Of a stretch of DNA of 64,000 bases, positions 1-64,000 are shown in pieces; the first letter of the stretch is position 1; the number at the start of each line of letters is the position of its first letter. Source of the DNA: Polynucleobacter sphagniphilus. Its GTDB lineage: Bacteria > Pseudomonadota > Gammaproteobacteria > Burkholderiales > Burkholderiaceae. The stretch lies in assembly GCF_001953355.1 (NCBI RefSeq), contig NZ_MPIY01000001.1:62001-126000 (forward strand). The letters run 5' to 3'. Under the pieces are notes generated by a model, which was not told the origin of the DNA, ran no database searches, and saw nothing but the letters and a program-made list of their open reading frames with translations. A program made the position numbers and the translations under genes.

Positions 1-213
1 TGACGCGAGCTAGTCTTATCTCTTGTAAATGACCCTGATGTAGCTTTCGCTACCTGACCCAAGAGAGAATCAGTTCAGGGGCAACCGCAATTAAGCGGCT
101 AGTGCGTAACGTTCGTCGTTAGCAGTTATTACATTCCCATTGATTTACGAGATAACGGGTCCTCGGTATGCCCTTGATGCTTTGTAATCCACGTCGAAAC
201 CATGTCGACCCCG
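1..213 (-). ncRNA. ssrA: tmRNA (transfer-messenger RNA), 3' part cut off by the window start
   Basis: Reverse complement of 91-123 reads GCT AAC GAC GAA CGT TAC GCA CTA GCC GCT TAA = ANDERYALAA-stop, the proteobacterial tmRNA tag; 5' end GGGGTCGACATGGTTTCGACGTGG matches the conserved tmRNA 5' domain; GTAGC-GAAA-GCTAC hairpin at 40-53. Confidence 0.95.
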
Positions 214-273
214 GAGTTCATGCATAAGAGGTTCTATTTTAAAGCCGCTGGCCTCAAATTTCCCAATATCTTT

Positions 274-960
274 TTATTCCCTGCTGGGAAAGATGATTTG
301 CAATAAATCGAGAGGGTGATGAATGATGTAATCGGCTCCCCAGGCCTCTGGAGGCTCTTTGCAGCCACAGTAGCCATAGGCGGCAGCAACAGTTTGCATG
401 CCCGCTGCCTTGCCTGCAATCACATCTCTAATGTCATCTCCCACATAAATTGATTTCGCAGGATCAATATTTGCGATTCTGGCAGCATGCAAAATGGGCT
501 CTGGGTGTGGTTTAGAGTGTGGCGTAGTGTCGCCAGAAACGGTTGCAATAGATCTATCATGCAAGCCCATTAGTTTTATTAAAGGATTGGTAAAGCGCTC
601 ACTCTTGTTGGTGATGATTCCCCATGGCAGTTTTGCGTCATCCATTTGATTAAGTAAATGCTTGATACCATCAAATAGGGTGCTATCGACCAGGAGACCT
701 CTTTCATAATTAGCCATGAACTCATCTCGCAGACCAATGAAATCAGGGTGCGCCGGGGTGATTCCAAAGGCGCCTTCGATTAGGCCGCGGGCACCAGCAG
801 ATGCACATGGCCGAAGAATGTCATAGGGCTTTAATGGTTGATTACGCACTTCAAGCAGTAGATTGGTTGCGGCAACCAAATCCGGGGCGGTATCAGCTAA
901 GGTGCCATCCAAATCGAAAAAGACCCCATGGTAAGGGCTTTGATGTGCCTCAGAAGTCAT
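274..960 (-). CDS. gph: HAD-family phosphoglycolate phosphatase
   Basis: HAD motif [32 protein letters not shown]; adjacent to ubiG. Confidence 0.85.
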
Positions 961-1646
961 TTGCGCACTGCAATCATGTAGTTGACTGCAACATCCTCAC
1001 CCAAGCTATAAACCTGAGTGAGCGGGTTGTAACTCAAGCCCTTAATACCAATCATTTCTAGGCCCGCTTGTCGTGTAAATGCCACTAGTTCAGAGGGTTT
1101 AATAAATTTGGCGTATTCATGAGTGCCTTTAGGTAGTAGTTTGAGGATGTATTCCGCGCCAATAATGGCAAATAAGTAGGACTTTGGGCTGCGATTCAAA
1201 GTGCTAAAAAAGAGCGTACCTCCTGGCTTACAAAGCTTGGCACAGGCTCTGACAACTGAGGCTGGATCGGGGACGTGCTCAAGCATTTCCATGCAAGTGA
1301 CTACATCGTATTGTTCTGGCTGCTCTTGAGCCAAATCTTCGGCTGCAATAGAGCGATAGGTAAGTTGTGCTCCTACTTCTAGGGCATGTAATTGAGCTAC
1401 TTTGAGGGCTTTTTCGGATAAATCAATACCGCAGGTGTCTGCTCCAGATTGAGCCATGGATTCAGCTAATATGCCACCGCCACAGCCAACATCGAGCACC
1501 TTCTTCCCGCTGATATCTACAAAAGATTGAATCCATGACAGACGTAATGGATTAATGGCATGCAAGGGCTTAAATTCACTTTCAGGATCCCACCAGCGAT
1601 GGGCTAGAGCGCTAAATTTGGCGATTTCAGATTGGTCGACGTTCAT
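957..1646 (-). CDS. ubiG: 3-demethylubiquinone-9 3-O-methyltransferase / ubiquinone biosynthesis O-methyltransferase
   Basis: SAM-binding [17 protein letters not shown]-terminal [27 protein letters not shown] typical of UbiG. Confidence 0.93.
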
Positions 1647-1698
1647 ATAAATTATTTGAGCAGGTGGGGCAGAGAATGCTTACGAATATAGCGGAAAT

Positions 1699-1727
1699 AA
1701 AAAAGCCCGGCATGACCGGGCTTTTTT
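1699..1727. terminator. bidirectional rho-independent terminator downstream of the OmpA-family gene
   Basis: AAAAAAGCCCGG CATGA CCGGGCTTTTTT inverted repeat with A/T tracts. Confidence 0.85.
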
Positions 1728-1741
1728 AAGTGAGACGCGAA

Positions 1742-2314
1742 TTACTGCTTAGGTGTCCCAACAACTTCGATGTCAGTACGGCGGTTCTTAGCGCGGCCTT
1801 CAGCAGTTGCATTGCTTGCAACTGGATTGCTCTTACCTTTAGATTCTGTGTAGATGCGGCTACCGTCAACACCTTGAGCTGTCAAATAAGTCTTAACAGA
1901 TTGTGCGCGACGCATACCCAAAGCCATGTTGTAAGCATCGGTACCAACGCTGTCAGTGTTACCAACAGCAACGATTACTTCCAAGTTCATCTTCTTCAAA
2001 TCAGCAGCAATTTTGTTCAAGGTTGCTTTGCCTTCTGGCTTCAAATCAGACTTGTTGAAGTCATAAAGTGTGTCAGCTTGCAAAGTGATCTTGTTTTGGC
2101 TTACGCCTGCAGGAGCAGCTTTAGGGCCGATCCAACCATCGCAACCCTGAGCAGCAGTTGCAGGTGTCCAGTTGTTATCACGCCAGCACAATGTGCCGTC
2201 GCCATTTTTCCAGTTCAATTGGCCATCGCCGTTTTGCCAGTTATCAGAAGCCATTGCTGCAGTTGCAGAAACGGTAATAACAGAAGCGAGCAACAGTTTT
2301 AGGGTTTTGTTCAT
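1742..2314 (-). CDS. OmpA-family outer membrane/peptidoglycan-binding protein
   Basis: Signal peptide MNKTLKLLLASVITVSATAAMA; C-terminal OmpA domain (GNTDSVGTDAYNMALGMRRAQSVKTYL, GRAKNRRTDIEV). Confidence 0.9.
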   Translation of the reverse strand: MNKTLKLLLASVITVSATAAMASDNWQNGDGQLNWKNGDGTLCWRDNNWTPATAAQGCDGWIGPKAAPAGVSQNKITLQADTLYDFNKSDLKPEGKATLNKIAADLKKMNLEVIVAVGNTDSVGTDAYNMALGMRRAQSVKTYLTAQGVDGSRIYTESKGKSNPVASNATAEGRAKNRRTDIEVVGTPKQ

Positions 2315-2472
2315 TTTTAGTCCTCAAAAATCTCTTTTTAATTAAAGTCAAACTTAAATGTAATTCGCCCTACTTTGAAGCAAAAACCGCAAAGCGACAC
2401 ATCTCAATTTCGTACAAACTGACAGAATCTTAGCATAGGGGCTATCAGTCATCAAAATGATATTATTTCTAA

Positions 2473-5187
2473 ATGGAACAAGCCGCTAAAGAAACACTAC
2501 CAATATCCCTCGAAGACGAAATGCGGCGGTCCTATTTGGACTACGCAATGAGCGTCATCGTCGGCAGAGCCCTGCCAGACGTACGCGATGGCCTGAAACC
2601 CGTGCATCGACGCGTCCTATTCGCGATGTATGAATTAAACAACGATTGGAACCGTGCTTACAAAAAATCTGCCCGTATAGTTGGCGATGTGATCGGTAAA
2701 TACCATCCACATGGCGATTCTGCGGTGTATGACACGATTGTTCGTATGGCTCAGGATTTCTCTCTACGCTATATGCTCGTTGATGGGCAGGGTAACTTCG
2801 GCTCCGTTGACGGTGATAATGCCGCCGCAATGCGGTATACCGAGATCCGCCTGCGCAAGATTGCCCATGAGCTTTTAGCTGATTTGGACAAAGAAACGGT
2901 CGACTTTGGCCCCAATTACGACGGTAGCGAGAAAGAACCCCTGATTCTGCCGGCAAAAGTGCCGAATTTACTGATCAACGGTAGCTCTGGTATTGCTGTA
3001 GGTATGGCGACGAATATTCCGCCACATAACCTCGATGAGGTTATTTCTGCCTGTTTGCACGTGTTGCATAACCCTGAGTGTTCGATTGATGAGCTCATTG
3101 AGATCATCCCAGCGCCTGATTTCCCAACTGCTGGGATTATTTATGGGGTTCAGGGGGTTCGTGAGGGCTATCGCACCGGTCGTGGCCGGGTGGTGATGCG
3201 TGCCAAGACTCACTTTGAGGATATTGACAAAGGATCTCGCCAGGCGATCATCGTCGATGAGCTTCCTTACCAGGTCAATAAAAAGAATTTGCTCGAGCGT
3301 ATCGCTGAGTTGGTTAATGAGAAGAAGGTCGAAGGCATCTCTGATTTGCGCGATGAATCAGATAAGTCAGGTATGCGCGTTGTGATTGAATTAAAGCGCG
3401 GTGAAGTGCCAGAGGTTGTGCTCAATAATTTGTACAAGAGTACCCAGTTACAAGACAACTTCGGCATGAATATGGTGGCTTTGGTGGATAACCAGCCACG
3501 CCTGCTCAATTTGAAACAGATGCTCGAGTACTTCTTGCAGCATCGTCGTGAGGTTGTTACACGTCGCACTATTTTTGAATTACGTAAAGCGCGTGAGCGT
3601 GGCCACGTATTAGAAGGTTTGGCGGTTGCCCTGGCAAACATTGATGAATTTATTGCCATTATTAAAGCGGCGGCAAATCCAGTGATTGCCAAACAAGACT
3701 TAATGGGTAAAGCATGGGATTCATCCATGGTGCGCGAGATGTTGGCACGTGCTGAGACCGATACCCCAGGCGGTCGCAACGCGTATCGCCCAGAAGGTTT
3801 ATTGCCTGAATACGGTATGCAAACTACTGGCTTGTATCGCCTCTCCGATAGTCAGGCGCAAGAAATTTTGCAAATGCGTTTGCAACGTCTGACAGGTCTT
3901 GAGCAAGACAAGATTGTGAATGAGTACAAAGATGTGATGGCAGAAATTTCTGACTTACTCGATCTGTTAGCCAAGCCAGAGCGTGTCACTCAAGTGATTG
4001 AGAGCGAGCTTAAAGAGGTGCAGACTGAGTTTGGTATTGCTGGAGGTGATAGTGGTCGTCGTTCATTTATCGAGATGAATGCAACTGAGTTGTTTACTGA
4101 AGATTTGATCACCCCGCAAGACATGGTAGTAACACTATCGAATACTGGCTATATGAAGAGTCAGCCCCTGAGTGAGTACCGTGCACAGAAGCGTGGTGGT
4201 CGCGGCAAGCAAGCAGCGGCAACCAAAAATGAAGATTGGATCGAAACTTTATTCGTTGCCAATACGCATGACATTATTTTGTGTTTCTCCGATCGCGGCC
4301 GGATGTATTGGCTTAAGGTGTGGGAAGTTCCACAAGGTAGCCGTACTTCTCGCGGCAAACCTATTGTCAATATGTTCCCCCTGATTGAAGGTGAAAAGAT
4401 CACAGTGATCCTGCCGATTAAGGGTTACCAAGACGATCATTACGTCTTTATGGCAACCAGCCTAGGCACGGTTAAGAAAACACGTTTGTCTGATTTCTCA
4501 AATCCTCGCAAAGCTGGAATTATTGCGGTCGATTTGAATGAGAATGATTTCTTGGTTGGAGCAGCCATTACCGATGGTAAGCACGATGTGATGTTGTTTT
4601 CAGATGCAGGTAAGGCTGTTCGCTTTGATGAGAATGATGTTCGTCCGATGGGTCGAACTGCGCGCGGCGTACGCGGTATGAACTTGGGTGAAGGTCATCA
4701 GGTGATTGCGATGTTGGTTGCTCCTGCTGAAGCGGCTGAAGGTGCTGAGATCAATACAGTTGATGCTGCAGGTAACGCCATTCCAAGTAGTGTATTAACT
4801 GCAACTGAAAACGGTTATGGCAAGCGTACGCCAATTGGTGAATACACCCGTCATGGTCGTGGCACTAAAGGAATGATTGCAATCCAAACAACTGAGCGTA
4901 ACGGCAAGGTAGTGGCTGCATCTTTGGTTTCGCCCGAAGATCAAATTATGTTGATTACCACTGGCGGAATTTTGGTGCGTACTCGTGTATCGGAGATTCG
5001 TGAAATGGGTCGCGCTACACAGGGTGTTACTCTGATCAACGTCGATGAAGGCACTCGTTTGTCTGGCTTGCAGCGCATTGCTGAAAGCGATTCGGATGAT
5101 GATAGCGAAATCGATGACGGTGAAGATGGCGATATGACTGCTGATCCAGCGACTGATACTGGCCCTAGTGAAGCGAGTGATGCCTAA
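2473..5187 (+). CDS. gyrA: DNA gyrase subunit A
   Basis: Catalytic-region [23 protein letters not shown], GyrA-box QKRGGRG, acidic C-terminal tail. Confidence 0.98.
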
Positions 5188-5218
5188 TCGGCATTTCTAA
5201 AGGGCGAGCATATTCATC

Positions 5219-6316
5219 ATGACGTTTGATAACCGCATTTATAACTTCGCTGCGGGGCCTTCAGCTGTTCCCGGTGAAGTTTTAAAGCAAGCTGCTGACG
5301 AACTCCTGAACTGGCGGGGGCTCGGCACAAGCGTGATGGAAATTAGCCACCGCAGCAAAGAATTTATGGCGGTCTATGAGGAGACGCTGGCGGATCTGCG
5401 TACCTTAATGAATATCCCCGATTCTTATGAGATCTTGCTTTTGCAGGGTGGGGGCATTGGTCAAAATGCTGCTATACCTATGAACCTGATGGCATTGGGT
5501 CAAAATGGCCCCAAAGCAGATTTCATAGTTACTGGTATTTGGTCTGAAAAATCTCTTAAAGAAGCTGAGAAATATGGTGTCGCACATTTAGCTGCTACAT
5601 CGGCAGATTTGCAATTTAATACCGTGCCACCAGGTTCAAGTTGGCAGTTATCGGATGACGCTGCTTACGTACATTACTGCGATAATGAAACTATTGGTGG
5701 CGTTGAATTTTCTGATGTACCAGATGTTGGTAACAAACCCCTAGTGGTGGATGTCTCAAGTAGCATTCTTTCTAAAGAAATTGATGTCACTAAGGGTGGT
5801 GTTTGGTTTGGTGGAGCGCAAAAAAATATTGGCCCATCTGGCGTAACGATTGTCATCGTACGCAAAGATCTACTTGGGCATAGTATGAAAATCACCCCAT
5901 CGATCTGGGATTGGTCTAAGCAATCAGCCAATCAATCCATGCTCAATACCCCACCCACCTTTTCGATCTACATGGCTGGCTTGGGATTCAAGTGGTTGCT
6001 CAAAAAGGGCGGTGTAAAAGCAATTGCAAAGATCAATCAAGAAAAAGCAAATTTGCTTTACAACTTCATTGATCAAAGTAGTCTTTATGAGAATCGTATT
6101 GCCAAGGAATACCGTTCCAGAATGAATGTGACCTTTTTCTTAAAAGATGAAAATTTGAATGCTGCATTTTTGGCGCAGTCTAATGCTGCTGGCTTGGTTG
6201 CATTGCGCGGACATAAGGCGGTAGGTGGAATGCGTGCCAGTATTTATAACGCTATGCCCTTAGAAGGCGTTCAGGCTCTAGTTGAATTTATGCGTGACTT
6301 TGAGAGGCGTGCTTAA
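5219..6316 (+). CDS. serC: phosphoserine aminotransferase
   Basis: YNFAAGPSAVPGEVL; PLP region GGAQKNIGPSG. Confidence 0.97.
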   Translation: MTFDNRIYNFAAGPSAVPGEVLKQAADELLNWRGLGTSVMEISHRSKEFMAVYEETLADLRTLMNIPDSYEILLLQGGGIGQNAAIPMNLMALGQNGPKADFIVTGIWSEKSLKEAEKYGVAHLAATSADLQFNTVPPGSSWQLSDDAAYVHYCDNETIGGVEFSDVPDVGNKPLVVDVSSSILSKEIDVTKGGVWFGGAQKNIGPSGVTIVIVRKDLLGHSMKITPSIWDWSKQSANQSMLNTPPTFSIYMAGLGFKWLLKKGGVKAIAKINQEKANLLYNFIDQSSLYENRIAKEYRSRMNVTFFLKDENLNAAFLAQSNAAGLVALRGHKAVGGMRASIYNAMPLEGVQALVEFMRDFERRA

Positions 6317-7398
6317 TGAGTAATGAAGAACAGCGTTTAGCCCCACTACGCGAAAAAATTGATTCTTTAGATGCACAAATTCTAGAATTGCTGACACAAC
6401 GTGCGCAAGCGGCGCAAGAGGTCGGGCACGTTAAAGGCGGATTTTCCTCTCCCGTTTTTAGGCCTGAGCGTGAGCGTCAAGTAGTCTCTCGCCTGCAGTC
6501 AATCAATCCAGGGCCTTTATTGCCTGATGGTATCGCTGCGATTTGGCGTGAAGTGATGTCTGCATGTAGAGCACTAGAGGCTCGCCAAACAATCGCCTAC
6601 CTTGGGCCTGCTGGCACATTTTCCGAGCAGGCTGCACAAACCTATTTCGGTCATTCCATAGTTGGATTGCCTTGCGTGAGCCTAGATGAGGTATTTAAGG
6701 CGGTTGAAAAAGGCGCAGCGCAATTTGGCGTAGTCCCAGTTGAAAATTCTAGTGAAGGCGCGGTCTCGCGCACTTTGGATTTGCTGCTTGATTCTCCAAT
6801 GCAAATTAGTGGTGAAATCGTTTTGCCCATTTGCCATCACTTGTTAACTAAGAGTGGTAATTTAGACGGTGTTACGACTGTATGTGCGCATGCTCAGGCT
6901 CTAGCGCAGTGTCAGCAATGGTTGAGTCAGCACGCACCGCAATTAAAGCGCCAAGCAGTTAGCAGTAATGCTGAGGCAGCACGCCTTGCCGCCGCTGATC
7001 CAGCCATTGCGGCAATTGCAGGCGACCCAGCGCAAATTACTTATGAATTACAGGCTGTAGCCTCGCGCATTCAGGATGATGCGCATAACCGTACCCGTTT
7101 TGTTGTGATTGGCAATTACGCTTGCCAAGCTACGGGACATGATCAAACCTCTTTGGTGTTATCGGTTGATAACCAGCCTGGCGCCGTGCATAGTTTGTTA
7201 GCGCCTTTAGCCAAGCATGGCGTCTCTATGAATCGCTTTGAATCCCGTCCGGCGCGTAAAGGTACGTGGGAGTATCACTTTTACATTGATATCGCAGGTC
7301 ATGCGGATGATGAAAAAGTAGCGAAGGCAATGGATGAGCTAAAGAGTATTGCTGCTTTTTATAAAAAACTGGGCTCCTATCCGCGTTCAGCTGCTTAA
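6316..7398 (+). CDS. pheA: bifunctional chorismate mutase / prephenate dehydratase (P-protein)
   Basis: N-terminal chorismate mutase domain, YLGPAGTFSEQAA and ESRPARKGTWEYHFYID motifs. Confidence 0.97.
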   Translation: MSNEEQRLAPLREKIDSLDAQILELLTQRAQAAQEVGHVKGGFSSPVFRPERERQVVSRLQSINPGPLLPDGIAAIWREVMSACRALEARQTIAYLGPAGTFSEQAAQTYFGHSIVGLPCVSLDEVFKAVEKGAAQFGVVPVENSSEGAVSRTLDLLLDSPMQISGEIVLPICHHLLTKSGNLDGVTTVCAHAQALAQCQQWLSQHAPQLKRQAVSSNAEAARLAAADPAIAAIAGDPAQITYELQAVASRIQDDAHNRTRFVVIGNYACQATGHDQTSLVLSVDNQPGAVHSLLAPLAKHGVSMNRFESRPARKGTWEYHFYIDIAGHADDEKVAKAMDELKSIAAFYKKLGSYPRSAA

Positions 7399-7418
7399 TT
7401 GCTTTCTTACGTAATGTA

Positions 7419-8549
7419 TTGACGATGACTTCAAAACTAGGTTTAAAACACATTCAAGCGATTGCTCCTTATATAGGAGGTCGCCCGATTAGCGAGGTAG
7501 CGCGCGAGTACGGTTTAGATGAAGGCAAGATTGTAAAGTTGGCTTCGAATGAAAATCCTTTGGGCATGCCCCAATCTGCCAAGGATGCCATGCTCAAGGC
7601 AGCGAGTGACTTAGGTCGTTACCCCGATTCCAATGGCTTTGAATTAAAAAATGTATTGGCTGCGCGTTTGGGTGTTCCAACCGATTGGATTACCTTGGGC
7701 AACGGTAGTAATGATATTTTGGAATTAGCTGCTCGTGCGGTTGCGCAAACTGGCGATGAGGTTATTTTCTCTAAACACGCTTTTGCGGTCTACCCCCTAG
7801 CTACTCAAGCAGTTGGTGCGAAGGCAATTGAGGTGGCTGCTACAGCAATGTACGGCCATGACTTGCCAGCCATGTTAGCGGCAGTCAAAGCATCAGGCGA
7901 TAAGGCTAAATTAGTATTTGTGGCTAATCCCAATAATCCAACTGGCAGTTACTTAACTGCAAAAGAGATTGAGGCGTTTTTACTGGCGGTGCCATCCGAT
8001 GTGTTGGTAGTTTTGGATGAGGCTTATAACGAATACCTCACTCCAGAACAGCGCTACGATGCGATTGCGTGGGTCAAGCGCTTTCCCAATATGATTTTGT
8101 CGCGTAGTTTTTCTAAGGCTTATGGTCTGGCGGGTTTGCGCATTGGTTATGGTGTAGCGCAGCCGGCATTGACTGATTTACTCAATCGTATTCGTCAGCC
8201 ATTTAATGTTAATAGTCTTGCGCAAGCTGCTGCAATTGCAGCATTTCAAGATACAGAATTTTTGCAGCAAGGTTTTGAGCTTAATCGTGCGGGTTACGCG
8301 CAACTTACCCAGGCTTTTGATGAGTTGCACCTTGCTTACTTGCCATCCGCTGGAAATTTTGTGTTGGTTCAGGTTGGTGAAGACGATCAAGCTGGTGCAC
8401 GCATTAACTTGGCTTTACTTAAGCGTGGCATCATTGTTCGCCCGGTTGGTAACTATGGATTGCCGCAATGGCTGCGTATATCGATTGGTTTGCCTGAAGA
8501 AAATGCTGCTTTCATTGATGCCTTAAAAGATATTCTGGCGCAAAAGTAA
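7419..8549 (+). CDS. hisC: histidinol-phosphate aminotransferase
   Basis: LASNENPLGMP, SRSFSKAYGLAGLRIGYG. Confidence 0.95.
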   Translation: MTMTSKLGLKHIQAIAPYIGGRPISEVAREYGLDEGKIVKLASNENPLGMPQSAKDAMLKAASDLGRYPDSNGFELKNVLAARLGVPTDWITLGNGSNDILELAARAVAQTGDEVIFSKHAFAVYPLATQAVGAKAIEVAATAMYGHDLPAMLAAVKASGDKAKLVFVANPNNPTGSYLTAKEIEAFLLAVPSDVLVVLDEAYNEYLTPEQRYDAIAWVKRFPNMILSRSFSKAYGLAGLRIGYGVAQPALTDLLNRIRQPFNVNSLAQAAAIAAFQDTEFLQQGFELNRAGYAQLTQAFDELHLAYLPSAGNFVLVQVGEDDQAGARINLALLKRGIIVRPVGNYGLPQWLRISIGLPEENAAFIDALKDILAQK

Positions 8550-8556
8550 ATTTCTT

Positions 8557-9438
8557 ATGACCATCATTCATTCTGCGAGTAATTACGGAACCGTCACCAT
8601 TGTTGGCGTAGGTTTGATTGGCGCTTCCTTAGGTTTGGGTTTAAAGCAGGCTGGTGTTGTTACCAAGGTCTATGGAGTTGGTCGCAGTAAGTCAAACTTG
8701 GATGAGGCGCTTAAGTTAGGTGCGATTGATGCGGTTATTGATTTGGTGCAGGCTGCCAAACAATCCGACGTCATCGTGCTCTGTGTGCCGGTAGCGCAAA
8801 TGCGTTCTGCTTTTGAGGTTATTGAACCCTATCTTGAATCTCGCACCCTGATTACCGATGCTGGTAGCACTAAAGGTGACGTGATATTGGCAGCAAAAGA
8901 GGTTTTAGGTAAGAAGGCCTGTCAATTTGTGCCTGCACACCCAATTGCTGGTGGCGCTCAGCATGGAGCTGCTGCAGCTAAGGCCGATCTCTTTAAGGGG
9001 AAGCAAACTATTCTTTGTCCTTTGCAGGAAAACTCAGCGCAAGACACCGATTTGATTGCAGGGTTTTGGGAGTCCGTTGGATCTGATGTGAAAAAGATTG
9101 GCAGCGTACAGCATGATGCAATTTATGCCGCCGTGTCGCATTTGCCGCACATTCTTTCTTATGCGCTAATGGCTAGCGTTGTGAACTCAGAAGATGCGGA
9201 TCAAAAATTGGGCCATGTGGGCGCTGGCTTTAAAGATTTCACTCGTATTGCAGCCTCTAGTCCAGAAATGTGGCGCGATATTTGTTTGGGTAATCGCACT
9301 GCGATTTTGAAAGAGTTAGATCAATATTTGTTGATTGTGAACCATTTGCGTAAGCTGATTTCTGATAATGATGGAGCTGGTCTAGAGAAGTTATTTAATA
9401 AGGCAAGTAAAGCACGCCAAGATTTGGATATGCTTTGA
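8557..9438 (+). CDS. tyrA: prephenate dehydrogenase
   Basis: Rossmann motif [34 protein letters not shown]; operon position between hisC and aroA. Confidence 0.93.
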
Positions 9439-10766
9439 TGGGTGCTTTATCTGATATCACGATTGGTCCATTCACACGAGCGCAAGGTTCAATTGATCTA
9501 CCTGGCTCCAAGAGTATTTCCAATCGAGCACTATTGCTGGCAGCCTTGTCCTCGGGAACAACTACCCTCAAGAATCTTTTAGATGCCGATGACACACAGG
9601 TGATGCGCAATGCATTGCGTCAGCTTGGCCTTGCAGTTGAGGATCAAGCAAATCATATTTGTGTTGTGCAAGGTTGTGGTGGCCAGTTCCCGGTGCGCTC
9701 TGCCGATCTCTTTATGGGTAATGCAGGCACGGCGATTCGCCCATTGACAGCTGCTTTGGCAATGCAGGGTGGCAACTATCGATTGTCTGGTGTGGCCCGT
9801 ATGCATGAGCGACCTATTCGTGATTTGGTCGATGGTTTACGTCAGGTAGGTGCTGATATCGCTTATGAGCTAGAGGATGGGTATCCGCCAATCCAGATTA
9901 ACGCAGCTCATATTCAAATCAATGATGTTGTAAAAGTGCGTGGCGATGTATCAAGTCAATTTTTAACTGCACTACTGATGGCACTCCCTTTGGTAGCAAA
10001 AGACCCGGTTCGCATTCAAGTCATTGGCGAGTTGATTTCTCGTCCTTACATTGAAATCACATTGAAATTAATGGCGCGCTTTGGAGTTGCAGTCGACTGC
10101 CCCGATGCTCAGTCTTTCATTATTCCAGCCAAGACTTCTGAGTCAGTTTATGTCAGCCCAGGCAGTTTGCTAGTTGAGGGGGATGCCTCTTCGGCTTCGT
10201 ACTTCTTGGCCTTGGGTGCAATTGGTGATGGCCCCGTTCGTGTCTTAGGGGTGGGTAGTGACAGTATTCAAGGCGATGTCGCTTTTGCAGACGCGCTGGT
10301 GATGATGGGGGCTAGGATCACTGCTGGCGAAGATTGGATTGAGGTGTCCGGCGTCAAGAATGTCAGTGGAAGATTAAATGGCATCACGATTGATTGCACT
10401 GAGATCCCAGATGCAGCGATGACTTTGGCGGTGGCTGCTTTGTTTGCTGATGGGCCAACCCGCTTGAATGGCATTGCAAGTTGGCGCGTCAAAGAGACGG
10501 ATCGCATAGCTGCAATGGCTAAGGAGTTAAAGAAAATTGGTGCCCATGTGGAAGAGGGTGCCGATTACATCGTCGTGGAAGCACCCAAGAGCCGCTCTGA
10601 TTGGCAGTCACCTCCAGAGGGAATTGATACTTACGATGACCATCGCATGGCAATGTGTTTCTCACTTGCCGCCTTTGGTCCTCATGCTCTGAAAATCAAC
10701 GATCCAAATTGTGTGGCAAAAACATTCCCGACCTACTTCGGCGAATTTGCGGCAATCGTCTCTTAA
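9438..10766 (+). CDS. aroA: 3-phosphoshikimate 1-carboxyvinyltransferase (EPSP synthase)
   Basis: [31 protein letters not shown] at 9438 overlaps the tyrA stop by one base (TGATG), preferred over the TTG at 9435. Confidence 0.97.
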
Positions 10767-10771
10767 AGCAA

Positions 10772-11440
10772 ATGAATGTGCCCCAGATACCTGTTATTGC
10801 TATTGATGGACCCACTGCATCAGGCAAAGGCACGGTTGCAGCTATCGTTGCCGAAAAACTCGGTTTTCATTACTTGGACAGTGGTGCGCTCTATCGATTG
10901 GTGGCTCTTGCAAGTGAAAAACAAGCAATTGACCCTAAAAATGCCCCTAAATTAGGTGTTTTAGCCCAAAATTTACAGATTTCCTTCGAAAAAGGGCAAA
11001 TTATTCTGAATGGCGAGGTGGTAACAGATGTTATTCGTACTGAAAGTATTGGCTTAAAAGCCTCCGCAATCGCTATTTATCCAGAAGTGCGGCAAGCTTT
11101 GGTCGGTTTACAGCATCGATTTAGGCAGATTCCTGGCTTGGTTGCTGATGGCAGGGATATGGCGAGTGTTATCTTCCCCGATGCGGTTTTAAAGGTTTTT
11201 CTGACTGCAACAGCAACTGCTAGGGCCGAACGACGCTATAAGCAATTGATAGCTAAGGGAATTCCTGCTAAACTTGAGGACTTACTGCAGGATTTGCAGG
11301 AGCGCGATGCCAGAGACAGTAGTCGAGGAACAGCGCCTTTGTTAGTTGCAGATGGTGCAAAAGTGCTTGAAACGTCAGATTTATCGATTGAGCAAGCAGT
11401 GAAGACAGTTCTAGATTGGTATCAATCCGCGATTGCCTGA
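10772..11440 (+). CDS. cmk: cytidylate kinase
   Basis: [32 protein letters not shown]; likely start ATG 10772 (MNVPQIP), not the extended 10655 start in the ORF track. Confidence 0.95.
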
Positions 11441-11527
11441 TTTTGTAAGTAGTAGTTTTGGTGTCTTAAGAAACCCCACAACGCGATTATCAATTTAGCG
11501 TGTTTCTTAGGGCTTTTTTAACCTAAC

Positions 11528-11546
11528 CCGTCAGGCCTTCTGGCGG
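11528..11546 (+). promoter_or_regulatory. hairpin in the rpsA 5' leader, possible regulatory element
   Basis: CCGTCAG GCCTT CTGGCGG, 7 bp including one G-U, about 17 nt before the rpsA start. Confidence 0.4.
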
Positions 11547-11562
11547 CACAAAGTGAATATAC

Positions 11563-13236
11563 ATGTCTGAATCATTTGCAGAATTATTTGAAGAATCATT
11601 AACCCGATCGAATATGAAGACCGGCCAAGTTATTTCGGCTGAAGTTCTTCGCATCGACCATAACTTCGTCGTTGTTAACGCTGGCCTGAAGTCCGAAGCG
11701 TTTATTCCTGTTGAAGAATTCCATAACGACGCTGGCGAAATTGAAGTGAGCCCTGGCGATTTCGTTTCTGTTGCTATTGACGCTCTTGAGAACGGCTATG
11801 GCGATACTATCCTCTCTCGTGATAAAGCTAAACGCTTGGCATCATGGATGAATTTGGAAAAAGCTCTCGAGCAAGCTGAAATCGTTACTGGTACTGTTAC
11901 TGGTAAGGTTAAAGGCGGCTTGACTGTGATGGTTAACGGTATCCGTGCATTCTTGCCTGGATCACTCGTTGATACACGTCCTATTAAAGACACCAGCCCT
12001 TACGAAGGTAAGACAATGGAGTTCAAAGTTATTAAGCTTGATCGTAAGCGTAATAACGTTGTGTTGTCACGCCGTGCTGTGGTTGAAGCTAGCCAAGGTG
12101 AAGAGCGCGCTAAGTTGATGTCTAACCTCAAAGAAGGTAGCGTTGTTCAAGGTATCGTTAAGAACATTACTGACTACGGCGCATTCGTTGATCTCGGCGG
12201 TATCGATGGTCTCTTGCACATTACCGATTTGGCATGGCGTCGTGTGCGTCACCCAAGCGAGATGTTGACTGTTGGTCAAGAAGTAACTGCAAAGATTTTG
12301 AAGTTCGACCAAGATAAGAATCGCGTTTCACTCGGTGTGAAGCAACTTGGTGATGATCCATGGGTTGGTATCGCTCGTCGTTACCCACCAAATACCCGTT
12401 TATTCGGCAAAGTAACCAACTTGACTGACTACGGTGCATTCGTTGAAATCGAAAGCGGTATCGAAGGCTTGGTACACGTTTCTGAAATGGACTGGACCAA
12501 CAAGAACGTTGCCCCAAGTAAAGCAACTGCATTGGGAACTGAAGTTGAAGTTATGGTTCTGGATATTGATGAAGATAAGCGTCGTATTAGCTTAGGCATC
12601 AAGCAGTGCAAAGCAAATCCATGGGAAGAGTTCTCACGTGCCCAACAAAAAGGCGATAAGTTAAGTGGCGCCATCAAGTCTATTACTGACTTTGGTGTGT
12701 TCATTGGCTTGCCTGGTGGTATCGATGGTTTGGTTCACCTCTCAGACCTCTCATGGAATGAGCCAGGCGAAGAGGCTGTTAAGAAATACAAAAAAGGTGA
12801 CGAAGTTGAAGCCACCGTATTGGCAATTGATGTTGAGAAGGAGCGTATCTCTCTTGGTATCAAGCAATTGTCTGGTGACCCATTCAATAACTACACATCT
12901 GTAAGTGACAAGGGCAGCCTTGTCACTGGCACTGTGAAAGCTGTTGATGCTAAAGGTGCAACCATTCATTTGGCTGACGAAGTAGAGGCTTACTTGCGTG
13001 CTTCTGAGATCTCAACCGATCGCGTTGAAGATGCACGCAATGTATTGAAAGAAGGCGATAGCGTAACTGCAATGATCATTAATATTGATCGTAAGTCACG
13101 TGCCATCAATCTTTCAATTAAAGCAAAAGACAGCTCTGATCAACAAGACGCTATGAGCAAGCTCCAAGGTGATGCGCAGTCCGGCACTACCAATTTGGGC
13201 GCTTTGTTGAAAGCGAAATTGGACAATCAAGGCTAA
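11563..13236 (+). CDS. rpsA: 30S ribosomal protein S1
   Basis: Six S1-type repeats ([22 protein letters not shown] etc.). Confidence 0.98.
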
Positions 13237-13244
13237 ATCAATAT

Positions 13245-13274
13245 CGCCGCTTACCACTAGGTGAGCGGCGGTTT
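13245..13274 (+). terminator. intrinsic terminator downstream of rpsA
   Basis: CGCCGCTTACC ACTAG-type loop GGTGAGCGGCG followed by GTTTTAATT. Confidence 0.75.
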
Positions 13275-13287
13275 TAATTGATAGATC

Positions 13288-13632
13288 ATGTCAGATCAAG
13301 AGCAACAAGCAATCACCCGCTCCGAACTAGTGGAGAGCCTGGCGGAACAGTTTCCCCAGCTACTGCCTAGGGACGTGGAGTTGGCGGTCAAAACATTGCT
13401 AGACACAATGACGCATGCTTTAGCTGAAGGTAAGCGTATTGAGTTACGCGGTGTTGGTAGTTTTGTATTGCATCATCGTCCTGCTCGTGCTGGACGTAAT
13501 CCAAAGTCTGGTGAGAAAGTTTTGATTCCAGAAAAGCGAGTGCCACACTTTAAGCCAGGCAAAGAATTGCGTGAGCGTGTGGATTACAAACCGCTAAAAC
13601 CAGCGGGCCCTAAAGAGGGTTCTGGTGCCTAG
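13288..13632 (+). CDS. ihfB: integration host factor subunit beta
   Basis: HU/IHF fold: [47 protein letters not shown]. Confidence 0.95.
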
Positions 13633-13651
13633 TCAAATAGCACATCAGCAG

Positions 13652-13674
13652 TGGTCCAAGCGGGCCATTTTTTT
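13652..13674 (+). terminator. putative intrinsic terminator downstream of ihfB
   Basis: TGGTCC AAGC GGGCCA followed by seven T. Confidence 0.65.
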
Positions 13675-13692
13675 ATTTAATTTCTGTACATC

Positions 13693-14904
13693 ATGATTCA
13701 GATAGCCACCTCCTGGTTATTACTTCTTCCAATTATGTTTGGTATTGGTTGGTTGGCATCCCGTTGGGATTTGCGTCTTGAAAATCGCATGGATGAGCGT
13801 GAGCGCATGCGTCAGCAGCGGTCCACCTTTAAGGGTCTTAGTCTTTTGCTCAATGAGCAACCCGATCAAGCGATTGAGGCTCTGGTCAAAATTGCTCAAC
13901 TCGATCCAGAGACGATTGAATTGCACTTTGCCCTCGGTAATTTATTTCGACGTCGTGGTGAAACCGAGCGCGCCATACGGGTTCACCAACACTTAGCCAA
14001 TCGGGATGATTTAAAGCCGCGCGATCGGGATCAAGCTGCCTATGAGTTAGGTCGTGATTTTCTGCGTGCAGGACTTTTAGACCGTGCCGAGGCTTCTTTA
14101 AATCAAGTGGGTGAGGGTAAATATGCCGCTCCCGCCAAAGAGAGCTTGCTGGAGATGTATCAAGTCGAGCGTGATTGGGAAATGGCAATTTCAGCTGCAA
14201 CTAAGTTAGAGGCTTTGCAGGGTAAGTCGCATCAAATTGAGATTGCACAATTCAATTGTGAAATGGGCCAGGATGCCTTGCGTCGCAATGATTTACCCAA
14301 AGCTGCTCGTTCTATTGAATTGGCTCTCCAAGCTGTACCAAATCATGCGCGCGCACTGATTTTGCAGGGAGATTATCAGGTTGCATTAAATCACCCAAAC
14401 CAAGCTATTGCAGCCTGGGAGTTGGTTGCGCAAATGCATCCCTCTTATATGCATCTGTTGGCAGATCGCTGGATGACTGCTCATGTAGCCTTAGGTCGTC
14501 AAGAGTTGGGGCTCAATCGTTTGTGTGAGTTGCTCAAAACCCAGGCTTCAGGTGAGTTGCTGGATATCGTACAGAAGTACGTTACTAAGATTCGCGGCCC
14601 TCAAGCCGCCGATCAGCTGTTAGTCGAGGTAATGCAATATTCCCCGTCACTAAGCGCTCTATCAAAATTGGCAGAGGTTCGTTTGGCACTCGCTGAGAGT
14701 AGTGGCACGCCCGAAAAAATATCCGAAATACAGGCGGCCCTCGGATTATTAAAGCAGCGCACAACTAGCCTGGCCCGTTATACCTGTGGGAACTGCGGTT
14801 TCCGTGCAAGACGTTTTTATTGGCAGTGTCCTGGATGTAATCATTGGGAGGCATCATCCCCAAGGCGTAGCGAAGGCGCACTTCCAAGTGGGCCTTCGAT
14901 GTGA
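13693..14904 (+). CDS. lapB: LapB/YciM-like lipopolysaccharide assembly protein (TPR + rubredoxin-like zinc ribbon)
   Basis: N-terminal TM segment, TPR-like repeats, C-terminal YTCGNCGFRARRFYWQCPGCNHW. Confidence 0.9.
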   Translation: MIQIATSWLLLLPIMFGIGWLASRWDLRLENRMDERERMRQQRSTFKGLSLLLNEQPDQAIEALVKIAQLDPETIELHFALGNLFRRRGETERAIRVHQHLANRDDLKPRDRDQAAYELGRDFLRAGLLDRAEASLNQVGEGKYAAPAKESLLEMYQVERDWEMAISAATKLEALQGKSHQIEIAQFNCEMGQDALRRNDLPKAARSIELALQAVPNHARALILQGDYQVALNHPNQAIAAWELVAQMHPSYMHLLADRWMTAHVALGRQELGLNRLCELLKTQASGELLDIVQKYVTKIRGPQAADQLLVEVMQYSPSLSALSKLAEVRLALAESSGTPEKISEIQAALGLLKQRTTSLARYTCGNCGFRARRFYWQCPGCNHWEASSPRRSEGALPSGPSM

Positions 14905-14973
14905 TCATTAACTAAACCGTCATAGATTGAGGGTTTAATAATGCGATTAAAAACAAAAAATAGGGGAAGCTAA

Positions 14974-16338
14974 GTGAAAGTCACAATCATCGGCAGTGGT
15001 TATGTAGGGCTTGTAACAGGAGCTTGTCTTGCTGAGCAAGGCAATTCCGTTTTTTGCCTGGACTTGGACCCTAAAAAAATTGAGATTCTCAATTCGGGTG
15101 GCGTACCAATTTACGAGCCTGGCTTAAAAGAAATGATTGACCGCAATCGCGCAGCAGGGCGCTTGCAGTTCTCTACCGATATTGCTGCTTCTGTTGCCCA
15201 CGGTGATATTCAATTTATTGCTGTTGGTACTCCTCCAGATGAGGATGGCTCTGCTGATTTGCAATATGTCGTAGCTGCAGCGCGCAATATTGGGCGCCAC
15301 ATGACTACTGCCAAAGTAATTGTTGATAAATCAACTGTGCCGGTCGGCACTGCTGATAAGGTGGCAGAAGCCATCATTAAAGAATTAAGCATGCGTGATC
15401 TCTCCCCAGAACTCTGTTCAGTCGTCTCGAACCCCGAGTTTTTGAAAGAAGGTGCTGCAGTCGATGACTTCATGCGTCCCGATCGGATTGTGATTGGCAC
15501 ATCAAGTGATCCGGCAGGCCTGCGGGCTAAAGAGCAAATGCGTAAACTCTACGCCCCATTTAATCGCCATCATGAGCGAACCTATTACATGGATGTCAAA
15601 AGTGCTGAGCTCACAAAGTATGCAGCCAATGCGATGTTGGCTACCCGCATCTCTTTCATGAATGAACTTGCCAACCTAGCCGATCTGGTGGGGGCTGATA
15701 TTGAAGCGGTACGCCAAGGGATTGGTTCAGACTCACGCATTGGCTATGGCTTCCTGTACTCTGGAACTGGCTATGGCGGTTCATGCTTTCCAAAAGATGT
15801 ATCTGCACTATCTAAAACAGCCATGGAATATGGCAGGGATCTGAAGATTCTGGAAGCGGTTGAATCGGTAAATGAAACGCAAAAAATGATTCTGGTGGAG
15901 AAAATCGAAAAGCGTTTTGGCAGCGATCTGACCAATATGAAATTTGCGATTTGGGGTCTGGCGTTTAAACCAAATACGGACGATATGCGCGAAGCGCCAA
16001 GCAGAGTCATTATTCGTGAGCTTGTTAAGCGTGGCGCCCAAGTAGTAAGCTATGACCCAGTTGCCATGGAAGAAGCAAAGCATTGTTTTGAGATTGACTT
16101 CAAAGACAATCCTGAGGGTCTTAAAAAAGTCGCAATGGTACAAGACCATATGGCGGCCTTAGATGGCTGTGATGCCCTAGTGATCGTGACGGAATGGAAA
16201 GCCTTCCGCAGTCCTGATTTTGATCTTCTCATGCAAAAGCTCAAACGAGCGATCATTTTTGATGGCCGTAATTTATATGAGCCAAGCGCCATGCGCGAAG
16301 TTGGTATTGAGTACCACGGCATTGGGCGTCATAATTAA
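14974..16338 (+). CDS. ugd: UDP-glucose 6-dehydrogenase
   Basis: GTG start; [38 protein letters not shown]. Confidence 0.95.
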
Positions 16339-16350
16339 ACCAATTTATAT

Positions 16351-17295
16351 TTGAAAAGTAGCCCTGTGGAAAAAGCAAACCGAGAACAGTTTTCAAAGAC
16401 CCGCTTACTGGTAGTGGGCGATGTCATGCTCGATCGTTACTGGTTTGGCGACACTAACCGGATCTCACCAGAAGCCCCAGTTCCAGTAGTTCAAGTCGGC
16501 AAGATTGATGAGCGTTTAGGTGGCGCTGCAAACGTGGCCCGTAACGTAGCTGCTTTAGGTGCTAAAACAACTATTCTTGGCGTTATTGGAGATGATGAGT
16601 CAGGCCGTCGTGTTACCGATTTACTGGGGTCTAGTGGTGTTGATAGTCAACTCGAGATCGATGCAAAGGTTCCCACGATAGTGAAGTTGCGTGTCATTGC
16701 ACGCCAACAGCAACTGATTCGTTTGGATTTTGAAGAAACTCCTAGTGAGGCAGCTTTAGCTCATAAATTAGAGCGTTTTGAAAAATCATTAGGTGATGCC
16801 GATGTAGTGATCTTGTCAGACTATGGCAAAGGTGCCTTAGGTCAAGTTGCTCTCATGATTGAACAAGCAAGAAGCCAAAACAAAGTGATTCTGGTTGATC
16901 CCAAGGGTGAAGACTACGAGAAGTATCGTGGTGCCACGGTCTTAACCCCTAATCGTAGCGAGTTACGACAAGTGGTAGGTCAGTGGACTAGTGAGGAAGA
17001 TTTAACGCAGAAAGCGCAAGCATTGAGAAAATCGCTCAACCTACAGGCCTTATTGCTGACTCGTTCAGAAGAAGGGATGAGTCTCTATACCGATTCAGGT
17101 GTGACGCATGTTAAAGCGCAAGCGCGCGAGGTATTTGATGTTTCTGGTGCTGGAGATACTGTGATTGCCACGCTTGCAGTAGCATTGGCGTCTCAATGGC
17201 CTCTAGAGAAAGCAATGGCGCTGGCCAATCGAGCTGGTGGTATTGTCGTTGGTAAATTAGGAACCGCAACCGTAACAGCAGAGGAATTGCAATGA
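16351..17295 (+). CDS. rfaE1: D-glycero-beta-D-manno-heptose-7-phosphate kinase
   Basis: PfkB family: [40 protein letters not shown]; start uncertain (TTG 16351 or GTG 16366). Confidence 0.92.
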
Positions 17296-18311
17296 CCATC
17301 ATTGTCACTGGCGCAGCCGGTTTTATTGGTGCAAATATCGTTCAGGCCCTCAACGCACGTGGCGAGAAAAATATTATTGCCGTAGATGATTTACGTCCGG
17401 CTGATAAGTATCGCAATCTTGCTGATTTAGACATCATTGATTACCTGGATAAAGATGAGTTTTTAGAAGCTTTTAGAAGTGGGCGTCTTGGCAAAATCAG
17501 GGCAGTCTTTCATGAGGGAGCTTGCTCTGACACCATGGAGACTGACGGTATTTTTATGATGGCGAACAACTATCGCTACACCATGGATTTACTCGATATC
17601 AGTACTGAGCAAAAGGTTCAATTGCTATACGCTTCTTCCGCTGCTACTTATGGTGGCTCTGATGTATTTGTGGAAAGTCGTGAGCATGAGAAGCCATTGA
17701 ACATCTATGGCTATTCTAAGTTTTTATTTGATCAAGTCATGCGCAAGCGTTTTGCAGAAAAGGCCACGAGCGCTCAAGTAGTGGGTTTTCGTTACTTCAA
17801 TGTCTATGGTCCACGTGAGTCACACAAAGGCCGGATGGCATCAGTTGCTTTCCACCAATATCATCAATACAAAGCCAATGGCCAGGTCAAACTCTTTGGT
17901 GAATATGGTGGCTATGGTCCGGGCGAGCAAAGTCGTGACTTTGTCTCAGTCGAAGACGTTGTAAAAGTAAATCTCTTCTTCTTGGATCACCCTGAAATTA
18001 GTGGCATATTTAATTTGGGTAGTGGCCGTGCGCAACCCTTTAATGATGTTGCGCACGCGGTGGCCAATGCGATGCGCAAGCTTGATCAAGCGCAACCAGC
18101 AACCCTACAAGAGTTAGTGAAAGAAAAAGCCATTGAGTACATTCCATTTCCGGATGCACTCAAAGGAAAATATCAATGCTTTACGCAAGCAGATTTAACT
18201 CAGCTTCGTTCTGCTGGGTATACCGAGCCCTTCTTAAATGTAGAGCAGGGTGTAGGTAAATACATTGAGTGGCTATCAGCTAATGCTGATTTTCTGGCCA
18301 ATCCGCTTTAG
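17292..18311 (+). CDS. hldD: ADP-L-glycero-D-manno-heptose 6-epimerase
   Basis: [45 protein letters not shown]. Confidence 0.96.
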
Positions 18312-18357
18312 GTACCCCTATCTAGTCAACACCTGCTTTAGTTCTCCGTTGTTAATG

Positions 18358-18390
18358 ATCCATGTGCACTCTGTGCCCATGGATTTTTTT
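18358..18390 (+). terminator. intrinsic terminator downstream of hldD
   Basis: ATCCATG ... CATGGAT followed by TTTTTT. Confidence 0.75.
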
Positions 18391-18409
18391 ATTAATCAAT
18401 GGAGATTCG

Positions 18410-18838
18410 ATGACTACATATCAGAATTTAAATAAGCTAATTGGTTTAGTAAGGTTACTTGCAGTGTCCAGTACACTCGCATTTACTTCATTAAATGGGG
18501 CTATAGCCGCACCTGTCAATGTCAACACAGCAACACAGTCTGAGCTTGAAAGTATCAAGGGGATCGGCCCATCAAAAGCAAAAACGATTATTGCTGAACG
18601 TTTGGATGGGGGTCATTTTCAAGATGCCAATGATTTACAAAAGCGGGTGCGCGGCATTGGGATGAAGTCAGTAGAAAAGATGGTTGATAACGGCTTAACC
18701 ATTGAGGCTCCTAGCGCGTTTCGTGAACCAAACGGCAAAACTAGCAAGGAAGCGGCTAGTTCTAATAGACGTGGTTCACGCAATCAAGCTGGCTCTCGCA
18801 ATAACGCGGATCGTACAGGCTCATCTCGCAGAAATTAA
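18410..18838 (+). CDS. ComEA-family helix-hairpin-helix protein
   Basis: Signal sequence, PVNVNTATQSELESIKGIGPSKAKTIIAER; ATG 18410 chosen because 18362 lies inside the terminator. Confidence 0.88.
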   Translation: MTTYQNLNKLIGLVRLLAVSSTLAFTSLNGAIAAPVNVNTATQSELESIKGIGPSKAKTIIAERLDGGHFQDANDLQKRVRGIGMKSVEKMVDNGLTIEAPSAFREPNGKTSKEAASSNRRGSRNQAGSRNNADRTGSSRRN

Positions 18839-18879
18839 GCCTGTTCGTATCGATGGGAACTTGTGGCTAAAATGACTTA

Positions 18880-19791
18880 ATGAGCAGACCTTCATACTTA
18901 ACTATTTCACAAACAGTGGGCAATACTCCGCTCGTTCGTTTACAGCGCATTCCAGGTGCGGAAAACGATATTCGAAATAATGTGATATTGGGTAAGTTAG
19001 AGGGTAATAATCCAGCCGGGTCGGTGAAGGACCGACCTGCGCTGTCGATGATTTTGCGTGCGCAAGAGCGCGGTGAAATTAAACCTGGCGATACTCTTAT
19101 AGAGGCGACCAGTGGCAATACAGGCATCGCATTGGCCATGACTGCTGCGATGCTTGGTTATAAGATGGTATTGGTGATGCCGGAGAATCAGAGTATTGAG
19201 CGTCGCCAAAGTATGGCCGCTTATGGTGCTGAATTAATTCTGACTGCAGCATCTGGCGGCATGGAGTTTGCTAGAGACTATGCCTTGCAATTGCAAAAAG
19301 AAGGTCGTGGAAAATTACTGGACCAGTTTGCTAATCCAGATAATCCGCGCGCTCATATTGAAACCACTGGTCCAGAGCTTTGGCGTGATACAGATGGACA
19401 GATTACCCACTTCATTTCTGCGATGGGCACTACCGGCACTATCACAGGCGTGTCTACCTATTTGAAGTCGATGAATCCTGCTATCCAGATTATCGGAGCG
19501 CAACCAGAAGCGGGTTCGCAGATTCCGGGTATAAGGAAGTGGGCGCCTGAATATTTACCTAAGATCTATCAAGGCGATCGGGTTGACCGCATTGAGTACG
19601 TTACACAGGCAGACGCAGAAGAGATGGCGCGCCGACTAGCGGCTGAGGAGGGTATCTTTTGCGGTATCTCTGCCGGAGGTGCATTGGTTGTTGCTTTGCG
19701 AGTGGCAAGGCAAGTTGAAAACGCGACTATCGCCTTTATTGTGTGCGATCGTGGCGATCGTTACCTGTCGACAGGCGTCTTTCCAGCCTAA
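18880..19791 (+). CDS. cysM: cysteine synthase B
   Basis: VGNTPLVRLQRIPG, KLEGNNPAGSVKDRPALSMI, EATSGNTGIALAM. Confidence 0.95.
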   Translation: MSRPSYLTISQTVGNTPLVRLQRIPGAENDIRNNVILGKLEGNNPAGSVKDRPALSMILRAQERGEIKPGDTLIEATSGNTGIALAMTAAMLGYKMVLVMPENQSIERRQSMAAYGAELILTAASGGMEFARDYALQLQKEGRGKLLDQFANPDNPRAHIETTGPELWRDTDGQITHFISAMGTTGTITGVSTYLKSMNPAIQIIGAQPEAGSQIPGIRKWAPEYLPKIYQGDRVDRIEYVTQADAEEMARRLAAEEGIFCGISAGGALVVALRVARQVENATIAFIVCDRGDRYLSTGVFPA

Positions 19792-19815
19792 TTGTTAGCT
19801 TAGCTCAGAGTGGAT

Positions 19816-21045
19816 TTAATTCTGACTCTGCTTAGGCTTTTTCTTAGTGGACGATTTTTTCGATGTGGATTTAGCCGGCTCAATTACTGGAACAGCACTT
19901 TGATTTTTATATCCCAAAGCTTCTGCAAATTCAGCAACACTTTGTGCGTAAAAGTAACTGCGGTTGTATTGCACAATGGCTAAGAAGTTATTTAAACCCA
20001 CAAAATATTGCGCTTGATCATTTCCATCTTTATCAGGGTAAGGAAGATCGATAATGAATGCTTTACTTTGCGGGGCAACACCTCCTTGCTGAAGGTCCCC
20101 CTGGCTAGGCTTGAGGATGCCCTTGCTAATGAGGTCTTGCACGGTGTATTTCAGGAGGGGCTCACCATCAGCTAGCGCTTTGGCTTGAGCAATGCCTGCT
20201 TCTTGAACCGGGAAATAAATTGGCATACCCGCTTGCCAGCCTTGGGCTTTTAGAAAGTTGGCTACGCTTGCAATGGCATCCTTAGGATTTTGTCGTAAAT
20301 CAATATGGCCGTCGCCATCACCATCTACAGCGTAAGTACGAATGCTGCTAGGCATAAATTGCGGCAGACCAATAGCGCCTGCATAAGAGCTATTTTGATT
20401 TAAACAGGCATTTAGTTGAGCCTTGTTGACTCCCAAATTGCTATTTTGGGAGGGTAGTTTGCCGCCCGCATCATTCCAGCACATCAAAATCAACTCTTTT
20501 AATTGATCTTTAAATAATTGCTCTCTACTTGATTTATTGGGTGTATCTGGATAACTAAATGCTAGGGTAGCCAATACATCCTTCACCCTAAAATTGCCCA
20601 TCTGGCGACCATAAATGGTCTCGATTCCAATGATGGCAACAATGATTTGAGCTGGCACCCCGGTTTCTTGTTCGGTTTTGCTTAAAAAGGCCTCATTTTG
20701 CTCCCAGAATGCCCTACCAGCCTTCAGTCGGACGGGTTCCACAAAGCGCTTGCGATAGGAAAGCCAGTTCTTTTTGAATGTGCTGGATGGGGGTAATACC
20801 AATTTGCGTATTGAGGGAATCGTTTTAGCATCTAGAAAAGCAGATTGCAGGGTATTTAGAGGGATTTCTTGGGTTTGTGCCACCTGAACTAATAGTGACT
20901 CCAGATTCTGGCTAAAGTGCGCCTCGCTGGCTGCGTCATCTGCTAGATTTGGAATGGTCTCAGACTTGGTGGTTTGCTGTGTGGGTGTGCTAGAACAGGC
21001 GTTCAATAAGAGAATAAAAATAAATGTAATGAAGCGGAATTTCAT
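19816..21045 (-). CDS. mltB: lytic murein transglycosylase B
   Basis: Lipoprotein signal LLNACSS; IIGIETIYGRQMGNFRVKDVLATLAFSYP; SYAGAIGLPQFMPSSIRTYAVDGDGDGHIDL. Confidence 0.93.
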   Translation of the reverse strand: MKFRFITFIFILLLNACSSTPTQQTTKSETIPNLADDAASEAHFSQNLESLLVQVAQTQEIPLNTLQSAFLDAKTIPSIRKLVLPPSSTFKKNWLSYRKRFVEPVRLKAGRAFWEQNEAFLSKTEQETGVPAQIIVAIIGIETIYGRQMGNFRVKDVLATLAFSYPDTPNKSSREQLFKDQLKELILMCWNDAGGKLPSQNSNLGVNKAQLNACLNQNSSYAGAIGLPQFMPSSIRTYAVDGDGDGHIDLRQNPKDAIASVANFLKAQGWQAGMPIYFPVQEAGIAQAKALADGEPLLKYTVQDLISKGILKPSQGDLQQGGVAPQSKAFIIDLPYPDKDGNDQAQYFVGLNNFLAIVQYNRSYFYAQSVAEFAEALGYKNQSAVPVIEPAKSTSKKSSTKKKPKQSQN

Positions 21046-21126
21046 AGCAAGTCGCAGCCAATGATGATGAAGTAATCATCTATTAGATTATAAAAACAGT
21101 AATTTTGATATTAGGGGTTTTGCTTT

Positions 21127-22047
21127 ATGGCAACAGGATACATAACTCATTCAGATTTCTTAAAGCACGAGATGGGTAGTCACCATCCAGAATGTCCAGA
21201 GCGGATTCAGGCAATCAATGATCAATTGATTCGAAGTGGGATCGATGGCTTCCTGCAGCATTTAGAGGCCCCATTGGCGACGGAAGAGCAAATTGAGTTA
21301 GTACATACTCCAGAGCATGTCGCCTTCGTTAAAGAACGCTCACCAGAAAGTGGTTACGCCATGATTGATGGTGACACGATCATGAACCCCCATACATTGA
21401 GGGTGGCGTTACGCGCTGCTGGCGCTGCAATTGCAGGGGTTGATGCGGTGATGAAGGGAGAGGTTGAAAATATTTTCTGTGCAGTAAGACCTCCCGGTCA
21501 TCATGCCGAGCCAGATCGTTCCATGGGTTTTTGTATTTTTGATAGCGTGGCGGTAGCTGCTCGCTATGCAATTGAAACCTATGGCATCGAACGTGTAGCT
21601 ATTATTGATTTTGATGTACACCATGGCAATGGTACCGAAGCCGCTTTTTTTAATGATCCCCAGATTTTGATGTGTAGTTTTTTTCAGCACCCCTTTTATC
21701 CATATAGCGGTCTGGATGGCAGCAAGAATATGGTGAATGTACCTTTACCAGCATCAACACGCGGCGATGTAGTGCGCTCAATTGTTGAAGAACGATGGTT
21801 GCCAGCATTAAGAAACTTTGAACCTGAGCTCATCATGATTTCTGCTGGCTTTGATGCTCATCGTGAAGATGATTTGGGGCAAATGGGTTTAGTAGAAGAT
21901 GACTATGCTTGGATCACTAAACGGCTCAAAGAGGTGGCTGACGAGTTTGCCCAAGGCCGCATTGTGAGTTGCTTGGAGGGTGGTTACAACTTATCCGCAT
22001 TAGGGCGTAGTGTAGTTGCGCATATTAAGGCTTTGGCCGACCTATAA
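21127..22047 (+). CDS. histone deacetylase / acetoin utilization superfamily protein
   Basis: HPECPERIQAIND, VRPPGHHAEPDRSMGFCIFD, IDFDVHHGNGTEAAF. Confidence 0.92.
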   Translation: MATGYITHSDFLKHEMGSHHPECPERIQAINDQLIRSGIDGFLQHLEAPLATEEQIELVHTPEHVAFVKERSPESGYAMIDGDTIMNPHTLRVALRAAGAAIAGVDAVMKGEVENIFCAVRPPGHHAEPDRSMGFCIFDSVAVAARYAIETYGIERVAIIDFDVHHGNGTEAAFFNDPQILMCSFFQHPFYPYSGLDGSKNMVNVPLPASTRGDVVRSIVEERWLPALRNFEPELIMISAGFDAHREDDLGQMGLVEDDYAWITKRLKEVADEFAQGRIVSCLEGGYNLSALGRSVVAHIKALADL

Positions 22048-22073
22048 GAACAAAACAAAGACGAGAACGAGAC

Positions 22074-23726
22074 ATGCACAATCAGTTTGAGCAGGGCTTA
22101 GAGCGTAATGCGGCTAACTTCACGCCAATTACACCTTTATTATTTATAGAGCGGGCAGCCCAAGTTTATCCAGAACGAATAGCAATCGTTCACGGAAATT
22201 TACATCAGACTTGGAAGCAAACATATGAACGCTGCTGTCGCTTCGCAGATGCCCTGCAAAAGAATGGAATTGGCCTTGGCGACACCGTTGCTGTCATGCT
22301 GCCCAATACACCGCCAATGGTTGAGGCGCATTTTGGTGTGCCCATGTCAGGCGCTGTTTTAAATGCCCTCAATACCCGTTTAGATGCAGAGTCGCTCGCT
22401 TTCATGCTGAACCATGGTGAAGCTAAGGCAATCATCGTTGATCCAGAGTTTGCTGGAGTCATGAAAAAAGCGATCGAACTAGCAAAGCAAGAGAGTGGCA
22501 GAGAGTTTTTGGTAATTGACGTTGAGGAAACTCAGTTTGACATTGCCGGCGAGAAGCTGGGCAGCTTAACCTACGAGCAACTATTGGATTCTGGTGATCC
22601 AAACTTTGCATGGCGGATGCCTGAAGATGAGTGGCAGGCAATTTGTTTAAATTACACCTCTGGCACCACAGGAAATCCAAAGGGGGTGGTGTATCACCAT
22701 CGCGGCGCAGCGATGAATGCAGTCTCCAATGTTTTGGATTGGGATATGAATAAACACCCGATTTATTTGTGGACGCTACCCATGTTTCATTGCAATGGTT
22801 GGTGCTTTCCTTGGACGGTAGCTGCGCGTGCAGGAGTGAATGTGTGCTTAAGACGAGTTGATGCGCAGCATATATTTGCAGCAATTAAAGAACATCAGGT
22901 GACTCATTATTGTGCGGCGCCCATCGTACACAACCTGCTAGTCAATGCGCCTGCAGAGATGAAGCTAGGGGTTCCTAAGGGCGTAAAGGGTCTGATTGCT
23001 GGTGCCCCACCGCCGGCATCGATCATTGAAGGCATGGAAAAACTTGGCTTTGATTTGACTCATGTCTATGGCTTAACTGAGACCTATGGGCCTGCCGCAG
23101 TTTGTGTAAAGCAGGATGAATGGAATGATTTAAATATTGGTGAACGCGCTCGTCTCAATGCACGTCAAGGAGTGCGATATCACCTGCAGCATGCAATTTC
23201 AGTAATTAATCCCGAAACAATGGAGCCGGTTCCCGCTGATGGTGAAACCATGGGTGAAATTATGTTTAGGGGCAATATCACCATGAAGGGTTACTTAAAG
23301 AATGAGCACGCTACCAAAGAAGCTTTTGCAGGGGGGTGGTTTCATTCGGGAGACTTAGCTGTCATCAACCCCGATGGCTATGTAAAAATCAAAGATCGCA
23401 GTAAGGACATCATTATTTCGGGTGGAGAGAATATTTCCTCTATTGAGGTGGAGGATGTGCTTTATAGACATCCTGCTGTAATTGCGGCAGCTGTTGTGGC
23501 CATGCCGGACCCAAAATGGGGAGAGACCCCTTGTGCCTTTTTGGAGATTAAGCCCGGGGTCGAGGTCACCGCTGCCGATATAGTGACCCACTGTAAACAG
23601 CATTTAGCAGGCTTTAAAGTGCCTAAAGCAGTGGTTTTTGGGGATTTACCAAAGACTTCAACGGGGAAAATACAGAAGTTTGAATTACGCAAGAAGGCAG
23701 GTTCAACTGGCGCAATCGATGTTTGA
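22074..23726 (+). CDS. acyl-CoA synthetase (AMP-binding, DmdB-like)
   Basis: NYTSGTTGNPKGVVYHHRGA, GWFHSGDLAVINPDGYVKIKDRSKDIIISGGENISS, KTSTGKIQKFELR. Confidence 0.93.
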   Translation: MHNQFEQGLERNAANFTPITPLLFIERAAQVYPERIAIVHGNLHQTWKQTYERCCRFADALQKNGIGLGDTVAVMLPNTPPMVEAHFGVPMSGAVLNALNTRLDAESLAFMLNHGEAKAIIVDPEFAGVMKKAIELAKQESGREFLVIDVEETQFDIAGEKLGSLTYEQLLDSGDPNFAWRMPEDEWQAICLNYTSGTTGNPKGVVYHHRGAAMNAVSNVLDWDMNKHPIYLWTLPMFHCNGWCFPWTVAARAGVNVCLRRVDAQHIFAAIKEHQVTHYCAAPIVHNLLVNAPAEMKLGVPKGVKGLIAGAPPPASIIEGMEKLGFDLTHVYGLTETYGPAAVCVKQDEWNDLNIGERARLNARQGVRYHLQHAISVINPETMEPVPADGETMGEIMFRGNITMKGYLKNEHATKEAFAGGWFHSGDLAVINPDGYVKIKDRSKDIIISGGENISSIEVEDVLYRHPAVIAAAVVAMPDPKWGETPCAFLEIKPGVEVTAADIVTHCKQHLAGFKVPKAVVFGDLPKTSTGKIQKFELRKKAGSTGAIDV

Positions 23727-23817
23727 TATTGAATCTTAGTGATCAGTTAAAATAAAACGATCGTGCTTTTTGAAGTAGCTTTATCTTTATTACACATAAA
23801 TCGAAGGAATTTCTTAG

Positions 23818-24567
23818 ATGAAAATCTTAGTAGCCGTGAAACGCGTTGTTGATTACAACGTTAAGGTGCGCGTCAAGTCCGACAACAGCGGTGTTGATAT
23901 TGCTAACGTCAAAATGAGCATGAACCCTTTTGATGAGATTGCCGTTGAAGAGGCTGTACGCTTAAAAGAGGCTGGCGTTGCTACTGAGATTGTGGTTGTT
24001 TCTGCAGGCCCCACTCAATGCCAAGAGACCTTACGTACTGCCCTTGCCATTGGCGCCGATCGTGCCATTCTGGTCGAGACTGAGTCTGAATTACAGCCTT
24101 TGGCAGTGGCTAAATTACTCAAGGCATTAGTAGATAAAGAGCAAGCTCAAATGATGATCCTTGGCAAACAAGCGATTGATGACGATAGCAATCAAACTGG
24201 TCAGATGCTGGCTAGTCTTTTGGATATTCCCCAGGGCACCTTTGCCTCTAAAGTAGTAGTTGCAGATGGAAAAGCTTCGGTTACCCGCGAGGTAGATGGT
24301 GGCCTAGAGACGCTTGCACTCACATTACCTGCGGTGATCACCACTGACTTACGCCTCAATGAGCCACGTTACGTTACTTTGCCAAATATTATGAAGGCTA
24401 AGAAAAAAGTGATTGATATTGTGAAGCCTGAAGATTTGGGTGTAGACATTAGCCCACGTCTCAAAACGATCAAAGTGGAAGAGCCGCCAAAGCGCTCTGC
24501 AGGCGTGATGGTTGCTGATGTAGCGGCCTTAATTGAAAAACTTAAAAATGAAGCGAAGGTGATCTAA
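23818..24567 (+). CDS. etfB: electron transfer flavoprotein subunit beta
   Basis: [38 protein letters not shown]. Confidence 0.97.
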
Positions 24568-25503
24568 ATGGCTGCTCTTGTTATTGCTGAACACGATAAT
24601 CTTTCTTTAAAGGCTGCAACCTTAAATGCAGTGGCAGCTGCTCTGCAGTGCTCTCCTGAGGTGGATATTTTGGTAGCCGGAAGCCAATCTGATCCTGCTG
24701 CTCAGGCGGCAGCGCAAATTGCCGGTGTTCGCAAAGTAATTCAGATTGACGCTCCTAATTTAGTCGATCAATTAGCGGAGCCGTTGGCTGCGCAAATCTT
24801 GGCATTGGCCTCCAGCTACACCCATGTCTTAGCACCTGCAACAGCAAATGGAAAGAATGTCTTGCCTCGCGTAGCTGCTAAGCTAGATGTGGCGCAGTTA
24901 TCTGATGTTACAAAAATTGTCTCGCCCGATACTTTTGAGCGTCCAATCTATGCTGGCAATGCAATTGCTACTGTGCAGTCAAGCGATCCCATTAAGATCA
25001 TTACGGTTCGCACAACTGGTTTTGACCCGGTATCAGCTGCAGGCGGATCTGCTGCAATTGAAAAACATGCCGCCGCTGCTGATGCTGGCAAATCTGCTTT
25101 CGTAGGGCGCGAGTTGACTAAATCCGATCGTCCTGAATTGACTGCTGCCAAGATCATTGTCTCTGGTGGTCGCGGCTTGGGTTCGGGTGAAAAATATCAA
25201 GAATTGATTGCTCCCTTGGCTGATAAGTTAGGCGCAGCTTTAGGGGCATCGCGCGCCGCAGTCGATGCGGGTTATGTTCCTAATGACTATCAAGTGGGGC
25301 AGACTGGCAAGATTGTCGCTCCGCAGCTCTATGTTGCTGTTGGGATCTCTGGAGCCATTCAGCACTTGGCTGGTATGAAAGATTCCAAGGTGATTGTTGC
25401 GATTAATAAAGATCCAGAGGCGCCAATATTTAGTGTGGCTGACTATGGATTGGTTGCTGATTTATTTACTGCAGTGCCCGAGTTAACTAAGGCATTAGGC
25501 TGA
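24568..25503 (+). CDS. etfA: electron transfer flavoprotein subunit alpha
   Basis: [57 protein letters not shown]. Confidence 0.97.
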
Positions 25504-25559
25504 GGAATGAATAGCCTTTTCTTGAATCACTTTTTGCTGATGAATTACTAGGAGTTGAA

Positions 25560-27347
25560 ATGACTTACGTAGCCCCGGTCAAAGACATGCTGTTTGTGAT
25601 GAATGAATTAGCGGGGCTTGCGGATATCGTTGCTTATCCCTCTTATGAACAAGCAGGTGCTGACCTTGATTTAGCTCCAGCAGTCTTAGAAGAGGCTGCA
25701 AAATTTAATCAAGATGTTCTTGCGCCTCTCAATTGGATTGGCGATCAAAATCCAAGCTCATGGAAAGACGGTGTAGTTACAACTACCCCCGGATTTAAGG
25801 AGGCGTTTGAGCAATTTGCAGCTGCGGGTTGGCAAGGTGTTATTCATCCGACTGAGTTCGGCGGGCAAGGTCTTCCCAAATTGATTTCAACCGCCTGCTT
25901 GGAGATGATGAATTCCGCCAATCTCTCCTTTGCTCTTTGCCCTTTATTGACTGATGGTGCCATAGAGGCCCTACTTACTGCAGCAAGCCCAGGTCTAAAG
26001 GATCAATTTATTCCTAATATGGTTGCTGGAAAATGGACTGGCACCATGAATCTCACTGAGCCACAGGCAGGTTCTGATCTTTCTTTAGTGCGTACTCGAG
26101 CGGTGGCTCAAGCAGATGGTACTTATAAAATTTCTGGTACAAAAATTTATATTACCTATGGCGATCACGATATGGCAGAGAATATCGTGCATCTAGTATT
26201 GGCGCGCACCCCAGATGCACCTGAAGGTATTAAAGGTATTTCACTGTTTGTAGTTCCGAAGTTTGTAGTCAATACAGATGGCTCTTTAGGCGAGCGCAAT
26301 GATGTGCAGTGTGTCTCGATTGAGCATAAGCTGGGAATCAAGGCTAGCCCAACTGCGGTCCTTCAGTTTGGTGATCATGGCGGTGCCATTGGTTACTTAG
26401 TCGGCGAAGAAAATCACGGCCTGGAATACATGTTTGTAATGATGAATGCAGCCCGCTTTGCTGTCGGCATGCAGGGTATTGCTGTAGCCGAAAGAGCATA
26501 TCAAAAAGCGGTTCAGTACGCTAAAGATCGCGTACAAAGTCGCGACTTAGCAGGCTCACCAGGCCCAGTTGCCATCATTCATCAGCCTGATGTTAAACGG
26601 ATGTTAATGACAATGCGTTCATACATTGAGGGTTCTAGAGCATTGGCTTACTATGCAGCGGCTGCTTATGATGCGCAACATGCATCCCCCAATAAGGTGA
26701 GTGCGAAAGAGAATCAAGAGCTCTATGAGTTTTTGGTTCCGATTGTGAAGGGATTTTCTACAGAAATGTCGATTGATGTAGCTAGCTTGGGTGTTCAGGT
26801 GCATGGCGGTATGGGTTTTATTGAGGAAACCGGTGCTGCTCAATACTACCGTGATGCGCGTATTCTGACGATCTATGAAGGCACTACTGCGATTCAGGCA
26901 AATGATTTGATCGGTAGAAAAACGGTACGTGATGGTGGCGCAGTAGCAAAAGGAATTGCTCAAAAAATATTGCAAACAGAAAAAGATTTAGCTGCTAGCG
27001 GTTCTGCGGATGCTAAAGCAGTGCTAAAGCAATTAAGCCCAGCGCGAGAAGCATTTGAAACATCGGTAACTTATATTGTTACCCATGCGAAGACCGACAT
27101 AAAGGCAGTCTATGCAGGCAGCTTTGCCTACTTACGTTTGTGTGGCTTGCTTTTTTCTGCCTGGCAAATGGCCCGGGCTCTTCTGGCGGCTGAGCGCTTG
27201 CTCGCTGGAGATCCTAGTTTCTTCGACGCAAAAATTGCAACGGCGCGTTTCTTTGCTGAAAATCAGTTGCCCCAAGTGCAGGCTTTAGCAACCTCTATTT
27301 TAGAGGGTGGGCATTCAACCAATGCACTTGCAGTAGAGCAGTTTTAA
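25560..27347 (+). CDS. acyl-CoA dehydrogenase (long C-terminal type, DmdC-like)
   Basis: MNLTEPQAGSDLSLVRT, HGGMGFIEETGAAQYYRDARILTIYEGTTAIQANDLIGRK. Confidence 0.93.
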   Translation: MTYVAPVKDMLFVMNELAGLADIVAYPSYEQAGADLDLAPAVLEEAAKFNQDVLAPLNWIGDQNPSSWKDGVVTTTPGFKEAFEQFAAAGWQGVIHPTEFGGQGLPKLISTACLEMMNSANLSFALCPLLTDGAIEALLTAASPGLKDQFIPNMVAGKWTGTMNLTEPQAGSDLSLVRTRAVAQADGTYKISGTKIYITYGDHDMAENIVHLVLARTPDAPEGIKGISLFVVPKFVVNTDGSLGERNDVQCVSIEHKLGIKASPTAVLQFGDHGGAIGYLVGEENHGLEYMFVMMNAARFAVGMQGIAVAERAYQKAVQYAKDRVQSRDLAGSPGPVAIIHQPDVKRMLMTMRSYIEGSRALAYYAAAAYDAQHASPNKVSAKENQELYEFLVPIVKGFSTEMSIDVASLGVQVHGGMGFIEETGAAQYYRDARILTIYEGTTAIQANDLIGRKTVRDGGAVAKGIAQKILQTEKDLAASGSADAKAVLKQLSPAREAFETSVTYIVTHAKTDIKAVYAGSFAYLRLCGLLFSAWQMARALLAAERLLAGDPSFFDAKIATARFFAENQLPQVQALATSILEGGHSTNALAVEQF

Positions 27348-27368
27348 CTGTGCTGATATTGATGCATT

Positions 27369-27399
27369 AAAACTATCCCAAACTTACTGGGATAGTTTT
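27369..27399. terminator. bidirectional terminator between convergent genes
   Basis: AAAACTATCCCA AACTTAC TGGGATAGTTTT, 12-bp perfect arms with T tract. Confidence 0.9.
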
Positions 27400-27824
27400 T
27401 TTGCTTCGTAAATCTGAGAAATAAAGAATTGCTCAAAAGCAATTGCAAAAAAAGTCATCATTACTCCCGCTCCCAATACCAATGACAAAATCACAGTCAG
27501 GATGGTGAGCCAGCCAGATTGGGTTTTACTCTCTTCGCCCGATCTAAACTGAGCATCCCAACGTTCGTCTGGGCGCAAGCCAAGCGCAATCGTGGTCAGC
27601 CAAGATGCCTCTATTGCGATAAAGCCAAGGGTAATGAGCACCCAACCTGGCGCAGAGTTAAAGTGCTCTAGCTTTAGTAGAGACCAGCCTAGGATGCCGC
27701 AAAGAAGCGCCAATAATTGAGACCAAGCCCAAAATGATTTAAGGCCGAGCAAATAAAAACAGTTCAAACCAGTGCCTGGAAAAAATAGTCCTAAGGAGCA
27801 AAAAATGAGTTTAGAGTTTTTCAT
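27384..27824 (-). CDS. uncharacterised small membrane protein (several predicted TM segments)
   Basis: 146-aa ORF with hydrophobic segments; stop codon lies inside the terminator loop. Confidence 0.75.
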   Translation of the reverse strand: MKNSKLIFCSLGLFFPGTGLNCFYLLGLKSFWAWSQLLALLCGILGWSLLKLEHFNSAPGWVLITLGFIAIEASWLTTIALGLRPDERWDAQFRSGEESKTQSGWLTILTVILSLVLGAGVMMTFFAIAFEQFFISQIYEAKKLSQ

Positions 27825-27862
27825 AAGGTAATCGTAGTGCTACTAGTGGCGTGATTCTGAAT

Positions 27863-28348
27863 TTATTTTTTAATGGGATTGCGCTGCGCAAAGGTGAGTA
27901 CTTCACGGTCATTGCCAATCATCAGCATGCGGTCACCATCACGCACGATGGTGCGGTAATCGTTGAGCTCGTATAGAAAATCATTTTCTAATTCCATACG
28001 CGGGGCTGCACATGCCATTTTTGTAGCTGCAATTTTGTTTAAGGTGAATCCGCGAGAGTCTTCATCTAGAGCTGCCGTGAAACGATTACAGCCTGTAAAA
28101 CCACTCAGCTGTTGGCCTGAGCTATCAAAAGACATTTGAATTGGGTTGCTGCTTTCGCCTTGGGGTATTTGCCTGGCTCGCACCTCACCAGAGCTATTGG
28201 GTGGTAAATTCCAACGAATTAACTCCCATTTGGTATTTCTGAGCTCGCTGCTAGGAGGGCTGGTTTTCGCTGTGCAAGGGGGAATAATGTTGGCGCAAGC
28301 GGTCAAAAGAGACAATCCCAGGCAAGAAAGCATTAAAAAAAAAGCCAT
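27863..28348 (-). CDS. META-domain lipoprotein-like protein
   Basis: Lipobox-like LLTACANI; NTKWELIRW, GFTGCNRFTAAL, KIAATKMACA typical of META/HslJ-like domains. Confidence 0.8.
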   Translation of the reverse strand: MAFFLMLSCLGLSLLTACANIIPPCTAKTSPPSSELRNTKWELIRWNLPPNSSGEVRARQIPQGESSNPIQMSFDSSGQQLSGFTGCNRFTAALDEDSRGFTLNKIAATKMACAAPRMELENDFLYELNDYRTIVRDGDRMLMIGNDREVLTFAQRNPIKK

Positions 28349-28629
28349 TTGAGGGGCCTCGATATGAAAATAAAGTATCTTTTTTAACGGACATTTTTAT
28401 GTAAATTACTGTTTTTAAAGGTTAATTTAATGATACTGGGTATTTATTCTATCTACTGGAAGTCTTAAATAGGTAGAACAAATAGGGGTTTTCGTCTAGA
28501 ATATGAGGTTTTCCGCTTTACCGTGCATTTGTTTTGTTGATTTGCTTGGTAACGGAGCCCAAGATTTTTTGTAGAAACTTCATTGGGTTGTAATCAACCT
28601 GTTTTCATTTTAGATTTTAAGGAATAAGT

Positions 28630-28875
28630 ATGGTCGTCATTCGACTGGCACGCGGCGGTTCTAAGAAGCGCCCTTTTTATAGCATCGTTGCTACTGATAA
28701 GCGCAATCGTCGCGATTCGAACTTTATCGAGCGTATCGGTTATTTCAATCCACAGGCAGCTGCTACTGAGCAAGCAATGCGTATTGCTCAAGACCGCTTG
28801 ACCTATTGGACTGGTGTTGGTGCTCAGATTTCTCCAACTGTTGTGCGTTTGATCAAAAACAATCCTGCAGTCTAA
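28630..28875 (+). CDS. rpsP: 30S ribosomal protein S16
   Basis: [41 protein letters not shown]. Confidence 0.98.
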
Positions 28876-28968
28876 AAATCTTTTAGATCCAGACTTTTTC
28901 GTAATGATGAAGTCGCCAGTTGTGGGATTGCAATGTCGTGTTATCTGGGGAAGATGGGTAACTTCACT

Positions 28969-29532
28969 ATGAGTACACCCTCCCTAGATACTTTAATTGA
29001 GCTGGGCGCAATTGCTGATGCTCAAGGCTTGCAGGGTCAAATTAAGGTCAGACCGCATTCGACCGACCCTGTAGCGCTTCTCTCCTCAAAAGAAATTTGG
29101 CTATCTCTCATCCCTCGTCGGGATGCGGGAGTCTCTGCTTCTCATGAGCAGGCCTCTTTGCGCGCCTATAAAGTGAAACAGGCCAAGATGCATAGTGGTA
29201 CTGTGGTGATGGCTCTGGATGGCGTAACGGATCGAGATCAAGCTCTTGCATTAAAGGGCGCCAGAATTTTGGTGGGTCGTGAAGTTTTTCCAAAAGCGCA
29301 AGCGGATAGTTTTTACTGGGTAGACCTCATTGGCTGCCAAGCTAAAAATCTCCAAGATGAAATCTTAGGCGAGGTTATTGATATGACTGAGCATGGTGCC
29401 CATGGCGTTATTGCAATTGGTGATGCCTCTACCAAAGTCATCAAGCAATTGGCGCCTTTTGTAAAAGAGGTTGTCCAAAATGTCGATTTACCCAATAAAG
29501 TAATCATCCTAGATTGGCAGTCTGACTGGTAA
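28969..29532 (+). CDS. rimM: ribosome maturation factor RimM
   Basis: ELGAIADAQGLQGQIKVRPHS; between rpsP and trmD; upstream starts at 28933 and 28954 are possible. Confidence 0.93.
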   Translation: MSTPSLDTLIELGAIADAQGLQGQIKVRPHSTDPVALLSSKEIWLSLIPRRDAGVSASHEQASLRAYKVKQAKMHSGTVVMALDGVTDRDQALALKGARILVGREVFPKAQADSFYWVDLIGCQAKNLQDEILGEVIDMTEHGAHGVIAIGDASTKVIKQLAPFVKEVVQNVDLPNKVIILDWQSDW

Positions 29533-29534
29533 CT

Positions 29535-30281
29535 ATGCGCTTTGATGTTGTCACCTTATTCCCGGAGATGTTTTCGGCGCTGACTCAGTGGGGGGTGACG
29601 GGGCGTGCATGTGAGCATAATTTGGCAAGTGTCCACCTCTGGAACCCGCGTGATTTTTGTACCGATCCTCGCAAAACAGTAGACGATCGAGCTTATGGCG
29701 GTGGGCCTGGCATGGTAATGATGGTTAAGCCGCTGGAAGATACCGTTTGTGCCGTAAAAGCCACACATCTTACAAAGGGTATTCAAGGCGGCCCAATTTG
29801 CCTATTAGCTCCGCAAGGTGAGACCTTTTCTCAAAAAATAGCTGAAGATATCCTCAATTACGGTAATTTAACCTTCATTTGCGGTAGATATGAGGCTATT
29901 GATCAACGTTTTGTGGATCGGAACGTCGATTTACAGCTTTCCATAGGTGATTTTGTGCTCTCTGGAGGTGAAATTGCTGCGATGGCAATGATGGATGCTG
30001 TTATTCGCTTGATCCCAGGGGTCTTGGGAGATGGCCAGTCAGCGGTTCAGGATAGCTTTGTAAATGGCCTTTTAGACTACCCACACTACACCCGCCCAGA
30101 AATATATGAAAATTTATCGGTGCCGGACGTGCTTTTAGGCGGACATCACGCTAAAATAGCGGATTGGCGTCGGCAGAAGTCTTTAGAGCTGACGTTCAGG
30201 TTAAGGCCGGATCTTATAGAAACGGCCAGAGCCAAAGGGTTGCTAACCCGAGAAGATGAACAATATCTTCGTTCACTGTAA
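29535..30281 (+). CDS. trmD: tRNA (guanine-N1)-methyltransferase
   Basis: MRFDVVTLFPEMFSALT, YGGGPGMVMMVKPLE, SIGDFVLSGGE. Confidence 0.98.
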   Translation: MRFDVVTLFPEMFSALTQWGVTGRACEHNLASVHLWNPRDFCTDPRKTVDDRAYGGGPGMVMMVKPLEDTVCAVKATHLTKGIQGGPICLLAPQGETFSQKIAEDILNYGNLTFICGRYEAIDQRFVDRNVDLQLSIGDFVLSGGEIAAMAMMDAVIRLIPGVLGDGQSAVQDSFVNGLLDYPHYTRPEIYENLSVPDVLLGGHHAKIADWRRQKSLELTFRLRPDLIETARAKGLLTREDEQYLRSL

Positions 30282-30408
30282 GCAATTACGGTAACGAATT
30301 CAGAGTTTTAATTTTGGTTTAGTGAAAATTGTTTTAACTGCATCCTCTATCAGGTCCGTTGATTGATATCTCGGGATTAAACGCTGACAAGATGTTTAAG
30401 GATTAATA

Positions 30409-30801
30409 ATGAATTTGATCGAAAAAATTGAGCAAGAAGAAATTGCTCGCTTAAGCGCCAATAAAACGCTTCCTAGCTTTGCTCCTGGCGACACCGTGGT
30501 TGTTGGTGTAAACGTTGTTGAAGGTACACGTAAGCGTACTCAGGCATTTGAAGGTGTTGTGATTGCTAAGCGCAATCGTGGACTCAATTCCAGCTTTATC
30601 GTTCGTAAGATCTCTTCTGGTGAAGGTGTTGAGCGTACATTCCAAACTTACTCACCATTAATCGCTAGCATCGAAGTAAAGCGTCGCGGTGATGTACGTC
30701 GTGCCAAGTTGTACTACTTGCGTGATCGTTCTGGTAAGTCTGCACGTATTAAAGAGAAGTTGCCGGCTCGTAAAGTGGCTGCTACTCCAAACGCTGCATA
30801 A
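30409..30801 (+). CDS. rplS: 50S ribosomal protein L19
   Basis: [46 protein letters not shown]. Confidence 0.98.
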
Positions 30802-30819
30802 GAATTACGATGAGCAAAT

Positions 30820-30846
30820 AAAAAGGCGACCGAGGTCGCCTTTTTT
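30820..30846 (+). terminator. intrinsic terminator of the rpsP-rimM-trmD-rplS operon
   Basis: AAAAAGGCGACC GA GGTCGCCTTTTTT. Confidence 0.9.
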
Positions 30847-30865
30847 GTTGGCCTAAAATAAGAAT

Positions 30866-31600
30866 ATGCCTAAGATTGATACCGCCGAAGAAGTGCTCAA
30901 TGTTGCTGCGCCTTTAGGGTTTGATGCACAAGCTATTCCAATTGAATCAATATGCACTGGGCAAGTTGAGGTTCCAAAACAGATGCTGCAGCCCGAGGCT
31001 ATTAGGGCACGTTTGGCAGCTCCTCCTGCTTGGGATCCCGAAATCACCGATGAGAATCGACATGTCATTGCAGCAGACATTATTGCCAGGCGGCAGGCAG
31101 CCGGCAAGGTCACTCGCGCTGCCGTATTAATCCCCTTAGTTTTGCAATCTGAGGGTCTAGCGGTTTTGCTGACGCAGCGCACCAATCATTTGCGTGATCA
31201 CGCGGGTCAAATTAGCTTTCCCGGTGGACGTATGGATGAGGGCGATAAAGATGCGATTGATACAGCTTTGCGTGAGAGCCAAGAAGAGATTGGCTTGAGT
31301 GCAGATCATGTCGAAATTATTGGATGTTTGCCAGAGTATTTGACGGTTTCTGGATATAGCGTTACCCCGATTATCGGTTTGGTAAAACCTCAGGCAGAAT
31401 ACGTATTAGATGAATTTGAAGTGGCGGATGTTTTTGAAGTGCCATTACGTTTTTTAATGAATCCGGAAAACCACCAAGTGCGGGTTTGGGAAAGTGCGCA
31501 GGGCAGTCGACGTTTTTATGCCATGCCTTATGAGAATCGTTTTATTTGGGGTGCAACTGCAGGTATGTTACGTAACCTTTATCATTTATTAAAAGTATGA
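30866..31600 (+). CDS. NUDIX hydrolase, CoA pyrophosphatase type
   Basis: Nudix box GGRMDEGDKDAIDTALRESQEEIGL; CoA-type LLTQRTNHLRDHAGQISFPGG. Confidence 0.92.
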   Translation: MPKIDTAEEVLNVAAPLGFDAQAIPIESICTGQVEVPKQMLQPEAIRARLAAPPAWDPEITDENRHVIAADIIARRQAAGKVTRAAVLIPLVLQSEGLAVLLTQRTNHLRDHAGQISFPGGRMDEGDKDAIDTALRESQEEIGLSADHVEIIGCLPEYLTVSGYSVTPIIGLVKPQAEYVLDEFEVADVFEVPLRFLMNPENHQVRVWESAQGSRRFYAMPYENRFIWGATAGMLRNLYHLLKV

Positions 31601-32556
31601 CTTTCTTTTCTATCCTCTTCGCATTAATTGCTGAGCAATATCGCCCGGTCACTGCCAATCACTGGATTCGGAGGGTGAGTGCGCGCTGGTTAGATTGGGT
31701 CGCGGGTGAATTTGGTGGAAAAACAGAAGCAGGTGCAAGCCCGATTGGTGCGCGTCTGGCTTGCATGGTTGCATTCATATTGCCAACTTTTTTTGTCTTT
31801 GTTGTGTATGTCAGTTGTATGTTGACCTACCCAATACTGGGATTTTTATGGAACATACTCATTGCCTATCTTTTCTTTGGTTTTCGCCAATTTAGCCATT
31901 CTTTTACGGCAGTTCATGAGGCGATTGAGAATCATGATTTGCCTGCCGCCCGACTTGCTTTGGGCCAATGGTATGGAGCAGATTTGGATGTTTCGGATTT
32001 AACTGAAACAGAAGTCATTACTTTGGCATTGGAACGAGCGATTATTGGCTCCCAGCACCATGTGTTTGGTGTCCTCTTTTGGTTCTTGATGCCGATCGGA
32101 CCAGCAGGTATTGTTTTATATCGTTTGGCAGATACAGCCTCTATGCGCTGGTCCGAAAGAGGCGATTTCAATTTAAGCGAAGCGTCTCGCCATTTCTTTT
32201 ACGTTTTAGATTGGATTCCATCGCGTATCACTGCGATGGGATTTGCAATTGTTGGCAACTTTGAGGATGCCGTCTATTCCTGGCGTCATCTGACACAAAA
32301 ATGGTCTGATCCTTTATCTGCTGTGATCCTGGCAAGTGGCAGCGGCGCCTTGGGTGTTCGCTTGGGCGAACCCTTGACTGAGCCCGATAGTGATGAGGCT
32401 TTGCGAATGGCTGAAGCTGGTGAGCCACTCATTTATGAAATTGGTCTTGAGCCTACTGAGCGAACGATGCGTTCAGCCGTTGGCTTAGTCTGGCGCTTGG
32501 TTATCGTTTGGATGGCTTTATTGCTAATGCTGACCATCGCTCTTTGGCTTGGCTAA
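31597..32556 (+). CDS. CobD/CbiB-family-like membrane protein
   Basis: Multi-TM; FFSILFALIAEQYRP, GVLFWFLMPIGPAGIVLYRLADTASMRW. Confidence 0.75.
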   Translation: MTFFSILFALIAEQYRPVTANHWIRRVSARWLDWVAGEFGGKTEAGASPIGARLACMVAFILPTFFVFVVYVSCMLTYPILGFLWNILIAYLFFGFRQFSHSFTAVHEAIENHDLPAARLALGQWYGADLDVSDLTETEVITLALERAIIGSQHHVFGVLFWFLMPIGPAGIVLYRLADTASMRWSERGDFNLSEASRHFFYVLDWIPSRITAMGFAIVGNFEDAVYSWRHLTQKWSDPLSAVILASGSGALGVRLGEPLTEPDSDEALRMAEAGEPLIYEIGLEPTERTMRSAVGLVWRLVIVWMALLLMLTIALWLG

Positions 32557-33514
32557 TACCTTGAATTTGGGTGTCTGCTGTTTTTGAGTCAGACCACAAT
32601 TGCCTAAATAGCGCTAGTCTCTCTGGCGCTATTTCATTTTTATCTACAGCTTCGCGAACGGCGCAATCAGGTTCACTGAGGTGTGCGCAATTATGAAAGC
32701 GACACTTGCCTAGATAATCTTTAAATTCTCTAAAGGCATGTTGCAATTCGCTTACCGACATATGGGCTAAACCAAATTCCTGAAAGCCCGGAGAATCAAT
32801 CAGCGCTCCTAATTTGCCAGCCGCATTACGACCCCAAGATTGTGGCAATTCAAAATAGCGGCATGCTGTCGTGGTGTGTTTGCCAGTATCGAGTCGTACC
32901 GAATATTCTTGGGTAAGGGCGGCGGCATTGGGAACCCAGGCATTTAAGAGGCTGGATTTACCCATGCCAGATTGCCCAACAAATACGGAGACCTTGCCTT
33001 GGAGGGCGGGGCGTAGAGCATCAATTGATGCCCGATCAAATTTGGCTGACACCTCGCTCACAGGGTAGCCCATGCGAGCGTAAGGCTCAATTATTTTGCG
33101 TGCATGCGCTAAATTATCTTTGAGATCGCACTTATTCAATAGGATATGCAGGCCAATTTGATTTGCTTCTGCAGCTACAACCGCCCTACCAAGCAGGTCA
33201 GGTGAAAAAGCGGGTTGGGTTGCCAGTACTACTAAAATTTGATCGACATTAGAGGCAATTAATTTGCTTTTAAATGCATCAGAGCGATAAAGCAAATTTT
33301 CTCTAGGTTCAATCTGAATGATGCGTGCTTGATCAATCGACGTCATCTCCAGCAGCATGCGGTCACCCACGGCGCCGATATGTTGTTTCGCTGGCGTGCT
33401 TACTTGAATCAAATCGCCCTGTGGAGACTCATGACCGGTAGAATCGGTCACCAAGCGCTGCGCTAAATAGTGTCTTCCATAAGAAGCAATCAATAGCGCG
33501 TGAAATCGGTCCAT
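32501..33514 (-). CDS. rsgA: ribosome small-subunit-dependent GTPase A
   Basis: Circularly permuted GTPase: NKCDL, VGQSGMGKSSLLNAW, DSPGFQEFGL; zinc site CRFHNCAHLSEPDC. Confidence 0.95.
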   Translation of the reverse strand: MDRFHALLIASYGRHYLAQRLVTDSTGHESPQGDLIQVSTPAKQHIGAVGDRMLLEMTSIDQARIIQIEPRENLLYRSDAFKSKLIASNVDQILVVLATQPAFSPDLLGRAVVAAEANQIGLHILLNKCDLKDNLAHARKIIEPYARMGYPVSEVSAKFDRASIDALRPALQGKVSVFVGQSGMGKSSLLNAWVPNAAALTQEYSVRLDTGKHTTTACRYFELPQSWGRNAAGKLGALIDSPGFQEFGLAHMSVSELQHAFREFKDYLGKCRFHNCAHLSEPDCAVREAVDKNEIAPERLALFRQLWSDSKTADTQIQGISQAKERWSALAIKPSKR

Positions 33515-33520
33515 GCCAGA

Positions 33521-34771
33521 TTAATGAGGGCGCGCGAGGTTGGCAATGCGCAAAGGGGCTGGTGGATGGGAGCTATAGAAGGCAGTGTAGATTGGGTCTG
33601 GTGTTAAGGTTGATGCATTATCTTGATATAGCTTTACCAGCGCCGAGATTAAATCTTGCGCAGAAGATTTTTCTGCAGCAAAGTTATCCGCCTCATATTC
33701 ATGTTTGCGTGATGCCAAGCTTGATAAAGGGGTGAAGAAGAAACTAAATACTGGAGACACCAGCATAAAAAGAGCCAATGCTAGACCACCATTAAAACCA
33801 TAGGGATCAGGCATGACACCTAGGTCTAAATAAAACCATGCTTGCGTACTGAGCCAACCTAATAGGGCAAACATTCCAAAGCTCAATGCAAATGAAACCA
33901 GCAAACGCTTGCGAATGTGATTGCATTTGTAATGACCTAACTCATGCGCCAATACAGCCTCTACTTCGCCGGGATTGAGCTTCTCAATCAGGGTGTCAAA
34001 GAAGACAATGCGCTTAGCTTTGCCCATACCGGCAAAAAATGCATTGCCATGTGCGCTGCGCTTACTGCCGTCCATGACAAATAAACCTTGACTAGCAAAA
34101 TCACAGCGTTGCAATAGGGCCTCAATCTGAGTTTTTAAAGGACCGTCTTCTAGGGCCTTAAACTTATTAAATATGGGCGCAATAAAGCTTGGGAAAATCC
34201 ACTGCATGAGCAGGCTAAAGCCAGTAATGACAGCCCAAGCCCAGAGCCACCAGAGACTGCCAGCTTTGGCCATCAAGCTCAAGATTGCCCAGAGTAATGG
34301 GGTGCCAATCACAATAGCAAGTGCAATGCCTTTGATCATATCGGTAAAGAATAATTTTTTACCCATGCGATTAAAGCCAAACCGCTCTTCTAGTTGAAAT
34401 TGCTTGTACCAAGAAAATGGCAGATCAATTGCTCCAGAGATAAGGGCGATTGAACCAAGTAAAGCAATTTGCTGAATCATTCCTTCGCCAAGCCATTGGA
34501 GTAAGGCGAAATTCAGAATCTGTAAACCGCCCATGAGAGTAAAGGCAATCAATACAATAGCACTCACACCATTTTCTAAAATACCAAGACGTAATTTCGC
34601 GATAGTGTAGTCAGCTGCTTTTTGATGATCGGCCAAGGTGATCTTTTCCGCAAACTCTGTTGGTACGGATTCACGGTTTTTGGCTACATGGCGAATTTGT
34701 CGTTGAGCAAGCCAATGGCGTAGGCCAAAACTGGCGATAAAGGCGATTAGAAAAACAATTGTGAATGTCAT
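33521..34771 (-). CDS. M48-family metalloprotease (Ste24-like)
   Basis: [10 protein letters not shown] zinc motif, multiple TM segments, YEADNFAAE. Confidence 0.94.
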
Positions 34772-34786
34772 GAGATCATTATAGAT

Positions 34787-35371
34787 ATGAGCGAAATAAG
34801 CACACCAAGCAACCCCAAAACCCCATCCCCCAGCGATAATCTCATTTGGGTGGATATGGAAATGTCAGGCTTAGACCCTGAAAAAGAACGTATTTTAGAG
34901 ATTGCCATCATTGTTACGGATGCGTATCTGAATACTATTGCCACAGCGCCAGTATGGGTTATTCATCAAGAGGATGCCCTTTTGGATGGAATGGATGCCT
35001 GGAATAAGGGCACGCATGGACGTTCTGGTCTGATTGATAAGGTGAAAGCCTCTACTTTGGATGAGGCAACAGCCGAAGCCCAGTGCATTGCCTTTTTGAA
35101 GCAATATATCAAACCAGGTATAGCGCCAATGTGTGGCAATACGATCGGTCAAGATAGGCGCTTTATGGCGCGCTACATGCCTAAGTTAGAGGCTTACTTT
35201 CATTATCGAAATATCGATGTTTCTACCCTCAAAGAGCTTTGCAAACGTTGGCACCCAGAATTGGTAAAAGGCTTTACTAAAAAGCAGGCCCACACGGCTT
35301 TAGCTGATATCGAAGAGTCTATCGAAGAGCTGAAGTACTACCGCGATACATTTATTGTGCCTTTGCCTTGA
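34787..35371 (+). CDS. orn: oligoribonuclease
   Basis: [46 protein letters not shown]. Confidence 0.97.
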
Positions 35372-35984
35372 GGGCACTTTTTGGTCGAAAGGCCTTGATG
35401 AATGCTTCATTGGTTTGAATGTAAGGTCCACCTATCAAATCAATGCAATAAGGCACTGCCGCAAAGATTCCTGGAACAATAGATTTGCCCTCGGCATTTT
35501 TAAGACCTTCCAGCGTTTCTTGAATGGCCTTTGGTTGCCCCGGCAAATTAATCACGAGGGCAGCATGCCCAGGGATTTCTCTGAGAACAGCAGTTTGGCG
35601 AGACAGGATGGCAGTAGGGACAAAGTGCAGGCTGATTTGGCGCATTTGCTCGCCAAAACCCGGCATCTCACGCGTTCCAGCGTCCAGGGTAGCCTCAGGG
35701 GTCACATCCCGTCTAGAGGGGCCCGTACCGCCTGTGGTGAGCACCAAATGGCAGTGATGCTCATCTACTAGTTCCATAATCGCTTTCGTGATGGTTGCAC
35801 GTTCATCTGGGATTAAGCGCTCTTCAAAAAGAGATGGGTTACTGATGGCAGCGCCGAGCCAATTTTTGAGGGCGGGCAGACCCTCGTCAATATAGACACC
35901 CTGGCTTGCACGGTCTGAAATCGAAATCAGACCAATTTTGACAGTATCTTGCTGCTCGTTGTCTGGGGTTTGGTTATGCTTCAT
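35352..35984 (-). CDS. mog: molybdopterin adenylyltransferase
   Basis: [44 protein letters not shown]. Confidence 0.88.
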
Positions 35985-36010
35985 GTTTCTATTCTAGCTA
36001 TTATTAGGGT

Positions 36011-37357
36011 ATGTTCACATACACATCAAATCAGTTCCAAGAAATCATTGATTTCATGCTTAAAGAAGCGCGTCGCCGCGGAGCCTCCGATGCAGTTGCC
36101 GAGGCTTCTGAGGGTCAGGGTTTATCCGTTACGGTTCGCAAGGGTGAGGTAGAAACCATTGAACAAAGTCTGGATAAGCAGGTCGGCGTCACCGTTTTTT
36201 TGGGCCATCGTCGCGGCAATGCCAGTACCAGTGATTTCTCGGTCGATTCATTACGTGCCACTGTAGAAGCTGCGTACCATATTGCTCAGCACACTGCTGA
36301 AGATGACTGCGCGGCACCGGCAGAAAAAGATTTATTAGAAAAAAATCCACGCGATTTGGATTTATTCCATCCTTGGGCTTTAGATGCGGCACTAGCAATT
36401 GACATTGCACGTACCGCCGAAGGCGCTGCTTTTGCAGTTAGTAAGCAAATTAAAAATAGCGATGGCGCATCAGTATCAGCTCATCATGCGCATTTTATGA
36501 TGGGTACCTCTCAGGGTTTTATGGGGGGCTATCCATTTTCACGTCACTACATTTCCTGTGCGCCAATCGCAAGTGAGGGCGGTAAAAAATCTCCCATGCA
36601 ACGAGATGATTGGTATTCCAGTTCACGCATTCCTGAGCAGTTAGCTGAGCCAGCCTCCATTGGTACGTATGCCGCCCAACGCGCACTTTCCCGCCTAAAA
36701 GCAAGATCATTAAGTACCCGGCGTTGCCCAGTCATTTTTGAAGCACCTTTAGCCGCTGGATTGCTAGGTTCTTTAGTGCAAGCAGTATCGGGAGGCGCTC
36801 TCTATCGACACTCTAGTTTCTTATTGGATAGCTTGGGCAAACAAGTGCTGCCTAAACACATCAGTCTTTTTGAAAATCCCCATCTTAAGTCGATGACGGG
36901 AAGTGCGCCATTTGATGAGGAGGGTGTCAAAACCTCTCCAAGAACAGTGGTGAATAAAGGTATTTTGGAAGGTTATTTTTTATCAACTTACTCTGCGCGT
37001 AAGCTTGGTATGAAGACCACTGGCAACGCAGGCGGTTCACACCATTTAACTTTGCAGAGCCGCAAGACACCCCAAGGTGGCTTACCTGCTTTATTAAAAG
37101 AAATGGGTACCGGTTTATTGGTCACTGAATTAATGGGTCAGGGTGTGAATTATGTGACTGGTGATTATTCTCGTGGCGCATTTGGCTACTGGGTTGAGCA
37201 TGGTGAAATTCAGTATCCCGTTGAAGAGCTCACAATTGCTGGTAATTTAAGGGATATGCTATTAGACATTGAGCTCATAGGAAGTGATTCTTTAATTCGC
37301 GGTACCAAAGAAACCGGTTCGATATTGATTGGTTCAATGACGGTGGGTGGTAAGTAG
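36011..37357 (+). CDS. pmbA: metalloprotease PmbA (TldD/PmbA family)
   Basis: GLSVTVRKGEVETIEQSLDKQVGVTVFLGHRRGNASTSD, SYSRGAFGYWVEHGEI-type C-terminus. Confidence 0.94.
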   Translation: MFTYTSNQFQEIIDFMLKEARRRGASDAVAEASEGQGLSVTVRKGEVETIEQSLDKQVGVTVFLGHRRGNASTSDFSVDSLRATVEAAYHIAQHTAEDDCAAPAEKDLLEKNPRDLDLFHPWALDAALAIDIARTAEGAAFAVSKQIKNSDGASVSAHHAHFMMGTSQGFMGGYPFSRHYISCAPIASEGGKKSPMQRDDWYSSSRIPEQLAEPASIGTYAAQRALSRLKARSLSTRRCPVIFEAPLAAGLLGSLVQAVSGGALYRHSSFLLDSLGKQVLPKHISLFENPHLKSMTGSAPFDEEGVKTSPRTVVNKGILEGYFLSTYSARKLGMKTTGNAGGSHHLTLQSRKTPQGGLPALLKEMGTGLLVTELMGQGVNYVTGDYSRGAFGYWVEHGEIQYPVEELTIAGNLRDMLLDIELIGSDSLIRGTKETGSILIGSMTVGGK

Positions 37358-37388
37358 TGCCCTGGGAAAACTGAGTGGCTCAAAGGAG

Positions 37389-37417
37389 AAATGGACCCTG
37401 TTGGGCCCATTTTTTTA
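37389..37417. terminator. terminator between pmbA and folA (convergent)
   Basis: AATGGACCC TGTT GGGCCCATT followed by T tract (one A-C mismatch on +, G-U on -). Confidence 0.7.
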
Positions 37418-37903
37418 TTTTCGCTCGAGGGTGATAAATCGAAAATGAATATCACCTTCAGACCCCGGCGTCCTCTCGATTTCTTGCCAATTTTCAGGGT
37501 CAGGGATTTCAAAAAAGGTATCTCCGTCTACAATATCAATATCGATTTCTGTGAGGTATAGGCGATCTGCTTTAGCAAAACTTTGCCTAAATAGTTGTTC
37601 CCCACCAATCACAAAAACCCGTGGTGAGTCCGATAAGCGATTGAGCGCTTCATCCAAAGAGCTGGCTACTTCTGCGCCAAGCAAATGCAAATCAGTGTTT
37701 CTGCTGACCACAATATTGCGACGGCCAGGCAAAGGTCGACCAATCGATTCCCAAGTTTTTCTGCCCATGATTACTGGGTGGCCCATGGTGACGCGTTTAA
37801 AGAATTGCAAATCAGCGGAAATCTTCCACGGCATCTGATTATCTTTGCCAATGACGTGATTACGCGAGCGTGCAACGATCATAGAGATAGCAGCTTGTGT
37901 CAT
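37415..37903 (-). CDS. folA: dihydrofolate reductase
   Basis: SMIVARSRNHVIGKDNQMPWKISADLQFFKRVTMGHPVIMGRKTWESIGRPLPGRRNIVVSR. Confidence 0.97.
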   Translation of the reverse strand: MTQAAISMIVARSRNHVIGKDNQMPWKISADLQFFKRVTMGHPVIMGRKTWESIGRPLPGRRNIVVSRNTDLHLLGAEVASSLDEALNRLSDSPRVFVIGGEQLFRQSFAKADRLYLTEIDIDIVDGDTFFEIPDPENWQEIERTPGSEGDIHFRFITLERK

Positions 37904-37910
37904 CTTGTTC

Positions 37911-38705
37911 TTAAACTGCTACAGGAGCTTTAATGGGTGGATGGGATTCATATCCGACAATTTCAAAGTCTTCAAACTCATAATCAAATAATGACTCTGG
38001 TTTGCGTAAGATATTTAATGTAGGTAATGGATAAAAGCCACGCGATAGTTGTAAATCAACCTGCTCGAGGTGGTTGCTATAGAGGTGGCAATCACCGCCA
38101 GTCCAAATAAAATCACCCACTTCAAGATCGCATTGCTGAGCCACCATATGCGTCAGCAAGGCATAGCTTGCAATATTAAATGGCACGCCTAAAAAAATAT
38201 CTGCACTGCGTTGATACAGTTGGCAAGATAGCTTCCCATCGGCTACATAAAATTGAAAGAAGGCATGGCACGGTGCTAAAGCCATCCGAGGAATATCGGC
38301 AACATTCCAAGCCGAAACAATAATACGACGTGAATCTGGGTTGGTCTTAATTGTCTGAATGACCTCGGAGATCTGGTCAATATGCTGCCCATTTGGCGCA
38401 GGCCATGAGCGCCATTGGTAGCCGTAGATTGGACCTAGGTCGCCATCAGGCGCAGCCCATTCATTCCAGATTGATACACCGCGCTCTTTTAGCCAGTTAT
38501 TGTCGGTGCTCCCTTTGAGGAACCAGAGTAATTCATAGATGATTGATTTGAGATGCAGCTTTTTGGTTGTCACCATGGGAAAGCCGTCGGCTAGATTAAA
38601 CCGCATCTGATGACCGAATACAGAGATTGTGCCAGTACCGGTTCTATCGGACTTTTGAGCTCCTTTGGCAAGGACTTCCTTCATGAGGTTGTGGTATTGG
38701 CGCAT
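37911..38705 (-). CDS. thyA: thymidylate synthase
   Basis: [60 protein letters not shown]. Confidence 0.98.
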
Positions 38706-38742
38706 GGGACTAATTTATCAGTGATTAAGTATTAGCAAGAGC

Positions 38743-39786
38743 TTACTCGATATTGGGCGAACTAACACCAAGCGCCTTATGGAGCTTGGGCGAGGTCGTG
38801 GTGTACTGCAATGGAATCTGTTTTTCCGGTTGGAGATAGGCTGCAGCAGCAAAGGCGGCTAGAGCAGCTTCATGAAATCCTGACAAGATCAACTTCTTTT
38901 TTCCTGGATAAATATTGATGTCACCAACTGCATAGATTCCGGGAGTATTAGTTTGAAACTTTTCTGTGTCGACGGTAATTTGTTTGCGATCAATAGTTAA
39001 ACCCCAGTCAGCAATAGGTCCTAATTTTGGTGAGAGACCAAAAAAGACTAGTAAATCATCGACGGGGATTGTTTGACTTAGCCCATCAATATCGGTGACT
39101 TGAAGTGCGCAGAGACGTCCATGCATCGTCTCAAAGCTGGAGATTTGACCAATGAGCAGCGCCATCTTTTGTTTGGCGCAAAGTCTGCGCATTTCGCCAA
39201 TAGCCTTAGGCGTTGCCTTGAAATCGTCCCTGCGATGAAGGAGGGTAACGGATTTAGCTTTACCTACCAAATGCAGTGCCCAATCCAGCGCGGAATCACC
39301 GCCACCACAAATTACGATTTGCTTATCAGTAAAACGCTCGGGATCATTGACGTGATAAAAAAGTTGTTTACCTTCAAATGCTTCAATGCCCTCAAGCTTA
39401 AGGGTGCGTGGCTGAAAGGCGCCTACTCCAGCAGCAACAAAAACCGTCTTACTTAAGAATTGGTTGCCTTGTGAAGTGCTCACCAGAAAGCGCCCATCAC
39501 CTTGACGCTCAAGGCTTGCAACTTCCTGTCCCAGATGAAATTGTGGGGCAAAAGGTTCAATTTGCTTAAGTAAATTATTGGTGAGTTCTCGTCCAGTGCA
39601 AACTGGAATAGCCGGTATGTCATAGATGGGTTTATCTGGATACAACTCGATGCATTGGCCGCCTACTGCTGGCAGGGAGTCAATGACATGGCTTTTTATT
39701 TCCAGCAAACCAAGCTCAAAAACTTGGAAGAGGCCCACTGGACCTGCGCCAATAATCAGGGCATCGGTTAGTGTGGGCTGATTCAA
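38743..39786 (-). CDS. ferredoxin--NADP reductase (TrxR-like type)
   Basis: [63 protein letters not shown]. Confidence 0.92.
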
Positions 39787-39833
39787 ACTAAATCTCTTGG
39801 ATATAGCTTAGTGGGTGGAGAAGTAAATAAACC

Positions 39834-40157
39834 TTACTTCACCAATTGATCTAATTTATTTTTAATATCTTTCCATTCATCGGCCTCAGGCAAGGCGCCC
39901 TTAGATTTGGTAATGGAAGTCCATGAAGAAGCTAACTCTGCATTGAGCTTGATAAATTCTTGTTGATCGCCAGGTACGTCGTCTTCGGCATAAATTGCAT
40001 TGACTGGGCACTCGGGAACGCAAACGGCACAGTCGATGCATTCGTCCGGATCGATAACTAAAAAATTAGGACCTTCGCGAAAGCAGTCAACTGGGCAAAC
40101 ATCCACACAGTCGGTGTACTTGCAGCGGATACAGGATTCGGTAACAACGTAAGTCAT
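39834..40157 (-). CDS. fdxA: 7Fe ferredoxin
   Basis: [44 protein letters not shown]. Confidence 0.96.
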
Positions 40158-40167
40158 GGCGGAGTAG

Positions 40168-40192
40168 TTTCAATGGCCCATTGAAAATGGGC
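40168..40192 (-). promoter_or_regulatory. overlapping alternative hairpins in the putative fdxA 5' leader
   Basis: On the minus strand GCCCATT-TTC-AATGGGC overlaps TTTCAATG-GGC-CATTGAAA; possible -10 TATAAC at 40199-40204. Confidence 0.4.
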
Positions 40193-40271
40193 TGACAAGT
40201 TATAAAAATACAATTTTAGCCGAATTAGCCTATTTTTTAGGTAAAGTGAGGGCTATTACCACTTCAATTGA

Positions 40272-41288
40272 ATGCATATGAACACCTCAGCACAATCCCA
40301 TTCCCTTCAAAAACCCAAAATTTTGGTAGCAAGAGCTATTTTTCCGGATCAATTAGCAAAACTAGAGGAATCTTTTGAGGTTCAGTCAAACCAGGAAGAT
40401 CGCATTTATTCTGCAGACGAGTTAAAAAAAGCCCTGTCTGGTGTAGTCGGCGCCCTAGTTACCGGCAGCGAACGAATTGATGCAGGCGCCTTGGCCGATG
40501 CTAAAGATTTGAAAATCGTGGCCAATATTTCAGTGGGCTACAACAACTTTGATGTGCCAGCAATTACGGCGGCCGGTGTCATGGCATCCAATACTCCTGA
40601 CGTTTTAACGGATACAACTGCAGACTTTGGCTTTGCTCTTTTGATGGCTACCGCTAGACGGATTACAGAATCTGAGCATTGGGTGCGCGCAGGCAATTGG
40701 AAGCAATGGTCGCTGATCAATAATCCACTTGGGATGGACTTGCACCACACTACCATTGGCATTATTGGTATGGGGCGGATAGGTCAGGGGATTGCTAAGC
40801 GTGCCTCAGGTTTTGGTATGAATGTCATTTATCACAACCGCAGTCGTTTGCCCGAGGCAGATGAAAAAGCATGTCGTGCTACTTATGTTTCTAAAGAAGA
40901 GTTGCTAAAAACTGCCGACCATGTGGTCTTGGTGCTGCCTTACACCCCAGAAAATCATCACACTATTGGTGAGAAAGAATTAGCCCTCATGAAGCCGACT
41001 GCGACCCTCGTCAATATTGCGCGCGGTGGTATCGTAGATGACTTGGCTTTAGCGCAAGCCTTGAAGGCAAAAAAGATATTTGCAGCAGGCCTAGATGTGT
41101 TTGAGGGTGAACCAACAGTTAATCCAGAATTGCTTAAATTGAGCAATATTGTGTTGGCACCTCATATTGCTAGCGCAAGCGAAAAGACGCGCAGAGCCAT
41201 GGTGGATTTAGCGGTGAAAAATCTCACTGCAGCAGTTGCTGGAACTAAGCCACCAAGCTTAATTAATACTGAAGTCTTTAAGGGCTAA
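40272..41288 (+). CDS. D-isomer-specific 2-hydroxyacid dehydrogenase (glyoxylate/hydroxypyruvate reductase type)
   Basis: IGIIGMGRIGQGIAKRASGFGMNVIYHNR, LVNIARGGIVDDLALAQAL, FAAGLDVFEGEP. Confidence 0.92.
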   Translation: MHMNTSAQSHSLQKPKILVARAIFPDQLAKLEESFEVQSNQEDRIYSADELKKALSGVVGALVTGSERIDAGALADAKDLKIVANISVGYNNFDVPAITAAGVMASNTPDVLTDTTADFGFALLMATARRITESEHWVRAGNWKQWSLINNPLGMDLHHTTIGIIGMGRIGQGIAKRASGFGMNVIYHNRSRLPEADEKACRATYVSKEELLKTADHVVLVLPYTPENHHTIGEKELALMKPTATLVNIARGGIVDDLALAQALKAKKIFAAGLDVFEGEPTVNPELLKLSNIVLAPHIASASEKTRRAMVDLAVKNLTAAVAGTKPPSLINTEVFKG

Positions 41289-41297
41289 GTAAGAAAT

Positions 41298-41328
41298 AAA
41301 TCGAAGCCGATTTATTCGGTTTCGATTT
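41298..41328. terminator. hairpin terminator between convergent genes
   Basis: AAATCGAAGCCG ATTTATT CGGTTTCGATTT (12-bp arms, one G-U); T-rich tail on minus side. Confidence 0.65.
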
Positions 41329-41605
41329 CTTCTGGTAATTCTCTTAGGGCTACTTCAATGCCACCAAAGGTATCTGCAACCCAGTTATACACTTTGCAGG
41401 CAATCCATAAGAGCGCAAAGCCAAGCAAGGCATTCAGAATCAGGGCTGATAGAACGGTGAATCCTGGGATTGCACCATCACGGATGAAAGCCACAAATAG
41501 TGCCAAGAGCACAATTGGGAATGAGAAACAGAGATAAACCAGAACCAAGGTTTTGGCGGTATGGACTGGATCGACGAAGACAATTTCTTTTTTGGTGAGT
41601 TTCAT
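41312..41605 (-). CDS. uncharacterised two-TM membrane protein
   Basis: MKLTKKEIVFVDPVHTAKT... with two hydrophobic segments; start at 41605 avoids overlap with moeA. Confidence 0.7.
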   Translation of the reverse strand: MKLTKKEIVFVDPVHTAKTLVLVYLCFSFPIVLLALFVAFIRDGAIPGFTVLSALILNALLGFALLWIACKVYNWVADTFGGIEVALRELPEEIETE

Positions 41606-41615
41606 AGCCGCAATC

Positions 41616-42938
41616 TTAAAGCAGTCCCTCAAAAAGTGCCACATCTACCCACTCTCCTGCGGCTACATTGCCTTGCTCGTGATTGAGAATGACAAAGCAA
41701 TTTGCCTCACTCATGGAGCGTAATATGCCGGCACCTTGACTTCCAGTCAGCCTGACAGTTGGCCTGCCATCCTTATTGCGCCCTAGAATGGCGCGCTGAA
41801 ATTCTGTTCGACCCGCCTTTTTGCGAATGGGAGCTTCAGCAATAGCCTGCATCAGCGTTGGTTCAGTTTGTGAGGCGCCATTCAGAGCAAGCAGCGCTGA
41901 TTGCACAAATTGATAGAACGTCACCATGACTGCTACGGGATTTCCTGGAAGGCCAAAAAATAGCGTTCGTTTTTTATTGGCTTGCCCATCTACTGGCTTG
42001 AGTGTGCCAAAAGCCATGGGCCGACCTGGACGCATGGCAATCTTCCAAAAGCCAACATCACCCAGTTCTTGCATGATTTGTTTGGTGTAATCGGCTTCAC
42101 CCACTGAAACGCCGCCCGATGAAATCAATACGTCTGCTTGTTTGGCTGCATCACAAAAGGCTTTTTTGAGAGAGGCGGGATCATCACGGACAATCCCGCA
42201 ATCAATGATTTTGAAATTGAGGCGATTTAATAAGCCAATCAGACTATAGCGATTGCTATCGTAAATTGTCCCGGTGCTTAAAGGCTCTCCGAGTGGGCGT
42301 AATTCATCACCGGATGACAGAATTGCCACTTTTAATTGAGGGCGTAAGGGCAGCTCTTTGATACCAAGGGAGGCTGCCAAACCCAAATCAGATGGCCGTA
42401 ATATTCTTCCTGCCGATACCGCAGCCTTCCCCTTTTGTAAATCTTCACCGCGCAGACGACGATTATCGCCAGCCTTGAGCAGCTTTTTCTCAAACTCAAT
42501 AGTAGCCAGATTGTTTGATGACTCAATTATCAATTCTTGTGGAATGACGGTGTCGCATCCCGCTGGCATGAGTGCGCCTGTCATGATTTTGACGCATTGG
42601 CCACTGGAGACTACTTTATCAAATGGCTTACCAGCAAAAGCTGTGCCTACTATTTGGAGCCGAGCGAGATCGCCATCATCTTTGAGGCATGCGCCATCAA
42701 ATGCATAGCCATCCATTGCAGAATTGTCTGCTGCTGGTACATCAATAGGTGAAAGTAAATCACTACCCAAGATGCGATTAATAGATTGATCTAGAGGTGT
42801 TAATTCAAAATTAAGGGGAGTCTGCTTTTGAGCCTCCTCGAGCAATTCCTTGACTAAGTCAGCGATAGCCTCGCGGGCCTTTTCCACTGGCAAAGCAGGG
42901 TTTAAAAGTGGGGGTCTGTTAGGGGAATGCGGTTCCAT
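41616..42938 (-). CDS. moeA: molybdopterin molybdenumtransferase
   Basis: DNSAMDGYAF, VISTGDEL-like ILSSGDELRPLGEPLSTGTIYDSNRYSL, SSGGVSVGEADYTKQ, GLPGNPVAVMVTF. Confidence 0.96.
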   Translation of the reverse strand: MEPHSPNRPPLLNPALPVEKAREAIADLVKELLEEAQKQTPLNFELTPLDQSINRILGSDLLSPIDVPAADNSAMDGYAFDGACLKDDGDLARLQIVGTAFAGKPFDKVVSSGQCVKIMTGALMPAGCDTVIPQELIIESSNNLATIEFEKKLLKAGDNRRLRGEDLQKGKAAVSAGRILRPSDLGLAASLGIKELPLRPQLKVAILSSGDELRPLGEPLSTGTIYDSNRYSLIGLLNRLNFKIIDCGIVRDDPASLKKAFCDAAKQADVLISSGGVSVGEADYTKQIMQELGDVGFWKIAMRPGRPMAFGTLKPVDGQANKKRTLFFGLPGNPVAVMVTFYQFVQSALLALNGASQTEPTLMQAIAEAPIRKKAGRTEFQRAILGRNKDGRPTVRLTGSQGAGILRSMSEANCFVILNHEQGNVAAGEWVDVALFEGLL

Positions 42939-42943
42939 ATAGC

Positions 42944-43549
42944 TTATTTTGCTGCATTCTCTAGTGCATGTAATTCTTCAGGCGTATTGACGTTGGCAAA
43001 AGCATCTTCATTTTCAAAGACAACGGTACTGGTGCGTAACTCTGTAAACCAGTGATCAATCTTTAAATCACCCTTGCTCAAGAAGGTGCGTAAAGAATCT
43101 GCCAAATCACTGCGCATCAAACAAAAAACCGGCTGAGCCCAATGTCTGCCATTTGCACTCTTGGTGGATGCATAAACTAGTTGTGCATTGGTCTTCTCCA
43201 GCTCTACGGCGAGCATCTGAGCTAGATCTATGGGAAGCAATGGAGAGTCACAAGGTGAAGTGAGTAGGTAAGGTGTTTGAGCTGCCTTGAGACCAGCCAA
43301 GAAACCCGCTAAAGGGCCCGCAAAGTCTGGCGTCTCATCGGCAATCACTGCGTATCCATACACTGAGTATTTTGTGATGTTGCGATTGGCGTTAATCATG
43401 ATCGGCCCAACTTGCTCCTTTAGTCGGGTAATGGCGCAGTCAATTAAAGGTTTTCCTTGAAAAGAGATTAAGCCTTTATCAATACCGCCCATGCGTTGGG
43501 CACGACCACCCGCCAAAATCAAACCAGTAATCGCTTCTTTTTTAATCAT
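42944..43549 (-). CDS. mobA: molybdenum cofactor guanylyltransferase
   Basis: ITGLILAGGRAQRMGGIDKGLISFQGKPLI; clustered with moaA and moeA. Confidence 0.94.
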   Translation of the reverse strand: MIKKEAITGLILAGGRAQRMGGIDKGLISFQGKPLIDCAITRLKEQVGPIMINANRNITKYSVYGYAVIADETPDFAGPLAGFLAGLKAAQTPYLLTSPCDSPLLPIDLAQMLAVELEKTNAQLVYASTKSANGRHWAQPVFCLMRSDLADSLRTFLSKGDLKIDHWFTELRTSTVVFENEDAFANVNTPEELHALENAAK

Positions 43550-44700
43550 TAGCCGCCAATATAAGACATCTCGACCTTGCGGCCATTGGATATCTTTTCT
43601 TCAGGGTGTGAGCCCCTCATTTCTGAGTAGTTATCCGTGCGCTGTGACCAAGTGCTCATAATGGCATTGGCTATTTCAAGATCTGATTTTCCCGAACGCA
43701 GTAGCGTTTTAAAGTCAAAACCGGAATTGGCAAATAGACAAAGATACATTTGGCCATCAGTGGAAATGCGTGCACGCGTGCATTCATGACAAAAGGTTTG
43801 TGTAACGCTGGAGATCACACCGATCTCTCCAGAACCATCTTGATAGCGCCAGCGTTGCGCCACTTCGCCAGCATAGTTTGCCTCAATGGGTTCAAGCGGG
43901 AAGACGGTATTGATCTGGGCAATCACATCTTTGGATGGAACAACTTGTGCCATATCCCAACCATTTGAACTGCCAACATCCATGAACTCAATAAATCTCA
44001 AAATGATTCCGCTGCCCTTGAAGTGTTTGGCCATTGCCAAAATTTGATGTTCATTGCAGCCCTTCTTAACCACCATATTCACTTTAATGTCGGTGAAGCC
44101 GACATCTTGTGCAGCCAGAATGCCATCTAAAACATCGGTAACAGGAAAATCGACATCATTCATTTTTTTGAAAATGGCATCATCTAAACCATCTAAGCTT
44201 ACGGTGATTCTGTGCAGCCCTGCTGCTTTTAAAGCCGCAGCTTTTTTTCGTAAGATGCTGCCATTGGTTGTCAGCGTCAGATCAAGCTGTTTGCCTGATG
44301 GCGTGCGAATCTTTGCCAACATCGCTATCAGTACCTCGAGGTTCTTACGAAGTAAAGGCTCGCCGCCAGTAAGGCGAATCTTTTCGATGCCAGTAGTGGC
44401 AAAAATAGTGCTGAGCCGCGTGATTTCCTCAAAGCTCAATAATTCTTGATGAGAAAGATAGGGGTAGTTCTGATCAAAGATCTCTTTGGGCATGCAATAG
44501 GTGCAGCGAAAGTTGCAGCGATCGGTTACAGAGATGCGTAGATCACGTAGCGGTCTGCCGCGAGTATCTTGAGTGAGGTTACTTGTGGGAAGGAGTGCGG
44601 TTGGAATGGACGGCACAAGACCTGCACCTTCAGCAATTCGTATTGGGATTACTTTTTCAACCATGGGTGAATTATGGCTGTGAATGAATGTTTCTGCCAA
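43549..44700 (-). CDS. moaA: GTP 3',8-cyclase (radical SAM)
   Basis: [54 protein letters not shown]. Confidence 0.97.
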
Positions 44701-44745
44701 ACCGCCATAAATCCTTTTGAGATCTATGGCAGCCTGGAGAAAAGT

Positions 44746-47382
44746 TTAAATAGTTTTTTCTTGCCCGCCGGTTTCAACAAGAACCATTGGACCTTCTGGC
44801 AGGCTAGCAGCCGGTTTGGGGGCTCTTCCTAAGTTCAGAGAGATTGGCTCTGCACTAATCTGATTCTGAGCTTCAGCATGCTTATTCGCATCGGTAGCAA
44901 CCCAAACCATGCCCGCTGATTGAACAACATGATGCAAAGGAGTTTCCTCAAGCGCCTGGAAGGACACCTTTGGAAGCTCTGGCGCTGGTTTAGCGGCCAC
45001 TTCAATTGGTGCTATTGCGTCCACTACTTGGGCTGGTGCTGTAGCTGTTTCAGTTGGGCGATTGTTTTGACGGGGCGCGCGTGGCGCTCTTTCAATTTTT
45101 GGCTCAATCGCGGGCGTGCTGACATGAAAGCTCTGCACAATATCTTTGATTGGCATAACAGAGGATGCACCCGACATTCCGGCAGGAGGTCCTGAGAAGC
45201 TTGGCGCTACAGCATTGCTAGGCGCTGTAGCTACATTCTCGTTGCTCGCATCTGTGTTGCCTTCGGTGCGCTCACCACGTTCGCGTTGACCACGTCCACG
45301 ACCACGACGATTGCGTCCACGACCACGACGCTCTTCTCCCTCGGCTGTTACTGGAGTTGCTTCGTTTGCTGGCGCAGCTTGTGTTGCTGGTGTCACTACT
45401 GCTGGCTGTTCTGGCTTTGGATTATTGCGGTTACCTTGGTTGCGGTTGCCATTGCGGTTGCGACCTTCTTGGCGAGCTTTGCCTTCAGTATTCGCAGCAG
45501 CTCCCTCAGCATGATTGGATGTGCCCTCTGCGTTGGCAGCTGGACGATCACCACGATCATTGCGTTCGCCGCGACGACCACGATTCCGATTGCGATCGCC
45601 GTTGCGGTTACTTTGGTTGCGACCACGGGGCGCGCTTGGGGCTGGTTTTGCTTCTTCCTCAGGAGCAGAGACAAAGAGGCGCTTGATAAAGCCAAATAGA
45701 CCACCAGAGCTTGCAGCGCTAGCTTTAGGTGCAGTACGGGCTGGGCGTGGCTGGCTTACTGGAGCAGGTTGATTGGGAGTAATTCCTTTAACAGCTGCCT
45801 CAGGGCGAGCTTTTAATTCTGCATCTTTGCGACTAACGGTAGTGTCAGTTTCCAATTCACGTGCAGCTTCTTCCGCCATCACATAGCTTGCCTTTTGGTC
45901 ATCCAAACGAGGATCATCATGGCGCAAGCGCTCGAGTTTGTAGTGTGGTGTTTCCAAATGCTTATTTGGGACCATCAACACATTCACTTTGAAGCGAGTT
46001 TCAATTTTAATTACTTCAGCGCGCTTCTCATTTAACAAGAATGCAGCGACTTCAACTGGTACTTGCGTATGAATCGCGGCAGTGTTCTCTTTCATTGCTT
46101 CTTCTTGGATGATGCGCAAGACTTGCAATGCGGACGACTCAGTATCACGAATATGGCCTGTGCCATTACAGCGAGGGCAAGTCACATGACTGCCTTCAGA
46201 CAGGGCGGGGCGCAAACGTTGGCGCGACATTTCCATCAGGCCAAATTTGGAGATCTTGCCCATTTGTACACGTGCACGATCATGGCGCAAAGCATCGCGC
46301 AAACGATTCTCAACGTCTTTCTGTGCCTTGCTTGACTCCATATCGATGAAGTCAATGACAATCAAGCCACCCAAGTCACGCAAACGCGCTTGACGAGCAA
46401 TCTCATCGGCAGCTTCTAAGTTGGTACGGGTGGCCGTTTCTTCAATATCAGAGCCGCGGGTAGCTCGTGCAGAGTTGACGTCAACTGAAACCAAGGCTTC
46501 GGTGTGGTCGATCACAATCGCACCGCCAGATGGCAATGGCACGGTGCGGGAATAGGCGGTTTCTATCTGATGTTCAATCTGAAAGCGAGAGAACAAAGGC
46601 ACATCATCTTGATAACGCTTTACTCGGGAGAGGTTGTCTGGCATTACTACAGACATAAATGCCTGAGCTTGCTCGTAAATGTCATCGGTATCGATCAAAA
46701 TCTCGCCGATATCAGGCTGGAAATAATCGCGGATTGCGCGAATAACCAAGCTTGATTCAAGATAAATCAATAAAGGAGCTGAGTTGCCTTTGGCTGCTTC
46801 ATCAATTGCACCCCAAAGTTGCATTAAGTAGCTTAAGTCCCACTGTAATTCAGTGGCATCACGACCAATACCGGCGGTACGGGCAATAATGCTCATGCCA
46901 TCGGGCACCTCTAATTGAGCCATTGCTTCACGCAGCTCTTGGCGATCTTCACCTTCAATGCGACGCGAAACACCGCCTCCACGTGGGTTATTGGGCATCA
47001 ATACCAAATATCGACCAGCCAAGGAGATAAATGAAGTTAAAGCCGCGCCTTTTTGGCCGCGCTCTTCTTTTTCTACTTGAACAATAATTTCTTGCCCTTC
47101 GCGCAAGGCATCTTTAATGGACGCATTGCGAACATCGATACCTTCTTTGAAATAAGTACGGGCTACTTCTTTAAATGGCAGGAAGCCGTGGCGTTCCTCA
47201 CCATAATTTACAAAGCACGCTTCAAGCGAAGGCTCAATGCGGGTAATAACACCTTTGTAAATGTTGCCTTTACGCTGTTCGCGTCCGGCAGCTTCGATAT
47301 CAATATCGATGAGTTTTTGACCATCGACGATGGCAACTCGCAACTCTTCTTGTTGAGTTGCATTGAATAACATGCGTTTCAT
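44746..47382 (-). CDS. rne: ribonuclease E
   Basis: MKRMLFNATQQEELRVAIVDGQKLIDIDIEAAGREQRKGNIYKGVITRIEPSLEACFVNYG; zinc-link TCPRCNGTG; Arg/Asn/Gly-rich C-terminal half. Confidence 0.97.
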   Translation of the reverse strand: MKRMLFNATQQEELRVAIVDGQKLIDIDIEAAGREQRKGNIYKGVITRIEPSLEACFVNYGEERHGFLPFKEVARTYFKEGIDVRNASIKDALREGQEIIVQVEKEERGQKGAALTSFISLAGRYLVLMPNNPRGGGVSRRIEGEDRQELREAMAQLEVPDGMSIIARTAGIGRDATELQWDLSYLMQLWGAIDEAAKGNSAPLLIYLESSLVIRAIRDYFQPDIGEILIDTDDIYEQAQAFMSVVMPDNLSRVKRYQDDVPLFSRFQIEHQIETAYSRTVPLPSGGAIVIDHTEALVSVDVNSARATRGSDIEETATRTNLEAADEIARQARLRDLGGLIVIDFIDMESSKAQKDVENRLRDALRHDRARVQMGKISKFGLMEMSRQRLRPALSEGSHVTCPRCNGTGHIRDTESSALQVLRIIQEEAMKENTAAIHTQVPVEVAAFLLNEKRAEVIKIETRFKVNVLMVPNKHLETPHYKLERLRHDDPRLDDQKASYVMAEEAARELETDTTVSRKDAELKARPEAAVKGITPNQPAPVSQPRPARTAPKASAASSGGLFGFIKRLFVSAPEEEAKPAPSAPRGRNQSNRNGDRNRNRGRRGERNDRGDRPAANAEGTSNHAEGAAANTEGKARQEGRNRNGNRNQGNRNNPKPEQPAVVTPATQAAPANEATPVTAEGEERRGRGRNRRGRGRGQRERGERTEGNTDASNENVATAPSNAVAPSFSGPPAGMSGASSVMPIKDIVQSFHVSTPAIEPKIERAPRAPRQNNRPTETATAPAQVVDAIAPIEVAAKPAPELPKVSFQALEETPLHHVVQSAGMVWVATDANKHAEAQNQISAEPISLNLGRAPKPAASLPEGPMVLVETGGQEKTI

Positions 47383-47757
47383 AACACTCTCCTATGGGGG
47401 AGGGTGTCGCTGCGGCGGTGCGTTAGGGGACAGGTTAGATCGCTTAAGGCAGGGCCCATGGGCGAATGGTGAGTGTGGGTCAAGCTAATCTGGGCATATC
47501 TTGCCCAGTCCACCAAGTTCAATGTTTGTTAAACCGGTGCCACACTTGACGATCGCCGCAGAGACCTCCTTTAGGTCATCAATGCAGGCGCTCGCCTGAA
47601 AACTGTCTTCTAATCGCGGGTCGCGGCATACGGCACACCAACCCTGCGCCTCATTACAACGGGGGAGGGGCAACCCCGGGAGTCTATTAAGGGCGACTCC
47701 AAGCTCCACGATTCAAACCTGACTTCAGGTTGGGATCAAGCTAATAAATTAGCTAGA
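47383..47757 (-). promoter_or_regulatory. long structured 5' leader upstream of rne
   Basis: At least five perfect-arm hairpins between a TATAAT box and the rne start: 47490-47508, GACCT/AGGTC, CAGGCG/CGCCTG, 47717-47730 and 47739-47754. Confidence 0.6.
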
Positions 47758-47763
47758 GCGTTG

Positions 47764-47769
47764 ATTATA
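47764..47769 (-). promoter_or_regulatory. candidate -10 box (TATAAT) of the rne promoter
   Basis: Reverse complement of attata; no well-spaced consensus -35. Confidence 0.45.
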
Positions 47770-47835
47770 CGGCACAAGTTGAATGACAATGGGGTATTGT
47801 TAAGTCCCTCGCCGAGGTGGCGAGAGAGATAAACT

Positions 47836-48849
47836 ATGAAATCAACACCCATTCCGAAGACCCCACAGCCAAAAACAGCCATACCTGCATCCGTTCATTT
47901 GCAGACGATTGGTCCCGAGGAGGCTGGGCAGCGCTTAGATAACTATCTTCTTCGCTGGGCCAAAGGGGTTCCCAAGAGCCACGTATACCGGATTATTCGT
48001 TCTGGCGAGGTGCGGGTCAATAAGAAGCGGGCTGAGCCGACTACTCGCTTGATTGAGGGGGACGTGGTCCGTTTACCGCCCGTTCGCTTGGCTGAACCAG
48101 CTCAGATGGCGGCAGTCAATACAGCTCAAACCAAGTCACGTGCCCGGGGTTATTCAGACAAAATGCCCATTTTGTTTGAAGACGAGGCGCTCTTAATCGT
48201 CGATAAACCACCGGGTTTGGCGGTTCATGGTGGTTCCGGGATTGCGTTGGGGGTGATTGAGACCCTGCGAATCACTCGCCCAGAGCTCAAGTTCTTGGAG
48301 TTGGTGCATCGTTTAGACCGAGACACCTCCGGGGTCTTGCTGTTAGCTAAGAAAAGAAGTGCTTTGGTTGAATTACATCGTCAAATCCGCGAAGGTCAGA
48401 CCGATAAGCGCTATTACTTGATTGCACATGGTGAAATTGTCCAGACTGCAGGGGTAATGCAGTTGAAATTTCCTCTCCATAAATACCTACTCCCTAACGG
48501 TGAGCGCCGTGTGCGGGTGGATCCGGATGGATTGCCTAGCCACACTGCCTTGCGGATCAGCAAAATCATGAAACAGGGCGACCTTGCTATTACTTTGGCA
48601 GAGGCGCAATTGAAAACAGGCCGTACCCACCAGATTCGGGTGCATTTGCAAAAATTAGGCCACGCCATTCTGGGCGACGATAAGTATGGTTTTGAGGATG
48701 AAGATAAGAAAGTAAAGTCCAAGCGCCTCTATTTGCATGCGCATTTGGCTGGGTTTACCCATCCAAGAACTGGTGAAAAAATGCGCATTGAATCACCTTT
48801 GCCGGACGAATTTACTGCCTTGATGAGTCGTTTTGAGTCACACGAGTAA
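47836..48849 (+). CDS. rluC: 23S rRNA pseudouridine synthase, RluC type
   Basis: S4-like N-terminus, HRLDRDTSGVLLLAKKRSAL, KTGRTHQIRVHLQKLGHAILGDDKYG; divergent from rne. Confidence 0.94.
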   Translation: MKSTPIPKTPQPKTAIPASVHLQTIGPEEAGQRLDNYLLRWAKGVPKSHVYRIIRSGEVRVNKKRAEPTTRLIEGDVVRLPPVRLAEPAQMAAVNTAQTKSRARGYSDKMPILFEDEALLIVDKPPGLAVHGGSGIALGVIETLRITRPELKFLELVHRLDRDTSGVLLLAKKRSALVELHRQIREGQTDKRYYLIAHGEIVQTAGVMQLKFPLHKYLLPNGERRVRVDPDGLPSHTALRISKIMKQGDLAITLAEAQLKTGRTHQIRVHLQKLGHAILGDDKYGFEDEDKKVKSKRLYLHAHLAGFTHPRTGEKMRIESPLPDEFTALMSRFESHE

Positions 48850-48864
48850 CGTAGTATTGCCACC

Positions 48865-49545
48865 ATGAATGTAGATAAAAAGCTCGCTAGACGCTACGAC
48901 CTGATTGTTTGGGATTGGGATGGCACCATCATGGATTCCACCCCAACGATTGTTCAGTGTATTCAGCAGGCCTGTCGTGATTTGGGTTTTAAAGAGCCCG
49001 ATGATTCTCTGGCGAGCTCCGTCATTGGTTTAGGTATTCATGATTCTTTACGTCGTGCAGTTCCTTGGATTGAACCCGCGCATTTTTCTAAATTGACTGA
49101 ACGTTTTCGTTATCACTATTTAGCTAAAGACCATGAGCTCCATTTATTTAAGGGCGTTCGCGATTTGCTAGAAAAATTACGTGCAGATGGTTATCTATTG
49201 GGAGTAGCTACCGGTAAATCACGCGTTGGTTTGGACCGCTCTTTGCAGCACCATCAGTTAGAGCATCTCTTCCATGAGACACGTACAGCAGATGAATCCT
49301 TTTCTAAGCCTCATCCTGGCATGTTGTTAGAGTTATCCGATGCTCTCCAAGTGCCAATGCGTCGCATGCTGATGATCGGTGATACCACGCATGACTTAGA
49401 CATGGCAGTCAATGCTGGGGTGGATGCGGTTGCGGTGACCTATGGCGCACATCCACCGGATACCTTGAAAGAATCTACGTCACTTGCACATGTGGATGAT
49501 GTGCCTCAGTTAGCGCAGTGGCTTGATACCAATTTAGTTATATAA
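48865..49545 (+). CDS. HAD-family hydrolase (phosphoglycolate phosphatase-like paralogue)
   Basis: IVWDWDGTIMDSTPTIVQC, MIGDTTHDLDMAVNAGVDAVAVTYGAH. Confidence 0.9.
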   Translation: MNVDKKLARRYDLIVWDWDGTIMDSTPTIVQCIQQACRDLGFKEPDDSLASSVIGLGIHDSLRRAVPWIEPAHFSKLTERFRYHYLAKDHELHLFKGVRDLLEKLRADGYLLGVATGKSRVGLDRSLQHHQLEHLFHETRTADESFSKPHPGMLLELSDALQVPMRRMLMIGDTTHDLDMAVNAGVDAVAVTYGAHPPDTLKESTSLAHVDDVPQLAQWLDTNLVI

Positions 49546-49562
49546 GAACTGGGTTAAATGAA

Positions 49563-50525
49563 ATGAGCGATATGAATCGTAATAACAATGACAGTGCAAA
49601 TTGGGAGCGCCAAGCACTAGAGCACTTATTGCTTGAGAACTTAAAAGAGACGCGTAAAGCACGCCGCTGGAAAGCGGTATTTCGGGTGCTCACATTACTG
49701 ATTTTTATTGGAATTGTGTTGGCGGTTTTTGATTTTCATTTGCCAGGCGGTAGCATGAGTGTTGAAAGACACACTGCATTAGTTACGCTTGAGGGTGAAA
49801 TCGCTGCAGGTTCAATGGCTAATGCCATGGACATTAATTCATCGCTTGATGCTGCTTTTGAGAATGAGCATAGTGCGGGTGTGATTTTGCAAATCAATAG
49901 CCCAGGCGGCTCGCCAGTCCAAGCCGGCATGATTAATGATGAAATTCATCGCTTACGCAAGCTTTATCCAAGTAAGCCTTTTTATGTAGTAGTTGAGGAT
50001 ATCTGTGCCTCAGGTGGATATTACGTCGCTGTTGCTGCCGATCAAATTTTGGTTGATAAGGCAAGTCTGGTTGGCTCGATTGGTGTGATTATGGAAGGCT
50101 TTGGTTTTACTGGCTTAATGGATAAATTAGGTGTCACACGCCGCATGATCACAGCGGGTTCCAATAAGGGCATGATGGATCCATTCTCTAAAGAAAATCC
50201 TCAGCAAGTAGTCATGATGAAAAATATGATTGATGAAATTCATCAACAATTTATCGCCGTTGTAAAAGAAGGGCGCGGAGCACGACTCAAAGATGTGCCT
50301 GATTTATTTTCTGGTCGAGTTTGGACTGGTGAGCAAGCCGTCAAAATTGGTTTGGCTGATGGTTATGGCACAGTAGATTCAGTTGCCCGTGACGTCTTTA
50401 AAGCACCAAGCGTGCTTGATTACACAGTGAAAGAAAATTTTGCTGAGCGCGTAGCAAAACGCTTCGGAGCTGAAGCAGGAAATGCGGCCGGTAAAGCCTT
50501 GCTGAAAACTCCCGACCTCAGATAA
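49563..50525 (+). CDS. S49-family signal peptide peptidase (SppA-like)
   Basis: INSPGGSPVQAGMI, DICASGGYYVAVAADQILVDKASLVGSIGVI; N-terminal TM. Confidence 0.93.
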   Translation: MSDMNRNNNDSANWERQALEHLLLENLKETRKARRWKAVFRVLTLLIFIGIVLAVFDFHLPGGSMSVERHTALVTLEGEIAAGSMANAMDINSSLDAAFENEHSAGVILQINSPGGSPVQAGMINDEIHRLRKLYPSKPFYVVVEDICASGGYYVAVAADQILVDKASLVGSIGVIMEGFGFTGLMDKLGVTRRMITAGSNKGMMDPFSKENPQQVVMMKNMIDEIHQQFIAVVKEGRGARLKDVPDLFSGRVWTGEQAVKIGLADGYGTVDSVARDVFKAPSVLDYTVKENFAERVAKRFGAEAGNAAGKALLKTPDLR

Positions 50526-50539
50526 GTTTGCTTTGTAAA

Positions 50540-51313
50540 TTAGCCCAACAACAGAAATACAGTTGGTCTATTTTGCAGGCCTACACACGCAGCTTCATTA
50601 GGGTAACGTTTGCGCCACTCGGCAATAGTCAGAGTGGTAGTCATCTCTGATTTGAGACTCAGGTCTACTCCAAGGCAAAGTAGTGTTTGCGGAGCAAGGG
50701 CGCTCAGGCAGGCCATCAGCATGGCGGTATTGCGATACGGTGTTTCAATCCAGATTTGTGTTTGCTTTAATTTGCGCGACTCAATCTCTAGTTGCTTAAG
50801 GCGGTTAATTCTTTCCTGAGCATCATGGGGAATGTAGCCTTGAAATGCAAAACGTTGCCCATTTAAGCCGCTGGCCATGAGCCCCAGTAAGATTGAGCTT
50901 GGCCCAACCATGGGCCTTACTTTTGCTCCCAGTTGATGTGCAGCCAATACCAGTTCAGCGCCTGGATCAGCCACTCCCGGGACACCTGCTTCCGACATCA
51001 GCCCCACGTCATGACCCGCCAGCAAGGGCTTTAGAAGTTCGCTAGGTTTGACTGCATCACCATACTTTGCGTTACGCGTTGCACCACGCCACTCGCTCAT
51101 TTGCATGGTTTGAATCGAGCACGCCAAAGGGGAGATAGTGTCAACTGCTTTTAAAAAGGCGCGCGCTGTTTTAGCATCTTCCACAATCCAATGAGTCAAT
51201 TTAGCTGTTTGCAAAATTGTTTCATTAGGCAGAACCCAGGGCAATTGCTCCACTCGAGAATCCTCTCCCAAGGTGTTGGGAATTAAATATAAGGTTCCAA
51301 GTGAATGACTCAT
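50540..51313 (-). CDS. SAM-dependent methyltransferase, RsmI/tetrapyrrole-methylase superfamily
   Basis: GTLYLIPNTLGE, GLMSEAGVPGVADPGAELVLAAHQLGAKVRPMVGPSSILLGLMASGLNGQRFAFQGYIP. Confidence 0.88.
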   Translation of the reverse strand: MSHSLGTLYLIPNTLGEDSRVEQLPWVLPNETILQTAKLTHWIVEDAKTARAFLKAVDTISPLACSIQTMQMSEWRGATRNAKYGDAVKPSELLKPLLAGHDVGLMSEAGVPGVADPGAELVLAAHQLGAKVRPMVGPSSILLGLMASGLNGQRFAFQGYIPHDAQERINRLKQLEIESRKLKQTQIWIETPYRNTAMLMACLSALAPQTLLCLGVDLSLKSEMTTTLTIAEWRKRYPNEAACVGLQNRPTVFLLLG

Positions 51314-51957
51314 GAATTTGTTTCTATATTGGATTTTTTAGGCGGAATGGAAAATCCCGCATTACGTAATAAACCACTTAAAGCAATCAGGGGCAAGCCA
51401 ATGAGCGCCGTCGGGTCATCACTCTTAATGGACTCCAGCAGGGAAATTCCCAAGCCTTCTGATTTGGCGCTACCAGCGCAATCATAAGGCTGCTCTGTTA
51501 GCAGGTAGGATTGCAAAACATCATCCGGTAGTTTGCGAAATGTGACTGCAGTTGGCACGCATAAGGTGGTGTGCTGATCACCTTTCATTAAACATAAGGC
51601 TGTTTGAAAAGTCACATCCGAGCCACGCATAAGTTGTAATTGCGCCATAGCCCTCTCAAAATTGCCTGGCTTGCCAATTGCGGCGCCACAAAGATCAGCC
51701 ACCTGATCCGATCCTATCACCCAGGCATCCGGATGTGATTGCGAAACGGCTGCTGCCTTAGCTGTTGCAAGGCGCATCGCTAAAGCTAGGGTGCTTTCCC
51801 CGGGTAGCGGGGTTTCGTCAACCTTTGGTGAGATCACTTCAAAAGTAATGCCAAGACGGCTGAGTAGTTCCCGGCGATAAACCGATGTGGAGGCCAAAAT
51901 GAGCTTGGTTTGAGAGGAATTGGGCATAACAACTTCGACTTTCTTAGGTGGCTTCAT
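51310..51957 (-). CDS. Maf-like nucleotide pyrophosphatase
   Basis: LILASTSVYRRELLSRLGITFEVISPKVDE, VIGSDQVADL. Confidence 0.94.
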   Translation of the reverse strand: MKPPKKVEVVMPNSSQTKLILASTSVYRRELLSRLGITFEVISPKVDETPLPGESTLALAMRLATAKAAAVSQSHPDAWVIGSDQVADLCGAAIGKPGNFERAMAQLQLMRGSDVTFQTALCLMKGDQHTTLCVPTAVTFRKLPDDVLQSYLLTEQPYDCAGSAKSEGLGISLLESIKSDDPTALIGLPLIALSGLLRNAGFSIPPKKSNIETNS

Positions 51958-51970
51958 TTAGACTAATGTC

Positions 51971-52552
51971 ATGAATCGTAATCAAGTTTTACCTCAAGTT
52001 GCACTTCCAGCCGATCCAGGCGCTTTGCGAAGGGTCGATCTTTCGTCCTCTCAAGCCTATCGAGGCGAGGGTTTCTTGGCAATTTCAATGCTGGCAAGGC
52101 TGGCACAAGAGGTTTCTACGATTGACTCTAAAGACGGAGTTAAATGGGAGGCGGAAACGTATTTTGAGGATTCTCCTGGGGAAGAGCCTAAGCAGTACCT
52201 CAATTTAGCTCTAAAAGGGCATCTCCATCTGCTGTGCCAGCGTTGTTTGCAGGATTACCCTCTCGAGTTAACTGAAAAGCGGCAATTTGCCTTGGTGGCT
52301 AGTGAAGAGGAGGCAGATGAATACCCAATGGACGATGACCTACTGGAGCCTTTGGTAGCTAGTCAGCATTTTGACCTTCTGGGAACGATTGAGGATGAGA
52401 TTTTGTTATCTTTACCCTTAATTCCCAAGCATTTGGATGGCCAATGTGAGGCATATATCACGACATTTGGCGATGAGGAGCTAGATTTGGAAGCATCCGA
52501 AAAGCCAGAAAATCCTTTTAACATATTGAAAGATATAAAGAAAAACAAATAA
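51971..52552 (+). CDS. YceD/DUF177 family protein
   Basis: LCQRCLQDYPLEL motif; immediately upstream of rpmF. Confidence 0.9.
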   Translation: MNRNQVLPQVALPADPGALRRVDLSSSQAYRGEGFLAISMLARLAQEVSTIDSKDGVKWEAETYFEDSPGEEPKQYLNLALKGHLHLLCQRCLQDYPLELTEKRQFALVASEEEADEYPMDDDLLEPLVASQHFDLLGTIEDEILLSLPLIPKHLDGQCEAYITTFGDEELDLEASEKPENPFNILKDIKKNK

Positions 52553-52622
52553 ACCGCCTTTTCCGCCTGGCGGGGTGTCAAATCTATTTCAACAGTAAAT
52601 CAAGCGCTTAGCGAGTTTTTCA

Positions 52623-52631
52623 TGCTAGAAT
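52623..52631 (+). promoter_or_regulatory. candidate extended -10 promoter for rpmF-plsX-fab
   Basis: TGCTAGAAT just upstream of rpmF; -35 weak. Confidence 0.35.
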
Positions 52632-52654
52632 ATTGCCTTGCTTAGGAGTTCAAT

Positions 52655-52834
52655 ATGGCCGTCCAACAGAATAAAAAATCACCTTCAAAACGTGGCATGC
52701 ACCGTGCACACGACTTTTTAAATGCACCTGCTACGGCTGTTGAAGCCACAACTGGTGAGGCTCATTTGCGCCACCACATTTCACCTAACGGTTACTATCG
52801 TGGCCGTAAAGTTGTTAAAACTAAAAACGACTAA
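52655..52834 (+). CDS. rpmF: 50S ribosomal protein L32
   Basis: 59-aa ORF absent from the supplied track: [59 protein letters not shown]. Confidence 0.96.
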
Positions 52835-52855
52835 TCCCTTAGTCTAAAAAGATCG

Positions 52856-52883
52856 AAGCGGCTCCCGAAAAGGCCGCTTTTTT
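52856..52883 (+). terminator. terminator/attenuator between rpmF and plsX
   Basis: AAGCGGC ... GCCGCTT followed by TTTT. Confidence 0.7.
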
Positions 52884-52917
52884 CTTGGATAAATCACTTG
52901 CAGCAGCCAAAGATTTT

Positions 52918-53931
52918 ATGAGTGTCACTCTAGCTATTGACGCCATGGGCGGTGATCATGGGCTCGTGATTACGGTCCCTGCTTGCTGCGATTTTCTAGA
53001 AAAACACAGCGATGTCAAAGTCACGCTGGTTGGAGATGCTGATTTACTCAAGCAAGCATTGAGTCAATTTCCAAAAGCACCTTTAGATCGCATTCAAATT
53101 ATTCCGGCTAGTGAAGTTGTTCTAATGGATGATCCCATTGAAATTGCATTGCGTCGGAAAAAAGATTCTTCTATGCGAGTGGCAATCACTCAAGTGAAAG
53201 AAGGTCTTGCGGACGCTGTCATTTCCTCTGGGAATACAGGTGCCTTAATGGCAATTTCCCGCTATATCTTGAAAACCCTTGACGGCGTTGATCGTCCCGC
53301 TATTGCCACAGCCATTCCAAATGAATTGGGGAGTGGCACCACCATGCTTGATCTTGGTGCGAATGCTGATTGTGAGCCCATGCATCTGCTGCAGTTTGCG
53401 CAAATGGCCAATGTCATGGTGCAAGTAGTGGATGGAAAAGAGAATCCTACTATTGGCCTTTTAAATATTGGCGAAGAGGTGATTAAAGGCAATGAGGTGG
53501 TGAAGCAGGCCAGCGAGCTTTTACGTGCCAGCGGTTTAAATTTTTACGGTAATGTAGAAGGAAATGATATTTTTAAAGGCACCACTGACATTGTTGTCTG
53601 TGATGGTTTTGTGGGTAATGTAGTCTTAAAGGCGAGCGAAGGCTTAGCTAAGATGATGAGTGGTTTAATTCGCCAGGAATTCAATCGCTCATTGATAACC
53701 AAGTTGATGGCCTTTTGTGCAATGGTTCCGCTCTTGCGGGTTCGCAAGCGCGTAGATCATCGTCGCTATAACGGCGCTGTTTTATTGGGCTTACGTGGTT
53801 GCGTAATTAAGAGTCATGGCTCAGCAGATCGCTTTGCATTTGGCTTTGCATTAGAGCGTGCTTATGAAGCCGCTAAAAATCACATGGTTGAGCGGATTGC
53901 TACAGCCTTTGTTGTGGAGACAAAAGAATGA
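52918..53931 (+). CDS. plsX: phosphate acyltransferase PlsX
   Basis: [27 protein letters not shown]; start ATG 52918 preferred over 52885, which abuts the terminator T tract. Confidence 0.95.
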
Positions 53932-54914
53932 CCGTGTACTCAAGAGTGCTAGGGACCGGCAGTTATCTTCCGGCTGAACGATTAACGAATCATGATTTAG
54001 TTGAGCGCCTTGCCAAGATTGGTCTGGAGACAAGTGATGAGTGGATTAAAACCCGTAGTGGAATTTCAGCGCGTCACTTTGCCGCTGCAAATGAGCTAAC
54101 CAGCGATTTGGCAGTGAAAGCGGCCCAGGCAGCTTTAAAGAGTGCCGGTATTGAATCTAGCGATCTTGATTTGATTATTTTGGCTACCTCAACACCTGAT
54201 CATTTGGGTGGTTTTCCCAGTACTGCTTGTGTAGTGCAGGATAAATTAGGTGCACACAATCATTGCGCTGCATTTGATGTCCAGGCAGTCTGCGCAGGCT
54301 TTACTTATGCCTTAGCAATAGCCGACGCATTTATTCGTGTTGGGACCTATAAAAAAGTAATGGTTTTAGGCGCCGAAACTTTTTCACGCATATTAAACTT
54401 TCAAGATCGCACTACATCCGTTTTATTTGGGGATGGCGCTGGCGCTGTGATTTTAGAGGCATCTGCCGAGCCCGGCATTCTGTCCGCAGCCTTGCATGCC
54501 GATGGAAGTCAACGCGACATTCTGTGTGTGCCTGGCCGAGCTACTAATGGCGGGGTTGAGGGTGCTGCATTTTTAACCATGGATGGTCCTGCTGTCTTCA
54601 AGCTAGCGGTCAAAGTATTGGAGCAAGTGGCGCATGAGGCATTGGAAAAAGCGAATCTCAAGTCCGAGCAAATTGATTGGTTAGTACCACATCAGGCGAA
54701 TATTCGAATTATGGAGGGCACTGCCCGCAAGATGGGCATGTCCATGGATAAGGTAATTGTGACGGTGCATGAACATGGCAATACCTCTGCCGCATCGATT
54801 CCTCTTGCTTTGGATGCCGGTATTCGCTCGGGTCAAATAAAGCGTGGCCAGCACTTGCTTTTAGAGGGCGTTGGCGGTGGCTTTGCGTGGGGCGCTGTCA
54901 CCATTAAATACTAA
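53928..54914 (+). CDS. fabH: beta-ketoacyl-ACP synthase III
   Basis: [52 protein letters not shown]. Confidence 0.97.
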
Positions 54915-54966
54915 GTGCAGTCTCTAGAATTTATTCATTACTACATCCTTTAACCGATCTATTTAT

Positions 54967-55902
54967 ATGATATTTGCTTTTGTATTTCCTGGCCAGGGCT
55001 CCCAATCAGTTGGCATGCTCAATTCCATCGCAAGTCGCCCAGAAGTAAAAGCTACTTTGCAGGAGGCCTCCGATGCTCTTGGTGAAGATGTTGCAAAGTT
55101 AATTGCTGAAGGGCCAGCAGAGGCGCTCTCACTAACTACGAATACACAGCCAGTGATGTTGACTGCTGGTGTAGCTTTTTTTCGGGCCTGGGTTGCGGCT
55201 GGTGGTGCATTGCCTAAGGTGATGGCGGGTCATAGCCTAGGTGAGTATTCAGCCTTGGTTGCAGCCGGTGTTATTTCATTTAAAGATGCGGTACCGTTAG
55301 TGCGATTTCGTGCTGAGGCTATGCAAAATGCAGTTCCCGTTGGAACTGGTGGCATGGCTGCCATATTGGGCTTGGATGATGCCGCGGTTATTCAAGTATG
55401 TGCGCAGGCAAGTGACCAGTCAGGTAGTGTGGTCGAGGCGGTGAACTTCAATGCTCCCGGCCAGGTTGTGATTGCTGGTGCAAGTAGTGCAGTGACTAAA
55501 GCATGTGAGTTGCTCAAAGCTGCTGGTGCTAAACGTGCACTGCCATTGCCAGTATCCGCACCATTTCACTCTTCCTTGTTAAAACCTGCCTCTGAGAAAT
55601 TAGATGCTTATTTGGCTGGGATTGAGTTTAAAGTGCCCGCCATTGCTGTAATTAATAACGTGGATGTGGAGGTGCTTAATGACCCTGCAGCAATTAAAGA
55701 AGCCCTAGTGCGTCAAGCCGCCAAACCCGTTCGTTGGCATGAAACGATTCAAGCGATGGCTAAGCAGGGCGTCACGCAGGTAGTCGAATGCGGACCAGGC
55801 AAGGTGTTGGCTGGTCTTACAAAGCGTATTAATGATCAACTTACTGGCGTGCCAGTATTTGATGAAGCCAGCCTGAATGAGGCCTTGGCTCATTTGAAAT
55901 AG
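54967..55902 (+). CDS. fabD: malonyl CoA-ACP transacylase
   Basis: FVFPGQGSQSVGML, MAGHSLGEYSALVAAG. Confidence 0.97.
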   Translation: MIFAFVFPGQGSQSVGMLNSIASRPEVKATLQEASDALGEDVAKLIAEGPAEALSLTTNTQPVMLTAGVAFFRAWVAAGGALPKVMAGHSLGEYSALVAAGVISFKDAVPLVRFRAEAMQNAVPVGTGGMAAILGLDDAAVIQVCAQASDQSGSVVEAVNFNAPGQVVIAGASSAVTKACELLKAAGAKRALPLPVSAPFHSSLLKPASEKLDAYLAGIEFKVPAIAVINNVDVEVLNDPAAIKEALVRQAAKPVRWHETIQAMAKQGVTQVVECGPGKVLAGLTKRINDQLTGVPVFDEASLNEALAHLK

Positions 55903-55912
55903 GAACAGAAAA

Positions 55913-56656
55913 ATGAATATCGACTTAAGCGGACAAATTGCTCTAGTTACCGGAGCTTCACGTGGTATTGGTCAGGCCATTGCCGAAGAATTGGTCAAGT
56001 GCGGAGCTAAGGTAATTGGAACGGCAACCTCGCCGGATGGTGCAAAAGCAATCAATGCGCGTCTAGAGTCCAGTGGCGGTCGTGGCGAGGTTCTCAACGT
56101 GACTGACCCCCAAGCCTGCGAGCAAATCATTGATTCAATCGTCAAAGATTTTGGTGGTATCTCTATTTTGGTCAATAACGCTGGTATTACACGTGATCAA
56201 TTGGCCATGCGTATGAAGGCCGACGAGTGGACGGACGTGATTGATACCAATTTAAGTGCGGTTTTTCGATTGTCTCAGGCGGTGATGCGCCCCATGATGA
56301 AGGCGCGCGCCGGCAGAATTATTAATATCACCTCTATTGTTGGCCATATGGGTAATCCAGGGCAGGCGAATTATGCTGCTGCAAAAGCGGGTGTCTCAGG
56401 CATGACCCGTGCCTTGGCGCGTGAAATCGGTAGCCGCAATATCACCGTAAACTGTGTTGCCCCTGGTTTTATTGATACCGACATGACCCGTGCTCTGAGT
56501 GAAGAGCAGCAAAATGCCCTAAAGGCGAATATTCCGCTAGCCCGCCTGGGTAGCCCGGAAGATGTCGCTCAGGCGGTGGCCTTTTTGGCCTCTCCTGCCG
56601 CAGGATATATCACTGGTAACACACTACACGTCAATGGCGGACTCTATTTAGCCTAA
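55913..56656 (+). CDS. fabG: 3-oxoacyl-ACP reductase
   Basis: [51 protein letters not shown]. Confidence 0.97.
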
Positions 56657-56714
56657 CGGCAAAGCAAGGATTTATTCAATTTTTGGCGGATTTTTCTGAT
56701 TTCTTCTGCCAAGC

Positions 56715-56723
56715 TGATAAAAT
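56715..56723 (+). promoter_or_regulatory. candidate extended -10 promoter for acpP
   Basis: TGATAAAAT about 35 nt before the acpP start. Confidence 0.4.
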
Positions 56724-56757
56724 CCTTCCATCGTTTTTACAACCCCTGGGGAAATTA

Positions 56758-56997
56758 ATGGACAACATCGAACAACGCGTTAAGAAAATCGTCGCTGAGC
56801 AATTGGGCGTCGCAGAAGGAGACATCAAGAATGAATCTTCCTTCGTGAACGACTTGGGCGCTGACTCTCTTGACACTGTTGAGCTTGTAATGGCTTTGGA
56901 AGATGAATTCGGAATCGAAATTCCTGATGAAGAAGCTGAAAAAATCACTACTGTTCAGCTCGCTATCGACTTTGCTACTTCTAAAGCTCAGGGTTAA
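56758..56997 (+). CDS. acpP: acyl carrier protein
   Basis: [18 protein letters not shown]...[32 protein letters not shown]; start 56758 rather than 56683. Confidence 0.98.
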
Positions 56998-57031
56998 TTC
57001 CCTTTGCTATAGCTAATTTTTAGTTATTACT

Positions 57032-58279
57032 GTGTCAGCATCAAATGGCCGACGCCGGGTAGTAGTCACCGGCTTAGGCCTTATCTCACCAGTTGGAAAT
57101 TCGGTTGACGCCGCTTGGTCTAATTTGCTTGCGGGCAAATCAGGTATTGCGACGATCACTAAATTCGACCATGCTCCGCTAAGCGTTCATTTCGCTGGAG
57201 AGGTGAAGGATTTCAATGTTGAGGAATATGTTTCCGCCAAAGAAGCGCGCCACATGGATACTTTTATCCATTACGGTATTGCCGCTGGTACGCAGGCTAT
57301 TCGCGATAGCGGTCTTCAAGTAACAGAAGAAAATGCTGAGCGAATTGGCGTGATGGTTGGCTCTGGTATTGGCGGTTTGCCAATGATCGAAGAGACCAGT
57401 GCTGAATTGTTGGCCCGCGGCCCGCGTCGTATCTCCCCCTTCTTTGTGCCTGGCTCAATCATTAATATGATTTCTGGGCACTTGAGCATCTTGTTTGGAT
57501 TGAAGGGTCCCAATGTAGCTGCTGTGACCGCTTGCACAACAGGCTTGCACAGTATTGGCTTAGCTGCCCGCTTGATTCAATATGGTGATGCAGATGTGAT
57601 GGTGGCTGGCGGCGCAGAATCCACTATCTCTGCTTTGGGTGTAGGTGGTTTTGCTTCGGCCCGCGCTCTATCCACTCGCAATGATGATCCGGCAACGGCA
57701 TCACGCCCTTGGGATAAAGATCGTGATGGTTTTGTTCTTGGTGAGGGTGCTGGCGTAGTGGTTCTTGAGGAATATGAGCATGCAAAAGCACGTGGTGCAA
57801 AGATTTATTGCGAGCTTTTGGGTTTTGGCATGAGTGGTGATGCATATCATATGACAGCACCAAATATGGATGGCCCACGCCGTTGTATGGTTAATGCTAT
57901 GCGCGACGCCGGTTTAAATCCAGATCAAATTCAGTACATTAATGCGCACGGCACTTCTACCCCTTTGGGCGATAAGAATGAGACCGCTGCAATCAAGGCT
58001 GCCTTAGGCGATCATGCCAAAAATACCTTGATTAATTCGACCAAATCGATGACTGGTCACCTTTTGGGCGGCGCTGGTGGTTTGGAATCTGTTTTTACAA
58101 TTCTGGCTTTACATCACCAGAAATCCCCGCCAACCATCAATATCTTTAATCAAGATCCTGAGTGCGATTTAGACTACTGCGCTAATACAGCACGGGACGT
58201 AAAGATAGATCATGCCGTTAAAAATAACTTTGGTTTTGGTGGAACAAACGGCACCTTGATTTTTGGTAAGCTCACCTAA
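57032..58279 (+). CDS. fabF: beta-ketoacyl-ACP synthase II
   Basis: GTG start; [55 protein letters not shown]. Confidence 0.97.
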
Positions 58280-58329
58280 TATTCTTTACATTGTTTATTA
58301 ATTGGTTTTTACCAAGTGGGTTAATTAGC

Positions 58330-59784
58330 ATGATAAAAAAGTACTTCATTGCACTCTTGGCGGCCTTAAGCCTAGGGAATTTCTCATTTATTTCCAGTGT
58401 ATATGCGCAAAGTCCACGCGTTTCTATTCCTGATTTTGCTGATTTAGTTGAAAAAGCCAGTCCTGCAGTAGTGAATATTCGTACCACTGAAAAGGTGGTA
58501 GTGCAGCAAGCGCAAGGTGGTTTCCCTGGGATGCCTGATGATCAGGCAGAGTTCTTTAGGCGTTTTTTTGGGGTACCTATCCCTGGAATCCCAAGCGCTC
58601 CTAAGCAGCCACCCGCAAATCAAGGTCAGCCGCAGGAAGCTGATCGGGGTGTGGGCTCCGGTTTCATTTTTGATGCCAATGGTTTGATTCTGACAAACGC
58701 CCATGTGGTTGAAGGTGCTAGCACTATTTATGTGACCCTCACAGATAAACGTGAGTTCAAAGCCAAGCTCTTGGGGTTGGATAAGCGGACTGATGTTGCT
58801 GTGGTGAAAATTGAGGCACACGACCTCCCAAAATTGCCTTTAGGGGATTCATCTAAGGTTAGGGTGGGTGAGTGGGTGTTGGCGATTGGATCGCCATTTG
58901 GACTTGAAAACTCAGTTACCGCAGGTATTGTTTCGGCTAAGAGTCGCGATACCGGGGACTATTTGCCCTTTATTCAAACGGACGTCGCAGTCAATCCTGG
59001 GAACTCTGGCGGCCCCCTTCTAAATACCGCTGGTCAAGTAATAGGAATCAATTCGCAAATCTTTAGCCGCTCGGGCGGTTATATGGGAATTTCTTTTGCT
59101 ATTCCAATTGATGAGGCAATGCGAGTGGCCGATCAGTTGCGCACTAACGGTAAGTTGGTCCGCGGCAAGATTGGGGTTGCATTGGGCGATATGACTAAGG
59201 AGGTGGCTGAGAGCTTGGGCCTTGGTAAGCCACGCGGCGCCTATGTACGCAATGTAGAGCCTGGCGGCCCTGCTGCATTAGGTGGGATTGAGTCTGGGGA
59301 TGTCATTCTGAGCTTTCATGGCAAGGAGATTGCTAAGTCGACTGATTTGCCACGGCTAGTTGGGGAAATCAAGCCTGGCACAGCGGTGAATGTTCAAGTT
59401 TGGCGCAAGGGATCTACGCGCGATCTGACGGTCACTGTTGGAGGTGATTCTGAAGTGGCTGCTACAGCGAGCAAGAAGCCTGAAGCTGGAAGTGCTGCCG
59501 GTGGCAGCGCCAACGCTCTCGGCGTGAGCGTTGGCGAGCTCTCAGATGCCCGTAAGAAGGAATTAAATATCCATGGAGGTGTCGAGGTTATCGGCATTAA
59601 TGATGGTGCTTTAGCTCGCTCTGGAGTGCGTCCGGGCGATGTCATAGTCCGCATTGCTGACGTAGATATTTCGGGAGTGAAGCAGTTTGAGTCCCTTGTG
59701 AAGGGGCTGGATTCCAATAAAGCGGTGCCAGTGTTTGTCCGACGTGCCGATAGCACTCTGATTATTCCAGTCCGGCCAAAGTAA
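58330..59784 (+). CDS. mucD: periplasmic Do-family serine protease (DegP/MucD-like)
   Basis: Signal peptide; trypsin-like GVGSGFIFDANGLILTNAHVV, QTDVAVNPGNSGGPL; two PDZ domains. Confidence 0.93.
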   Translation: MIKKYFIALLAALSLGNFSFISSVYAQSPRVSIPDFADLVEKASPAVVNIRTTEKVVVQQAQGGFPGMPDDQAEFFRRFFGVPIPGIPSAPKQPPANQGQPQEADRGVGSGFIFDANGLILTNAHVVEGASTIYVTLTDKREFKAKLLGLDKRTDVAVVKIEAHDLPKLPLGDSSKVRVGEWVLAIGSPFGLENSVTAGIVSAKSRDTGDYLPFIQTDVAVNPGNSGGPLLNTAGQVIGINSQIFSRSGGYMGISFAIPIDEAMRVADQLRTNGKLVRGKIGVALGDMTKEVAESLGLGKPRGAYVRNVEPGGPAALGGIESGDVILSFHGKEIAKSTDLPRLVGEIKPGTAVNVQVWRKGSTRDLTVTVGGDSEVAATASKKPEAGSAAGGSANALGVSVGELSDARKKELNIHGGVEVIGINDGALARSGVRPGDVIVRIADVDISGVKQFESLVKGLDSNKAVPVFVRRADSTLIIPVRPK

Positions 59785-59791
59785 GCTTAAA

Positions 59792-59890
59792 TGCCCTAAT
59801 TTAGGGCAAATAATTGGGTTCGGCGCCTGCAGGGCGCCACCCATTACAATCCTACCAAGACGACTTTTTGCAGCGCATCATTGTGGTGCG
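59792..59890 (+). promoter_or_regulatory. three consecutive hairpins in the mucD-lepA intergenic region
   Basis: TGCCCTA/TAGGGCA (59792-59808), TGGGT-tc-GGCGCC/GGCGCC-ACCCA (59815-59843), CGCATCA/TGGTGCG (59874-59890). Confidence 0.5.
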
Positions 59891-59929
59891 TTCTGACAAG
59901 GCGTTTTTTGAATGACCTAATAAGACGCC

Positions 59930-61735
59930 ATGGATTTAATCCGCAATTTTTCTATCATCGCCCATATCGATCACGGTAAATCTACTCTTGCTGATCGCAT
60001 TATTCAGTTGTGTGGCGGTCTTTCTGACCGTGAAATGGAAGCCCAGGTACTCGACTCGATGGATATCGAACGCGAGCGTGGCATCACCATCAAAGCGCAA
60101 ACAGCCGCTCTGGCTTACAAGGCAAAAGATGGCAAAACCTACAACCTCAATCTAATTGATACCCCGGGGCACGTCGACTTCTCATATGAAGTGAGTCGCT
60201 CCTTATCGGCCTGTGAAGGCGCTCTCTTGGTGGTGGATGCGAGTCAAGGTGTAGAAGCGCAAACAGTTGCTAACTGCTATACGGCGATTGAGTTGGGTGT
60301 TGAGGTCGTGCCTGTATTAAACAAGATTGATCTGCCACAAGCAGATCCAGAGCGAGCAAAACAAGAAATTGAAGATGTAATTGGCATTGATGCATCAGAT
60401 GCCATGACCTGCTCTGCTAAAACAGGTGTAGGTGTGATTGACGTGATTGAAGAGATGATTCGTCGCGTACCGCCTCCTAAGGGGAGTGCGACAGATCCCC
60501 TACAGGCCCTGATTATTGATTCTTGGTTTGATAACTACGTTGGCGTAGTGATGTTGATACGCGTAGTCAATGGCACCCTAAAGCCCAAAGACAAAATTAC
60601 ATTGATGGCCAATGGCTCGAGTCATCTTGTTGAACATGTTGGCGTCTTTAGTCCAAAGTCGGTAGATCGCCCGCAGTTATCTGCTGGACAGGTAGGCTTT
60701 GTGATTGCCGGTATCAAGGAGTTAAAAGCGGCCAAAGTAGGCGATACAGTGACCCATTCTCCAGGTCAACAAGGCCGCGTTCCAGCGAGCGAGCCATTAC
60801 CTGGTTTTAAAGAGGTGAAGTCGCAAGTTTTTGCTGGCCTGTACCCAGTCGAGGCAAGTGAATACGATCAACTGCGCGAGTCGCTTGAGAAGCTACAGTT
60901 AAATGATGCCTCTCTTTTATATGAGCCAGAGGTATCGCAGGCTCTAGGCTTTGGCTTCCGTTGTGGTTTCCTGGGCTTGCTGCACATGGAGATCGTGCAA
61001 GAACGCTTAGAGCGTCAATACGGCATGAACTTGATCACCACGGCGCCAACCGTGGTGTATCAAGTTGAGCAATCGGATGGCACGATTTTGATGGTAGATA
61101 ACCCATCCAAGATGCCTGAGACCAGCAAGATCAATACCATTCTTGAGCCAATTGTTACCGTCAATCTCTACATGCCGCAAGAGTATGTGGGCGCGATTAT
61201 TACCTTGTGTGTTGGGAAGCGCGGCATTCAGACGGACATGAACTATTTAGGTCGCCAGGTCAAGCTTACTTATGAATTACCGATGGCTGAAATCGTGCTC
61301 GATTTCTTTGACAGGATGAAATCCATCTCACGTGGCTATGCCTCAATGGATTATGAATTTAAAGAGTACCGCCCTGCGGATGTCGTCAAAGTCGATATCT
61401 TGATTAACGGCGAACGTGTGGATGCACTGTCAGTGATTGTCCATCGAAGTAACAGTCAGCATCGTGGTCGCGAAGTCGTGGCTAAGATGCGCGGCATCAT
61501 TCCAAGACAAATGTTTGATGTAGCGATTCAGGCGGCTATTGGTAGCAATATCGTGGCACGTGAAAACGTGAAGGCTTTGCGTAAGAACGTATTGGCCAAA
61601 TGTTATGGCGGGGATATCTCTCGTAAACGCAAGCTTTTAGAGAAGCAAAAAGAAGGTAAGAAACGGATGAAGCAGGTCGGAAATGTGGAAATTCCACAGG
61701 AAGCCTTCTTGGCTATTTTGCAGGTAGATGATTAA
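59930..61735 (+). CDS. lepA: elongation factor 4
   Basis: [47 protein letters not shown]. Confidence 0.98.
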
Positions 61736-62541
61736 TGAATTTTGCGCTAGTTCTTTTTATTTTGGTCCTTGTGTCTGGTGTTGCCTGGCTTGCAGACCGA
61801 TTTTATTTCGCACCACAAAGGCGTGTTGCAGGCATCAATCAAATGCCCTTATGGCTGGAATACACCGCTGGTTTTTTCCCAGTCATTTGTGCGGTGTTCT
61901 TGTTGCGTTCGTTTATAGCTGAGCCATTCAAGATTCCGTCTGGATCAATGATTCCGACTTTGCAGATTGGCGATTTTATTTTGGTTAATAAATTTACTTA
62001 TGGCATTCGTTTGCCGGTAATTAATCAAAAAGTGATTGAATTAGGATCTCCTAAACGAGGCGATGTAGTGGTATTTCGTTACCCACGCGATGAGTCAGTT
62101 GATTACATTAAGAGAATCATTGCTTTGCCTGGCGACACAATTGAATACCAAGACAAGCGTTTAAAAATTAATGGCCAGCCATTGCAATATACCGGAGGCG
62201 AGTCTTATCTTGATCCGGAAAATATGCGCTATGCAAAGCGCTATACCGAAACTTTTCCAGCTGACTTGGGTGGCAACAGTCACTCCATTCTGAATGACCC
62301 AGAGCGTCCTGCGGGCAATTTTCCGAGCGAGCGTTTTCCTGGCTTTGAGAACTGCCAGTACCAAGCCTCTGGAGTGATATGCAAAGTACCTGAGGGTAAC
62401 TATTTTGCAATGGGTGATAACAGAGATAACAGCGCTGATTCTCGTTACTGGGGATTTGTGCCGGATAAAAATATTGTTGGAAAAGCCTTCTTTGTATGGC
62501 TCAACTTAGGTTCTTTAAGTCGCATTGGCAGCTTCGATTAG
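61735..62541 (+). CDS. lepB: signal peptidase I
   Basis: [70 protein letters not shown]. Confidence 0.97.
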
Positions 62542-62545
62542 GCAT

Positions 62546-63337
62546 ATGAACGCGCGCGCTGTTATCGAAACCGCACCATTGCAAGAGCGCCTCGGCTATA
62601 GCTTTAAGAAGGCTGAGTTGCTCAATCAGGCTCTCACGCATCGCAGTCATAGCAAAAAGAATAATGAGCGTCTAGAGTTTTTGGGCGACTCAATTTTAAA
62701 TTGCGTGGTTGCTGAAATGCTCTACGAACGCTATGCAGATTTGGATGAGGGCGATCTCTCGCGCGTCAGGGCCAATTTAGTAAAACAACAAGCTTTATAC
62801 GAAATTGCCCAGACACTTTCTTTATCTGACTACCTTCGCTTGGGTGAGGGCGAATTAAAGAGTGGTGGATTCCGCCGCCCATCTATTTTGGCTGATACGC
62901 TTGAGGCAGTTACAGGCGCAATATTTTTAGATGGTGGGTTTGATGCTGCTAAGACATGCTTGCGCAAACTGTATTCTGTCATTCTGGCTAATGTAGATCC
63001 AAAGACTCTAGGTAAGGATGACAAAACCTTGCTTCAGGAGTATTTGCAGGGTTATCAGTTGCCGCTGCCAACCTATAACGTGACTGGTACTACTGGTGCG
63101 GCACATAACCAGCAATTTGAAGTGGAGTGCCTTATTCCCAGTCTGAAAGTCAGCGTAAAGGGTGAGGGTGCTTCTAGGCGTGCAGCTGAGCAGGCGGCTG
63201 CCAAACTTGCTTTAATGGCAGTACTCAAGGCATTGCCTCAAGAGTCACGTAAACCAAGGAAAACTCGGTCGGCCAAGAAAAAGGCTGCAAAAAAAGAAGC
63301 GACCGAAGAGCAGTTAAATCTTAAGCTGAAGGGCTAA
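62546..63337 (+). CDS. rnc: ribonuclease III
   Basis: [31 protein letters not shown]; dsRNA-binding C-terminus; ATG 62546 preferred. Confidence 0.96.
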
Positions 63338-63339
63338 TC

Positions 63340-64000
63340 GTGTTTAGATGCGGCACTATCGCCATTGTTGGGCGCCCCAATATGGGTAAATCGACCTTGC
63401 TCAATGCACTGGTGGGTCAGAAGATCAGCATTACTTCCCGTAAGGCTCAAACTACGCGCCATCGAATTCTCGGAATCCAGAATCGCGATGATGCTCAATT
63501 TATATTTATTGATACGCCTGGGTTTCAAACACGTTTGATGAATACCTTGAACAAGGCCTTAAATCGTACAGTGACTACTGCGCTGCAAGATGTCAATGTG
63601 GCCTGCTTTGTAGTTGAGGCTGGGTATTTTGGTGAAGATGACAAAAAGGTCTTAAAGTTATTACCTGCGGATTTGCCAATCGTGTTGGTGCTTAACAAGC
63701 TCGATTTATTTAACAGTCGCTTTCAGACCCCTTCTGAGCGAGATCAGGCTTTATTGAATTTCATGAAAGAAATGAGTCGCCCCTGGAGTGAATTGGGTGG
63801 TCATGAAGATCAGAATCAATGTGAGTTTGCTGAGATTGTCCCAATGAGTGCCAAGAGTCCACCCGATATTGCGCGCCTGCTCGATGTCTTGGAGGGATAT
63901 TTGCCTGAAGGTGAGCCGGTTTACGATGGCGATACGATCACTGATCGTAGTGAACGATTTTTGGCGGCAGAGATTCTGCGTGAGAAGGTGTTTCGCTTTA
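63340..64000 (+). CDS. era: GTPase Era (truncated by window end)
   Basis: GTG at 63340: [60 protein letters not shown]; no stop before the window end, so absent from the ORF track. Confidence 0.95.

Follow-up and report, generated by a model that had tools for sequence, protein, structure and literature searches.

The spacer between the divergent genes rne and rluC in the window, a 64,000-nt stretch of the Polynucleobacter sphagniphilus genome, holds a real, uncatalogued structured leader of rne. We put at roughly 70% the probability that this conserved folded leader serves as an RNase E feedback element, doing the job of E. coli rne5 with a different structure. In many bacteria the lifetime of mRNAs is governed by RNase E, and the textbook picture of its autoregulation comes mainly from enterics; if our reading is true, the Burkholderia/Polynucleobacter leader would be a separate and structurally different solution to RNase E control, and a natural substrate for asking which folded RNA RNase E recognises. 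For a new RNA family, a covariance model and the aligned sequences are now available.

Locus and leader

The rne start codon (ATG) lies at 47382 on the minus strand and that of rluC at 47836 on the plus strand, leaving a spacer of 453 nt, in agreement with the approximately 450 bp of the original prediction. The minus-strand TATAAT box named there is present (47769-47764), and either TATAAT or TACAAT was found at the rne promoter in every aligned relative; TTGTCA and CATTGT occur upstream of it at 14 and 16 nt, respectively. Because a simple sigma-70 consensus scan of the spacer gave no full -35/-10 pair, we infer the transcription start site: the rne mRNA would begin near 47757 (minus strand), 6-8 nt past TATAAT, and its leader would measure about 375 nt. 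That the leader is transcribed with the mRNA is suggested by the conserved TATAAT box and by the B. cenocepacia transcript described below (PMC5688073). A search for intrinsic terminators found none in the spacer or in the leader. The six inverted repeats proposed for the leader all exist in the sequence as written. Near-identical 13-nt direct repeats (GGRTCAAGCTAAT) are located at both leader ends (47477-47489 and 47733-47745), and ATACGGCACA occurs at 47628-47637 and again at the promoter (47767-47776). Table 1 shows the features of the leader.

Table 1. Features of the rne leader in 5' to 3' order. Fractions are base pairs with compensatory change; those for hpA to P6 are from alignment A3.
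Feature	Position	Strand	Observation
-10 box TATAAT, presumed rne promoter (TATAATCAA)	47764-47769	-	direct reading; kept in relatives
P0, 5' hairpin AGCTAAT-TT-ATTAGCT (most relatives GCCAAT-TT-ATTGGC)	47739-47754	-	98% of cells paired; 1/6, carried by the window sequence itself
P1, hairpin ACCTG-AAGT-CAGGT	47717-47730	-	3/5
Core structured RNA, match of model R1	47545-47705	-	187.7 bits, E about 1e-55, single match in the genome
hpA, GGAGTC / GACTCC	47679-47700	-	6/6
hpB, CGGGG / CCCCG with 9-nt loop TTGCCCCTC	47660-47678	-	2/5 (GC to AU at two pairs); 91% of cells paired
Pseudoknot, hpB loop GCCCCTC (47671-47665) with GAGGCGC (47652-47646), one C-C mismatch	47646-47671	-	CG to UA
P3/P4, GGGTT / GACCC around GGT / GCC	47618-47644	-	3/4 in each helix
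A/U-rich single-stranded linker, RNWUU motif AGTTT at 47604-47600	47597-47617	-	candidate RNase E cleavage/entry site
P5 (GGCGA-G-CGCC-T-GCA / TGC-GGCG-A-TCGTC) and P6 cap (GACCT / AGGTC)	47548-47596	-	8/12 and 5/5
3' domain, AGTGTGG / CCACACT around P8 (CACC/GGTG) and P7 (CTGGGCA-AGATA-TGCCCAG)	47472-47546	-	P7 5/7
Shine-Dalgarno hairpin ACAC-C-CTCC / GGAG-A-GTGT, covering AGGAG	47384-47407	-	also in the single-sequence MFE fold

Conservation and covariation

The core of the leader (160-180 nt) has a mean pairwise identity of 96.4% among 26 close species, while its flanks drop to 84.5% on the 5' side and 73.6% on the 3' side. In 20 of these species rne codons 1-200 are 88.1% identical overall and 68.3% at third positions, so that a non-coding stretch in mid-leader is under tighter conservation than the coding DNA for the catalytic domain that follows. 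The original prediction had seen no convincing ORF in the spacer. A single long frame runs through the core (47709-47485, 74 aa from a GTG start). It is uninterrupted in most close relatives, as it should be if the core encoded a small protein, but stops or indels break it in 11 out of 29, its variable sites fall at codon positions in the ratio 15/11/19 with a weak third-position excess, and the base changes track the helices instead. Given the breaks and the weak excess the frame is probably not a gene, and we hold a small protein to be very improbable.

Three groups within the genus are divergent enough for a pairing test: group A, to which the window belongs, group B (L044, L045, L047, L048, L059, L065, L115, and L117-L120), and group C (L046, L049-L051, and L186-L200). 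A structure was written from the comparison of A and B and scored on a plain MAFFT alignment of these two groups that was not fitted to structure (A2). In A2, double-sided changes occur at 15 of 42 pairs, amounting to 52 cells versus 20 in the shuffled and 1-11 in the slid controls. A covariance model built from A2 with the pseudoknot left out (R1) found group C, which was outside the training set, with E values of 1e-5 to 1e-11; the matches in members L046 and L049-L051 are located upstream of rne. In the structure-fitted alignment of 63 matches (A3), compensatory change occurs in 27 of the 36 modelled pairs (219 cells, versus 66 shuffled and 15-41 slid). The slid control and the A2 test carry the argument, since A3 is structure-fitted and related rows inflate its counts. 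Compensatory change in conserved helices, a mark of structured cis-regulatory RNA, is thus found, and the original prediction, which would have failed had the stems shown neither conservation nor compensation in relatives, survives this check: the core is ultraconserved and its stems covary strongly.

Individual repeats fared differently. GACCT-AAAGG-AGGTC covaries in all five of its GACCT/AGGTC pairs, and AGCTAAT/ATTAGCT, ACCTG/CAGGT, and CTGGGCA/TGCCCAG all covary within the close group. As originally drawn, GGGG-TTG-CCCC (163 of 207 cells paired) and CAGGCG-AG-CGCCTG (267 of 316) are broken in many relatives, and the wider hpB and the longer stem P5, respectively, fit better. The helix closing the 3' domain is near-invariant in the close group; GUGAGAC/GUCUCAC is read from the alignment in its place in L111 and L113. 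At the Shine-Dalgarno hairpin 99% of the CTCC/GGAG cells are paired in the close group, where no covariation of these pairs was found. RNAalifold on the close group also offered an 8-bp pairing of AACGCTCT, just past TATAAT, with the Shine-Dalgarno region, which was rejected because half of it would precede a normal start site and its pairs show no covariation.

Spacers rich in G+C often fold stably, and one may ask whether this is ordinary spacer DNA, folded by chance and kept only for its divergent promoters. The 376-nt leader has a minimum free energy of -137.9 kcal/mol, compared to -117.1 +/- 5.8 in dinucleotide shuffles (z -3.6), and none of 100 shuffles folds as well; conservation is highest in mid-leader and not only at the promoters; and many helices covary, the slid controls being far lower. 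The covariation refutes a chance fold, to which we give next to no credence.

The pseudoknot, which is not part of R1, shows one pair changing from CG to UA in 10 distinct sequences of the genus. As most of its bases are invariant in the genus, support for it there is modest. The C-C mismatch of group A, on account of which a strict pseudoknot pattern missed that group, corresponds to a U-A pair in group C.

Candidate function

The model leaves the linker from P3 to P5 unpaired; GC content there is 34% versus 53% in the core. RNWUU, the RNase E consensus (PMC5222698), is present in 50 of 53 distinct linkers, with 21 expected after shuffling. We favor feedback via RNase E binding and cleavage of the leader because this unpaired A/U-rich RNWUU linker is accompanied by a hairpin over the Shine-Dalgarno sequence. 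The leader would fold into two 5' hairpins, the core, a 3' three-way junction, and the Shine-Dalgarno hairpin, and the core (hpA, hpB with its pseudoknot, P3/P4, and P5/P6) would present the linker to RNase E. When in excess, the enzyme may bind the folded leader and cleave it, and the cut rne mRNA carrying a 5' monophosphate would then be broken down or translated poorly; with RNase E occupied by other RNA, the leader would survive and more enzyme would be made. The E. coli rne 5'UTR mediates feedback by RNase E (PMC3997798). Published data from relatives, including the short B. cenocepacia transcript described below, are in line with this reading. In B. pertussis, deletion of the RNase E C-terminus placed rne among the most upregulated genes (PMC8386462), although stability of the truncated mRNA could be another cause of that rise.

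A structured cis-regulatory leader might instead respond to an effector other than RNase E, such as another protein or a small molecule, or function as a switch in which hpB + pseudoknot + P3 alternate with a competing helix (GGGUUGC/GCGACCC) formed by the 5' strand and loop of hpB (GGGTTGC, 47676-47670) with the 3' strand of P3 (GCGACCC, 47624-47618). The competing helix is the one picked by RNAalifold and has three pairs with double changes (11 cells), and nucleotide conservation exceeds what the helices need; this conservation beyond structure could reflect another ligand or an sRNA role. Against these points, the helix fails in L115 and L118 and is absent from group C, while the genetic context and the precedents point to the RNase itself. 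We regard a different effector as unlikely and keep RNase E feedback as the preferred reading.

Range of the element and known RNA families

Of 186 Polynucleobacter genomes, 169 contain the element according to R1, as do 140 of the 144 good ones, and a permissive second pass adds three of the four missing good genomes (143/144). With few exceptions there is one match per genome throughout the genus, as in the genome of the window; a structured cis-regulatory RNA is expected to occur just once, at a constant place in the 5' leader of a particular gene. The single-contig genome G376 has two tandem core copies 77 nt apart (L181, 1261-1423 and 1501-1668). The remaining good genome, G022 (L026), is a complete single-contig Polynucleobacter genome with a natural deletion of hpA to P4 plus the 5' strand of P5 and a -10 box changed to TACAAT. 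Since it lost hpA to P4 yet keeps rne, the core is dispensable somewhere, and the deletion provides a natural test case for leader function. Beyond the genus, R1 found nothing significant: among 300 genomes of the order, the four with a match were all Polynucleobacter. R1 matches inside the rne leaders of L095 and L139 stayed below significance.

In the comparison with known families, the layout shares with rne5 of enterics (RF00040) a long structured 5'UTR directly upstream of rne, at a position kept in relatives, and E. coli K-12 has the same divergent rne/rluC gene order. The original prediction had recognised no similarity to E. coli rne5, and the searches agree: with cmscan neither the window nor the spacer reached the rne5 gathering cut-off, and in a genome search none of 150 genomes of the window's bacterial family matched, E. 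coli being the only control that did. Conversely, R1 had no match in the E. coli rne/rluC spacer. Neither the pseudoknot nor the P3-linker-P5 layout is known from rne5. The rne-II RNA (RF01756), presumably also located upstream of rne as its name implies, did not reach its gathering cut-off in the window or in 20 relatives; this structured RNA is assigned to Pseudomonadales (PMC2864571). Nothing else in Rfam scored above cut-off in the window or in the 20 relatives, with the exception of a tmRNA gene (window positions 1-212, minus strand) that is cut by the window edge. Plus-strand hits to RAGATH-25 and HOTTIP_1 were far below cut-off and were set aside as chance.

The idea of an undescribed family therefore stands as far as Rfam is concerned, but a short transcript from the rne (BCAL2888) 5'UTR of B. 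cenocepacia J2315 has already been reported and listed among likely cis-regulatory 5'UTRs (PMC5688073). This discrete transcript probably represents our leader in a related species; the main text of that report gives no structure, conservation, or RNA family for it. The Burkholderiales rne leader RNA is thus not wholly unnoticed, while its structure and conservation do appear to be. The transcript, together with a core conserved above the level of a typical leader, would also suit a leader processed to a stable trans-acting RNA (sRNA or sponge) whose function the conservation reflects. The leader has no intrinsic terminator, however, and cis processing would account for the transcript just as well, which leaves a trans-acting product decidedly unlikely.

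In Burkholderia, Paraburkholderia, Trinickia, and relatives, an hpB-like hairpin with a pseudoknot, a helix, and an A/U-rich linker (a GAAUU linker ending in AAAGAAUU) follow the promoter in the same order. The hairpin equivalent to hpB covaries, in 10 of 22 sequences the pseudoknot has changed independently from CG to UA, and the helix strands pair over a mean of 6.6 bp within species versus 3.8 bp between species. Read from sequence, this points to one ancestral rne leader common to Polynucleobacter and the Burkholderia group. More tentatively, and with more doubt than confidence, we consider an order-wide Burkholderiales rne RNA family, unrelated to rne5 and rne-II, as an independently evolved sensor whose pseudoknotted core would switch between two exclusive helices (the hpB + pseudoknot + P3 arrangement, or the competing one) and expose or hide the linker site for RNase E. 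Its order-wide extent is something we infer, because no single model spans Polynucleobacter and the Burkholderia group. A search for the rne N-terminus gave no match in five genomes of 0.2-0.5 Mb. The hpB-pseudoknot leader is kept upstream of rne in L132, which comes from G087, a Burkholderiaceae genome strongly reduced to 1.2 Mb.
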